Shown here: positions 1 through 13,286 of the stretch, piece by piece
Numbering within the stretch: position 1 is the stretch's first letter
Layout: the number at the start of each line of letters is the position of its first letter
Assembly: GCA_021372695.1 (NCBI GenBank)
Contig: JAJFTY010000190.1
Location: 1 to 13,286, forward strand
Direction of reading: 5' to 3'
Length of the DNA: 13,286 bases
From: Deltaproteobacteria bacterium
GTDB lineage: Bacteria > Desulfobacterota > Syntrophia > Syntrophales > UBA5619
Notes under the pieces: model-generated
Seen by the model: the letters and a program-made list of their open reading frames with translations, nothing else
What the model was told of the DNA's origin: nothing
The model's database searches: none
Translations under genes and position numbers: made by a program

Positions 1-141
1 ATGGCAGAGAAGATGAGAGGGGTAACCCTGACGGCGGATTGGTGTCCGAAGCCGGATTTTGTGTTGGGTCCGAAGGATGTGGATCGTGTGCAGACCTATC
101 TCGGGAGCAAAGTCTGGAAGAATCCGAAAATCGAGATCCGG
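1..141 (+). repeat. 141-bp terminal direct repeat, left copy
   Basis: Identical to 13146-13286 over all 141 bases. Exact identity running to both window ends is the signature of a circular assembly path; 141 is also the default largest k-mer of the MEGAHIT assembler. A true tandem duplication would look the same. Confidence 0.9.
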
Positions 142-1197
142 GAGTACGACATGCCCGAGCCGGGAGTCGAGGAGGTTCTGATCGAGGTCAAGGCCTGCGG
201 CATCTGCGGGAGCGACGTGCATATGGCGGAGCCCGACCGGGAGGGCTACATCCTCTACCCGGGCCTGACCGGTTTTCCCGCCATCATGGGGCACGAACTT
301 GCCGGCATCGTGGTGAAGGCCGGGAAGAACGCCTGCAGCAAGCGGACGAACCGGCCGTTCGCGGCGGGGGAAGAGGTCACCGTGGAGGAGATGTTCTGGT
401 GCGGCCAGTGCAAACCGTGCGCCGACGGATACCCGAACCAGTGTGAACAGCTCAACGAGATCGGTTTCAACATCCACGGGGCTTACACGACGTACATCGT
501 GGTGCCTTCCCGGGTCGTCTGGAGCCTGGCCCCGCTGAAGAGAAGGTACTCCGGCAAGGAGCTTTTCCTGGCGGGGAGTCTGGTGGAACCGACGTGCGTC
601 GCGTACAACGCGGTGATCGAATGCGGCGGCGGGATCCGGCCGGGCGACAACGTCGTGATCTGCGGGAGCGGCCCGATCGGGATGGGGGCGGTGGCGGTTC
701 TGAAGCGGGCGGGGGCGGCCCGGGTGATTCTTTCCGAACCGGTACCGGAGCGGGCGGCCATGGGCAGCAAGATGGGCGCCGATTACATCATCAATCCGGC
801 GAAGGAGGATTTTACCGAAAAGGTCCTGGAGTATACGGATGGCATGGGGGCAAGCCTCTATGTCGAGGCGACGGGCCTGCCGGCCCTGGTCTATCCGGGG
901 ATCGAACAGGTGATCTGGCGTGGGAAGACGATCGGGAGCACGGTGGTGATCGTGGCCCGGGCCGACGCAAAGATCCCGGTGACGGGCGAGGTGCTGCAGG
1001 TCAAGAAAGCCCGGATCGCAGGCGCGCAGGGCCACTCGGGATACGGGACCTTCCCGCGGGTCATCGAGTGCATGGCATCTGGGATGGACATGACCCCTCT
1101 GATCACAAAGAAGGTCGTGCTGGATGCGATTCCCGAACAGATCGTCCAGCTCCGCACCAACCGTTCGGATTGCAAGATCACCTACGTAGCCGATTAA
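1..1197 (+). CDS. iolM: Zn-dependent scyllo-inosose 3-dehydrogenase-like protein
   Basis: A 398-residue medium-chain zinc dehydrogenase. It probably oxidises 2-keto-myo-inositol (scyllo-inosose) to a diketo-inositol with NAD in the cytoplasm, as the Thermotoga IolM family does. Visible features are the catalytic zinc site (Cys69 in GICGSD, His98-Glu99 in GHE, Glu196), the four structural-zinc cysteines 134, 137, 140 and 148, and a Rossmann GSGPIG at 222-227. The N-terminal layout (MRGVTLTADW, LGPKDV, LGSKVW) and the ILYPGLTGFP and GHSGYGTFPRV segments match, from memory, the Thermotoga maritima enzyme rather than generic alcohol dehydrogenases. The first base of the window is the start codon. 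The ribosome binding site is seen only before the terminal copy (AGGAGGT at 13132-13138, 7 nt from ATG). Met5 is an alternative start, but its spacing from that site is poor. The next gene is convergent. Family assignment is firm; exact substrate is inferred. Confidence 0.85.
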   Translation: MAEKMRGVTLTADWCPKPDFVLGPKDVDRVQTYLGSKVWKNPKIEIREYDMPEPGVEEVLIEVKACGICGSDVHMAEPDREGYILYPGLTGFPAIMGHELAGIVVKAGKNACSKRTNRPFAAGEEVTVEEMFWCGQCKPCADGYPNQCEQLNEIGFNIHGAYTTYIVVPSRVVWSLAPLKRRYSGKELFLAGSLVEPTCVAYNAVIECGGGIRPGDNVVICGSGPIGMGAVAVLKRAGAARVILSEPVPERAAMGSKMGADYIINPAKEDFTEKVLEYTDGMGASLYVEATGLPALVYPGIEQVIWRGKTIGSTVVIVARADAKIPVTGEVLQVKKARIAGAQGHSGYGTFPRVIECMASGMDMTPLITKKVVLDAIPEQIVQLRTNRSDCKITYVAD

Positions 1198-1392
1198 TTA
1201 CGATGTCGTCATTATCGGCCGTGTGACGAGTGACTTCCTGATTTACAGGGGAGAATCATCGGGTTTCATCGGTGACGGGGCCCACTTCTCCGCCTTTGCC
1301 GCCCGAGGATATTCCGGAGATGTACGCGAAGGTTTATTCCCTCTCCGGGCCTTTCGTTGATGAGCTTCCGGATGCCACGGCCGATGATCGGC
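1198..1392. other. Convergent intergenic region, possible gene remnant
   Basis: This stretch separates the converging inosose dehydrogenase and phosphatase genes and contains no intact gene. In the + frame from 1199 to 1357 it reads open for 53 codons, beginning YDVVIIGRVTSDF. That resembles the first strand of PfkB-type sugar kinases such as IolC, but there is no ATG, GTG or TTG start, and the residues after it do not look like that family. It may be the broken start of a kinase gene or chance. Confidence 0.3.
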
Positions 1393-1393
1393 C
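1379..1393 (-). terminator. Perfect hairpin at the phosphatase stop codon
   Basis: A perfect 7-base inverted repeat (GGCCGAT and ATCGGCC around one central base) begins in the stop codon of the phosphatase gene and runs just past it. It could protect or end the mRNA of the three-gene minus-strand operon. No T-run follows on the minus strand, so it is not a typical Rho-independent terminator. Confidence 0.3.
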
Positions 1394-2106
1394 TATCGAA
1401 ACGGCTCGTAGATGCCGTTTCCGAACGCCCGGGGTTGCGGTTCGAGCTTGGCTGCATAGAGGTGGGAGATATCGGCAACGTGCAGGGCTCGAGGCACCGC
1501 CCAGGTATCGGAATGCTCTTCGAAGAAGAAAACCGTCACCGAGGAGGGCCACGCATAGAACCCGCACCACACGAGGGGAAGAGGGATCTCGAGCAGATAG
1601 GCGAGAAACAAGGGTAACGTCCCGTTGTGCGTGACCAGGGCCACCCTGTCGCGATTACGCTGCCGAATCCGGTAGCGACACCCTTCCCGTATATATCCAT
1701 GGCGCGCCAGAAGCTCATCCGCGTGCTCGCGGAACCCTCGCCACATCTCGCTCACCTCGGGAGCATCGAACGGCGGAACGCGATTCCACGTCTCCTGAGT
1801 CGGGGGCGCCTCCCGACACCGCACATCCTCGCCGAAAATGTCCCATATCTCGTAGCTGTCCCCCTTCTGAACCACGCTCAGGTAATCGGGCTCGACCAGC
1901 CAGTCCTGCTGAACGATGGGGACAGGGGAGAGATGCGCAACAGCCTGCGCGGTGAGCAAGGCCCGCGGGAGAGGGGATGAATACAGATGGCTCAGCCCGA
2001 CCGCGGCCATTCTTTCGGCCAGAGCACGAGCCTCCTTGAATCCCTGCGGCGTCAGCGTGTCATGGGCATAGTCGGGATCCGCGTGGCGGATCAGGTAGAG
2101 GTGCAT
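1393..2106 (-). CDS. Histidine phosphatase superfamily protein
   Basis: A 237-residue protein of the phosphoglycerate mutase-like histidine phosphatase family. The N-terminal LIRHADPDY carries the phospho-accepting His8 next to Arg7. SSPLPRAL supplies Arg48, LVEPDY (about 71-75) lies where the proton-donor loop is expected, and VTHNG supplies the second histidine, His160. These residues form the phosphate pocket, so phosphatase activity is likely; a mutase is possible but less so. There is no signal peptide, so it acts in the cytoplasm, unlike the secreted phytase branch. It is the last gene of a three-gene operon, 6 bases after the IolG-like dehydrogenase, which suggests it removes phosphate from a cyclitol or sugar phosphate in the same pathway. 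Substrate is unknown. Confidence 0.85.
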   Translation of the reverse strand: MHLYLIRHADPDYAHDTLTPQGFKEARALAERMAAVGLSHLYSSPLPRALLTAQAVAHLSPVPIVQQDWLVEPDYLSVVQKGDSYEIWDIFGEDVRCREAPPTQETWNRVPPFDAPEVSEMWRGFREHADELLARHGYIREGCRYRIRQRNRDRVALVTHNGTLPLFLAYLLEIPLPLVWCGFYAWPSSVTVFFFEEHSDTWAVPRALHVADISHLYAAKLEPQPRAFGNGIYEPFR

Positions 2107-2112
2107 TCTTTT

Positions 2113-3114
2113 CTAGAGCCTCACAGGCGCTCCCGTTCGGAGGGATTGGCGCGCCGCCGTCGCGATCTGGATCCCGATGAGGCCGTCGCGCCCCGTGACC
2201 ACCGGCTCCTTGCCGTTCGCCACGGAATCCACGAAGGAGCGGATTTCCTCTGCATATGAGGCGCGGTAGCGCTCGGTGAAGAAATGGAGTAGGGGTGGGG
2301 TGCAATGGCCATTTTCGCCCATGAAATCCGTGGTGTCCGGAAGAGGATTGGATGCGGAAACCATTCCCCGTTCGCCGAAAACCTCAACCCGCTGGTCGTA
2401 CCCGAAGACAGCCTTGCACGAGTTCGAGATGATTCCTACAGCTCCGCGCGAGAACTTGAGGATTATCGCAAGGGTGTCGGCGTCGCCATGCTCCGCGAGC
2501 CAAGGGGCGATGAGCGTCGATCCCGCGACGTAGACCTCGACCACCTCGTCGCCGATGAGATGGCGCGCAAGGTCGAAGTCGTGAATCGTCATGTCCAAGA
2601 GAATCCCGCCGGAAAGCAGGTAGTATTCTTTGCCGGGAGGCTCGGGATCCCTGCTGATGATGTGGACGCTGTGCGGCGTGCCGAGCTTTCCCGCGTCGAG
2701 CTGTTCCTTGATGCGCCTGAAGTTCGCGTCGAATCTGCGGTTGAAGCCGACCTGCAGGAGAACGCCCGCGGCTTCCACCCGGTCGAGGGCCTTCTGCGCC
2801 TCGACCGGCTCCAATCCGAGCGGTTTCTCGCAGAAGATGCTCTTACCCGCGGCCGCGGCCGCGATCAGGATCTGCGCATGGCTCTCGGGCGTCGTGCAGA
2901 TGAGGACCGCCTCGACATCGCGATCCGCAAGAAGCTCTTCCATTCGGCCGTAGAACTTCGTCACCCCGAGCGAACGGGCGCATTCACGCGCCTTTTCGAC
3001 CTGAAGGTCGGCAACGGCCGCAAGCTCCGCGCCGGGAACATCCCGTACGATGTTCGTCGCATGGACGGTGCCGATCTCCCCGACCCCGATGATGCCGAGC
3101 TTGACTCTCCTCAT
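2113..3114 (-). CDS. iolG: Gfo/Idh/MocA dehydrogenase, probable inositol 2-dehydrogenase
   Basis: A 333-residue NAD(P)-dependent dehydrogenase that probably oxidises myo-inositol or a close relative to the 2-keto form. The Rossmann motif GVGEIG is at 10-15, the CEKPLG loop at 95-100, GFNRRFD at 123-129 and DMTIHDFD at 174-181. The predicted catalytic set Lys97, Asp174 and His178 lines up with Lys97, Asp172 and His176 known in Bacillus subtilis IolG. Length is usual for the family. The ATG overlaps the stop of the upstream TIM-barrel gene by 4 bases, so the two are translationally coupled; the phosphatase follows after 6 bases. The Gfo/Idh/MocA family is certain. Inositol as substrate is supported by the IolM-like and IolI-like neighbours, but another cyclitol or sugar is possible. 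A different, broken member of this family lies at 12870-13055. Confidence 0.8.
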   Translation of the reverse strand: MRRVKLGIIGVGEIGTVHATNIVRDVPGAELAAVADLQVEKARECARSLGVTKFYGRMEELLADRDVEAVLICTTPESHAQILIAAAAAGKSIFCEKPLGLEPVEAQKALDRVEAAGVLLQVGFNRRFDANFRRIKEQLDAGKLGTPHSVHIISRDPEPPGKEYYLLSGGILLDMTIHDFDLARHLIGDEVVEVYVAGSTLIAPWLAEHGDADTLAIILKFSRGAVGIISNSCKAVFGYDQRVEVFGERGMVSASNPLPDTTDFMGENGHCTPPLLHFFTERYRASYAEEIRSFVDSVANGKEPVVTGRDGLIGIQIATAARQSLRTGAPVRL

Positions 3115-3926
3115 GGCGTCTCCTTTCCAATCCAGCCGGACTCCCGAAGAAGGGATACCGCCCTTCGATAAGCGTCGCGCGCGACCTCCGCAGCATCCTG
3201 AAGGCCGTACTTGGGATGGAACACCTCCACGGACATCCCGCCCCGATAGCCGGTCTGACGGATCGCGTCCATGGCCTCCACCAAAGGCAGTTCCCCTTCA
3301 CCGGGAAGCACCCGGTCGGCGTCAACGAGTTCCTTGAGATTCTTTCCGTCGGTCAGGGCATCGGTGATATGGACAACCCCGATCAGTTCCGCCGGGAGGC
3401 GCCGGATCTGCTCCGGCGTTGCTCCCACGACGCTATAATGAAAAGTGTCAACGACGAGCTTCATCCCTGATCTCTCGGCCAGGCGCAACGACTCCTCGAA
3501 GGTGTTGAAAGGCCGTCCGGGAAAGCACATCATTTCCAAAAACAAAGAGACCTGGAAGGCTTCAGCCTCCTTCGAAAAGCGTTTCAGCCACGCAACGCCC
3601 TCTTCAAGGGAGAGGGGCCCTTTCGGGGCCACGGGACACACGGTGACTGCACCGATCGAAAGGCGCTGGGCATGCGTGAAGATCTCTCGGGCGCGCTCGA
3701 TCGTGAGGTCACCGAAAGCCTCTATCTCGTTCAAGGGCAACAGTGCAAGCCCGTACTTTTTTTGAACAGCCAGCGCTTCGCCGATCTGCAAGGGCGTACA
3801 GAGAGCAACGCGGGCAATCTCCGGCTCGTACGCGGAGAAACCCGCTGACGCGGCCTCGTGAAGTCCTTGCAGGAAACTTGCCTGGGGAATCGTGGCACCA
3901 TGGAGTCCAAGCTGTATGCTCACCAC
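3111..3926 (-). CDS. IolI-like TIM-barrel sugar isomerase/epimerase
   Basis: A 271-residue protein of the xylose isomerase-like TIM-barrel family (PF01261 type). Probable metal ligands are Glu131 (LFLEMM), Asp160 (VVDTFH), His186 (VVHITD) and Glu234 (SVEVFH). Their spacing is close to the Glu-Asp-His-Glu site of Bacillus IolI, the inosose isomerase. The RVLPGEGELPL segment is also typical of the IolI/IolE/IolH group. It probably isomerises or epimerises an inosose or keto-sugar in the cytoplasm. The start is GTG: an AGGAGG-type site (complement of 3933-3937) lies 6 bases before the GTG at 3926 and 9 before a second GTG at 3923, so either is possible. It is first in an operon with the IolG-like and phosphatase genes, behind a strong promoter with repeated operator-like sites. 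A dehydratase role is an alternative. Confidence 0.8.
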   Translation of the reverse strand: MVSIQLGLHGATIPQASFLQGLHEAASAGFSAYEPEIARVALCTPLQIGEALAVQKKYGLALLPLNEIEAFGDLTIERAREIFTHAQRLSIGAVTVCPVAPKGPLSLEEGVAWLKRFSKEAEAFQVSLFLEMMCFPGRPFNTFEESLRLAERSGMKLVVDTFHYSVVGATPEQIRRLPAELIGVVHITDALTDGKNLKELVDADRVLPGEGELPLVEAMDAIRQTGYRGGMSVEVFHPKYGLQDAAEVARDAYRRAVSLLRESGWIGKETP

Positions 3927-3945
3927 CGTCTGCCTCCTTTTTCAA

Positions 3946-3959
3946 ATGAAATTTACCTT
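3946..3959 (-). promoter_or_regulatory. Operator-like 14-bp repeat, leader copy
   Basis: On the minus strand this reads AAGGTAAATTTCAT, identical to the copy at 3989-4002. It lies in the predicted 5' leader of the IolI-like operon, roughly 20-30 bases after the expected transcription start. The two copies are 43 bp apart, about four helical turns, so a repressor could hold both. The binding protein is unknown; the LacI-family regulator at 11739-12752 is the obvious candidate in the window. Confidence 0.5.
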
Positions 3960-3978
3960 CAAAAATTTAAGGTTTTGC

Positions 3979-4007
3979 ATTAAATCATATGAAATTTACC
4001 TTGTCAA
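3979..4007 (-). promoter_or_regulatory. Sigma-70-type promoter of the IolI-IolG-phosphatase operon
   Basis: On the minus strand a perfect -35 box TTGACA (4007-4002) is followed by 17 bases and a -10 box TTTAAT (3984-3979), 5 of 6 to consensus. It lies about 50 bases before the GTG start of the IolI-like gene in an AT-rich stretch. A copy of the 14-bp operator-like repeat fills most of the spacer, which suggests repression by blocking RNA polymerase. Confidence 0.7.
3989..4002 (-). promoter_or_regulatory. Operator-like 14-bp repeat, promoter-spacer copy
   Basis: On the minus strand AAGGTAAATTTCAT begins at the last base of the -35 box and runs through the spacer towards the -10 box. It matches the leader copy at 3946-3959 in all 14 positions. 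A further AAGGT lies in the opposite orientation at 3969-3973, between the two copies, making an ACCTT-9-AAGGT inverted repeat with the leader copy. Confidence 0.5.
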
Positions 4008-4040
4008 ATCAAAAAACAAGAAATATATAGAACGGAAAAA

Positions 4041-4069
4041 TGGCGGGTAAGGCCGGGTTCCGGCCGCCA
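4041..4069 (-). terminator. GC-rich hairpin followed by T-run (leftward)
   Basis: A GC-rich hairpin in an otherwise AT-rich region. GGCCGG and CCGGCC (4051-4056, 4060-4065) pair across a 3-base loop, extended by TGGC/GCCA after a 6-base bulge. Read leftward it is followed by ATTTTT, so it could stop minus-strand transcription before it enters the IolI operon promoter. No minus-strand gene ends here, so the assignment is tentative; an operator or leader structure for the rightward gene is possible. Confidence 0.3.
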
Positions 4070-4159
4070 AGAGTCAAGTAAAATAACGTAAAACAGATAT
4101 TGACTCGCTCCCTCTGATCCGTTAGGTAAAAGGAAACGCGGCTGCGGCAAGGAGTAGAC

Positions 4160-5131
4160 ATGATTCATGTACAGGATATCGGCGTGAGTCTGAAAACCCC
4201 GGGGAATGTGTTCACTCCCCAGTTACTGGAGGTCGCCTTGGGGAGGCTGGCCCAACTCGGCTTCCCGCTGGTGGAAATCGACCCGAGCCTCTATCCGTTG
4301 ATCTTCGACGGGGAGCTGCGGCAGCGGCAGCTTGCCGACTTCCTCGGGGTGACGAGACGTTCCGGCCTGCGCTTCAGTGTCCATGGCCTCGACCGTCTCA
4401 ATCTCGCATACGATCCCCGGCACGAGCTCTGCAAAAAGATCATGCGCGCCCAAATCGAGCTCTGCACGGCGATAGGTGGGAGCCGGTTGGTGTACCACAG
4501 CGGCCTGCAGGCCCTCGAAAAGGTGAAAAGCGGAGTCCGGACCACGCTCCTCACGGCCCGGGAGCTGGAAGAGGGGGCGCAAAGAGAGGTTGCGGCGCTC
4601 AAGGAGCTTGCTCCCATTGCGGCAGACGCCGGAGTCGTCATCTGCATGGAAAACCTGGATCCCCATCTCTGGGAGTACGACATCATCCGGAGCTTCGGGC
4701 TGCCGAGCTCCGAGATCGACAGACACCTCGCGCGGCTGCGTATCGGCCCCATCGCGCGCCAGCTCGAAGCCATCAACCATTCCAGCGTCCGCATGACGCT
4801 CGATGTGGCTCACCTCTACCTTGCGTCACAGGACAGGGGTTTTTCGTATCTCGACGCGGTGAGCGAAGCTGCGCCATGGGTCCGGCATCTCCATGTGACC
4901 GACAACTTCGGCAGGCTCGACGCGGGATATCCGGTCGAACGGGAGCGCTGGGCGTTCGGCGAAGCGGACATGCACATGCCTCCCGGCTGGGGGAGCATTC
5001 CCTATTCCGAGGTTTTTGCGCGCCTGCCCGATTACCGGGACGATCTCATCCTGGAAATTCTGGCCGAATTCGATGACCACCTGGCCGAAGCACGGGCGAA
5101 CATGCGGTCCATTCTGGGCATCGCTCCCTGA
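4160..5131 (+). CDS. TIM-barrel protein with endonuclease IV-like metal site
   Basis: A 323-residue PF01261-type TIM-barrel protein, usually annotated as sugar phosphate isomerase/epimerase. In order it shows His75 (SVHGLDRLNLAYD), His113 (VYHSG), Glu164 (CMENLD), Asp215 and His218 (TLDVAHLYLASQD), His245 (HLHVTD), Asp270 and His272 (EADMHMPPGWG) and Glu299 (LILEIL). That is the same order of nine ligands as the three-zinc site of Escherichia coli endonuclease IV. A phosphodiesterase or hydrolase role is therefore as plausible as isomerisation. It is longer than endonuclease IV, and a catabolic context argues against DNA repair. The start is set by AAGGAG at 4149-4154, 5 bases before ATG. It is transcribed away from the IolI operon and converges on the ABC operon, ending 39 bases from it. 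Substrate is unknown. Confidence 0.75.
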   Translation: MIHVQDIGVSLKTPGNVFTPQLLEVALGRLAQLGFPLVEIDPSLYPLIFDGELRQRQLADFLGVTRRSGLRFSVHGLDRLNLAYDPRHELCKKIMRAQIELCTAIGGSRLVYHSGLQALEKVKSGVRTTLLTARELEEGAQREVAALKELAPIAADAGVVICMENLDPHLWEYDIIRSFGLPSSEIDRHLARLRIGPIARQLEAINHSSVRMTLDVAHLYLASQDRGFSYLDAVSEAAPWVRHLHVTDNFGRLDAGYPVERERWAFGEADMHMPPGWGSIPYSEVFARLPDYRDDLILEILAEFDDHLAEARANMRSILGIAP

Positions 5132-5170
5132 GGATTCGACGATTTTCGACGCACACCGAGGGGTGCGCTG

Positions 5171-6247
5171 CTATGGCTGCTCCGCAATGATATGACAGTG
5201 GTCCGGTGGCAACCTTACCTTGATCGACGAACCAGCCGGAAGGTATTGCTGACCGTTGGTTTGCACGCGTATCTCCCAGTCGCCGGGCAGCATCACTCGA
5301 TAATCGGTGTTGTCGCCGAGGTAGGTCAGCTTCTGCACCCGGGCCTCCAGAACGTTTTCGCCGGCAGGCGCTTTCTGCTCCAGGAGCTCCACCCTGTTCG
5401 GGCGGATGAACAGGGTCACGTCCTGGCCGATCCTGAACCTATCCTCGGTCTCGACGCGTACCCTTAGCCCGTTGACGGCCACCCAGGTGCTGTTCCCCTC
5501 CACGGCCTCCACCCGGGCACCGATGAAATCGGACAGCCCGATGAAATTCGCGACGAAAAGCGAATTCGGCCGCTCGAAGATATCGCGAGGCGTGCCGATC
5601 TGCTGTATGCGTCCGACGTTCATGACCGCCACCCGGTCGGACAACGCCAGGGCTTCCCCCTGGTCGTGAGTGACGTAGACGGCGGTTATGTGGAGATGCG
5701 CGACCAGCTCTTTGATCTCGAAGCGCATTTCCTCGCGCAGCTTGGCGTCCAGATTCGACAGGGGCTCATCGAGCAAAAGGACGCGTGGTCGGTAGACCAG
5801 CGCCCGGGCGAGGCCCACGCGCTGCTGCTGCCCGCCGGAAAGCTGCCGGGGATACCGATCTCCCAACTCGTCCATGCGCACCAGTTGCAGCGCTTCCATG
5901 ACCCGCTTGCGGCGCTCGTCGTGAGGCAGGGTGCGGATCATCAGGGGGAAATCCACATTGTCATATACGGTCATATGGGGGAACAAGGCGAAGTTCTGAA
6001 AGACCATGCCCAGATCCCGCCTGTGTGTGGGAAGGTCGGTGACGTCCTGCCCGTCGATCATGACCTGCCCTTCGTCGGGACGCTGATGGCCGGTGATGCA
6101 GCGCATGGCCGTGGTCTTGCCGCAGCCGCTCGGGCCCAGGAGGGTCAGCAATTCCCCCCGCGGAATCCGCAAATCGATATGGTCGTTGGCAACGAGCTTG
6201 CCATAGCGCTTGGTCGTACCCTTCAGCTCAATCATCCATTCGCTCAT
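5171..6247 (-). CDS. ABC transporter ATP-binding protein (importer)
   Basis: A 358-residue ATPase that powers the importer encoded just upstream. It contains Walker A GPSGCGKT at 38-45, Q-loop Gln84, signature LSGGQ at 136-140, Walker B VLLLDE at 156-161 and the H-loop histidine 194. A C-terminal TOBE-type beta domain of about 120 residues follows, as in the polyamine, iron and maltose-type importer ATPases (PotA, FbpC, MalK/UgpC). I chose the ATG at 6247 (MSEWMIELKG) because it overlaps the permease stop as ATGA. The frame stays open 38 codons further upstream, but that part is a shadow of the permease gene. It is the last gene of the operon and converges on the TIM-barrel gene. Confidence 0.92.
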   Translation of the reverse strand: MSEWMIELKGTTKRYGKLVANDHIDLRIPRGELLTLLGPSGCGKTTAMRCITGHQRPDEGQVMIDGQDVTDLPTHRRDLGMVFQNFALFPHMTVYDNVDFPLMIRTLPHDERRKRVMEALQLVRMDELGDRYPRQLSGGQQQRVGLARALVYRPRVLLLDEPLSNLDAKLREEMRFEIKELVAHLHITAVYVTHDQGEALALSDRVAVMNVGRIQQIGTPRDIFERPNSLFVANFIGLSDFIGARVEAVEGNSTWVAVNGLRVRVETEDRFRIGQDVTLFIRPNRVELLEQKAPAGENVLEARVQKLTYLGDNTDYRVMLPGDWEIRVQTNGQQYLPAGSSIKVRLPPDHCHIIAEQP

Positions 6248-7074
6248 AATCCCTTGAAGCCTCCTACCAGTTGTTCCGGTTTCACCTGTCTCTGAATGAG
6301 GAACAGGATGATCAGGGAGGGGAGAACCATGATGACGGACATGGCGCTGGTGACCTCCCAATACCCTTCTCCGACGGCCAGATAGGTGCGGATGGGCAGG
6401 GTGAGCGTATCGGCACCGTAGGTCATCAGCGTCAGAGTGAATTCATTATAGGACGTCGTGAAAGTGAAGATCATGGAGGACAGGATGCCGGGCATGATCT
6501 GGGGAAGGGTGACGTGGAGGAATGTGCGGATGGAATTTGCACCGCAGACGCTGGCCGCTTCCAGTGTCCGATCGTCGAGGCTCTCGAAGGTTGCGGACAT
6601 CACGAGAATCGCGTAGGGGGCGCAGAGGGTCACGTGCGCCAGGGCGATCCCGAAATGGGTGTTCACGAGGTTCAGTCCATAGAAGATTTGCGCAATCCCC
6701 AGGGCATAGGTGATCGGTGGAATCATGCGGGGCAGGAGGATCATCGACATCAACAATTCCTTGCCGGGGAGGCGCCTGCGGCCGAATGCCCAACCGGAGA
6801 AAATACCGATGATCGTGCTCATCGCCACGGCCAGTGCGGTCACGATGATCGTGTTCTTCATGACCTCCGGCAGGCGGGCCACGTTGATGGCCCATTTATA
6901 CCAGTCCCAGGTCAGCGTGGGCGGCAGCCACAGCTTGCCGAACCAGTCCTTGCCGAACGATTTTATGATGATCAGCGCAAAGGGGGAGAAAATGAAAATG
7001 GAAAGGCAGACCAGCAGCGTGTAGGAGAGGATCAGCCGGCCGTTCCACAATCCGCGGGCATAAGTTTTTATCAT
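6244..7074 (-). CDS. ABC transporter permease, second subunit
   Basis: A 276-residue inner-membrane permease of the MetI-like (binding-protein-dependent transport) fold with about six hydrophobic segments. The first is near residues 15-37 (SYTLLVCLSIFIFSPFALII). The cytoplasmic EAA loop that docks on the ATPase is clear: EAASVCGANSIRTFLHVTLP, then IMPGI. It pairs with the permease encoded upstream to form the channel. Start and stop overlap both neighbours by 4 bases (ATGA), so the subunits are probably made in equal amounts. It resembles the PotC/PhnV type of subunit. Substrate cannot be told from the permease. Confidence 0.92.
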   Translation of the reverse strand: MIKTYARGLWNGRLILSYTLLVCLSIFIFSPFALIIIKSFGKDWFGKLWLPPTLTWDWYKWAINVARLPEVMKNTIIVTALAVAMSTIIGIFSGWAFGRRRLPGKELLMSMILLPRMIPPITYALGIAQIFYGLNLVNTHFGIALAHVTLCAPYAILVMSATFESLDDRTLEAASVCGANSIRTFLHVTLPQIMPGILSSMIFTFTTSYNEFTLTLMTYGADTLTLPIRTYLAVGEGYWEVTSAMSVIMVLPSLIILFLIQRQVKPEQLVGGFKGL

Positions 7075-7934
7075 GTCTGCCTCCCCTTTTTCCGGCTGAA
7101 GACACGCATGTAGAAGGTCAAAAAGACCACCTGCATCACGCCCATGATCACGGAGATGGCGCAGGCCTGCGACCAGCGAGCGGGGATAAACAGCTGGATC
7201 TGCTTATACACCTCCACGGACAGCGGACGGTAGTTCCCCCCTGCCACGAGGGGGATGCTGAACGCTCCGAAGGCATTCATGAACGTCAGTACGGACCCCG
7301 AAAGGATCCCCGGCATGATCAGCGGCAGCACGACGTGTCGGAAGACAGACCAGGGGTTTGCCCCCGCGACCTGGGCGGCCTCTTCGATGCCGGGGTCAAG
7401 GCCCTCCAGGGTGGAAAGCGTCGTCAACAACGTAAAGGGGAAATAGAGCCAGATATAAAACAGGGTCAGGCCGCTGATGGTGTAATTGACGGCAACGGGC
7501 CCGTGGATGAACGGCAGCACGTCGCGAAGAAACAGATTGAACCAGCCCCGGCTCCCGAAGACCAGCAACAACCCCAAGGCCCCGATCAGGCCGGGGACGA
7601 CCAGCGGAATCAGCGGCACCGCGCGGAAGAAGCGGTGCCCTCTCAGTTTCCGGCGCAGGATGAGCGCCAGAGGGACGCTCAAGAGCACGGAGAACACCGT
7701 CGTGGCGATCGCCAGGAAAAAAGTCAGCCCAATGATCTCGCGCCCGTGGGCGCTCGTCAGGAAACCGACATAGTATTCAAGGGTCCAGCCCGTTGCCTGC
7801 CCTTCGGGGCGAAGGCTCAGGATGATCGTGATGATGAAAGGGTACACGAACAGCCCAAAAAAAGTGGCAAAACCGGGCAAGAGAAGCAACAGGGTCGTCA
7901 ACTTTTCACGGCGTTGTGAAGCAATGAACCTCAT
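7071..7934 (-). CDS. ABC transporter permease, first subunit
   Basis: A 287-residue inner-membrane permease of the importer, resembling the PotB/FbpB-type first subunit. The N-terminus is short and basic (MRFIASQRREK), followed by a leucine-rich membrane segment (about 13-37) and further segments, roughly six in all. The EAA loop reads EAAQVAGANPWSVFRHVVLP, then IMPGI. It overlaps the next permease by 4 bases and follows the binding-protein gene after 83 bases containing a hairpin. Confidence 0.92.
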   Translation of the reverse strand: MRFIASQRREKLTTLLLLLPGFATFFGLFVYPFIITIILSLRPEGQATGWTLEYYVGFLTSAHGREIIGLTFFLAIATTVFSVLLSVPLALILRRKLRGHRFFRAVPLIPLVVPGLIGALGLLLVFGSRGWFNLFLRDVLPFIHGPVAVNYTISGLTLFYIWLYFPFTLLTTLSTLEGLDPGIEEAAQVAGANPWSVFRHVVLPLIMPGILSGSVLTFMNAFGAFSIPLVAGGNYRPLSVEVYKQIQLFIPARWSQACAISVIMGVMQVVFLTFYMRVFSRKKGRQT

Positions 7935-7969
7935 GACCGTCTCCTGTAACGTCGATAAACCAGGTGTGA

Positions 7970-7999
7970 GGAGAGGGAGGACCGTTGCTCTCCCTCTCC
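7970..7999 (-). promoter_or_regulatory. Hairpin between binding-protein and permease genes
   Basis: A perfect 10-base inverted repeat (GGAGAGGGAG and CTCCCTCTCC) with a 10-base loop begins about 18 bases after the binding-protein stop codon. No T-run follows in the direction of transcription. In many binding-protein operons a hairpin at this place stabilises the upstream message or causes partial termination, giving more binding protein than permease; that role is inferred here. Confidence 0.55.
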
Positions 8000-8017
8000 C
8001 CGGCGTGATTCTCGCGC

Positions 8018-9124
8018 CTATTTCGGTATGATTTCAAGCGCGTGCTGCTTGATGTAGGTGATGGCGTCCGCGTTGACCCGCTCCGCCGGAATGACCGCCT
8101 TTTTGGCAACTTCGATCCTGGGGATCTGTTCCCAGACAATGCCGGGCACCTTTTCGTTGATCATGGTGCTGTTGTACTGCCACATCGTGCTGACCAGACG
8201 GCTCTGCTGGTCATCGGAAAGCAGGTAGTTGATGAGCTTGTAGGCAAGGAGCTTGTTGTCCGCGGGGATGTTGGCCGGCACGACAAAGTATGCCTGGCCG
8301 CCGGCATCGATGCCCTCGCTCAGGAACATGGCCTTGGTGGTCGGGGGCATGGTCCCCTGCCGCGCCGACCAGAGCGAGTAGTCCATCGCGTACAGCGTGA
8401 TCCAGGTGTCGCCGGCGTTGAAGTTCTCGAACATGTTGGTCGGTTCGGAGGCCAGCGGCAGTTGGGAATAGGTGTAGAAATCCTTTAGCTTGGCCCAAGC
8501 ATCCTGGAAATCTTTTGCCTGGGGATTGAACTTTTTGGAAAAATCGGTAAAGGCGTTCAGGAAAGCAAACGGCTGCCGCCAACCCGCGCCCGACTTCGCA
8601 TCGGGTCGTATGTAGCCGATGTGGCCTTTGAACTCACCGCGTCGATCGTAGAACTCCTTCCAGGATTTTGGCGGCTTCTTGACGAAATTGGAGTTGTAGA
8701 TCAGGGCGTAGGTGCTGAACCAATACGCGGCCGCCTTGTTCGTCACGTCGACCCCCTCCGTCGATTGGAGAGAGGGGTCGATCTTGGCCATGTTCGGGAT
8801 TTTGTCCTTGGTGAGGGTGTCGAGCGGAATCTGGCTGGTCTTGACGAAGAGAGCGGCCGACTTGGGGAACAATACGGTGATGTCGCCCTGGCCCGGTTTC
8901 CAGGCTTTCATGCGCTCGATAATCTCCGCGTCACTTCCCACGACATACTTGATCTTGACTCCCAAGGCCTCCTCAGCCGCCGGCAGCGCTATCGTCTGGA
9001 ACCACTGCTGGAAATTGGCGCCGGACTGACTGTCCATGAAGATGATTTCTTTGGGCGCCGCGAAAGAGCTTGCTGCAACGAGAACGATAGCGAGAACAAA
9101 GAGAATAGTGAATAGCTTTTTCAT
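8018..9124 (-). CDS. Periplasmic solute-binding protein of ABC importer
   Basis: A 368-residue extracellular solute-binding protein that delivers the substrate to the two permeases. Residues 1-22 form a signal peptide (MKK, a hydrophobic core, then SSFAA before PKE) with no lipobox cysteine, so it should be free in the periplasm. The rest looks like the iron/polyamine-type binding-protein class rather than the RbsB type normally used for inositol and ribose; I cannot name the ligand. The ATG is supported by AAGGGGGG (complement of 9130-9137), 5 bases upstream. It is first in its operon (binding protein, permease, permease, ATPase), divergent from the aminotransferase operon across a shared promoter region. 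Co-regulation with the cyclitol genes is likely but unproven. Confidence 0.9.
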
Positions 9125-9264
9125 CTTTACCCCCCTTATGTCATTTAGAAAAACGGAGATCTCATTGACGGTCCGTCCCAGTGGAAAATGGAATTCAGGT
9201 CACCTCCTCTCTTTGGATTGATGGGCTTCCCTGCGTGACACTCGGTTGAATATGAATATGACAC

Positions 9265-9293
9265 TTTTTACCATGGATCTATTTTCCTGTCAA
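9265..9293 (-). promoter_or_regulatory. Candidate promoter of ABC importer operon
   Basis: On the minus strand TTGACA (9293-9288) is followed by 17 bases and TAAAAA (9270-9265), a perfect -35 box and a fair -10 box. It would give a leader of about 130 bases before the binding-protein start codon. Confidence 0.5.
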
Positions 9294-9339
9294 TTAAAAT
9301 GCAATTATCTATGTAAATCATTTTTTGTTACATTAATTA

Positions 9340-9368
9340 TTGACAGCAAATTACATTGTGTATAAAAT
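9340..9368 (+). promoter_or_regulatory. Sigma-70-type promoter of the aminotransferase operon
   Basis: TTGACA (9340-9345), 17 bases, then TAAAAT (9363-9368). It sits about 65 bases before the ATG at 9433 and overlaps the upstream in-frame TTG at 9340, which argues against that codon being the start of the protein. A TTACAT half-site lies in the spacer. Confidence 0.65.
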
Positions 9369-9418
9369 GCATTCAGGCTGTAGAAGATTCTCTTCGGCCT
9401 CACCCAACTTATCCCAGC

Positions 9419-9426
9419 AAGGAGGT
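9419..9426 (+). promoter_or_regulatory. Ribosome binding site deciding the aminotransferase start
   Basis: AAGGAGGT lies 6 bases before ATG 9433, near-perfect in sequence and spacing. It fixes the start there rather than at in-frame TTG 9340, which is part of the promoter. Confidence 0.8.
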
Positions 9427-9432
9427 ATCGTC

Positions 9433-10638
9433 ATGCCAGGTCCGGGTTTCTATCTCTTCGGTGACGAAGAACGTAAAGAAGTGCTCGATGTTCTCGAAAC
9501 GGGGTACCTTTCCCGCTACGGGCAGGAGAGCGATCCACGGTTCAAGCACAAGGTTGTCACCCTGGAGCAGGAGTTCGCGAAAAAAATCGGGGTCAAGCAC
9601 GCTCTTGCGACAAACGGTGGAACAAGCTCCATTATAGCGGCCCTCATTGCGCTCGGCGTGGGCAGGGGCGACGAAGTGCTCGTGCCCGGCTATACCTACG
9701 TTGCCTCCATCTCGGCCGTCATCGCCGTAGGCGGAACGCCGATTCTCGCCGAGGTCGACGAATCGCTGACGATGGACCCTTCCGACATCGAGCACAGGAT
9801 CTCCTCTCGCACCAAGGCAATCATGCCTGTGCACATGCTGGGCAATCCCAGTGACATTGACGGCATCATGGCCGTTGCACGGAAGCACAAGATCCCCATC
9901 CTGGAGGACGCCTGCCAGTCCCTGGGGGCCAGCTACAAAGGAAAGAGGACTGGTGTGTTCGGAGCCATCAACGCCTTCTCCCTGAACATCAACAAGACGA
10001 TCACCACGGGGGATGCGGGCATGGTGACCACCGACGATGACGAGTTGTACGAGCGGGCCTTCGGCTATCACGACCAGGGACACAAGCGGCTTGGCATGGG
10101 CCTGGAGATCAGCGCTCGATCCCGAGTGGTGGGGGTCAACCTGCGCATCAACGAGCTCACCGGCGCCGTGGGCCTGGCGCAGCTGCACAAGCTGGACACC
10201 ATCGTCGCCCTTCTGCGGGAGAAAAAGCGCAAGTTCAAGGAGGCCATCGAGGCAGGCGGGATCCGCAACATGAGCTACCGCCGGATCAACGATCCCGGGG
10301 AGATCGCCACCATACTCACGGTCCTCTTCCCCGACGAGGCGGTGACCCGCAGGGTAGCCGCGGCGCTGGGGGTGAAGATCGTGTCAGACAGCGGCTGGCA
10401 CGTATACAACCACATGGAACAAATTCTTTCCTGGCACGACGAGCAGGGGCGGCGACCGAACAGGAAGAACATGCTGACCAAGACCGACGCGATTCTCTCC
10501 CGTGCCTTGAACCTGAGCGTGGGCGTCGTGGATCCGGGGATCGGAGCGAACTTCGGGATCAACGTCCTCTCCAGCGACCAGGAGATCGCGCGCAAGGCAG
10601 AGGAGTTCGTGAAAAAGGTGAAACCCATCGTCGGATAG
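9433..10638 (+). CDS. DegT/DnrJ/EryC1-family PLP aminotransferase
   Basis: A 401-residue pyridoxal-phosphate sugar aminotransferase. It would move an amino group between an amino acid such as glutamine or glutamate and a keto-sugar or inosose. The internal aldimine lysine is Lys188 (FSLNINKTITTGDAGMV), Asp159 in EDACQS should pair with the PLP nitrogen, and NGGTSS (61-66) and NLRINELTGAVGLAQL (236-251) are family hallmarks. Length is normal for the family. The N-terminus (MPGPGFYLFGDEE) recalls proteins annotated as glutamine:scyllo-inosose aminotransferases, consistent with inosose-forming enzymes nearby, but that specificity is inferred. The start is chosen from AAGGAGGT at 9419. It is first in an operon with the second zinc dehydrogenase (29 bases later) and the LacI regulator. 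It may act as a deaminating catabolic enzyme or in amino-cyclitol synthesis. Confidence 0.85.
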   Translation: MPGPGFYLFGDEERKEVLDVLETGYLSRYGQESDPRFKHKVVTLEQEFAKKIGVKHALATNGGTSSIIAALIALGVGRGDEVLVPGYTYVASISAVIAVGGTPILAEVDESLTMDPSDIEHRISSRTKAIMPVHMLGNPSDIDGIMAVARKHKIPILEDACQSLGASYKGKRTGVFGAINAFSLNINKTITTGDAGMVTTDDDELYERAFGYHDQGHKRLGMGLEISARSRVVGVNLRINELTGAVGLAQLHKLDTIVALLREKKRKFKEAIEAGGIRNMSYRRINDPGEIATILTVLFPDEAVTRRVAAALGVKIVSDSGWHVYNHMEQILSWHDEQGRRPNRKNMLTKTDAILSRALNLSVGVVDPGIGANFGINVLSSDQEIARKAEEFVKKVKPIVG

Positions 10639-10654
10639 GCGCCGCATATGGCGC
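10639..10654 (+). other. Small intercistronic hairpin
   Basis: GCGCC and GGCGC form a 5-base stem with a 6-base loop directly after the aminotransferase stop codon and just before the next ribosome binding site. It may tune expression of the downstream dehydrogenase; weak on its own. Confidence 0.3.
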
Positions 10655-10667
10655 GAAAGGAGGCACA

Positions 10668-11708
10668 ATGCGGGCGGCGGTTTTTGAGGGAAATGGACGA
10701 TTGGTGCTCACTGAGCGGCCCGAGCCGAAGATAGTCAAAGCCACGGACGTCCTGTTGCGGGTGCAAGGCGTGGGGATCTGCGGGACCGACCTGCACATCC
10801 TCCAGGTGCCGCCGGCACACCCGGCGCGACTGGGCATCATCCAGGGCCACGAGTTCACCGGTGAGGTCGTCGAGGTCGGCGCCGGAGTACGCGAGTTCTC
10901 GCCCGGTGACCAAGTGCTCGTGGACCCCCACCCTGGCTGCGGACAATGTTCGTATTGCCGCGATGGCTTTCCCGACCAGTGCTCCACTCTCATCGCCTCC
11001 TCCGGCGAGCCCGGGCATCCCGGCACGATCGGGATCTTTTCCGACGGGGGATTCGCCACACACGCGCTGGTACCCTTTTACGGGTTGTACAAGCTGCGCA
11101 CCCGGGTGCCAACCCACCTGGCCGCCCTTGCCGAGCCCCTGGGTTGTGTGCTACACTCGACAGGTAAGCTTGGAGTCAAACCGGGAGACGCGGTGGTCGT
11201 GCTCGGGGCAGGGCCGATCGGGTGCCTCTTCACGGCGGTGTTGAAGGCGGCAGGGGCATCGCGCCTCATCGTAAGCGAGCCTTCCGCGTTCCGGCGCGAA
11301 CGGGCACTAAAGTGCGGAGCCACCCGGGTCGTGGACCCGACAAAAGAGGATCTTGCCAAGGTGGTGAGAGACGAGACCGGCGACGGCGCCGATTTCGTCG
11401 TCGAAGCCGTGGGCCCTCTTTTGGTGACGGCGATGCAGTTGGCCAGGTTTGGCGGGACGGTGCTCCAGTTCGGCCACGACGAACTGGCCGAGCCGAAGGT
11501 GCCGATAAAGGACATCATCAAGAAGGAGCTCACCATCCGTGGAGGGTTCATCGGCCGGTTCAGCTTTTCACGGGTCGCGCGGATCCTTGAGAGCGGCGAG
11601 CTGCCGCTGGACGTTGTGGTGACTCACCGCATCCCCCTTGCCGATATTCACAAGGGGATCGAGCTTTTGAAGAAGCAGCTCGCGCTCAAGATCATCGTCG
11701 AGCCCTGA
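10668..11708 (+). CDS. Zn-dependent medium-chain alcohol/polyol dehydrogenase
   Basis: A 346-residue zinc dehydrogenase of the sorbitol/threonine/galactitol dehydrogenase-like group. The catalytic zinc site is Cys38 (GICGTD), His61-Glu62 (GHE) and Glu156 (AEPLG). Structural-zinc cysteines are 91, 94, 97 and 105, and the NAD-binding GAGPIG is at 180-185. It should oxidise a secondary alcohol on a polyol, cyclitol or sugar, or reduce the matching ketone. It is clearly different from the IolM-like enzyme at 1-1197: it lacks the long N-terminal extension and the ILYPGLTGFP loop. The start has AAAGGAGG 4 bases before ATG. It lies between the aminotransferase and the LacI regulator in one operon, so its ketone product may be the aminotransferase substrate, or the reverse. 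Substrate is unknown. Confidence 0.88.
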   Translation: MRAAVFEGNGRLVLTERPEPKIVKATDVLLRVQGVGICGTDLHILQVPPAHPARLGIIQGHEFTGEVVEVGAGVREFSPGDQVLVDPHPGCGQCSYCRDGFPDQCSTLIASSGEPGHPGTIGIFSDGGFATHALVPFYGLYKLRTRVPTHLAALAEPLGCVLHSTGKLGVKPGDAVVVLGAGPIGCLFTAVLKAAGASRLIVSEPSAFRRERALKCGATRVVDPTKEDLAKVVRDETGDGADFVVEAVGPLLVTAMQLARFGGTVLQFGHDELAEPKVPIKDIIKKELTIRGGFIGRFSFSRVARILESGELPLDVVVTHRIPLADIHKGIELLKKQLALKIIVEP

Positions 11709-11738
11709 CATGGCCGGGGCCGGCGGAAAGGATGCACA

Positions 11739-12752
11739 ATGGCCGTTACCATGAAGAAGATCGCCGAGGCCCAGGGAGTCAGCATAGCCACCGTGTCGCG
11801 CGTCCTTTCCGGATCCGAGGACAGCGTCTCCGACGAGGTACGCCGCTCGATTGTGGAGACCGCAAAACGTCTGGGATACGAGCCGCGGAAGAAGATTGGC
11901 CGCACGGTGGCGTTCCTCATCGACACGGAGATGTTCAACCTCTCCAGCCTCTTTTATACGAACATCATCTCCGCCGCGGAGAAAGAGGTGGCGGCCCGGA
12001 AATTCTTCTTCCAGTTCAGCGCGATCTCGAGCAGCGAGATCCCGCTCAACCGGCTCAATCTCAAATTCAACGATCTGGCGGGCGTCGTGATCGTCGGAAC
12101 CTACGACCGCGAATTCCTGATCCGCCTGCGCACCCAGCGCATCCCCGTCATTCTCCTGGACTACGCAGTCCCGACGGAGGACATCGATGCCATCCTGGTA
12201 GACAACGTCGATGGAATCATGAAAGCGGGAAAGCATCTTGCCGAGCTCGGCCATACGCGCGTTGCCTACATCTCGGGGACCATCGACGGCCTCTCCGCGC
12301 AGGAACGCCGGCACGGGTTCAACCTTGCGCGAGCCGCTTATGGATTTATCGAGGAGCCCGATCTCGTGGAGGAATGCCCCGAATCGATGTCGGGCGGTTT
12401 CGAGGCGATGCAGCGCATCCTGGGGCGGCGCGATGCAAGGCGACCGACAGCAGTGATCGCCTACAACGACATGGTGGCCATCGGCGCGATGGACGCGATC
12501 AAACAGCAGGGACTCGTCATCCCCGGGGACATGAGCATCGTGGGCTTTGATGACCTCTCCCTCTCCGCGGAAGTGATGCCTCCCCTCACCACCGTGCAGG
12601 TCCCAAAGGAGTTGATGGGCAAGCTCGCAGTGGAGACGCTCTTCCAAGCCATTTCGGGAAAGTCGCATTTCACGCGAAAGATCCTGCTCCCCACGATGCT
12701 CGTCGTTCGCGAATCCACGGCAGCTCCGAATATCAACGGCATTGACAGGTAG
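11739..12752 (+). CDS. LacI-family transcriptional regulator
   Basis: A 337-residue LacI/GalR-type regulator. The N-terminal helix-turn-helix (about residues 4-24: TMKKIAEAQGVSIATVSRVL) and the hinge region up to KRLGYEPRKK bind DNA. The remainder, from GRTVAFLID, is a periplasmic-binding-protein-like sensor domain with the usual HLAELGHTRVAYISG and IVGFDDL segments. It probably represses the locus until a cyclitol or sugar inducer binds. It is the third gene of the aminotransferase operon, so it may control its own synthesis. The ATG at 11739 has AAAGGA upstream; Met5 is an alternative start. Its operators are not known; the repeats near 3946-4002 and 9311-9356 are candidates. Confidence 0.92.
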   Translation: MAVTMKKIAEAQGVSIATVSRVLSGSEDSVSDEVRRSIVETAKRLGYEPRKKIGRTVAFLIDTEMFNLSSLFYTNIISAAEKEVAARKFFFQFSAISSSEIPLNRLNLKFNDLAGVVIVGTYDREFLIRLRTQRIPVILLDYAVPTEDIDAILVDNVDGIMKAGKHLAELGHTRVAYISGTIDGLSAQERRHGFNLARAAYGFIEEPDLVEECPESMSGGFEAMQRILGRRDARRPTAVIAYNDMVAIGAMDAIKQQGLVIPGDMSIVGFDDLSLSAEVMPPLTTVQVPKELMGKLAVETLFQAISGKSHFTRKILLPTMLVVRESTAAPNINGIDR

Positions 12753-12869
12753 TTCGTCCTGAAAATGCAGTTTCCGGGCTGCGTAAACATTGAGTCAGCT
12801 TTTTGAAAACTGAAGAAAGATGTTGAAAAGAGGTTGAATTCGGACGTCAGCTGAATTGGTTTGTCTCTT
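12753..12869. other. Non-coding stretch after the regulator, probable junction
   Basis: About 115 bases with no gene, no convincing terminator and lower GC than the flanks. GTCAGCT occurs twice. The next bases resume in the middle of a dehydrogenase reading frame, so the break point between two DNA segments probably lies near the right end of this stretch. A stop codon in that frame at 12852-12854 closes it upstream. Confidence 0.4.
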
Positions 12870-13055
12870 AAACCCCTCTTCTTCTTCCTGGAACGGTATG
12901 AAGAAGCCTACCTCGCCGCAATGACGGAGTCTATCCAGGGCATCCGGGAAAACAGGGTGCCCGCGGTGGGTGGCTTGGGCGACAGGATCTCCGTGGCAAT
13001 GGGTCACGCGGCGCTGGAATTCCTGAAGAGCGGAAATTTTGTGCAAGTCAAATGA
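12870..13055 (+). pseudogene. C-terminal remnant of a Gfo/Idh/MocA (IolG-like) dehydrogenase
   Basis: About 61 codons ending at TGA 13053-13055. They read KPLFFFLERYEEAYLAAM and continue with ESIQGIRENRVPAVGGLGDRI and a short tail. This is the usual last helix-and-tail region of Gfo/Idh/MocA dehydrogenases such as IolG; compare HFFTERYRASYAEEI in the intact gene at 2113-3114. The Rossmann domain and catalytic residues are absent, and the frame is closed by a stop at 12852. Similarity to the intact copy is only moderate, so it is a remnant of a different paralogue. It lies directly upstream of the terminal IolM start, the order expected of an iolG-iolM operon cut in half. A TTG at 12861 could formally start a 64-residue peptide, but no ribosome site supports it. 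Confidence 0.7.
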
Positions 13056-13131
13056 AGAAATGGCATGGGCGGCTCAATCACATGCCCTTGACGGCTGGAT
13101 GATCCGGCTGGAAATAATAATAATTCGGCAG

Positions 13132-13138
13132 AGGAGGT
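13132..13138 (+). promoter_or_regulatory. Ribosome binding site of the terminal iolM copy
   Basis: AGGAGGT lies 7 bases before the ATG at 13146. Because 13146-13286 equals 1-141, this is also the natural ribosome site of the gene at position 1 if the sequence is circular or tandemly repeated. Confidence 0.8.
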
Positions 13139-13145
13139 AAGTCAG

Positions 13146-13286
13146 ATGGCAGAGAAGATGAGAGGGGTAACCCTGACGGCGGATTGGTGTCCGAAGCCGG
13201 ATTTTGTGTTGGGTCCGAAGGATGTGGATCGTGTGCAGACCTATCTCGGGAGCAAAGTCTGGAAGAATCCGAAAATCGAGATCCGG
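13146..13286 (+). CDS. iolM: Partial iolM copy (first 47 codons), identical to window start
   Basis: The first 47 codons of the scyllo-inosose dehydrogenase-like gene, cut by the window end. Every base equals positions 1-141. It is most simply the overlap of a circular or tandem assembly rather than a second gene. See the entry at 1-1197 for function. Confidence 0.85.
   Translation, partial: MAEKMRGVTLTADWCPKPDFVLGPKDVDRVQTYLGSKVWKNPKIEIR
13146..13286 (+). repeat. 141-bp terminal direct repeat, right copy
   Basis: Right-hand copy of the repeat at 1-141. Joining the two gives a 13,145-bp circle in which the dehydrogenase gene regains its ribosome binding site. Confidence 0.9.

What the first reader, a model, noticed from the sequence alone, without database searches (positions are those of the whole stretch)
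13146..13286. Window closes on itself: exact 141-bp terminal repeat implies a circle or tandem array
Bases 13146-13286 equal 1-141 exactly, and the repeat touches both ends. On closing, iolM gains the AGGAGGT site at 13132-13138. The resulting 13,145-bp unit has no replication, partition, mobilisation, recombinase or phage gene, so a normal plasmid is unlikely. Remaining options are a tandemly amplified chromosomal catabolic island, an excised circle, or an assembly loop. The exact k-mer-like length (141) favours a graph-derived overlap.
Basis: partly seen in the sequence, partly recalled or inferred. Interest (0 to 1): 0.7.

Follow-up and report, generated by a model that had tools for sequence, protein, structure and literature searches.

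The report
Assembler overlap closing a contig loop
The two ends of this DNA piece match over exactly 141 letters, most likely because the assembly program writes that overlap when it closes a loop in its graph, so the match is probably not a repeat in the cell's DNA and does not by itself show a plasmid.

Summary
In detail: bases 1-141 equal 13146-13286 exactly, and 141 is the only length at which the window's start equals its end. 141 is the last k in a MEGAHIT k-list quoted in the COBRA paper, which gives maxK as MEGAHIT's end-overlap length. In simulated k=141 graphs a 13,286/141 contig arose from 4 of 8 tested truths: a circle, an array lacking one or both flanks in the graph (two cases), and a direct repeat of exactly 141 bp. 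A tandem duplication with both flanks, a chromosomal copy plus a circle, and 300- or 1197-bp dispersed repeats did not give it. The repeat is best read as a graph overlap on a closed 13,145-bp path.

The join looks native: 12882-13286 aligns to the iolG-iolM junction of a Syntrophaceae MAG (71%). No plasmid, phage or recombinase family was found among the 12 large ORFs. A real circle or amplified array stays possible; only reads can decide.

The parts
1..141 (+). Left copy of the terminal overlap: first 47 codons of iolM
   Evidence: identical to 13146-13286
13146..13286 (+). Right copy of the terminal overlap (141 bp), read as an assembler k-mer overlap
   Evidence: simulation; maxK rule
1..1197 (+). 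iolM, scyllo-inosose 3-dehydrogenase, intact
   Evidence: NCBIfam NF041097, 494.8 bits against cut-off 450; 90% aa and 85% nt to L001; dN 0.052, dS 0.686
1198..1376 (+). Debris of a PfkB-family kinase gene: two pieces of the L001 gene with the part between them missing, starting at the base after the iolM stop
   Evidence: 1198-1306 to L001 13358-13466 at 82%, 1293-1376 to L001 13653-13733 at 73%; L001 gene is PF00294
2113..3114 (-). Second, intact iolG (inositol 2-dehydrogenase)
   Evidence: TIGR04380, 403.6 bits against cut-off 355
11739..12752 (+). LacI-family regulator; its TAG stop (12750-12752) coincides with the first bases of the IS match
   Evidence: PF00356, PF13377; IS alignment starts at 12750
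12750..12837 (+). End of a ~1.6-kb insertion sequence (remnant)
   Evidence: 83% to the IS in L097; L097 transposase PF05598, PF01609
12838..12868 (+). Probable internal piece of the same IS, so the IS is internally deleted
   Evidence: 27 of 31 identical to the L097 copy; 0 of 2000 shuffles reached 27; seen in 1 of 5 copies compared
12870..13055 (+). Last 61 codons and stop of a second iolG-like gene; the rest is missing
   Evidence: (62% aa to the end of L001 8926-9936)
13132..13138 (+). AGGAGGT, ribosome-binding-site-like, 7 nt before the right copy of the iolM ATG
   Evidence: sequence

Best explanation
The 141-bp terminal repeat is the k-mer overlap that a de Bruijn assembler (MEGAHIT type, final k 141) leaves when it linearises a path returning to its starting k-mer; the DNA carries iolM once per 13,145-bp unit. 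The unit is most likely a stretch of bacterial chromosome: a catabolic and transport cluster beside an iolM locus that was eroded by deletions and an old insertion sequence. The path most likely closed because links to the flanks were lost from the graph, through a local duplication whose flanks were pruned or through strain-mixture simplification, rather than because the segment is an autonomous circle. Shown: the overlap and its exact length, the native join, the gene remnants, the IS end. Inferred: the assembler, the chromosomal origin, the cause of closure.
For: Only border is 141. MEGAHIT k-list ending in 141 and end overlap of maxK (passages). Circular assemblies can carry direct repeats of k-mer length as a technical artefact (passage, about phage concatemers). 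Closed path at k=141 gives 13,286 bp with a 141-bp border. Join 12882-13286 is colinear with L001. Three relatives' contig names start k141. No replicon family in the ORFs scanned. Eroded iolG and pfkB and an IS remnant around iolM.
Against: No reads, no assembler record and no host genome are available. The contig starts exactly at the iolM ATG, about 5 in 13,145 for a random break, judged after the fact; k-mer order does not explain it. Loss of flank links has to be assumed: with both flanks in the graph the contig would not form. The host and the rest of the cluster were not found in genomes.
Confidence: 0.65

Rival explanations
1. A real extrachromosomal circle of 13,145 bp, excised from a chromosome, perhaps with the IS remnant/iolG joint at 12868-12870 as its closing point.
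For: A circle gives exactly this contig; the joint fuses an IS piece to a truncated gene.
Against: No replication or mobilisation family in the ORFs scanned. A circle together with its chromosomal copy does not give this contig, so the chromosomal copy would have to be absent or pruned. The IS piece is decayed, not an active element. No match to the joint or iolM patterns in viral contigs.
Confidence: 0.17
2. A tandem amplified chromosomal array with many units, so that one or both flanks were pruned as low coverage.
For: Arrays lacking one or both flanks in the graph give this contig. With one flank kept, the contig would start exactly at a branch point, which could explain the start at the ATG.
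Against: A two-copy duplication with both flanks does not give it. No depth data. No active IS or long flanking repeat in the window.
Confidence: 0.14
3. A chromosomal direct repeat of exactly 141 bp, such as two loci sharing just the first 141 bp of iolM.
For: Gives the same contig in simulation.
Against: The shared length must equal k exactly; 300 or 1197 bp does not give it. Both ends align to one L001 locus.
Confidence: 0.04

Closest known systems
maxK end overlap of looped de Bruijn contigs (MEGAHIT/metaSPAdes; 'self_circular' in COBRA)
   Same: Both ends share one exact stretch whose length equals a MEGAHIT final k
   Different: The assembler and k of this record are not known; inferred from the length
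Direct-terminal-repeat circular contigs of plasmids and phages
   Same: Exact terminal direct repeat, 50-200 bp range used in PMC8008677 (passages)
   Different: No plasmid or phage hallmark family in the ORFs scanned
Thermotoga-type inositol locus with iolM (TM0411-TM0416 operon named in PMC5931981, passage)
   Same: iolM above NCBIfam cut-off; intact iolG in the unit
   Different: Creatininase-like gene next to iolM in 34 of 47 loci is missing beside it here; the two TIM-barrel proteins do not reach the IolO cut-off. That the creatininase-like gene is IolN is recalled
~1.6-kb DDE insertion sequence of L097 (PF05598, PF01609)
   Same: 88-bp end at 83% and a probable 31-bp internal piece, same order and orientation
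   Different: No transposase frame and no second end beside it in the window; a remnant only

Membership tests
Assembler loop overlap | Terminal overlap is exact, single, and equals a final k in use | tested here: met
Assembler loop overlap | A closed path at that k reproduces contig length and overlap | tested here: met
   (forward strand, error-free, random flanks, no MEGAHIT pruning)
Assembler loop overlap | Record assembled with that program and k | not testable with these tools
   no record or reads held for the window
Plasmid | Replication, partition or mobilisation gene | tested here: not met
   Pfam 12 of 12 ORFs, NCBIfam 10 of 12, PHROGs 10 of 12; small ORFs not screened
Phage | Structural, terminase or integrase gene | tested here: not met
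   PHROGs 10 of 12 ORFs; no megablast match of the window in phages
Tandem amplified array | Several units on one molecule and raised depth | not testable with these tools
   needs reads
scyllo-inosose 3-dehydrogenase (IolM) | NCBIfam NF041097 above its cut-off | tested here: met
   494.8 against 450
Insertion sequence of L097 type | Two ends and a transposase gene | tested here: not met
   one end and a probable internal piece only; remnant

The most novel reading that the evidence does not exclude
A plasmid-free 13.1-kb chromosomal segment with an inositol-type catabolic and transport cluster that circularises or amplifies in an uncultured anaerobe, joined beside an insertion-sequence scar, raising gene dose without any replication gene of its own.
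Probability: 0.2. Interest if true: 0.5.

Novelty: not a real feature. Interest (0 to 1): 0.15.

Why it matters
Circular metagenome contigs are often taken as plasmids or complete phages because of their terminal repeats. Here an overlap that equals an assembler k, no replicon family and eroded neighbours argue for a graph loop until reads say otherwise. If the circle or array were real, it would be amplification of a catabolic cluster in an uncultured anaerobe, seen directly.

Tried and rejected
Tandem duplication with both flanks in the graph, a chromosomal copy plus a circle, and dispersed iolM copies sharing 300 or 1197 bp: rejected, since none gave a 13,286/141 contig. The simulation is forward strand only, error-free, with random flanks and without MEGAHIT's own pruning.

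rRNA-operon leader as the identity of 12750-12837 (my note): rejected. Rfam at gathering thresholds found nothing in the 10 loci scanned, and the frame after the element in L097 is a DDE transposase.

Break point set by k-mer sort order: not supported.

Finding the rest of the cluster in a genome failed. Binding protein: 0 of 155 in the class of G001; 4 of 4 by handle, all weak, at most 38.9 bits; 24 of 392 in the phylum of G156, best 35.2 bits; 19 of 395 in the phylum of G001, best 39.6 bits; 0 of 9 in the order of G157 at E 1e-30. Some genomes were searched more than once, and the tool says an empty answer shows little. iolM rang at E 1e-60 in 1 of the same 155, G001. Proteins up to 94% identical to the binding protein and to the 4160-5131 protein exist in metagenomes, but their contigs could not be fetched.

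Host lineage: the iolM end and the IS point to the class of the Syntrophaceae MAG, but beyond loci already fetched the IS was sought only there, and the best-named relative of the binding protein is a Spirochaetia MAG at 84%. Not settled.

Rfam on the window: 0. PADLOC, 10 proteins: one weak hit to LacI (18.4 bits) and ABC-ATPase hits, the best mad3 at 91.3 bits; read as general ATPase similarity. Promoter and terminator scan 12700-13286: one of each, near chance.

Papers: PMC10914622, PMC8008677 and PMC5931981 are used from passages. Passages of PMC11443906, PMC9246712, PMC7981956, PMC3750489 and PMC8269221 were seen and not relied on.

Full report
Observation. The window's first and last 141 bases are identical and no other prefix equals a suffix. 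With minimum length 20 the repeat finder gives this pair and one 25-bp pair.

What 141 means. The COBRA paper (PMC10914622, passages) says MEGAHIT and metaSPAdes leave end sequences of length maxK, and runs MEGAHIT with a k-list ending in 141. PMC8008677 (passages) says direct repeats of k-mer length are a technical artefact where circular assemblies come from phage concatemers. Three of the 50 relatives fetched have contig names with k141 (L005, L022, L039). I built edge-centred graphs at k=141 for eight possible truths. A 13,286-bp contig with a 141-bp border arose for four: a circle, an array without its right flank, an array without either flank, and a direct repeat of exactly 141 bp. It did not arise for a two-copy tandem duplication with both flanks, a chromosomal copy plus a circle, or copies sharing 300 or 1197 bp. 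The repeat is therefore best read as an assembler overlap on a closed path, with iolM once per unit. The assembler itself is inferred.

The join is native gene order. The closest iolM locus in the genome scan is L001, a Syntrophaceae MAG (fen_1170), 90% identical in protein; the next are 77%. Window 12882-13286 aligns in one piece to L001 9757-10141 (71%, 22 gap positions in 406), covering the end of an iolG-like gene, the intergenic stretch and the start of iolM. Window 1-1194 aligns to L001 10001-11194 at 85%. Both contig ends belong to one iolM gene.

The neighbourhood is eroded. In L001 the order is iolG-like, iolM, creatininase-like (PF02633), TIM-barrel (PF01261), PfkB (PF00294). In the window only the last 61 codons of the iolG-like gene remain (12870-13055), and PfkB debris starts at the base after the iolM stop, in two pieces (1198-1306 and 1293-1376). 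A creatininase-like gene lies within 400 bp of iolM in 34 of 47 loci, and an iolG-like gene ends within 400 bp upstream in 9 of 47 (my count; L048-L050, at 30% identity or less, were dropped; several loci are cut by contig ends). Loss in the window is therefore the likelier direction. iolM is conserved (dN 0.052, dS 0.686 against L001), and an intact iolG lies at 2113-3114.

An insertion-sequence remnant. Window 12750-12837 matches the end of a ~1.6-kb insertion sequence in L097 at 83%. In the listed rows this end appears at 9 places in 7 genomes of the L001 class, and at one place in G001; one search scored two candidates per genome and cut its list, so these are lower bounds. The 10 loci examined for it, nine fetched because they matched plus L059, all show it. 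L097 carries a 457-aa DDE transposase (PF05598, PF01609). Window 12838-12868 matches a 31-bp internal piece of L097 (27 of 31; 0 of 2000 shuffles reached this), but only 1 of 5 copies compared shows it; one of the other four, L098, ends before that part. The piece abuts the iolG fragment, and the IS match begins with the LacI stop codon. An IS inserted at the end of lacI, then a deletion from inside it into iolG, would give this; the order is inferred. The same joint could be where a circle or array closed, and the sequence cannot tell these apart.

Replicon test. The 12 large ORFs are metabolic, transport or regulatory. PHROGs gave no structural or integrase family for the 10 scanned; some matches are to families of unknown function. 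Viral contigs gave no match to the iolM patterns or to the joint, and phages none to the window by megablast or to the binding protein. In plasmids, the 20 listed of 21 DNA matches lie in the ABC-ATPase gene, and protein matches are below 60% identity (17 records; 3933 records).

Against this reading. The contig begins exactly at the iolM ATG; with five plus-strand gene starts a random break would do so about 5 times in 13,145, judged after the fact. k-mer order does not explain it. A branch left at that k-mer would, which is the array with one flank lost. No genome is held for the window, the rest of the cluster was found in no searched genome beyond weak matches, and there are no reads. A true circle or an amplified array stays open.

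Verdict. The terminal repeat is most likely an assembly overlap and the unit most likely chromosomal. Interest is low as it stands, moderate if reads show a real circle or array.

Noticed in passing
3942-3966 and 3985-4009: Two 25-bp direct repeats (84% alike) between the divergent genes at 3111-3926 and 4160-5131; the shared TGAAATTTACCTT occurs only there in the window at up to 2 mismatches. A regulator site, perhaps for the LacI protein, is a guess.
   Followed up: partly
window 1: The contig begins exactly at the natural iolM start codon; neither k-mer order nor anything else tested explains it.
   Followed up: partly
window 8018-9124 and 4160-5131: The nearest ncbi relatives of the binding protein (P0123, 85%) and of the TIM-barrel protein (P0258, 77%) both list a longest contig of 14,097 bp, so they may lie on one contig. 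It could not be fetched.
   Followed up: no
L001 10001-11194 (G001): iolM was found in 1 of 155 genomes of this class at E 1e-60, which suggests gain by transfer in that lineage.
   Followed up: no
window 1293-1306: The two pfkB pieces overlap in a 14-bp stretch that resembles both sides of the missing part, as a deletion between short repeats would leave.
   Followed up: partly
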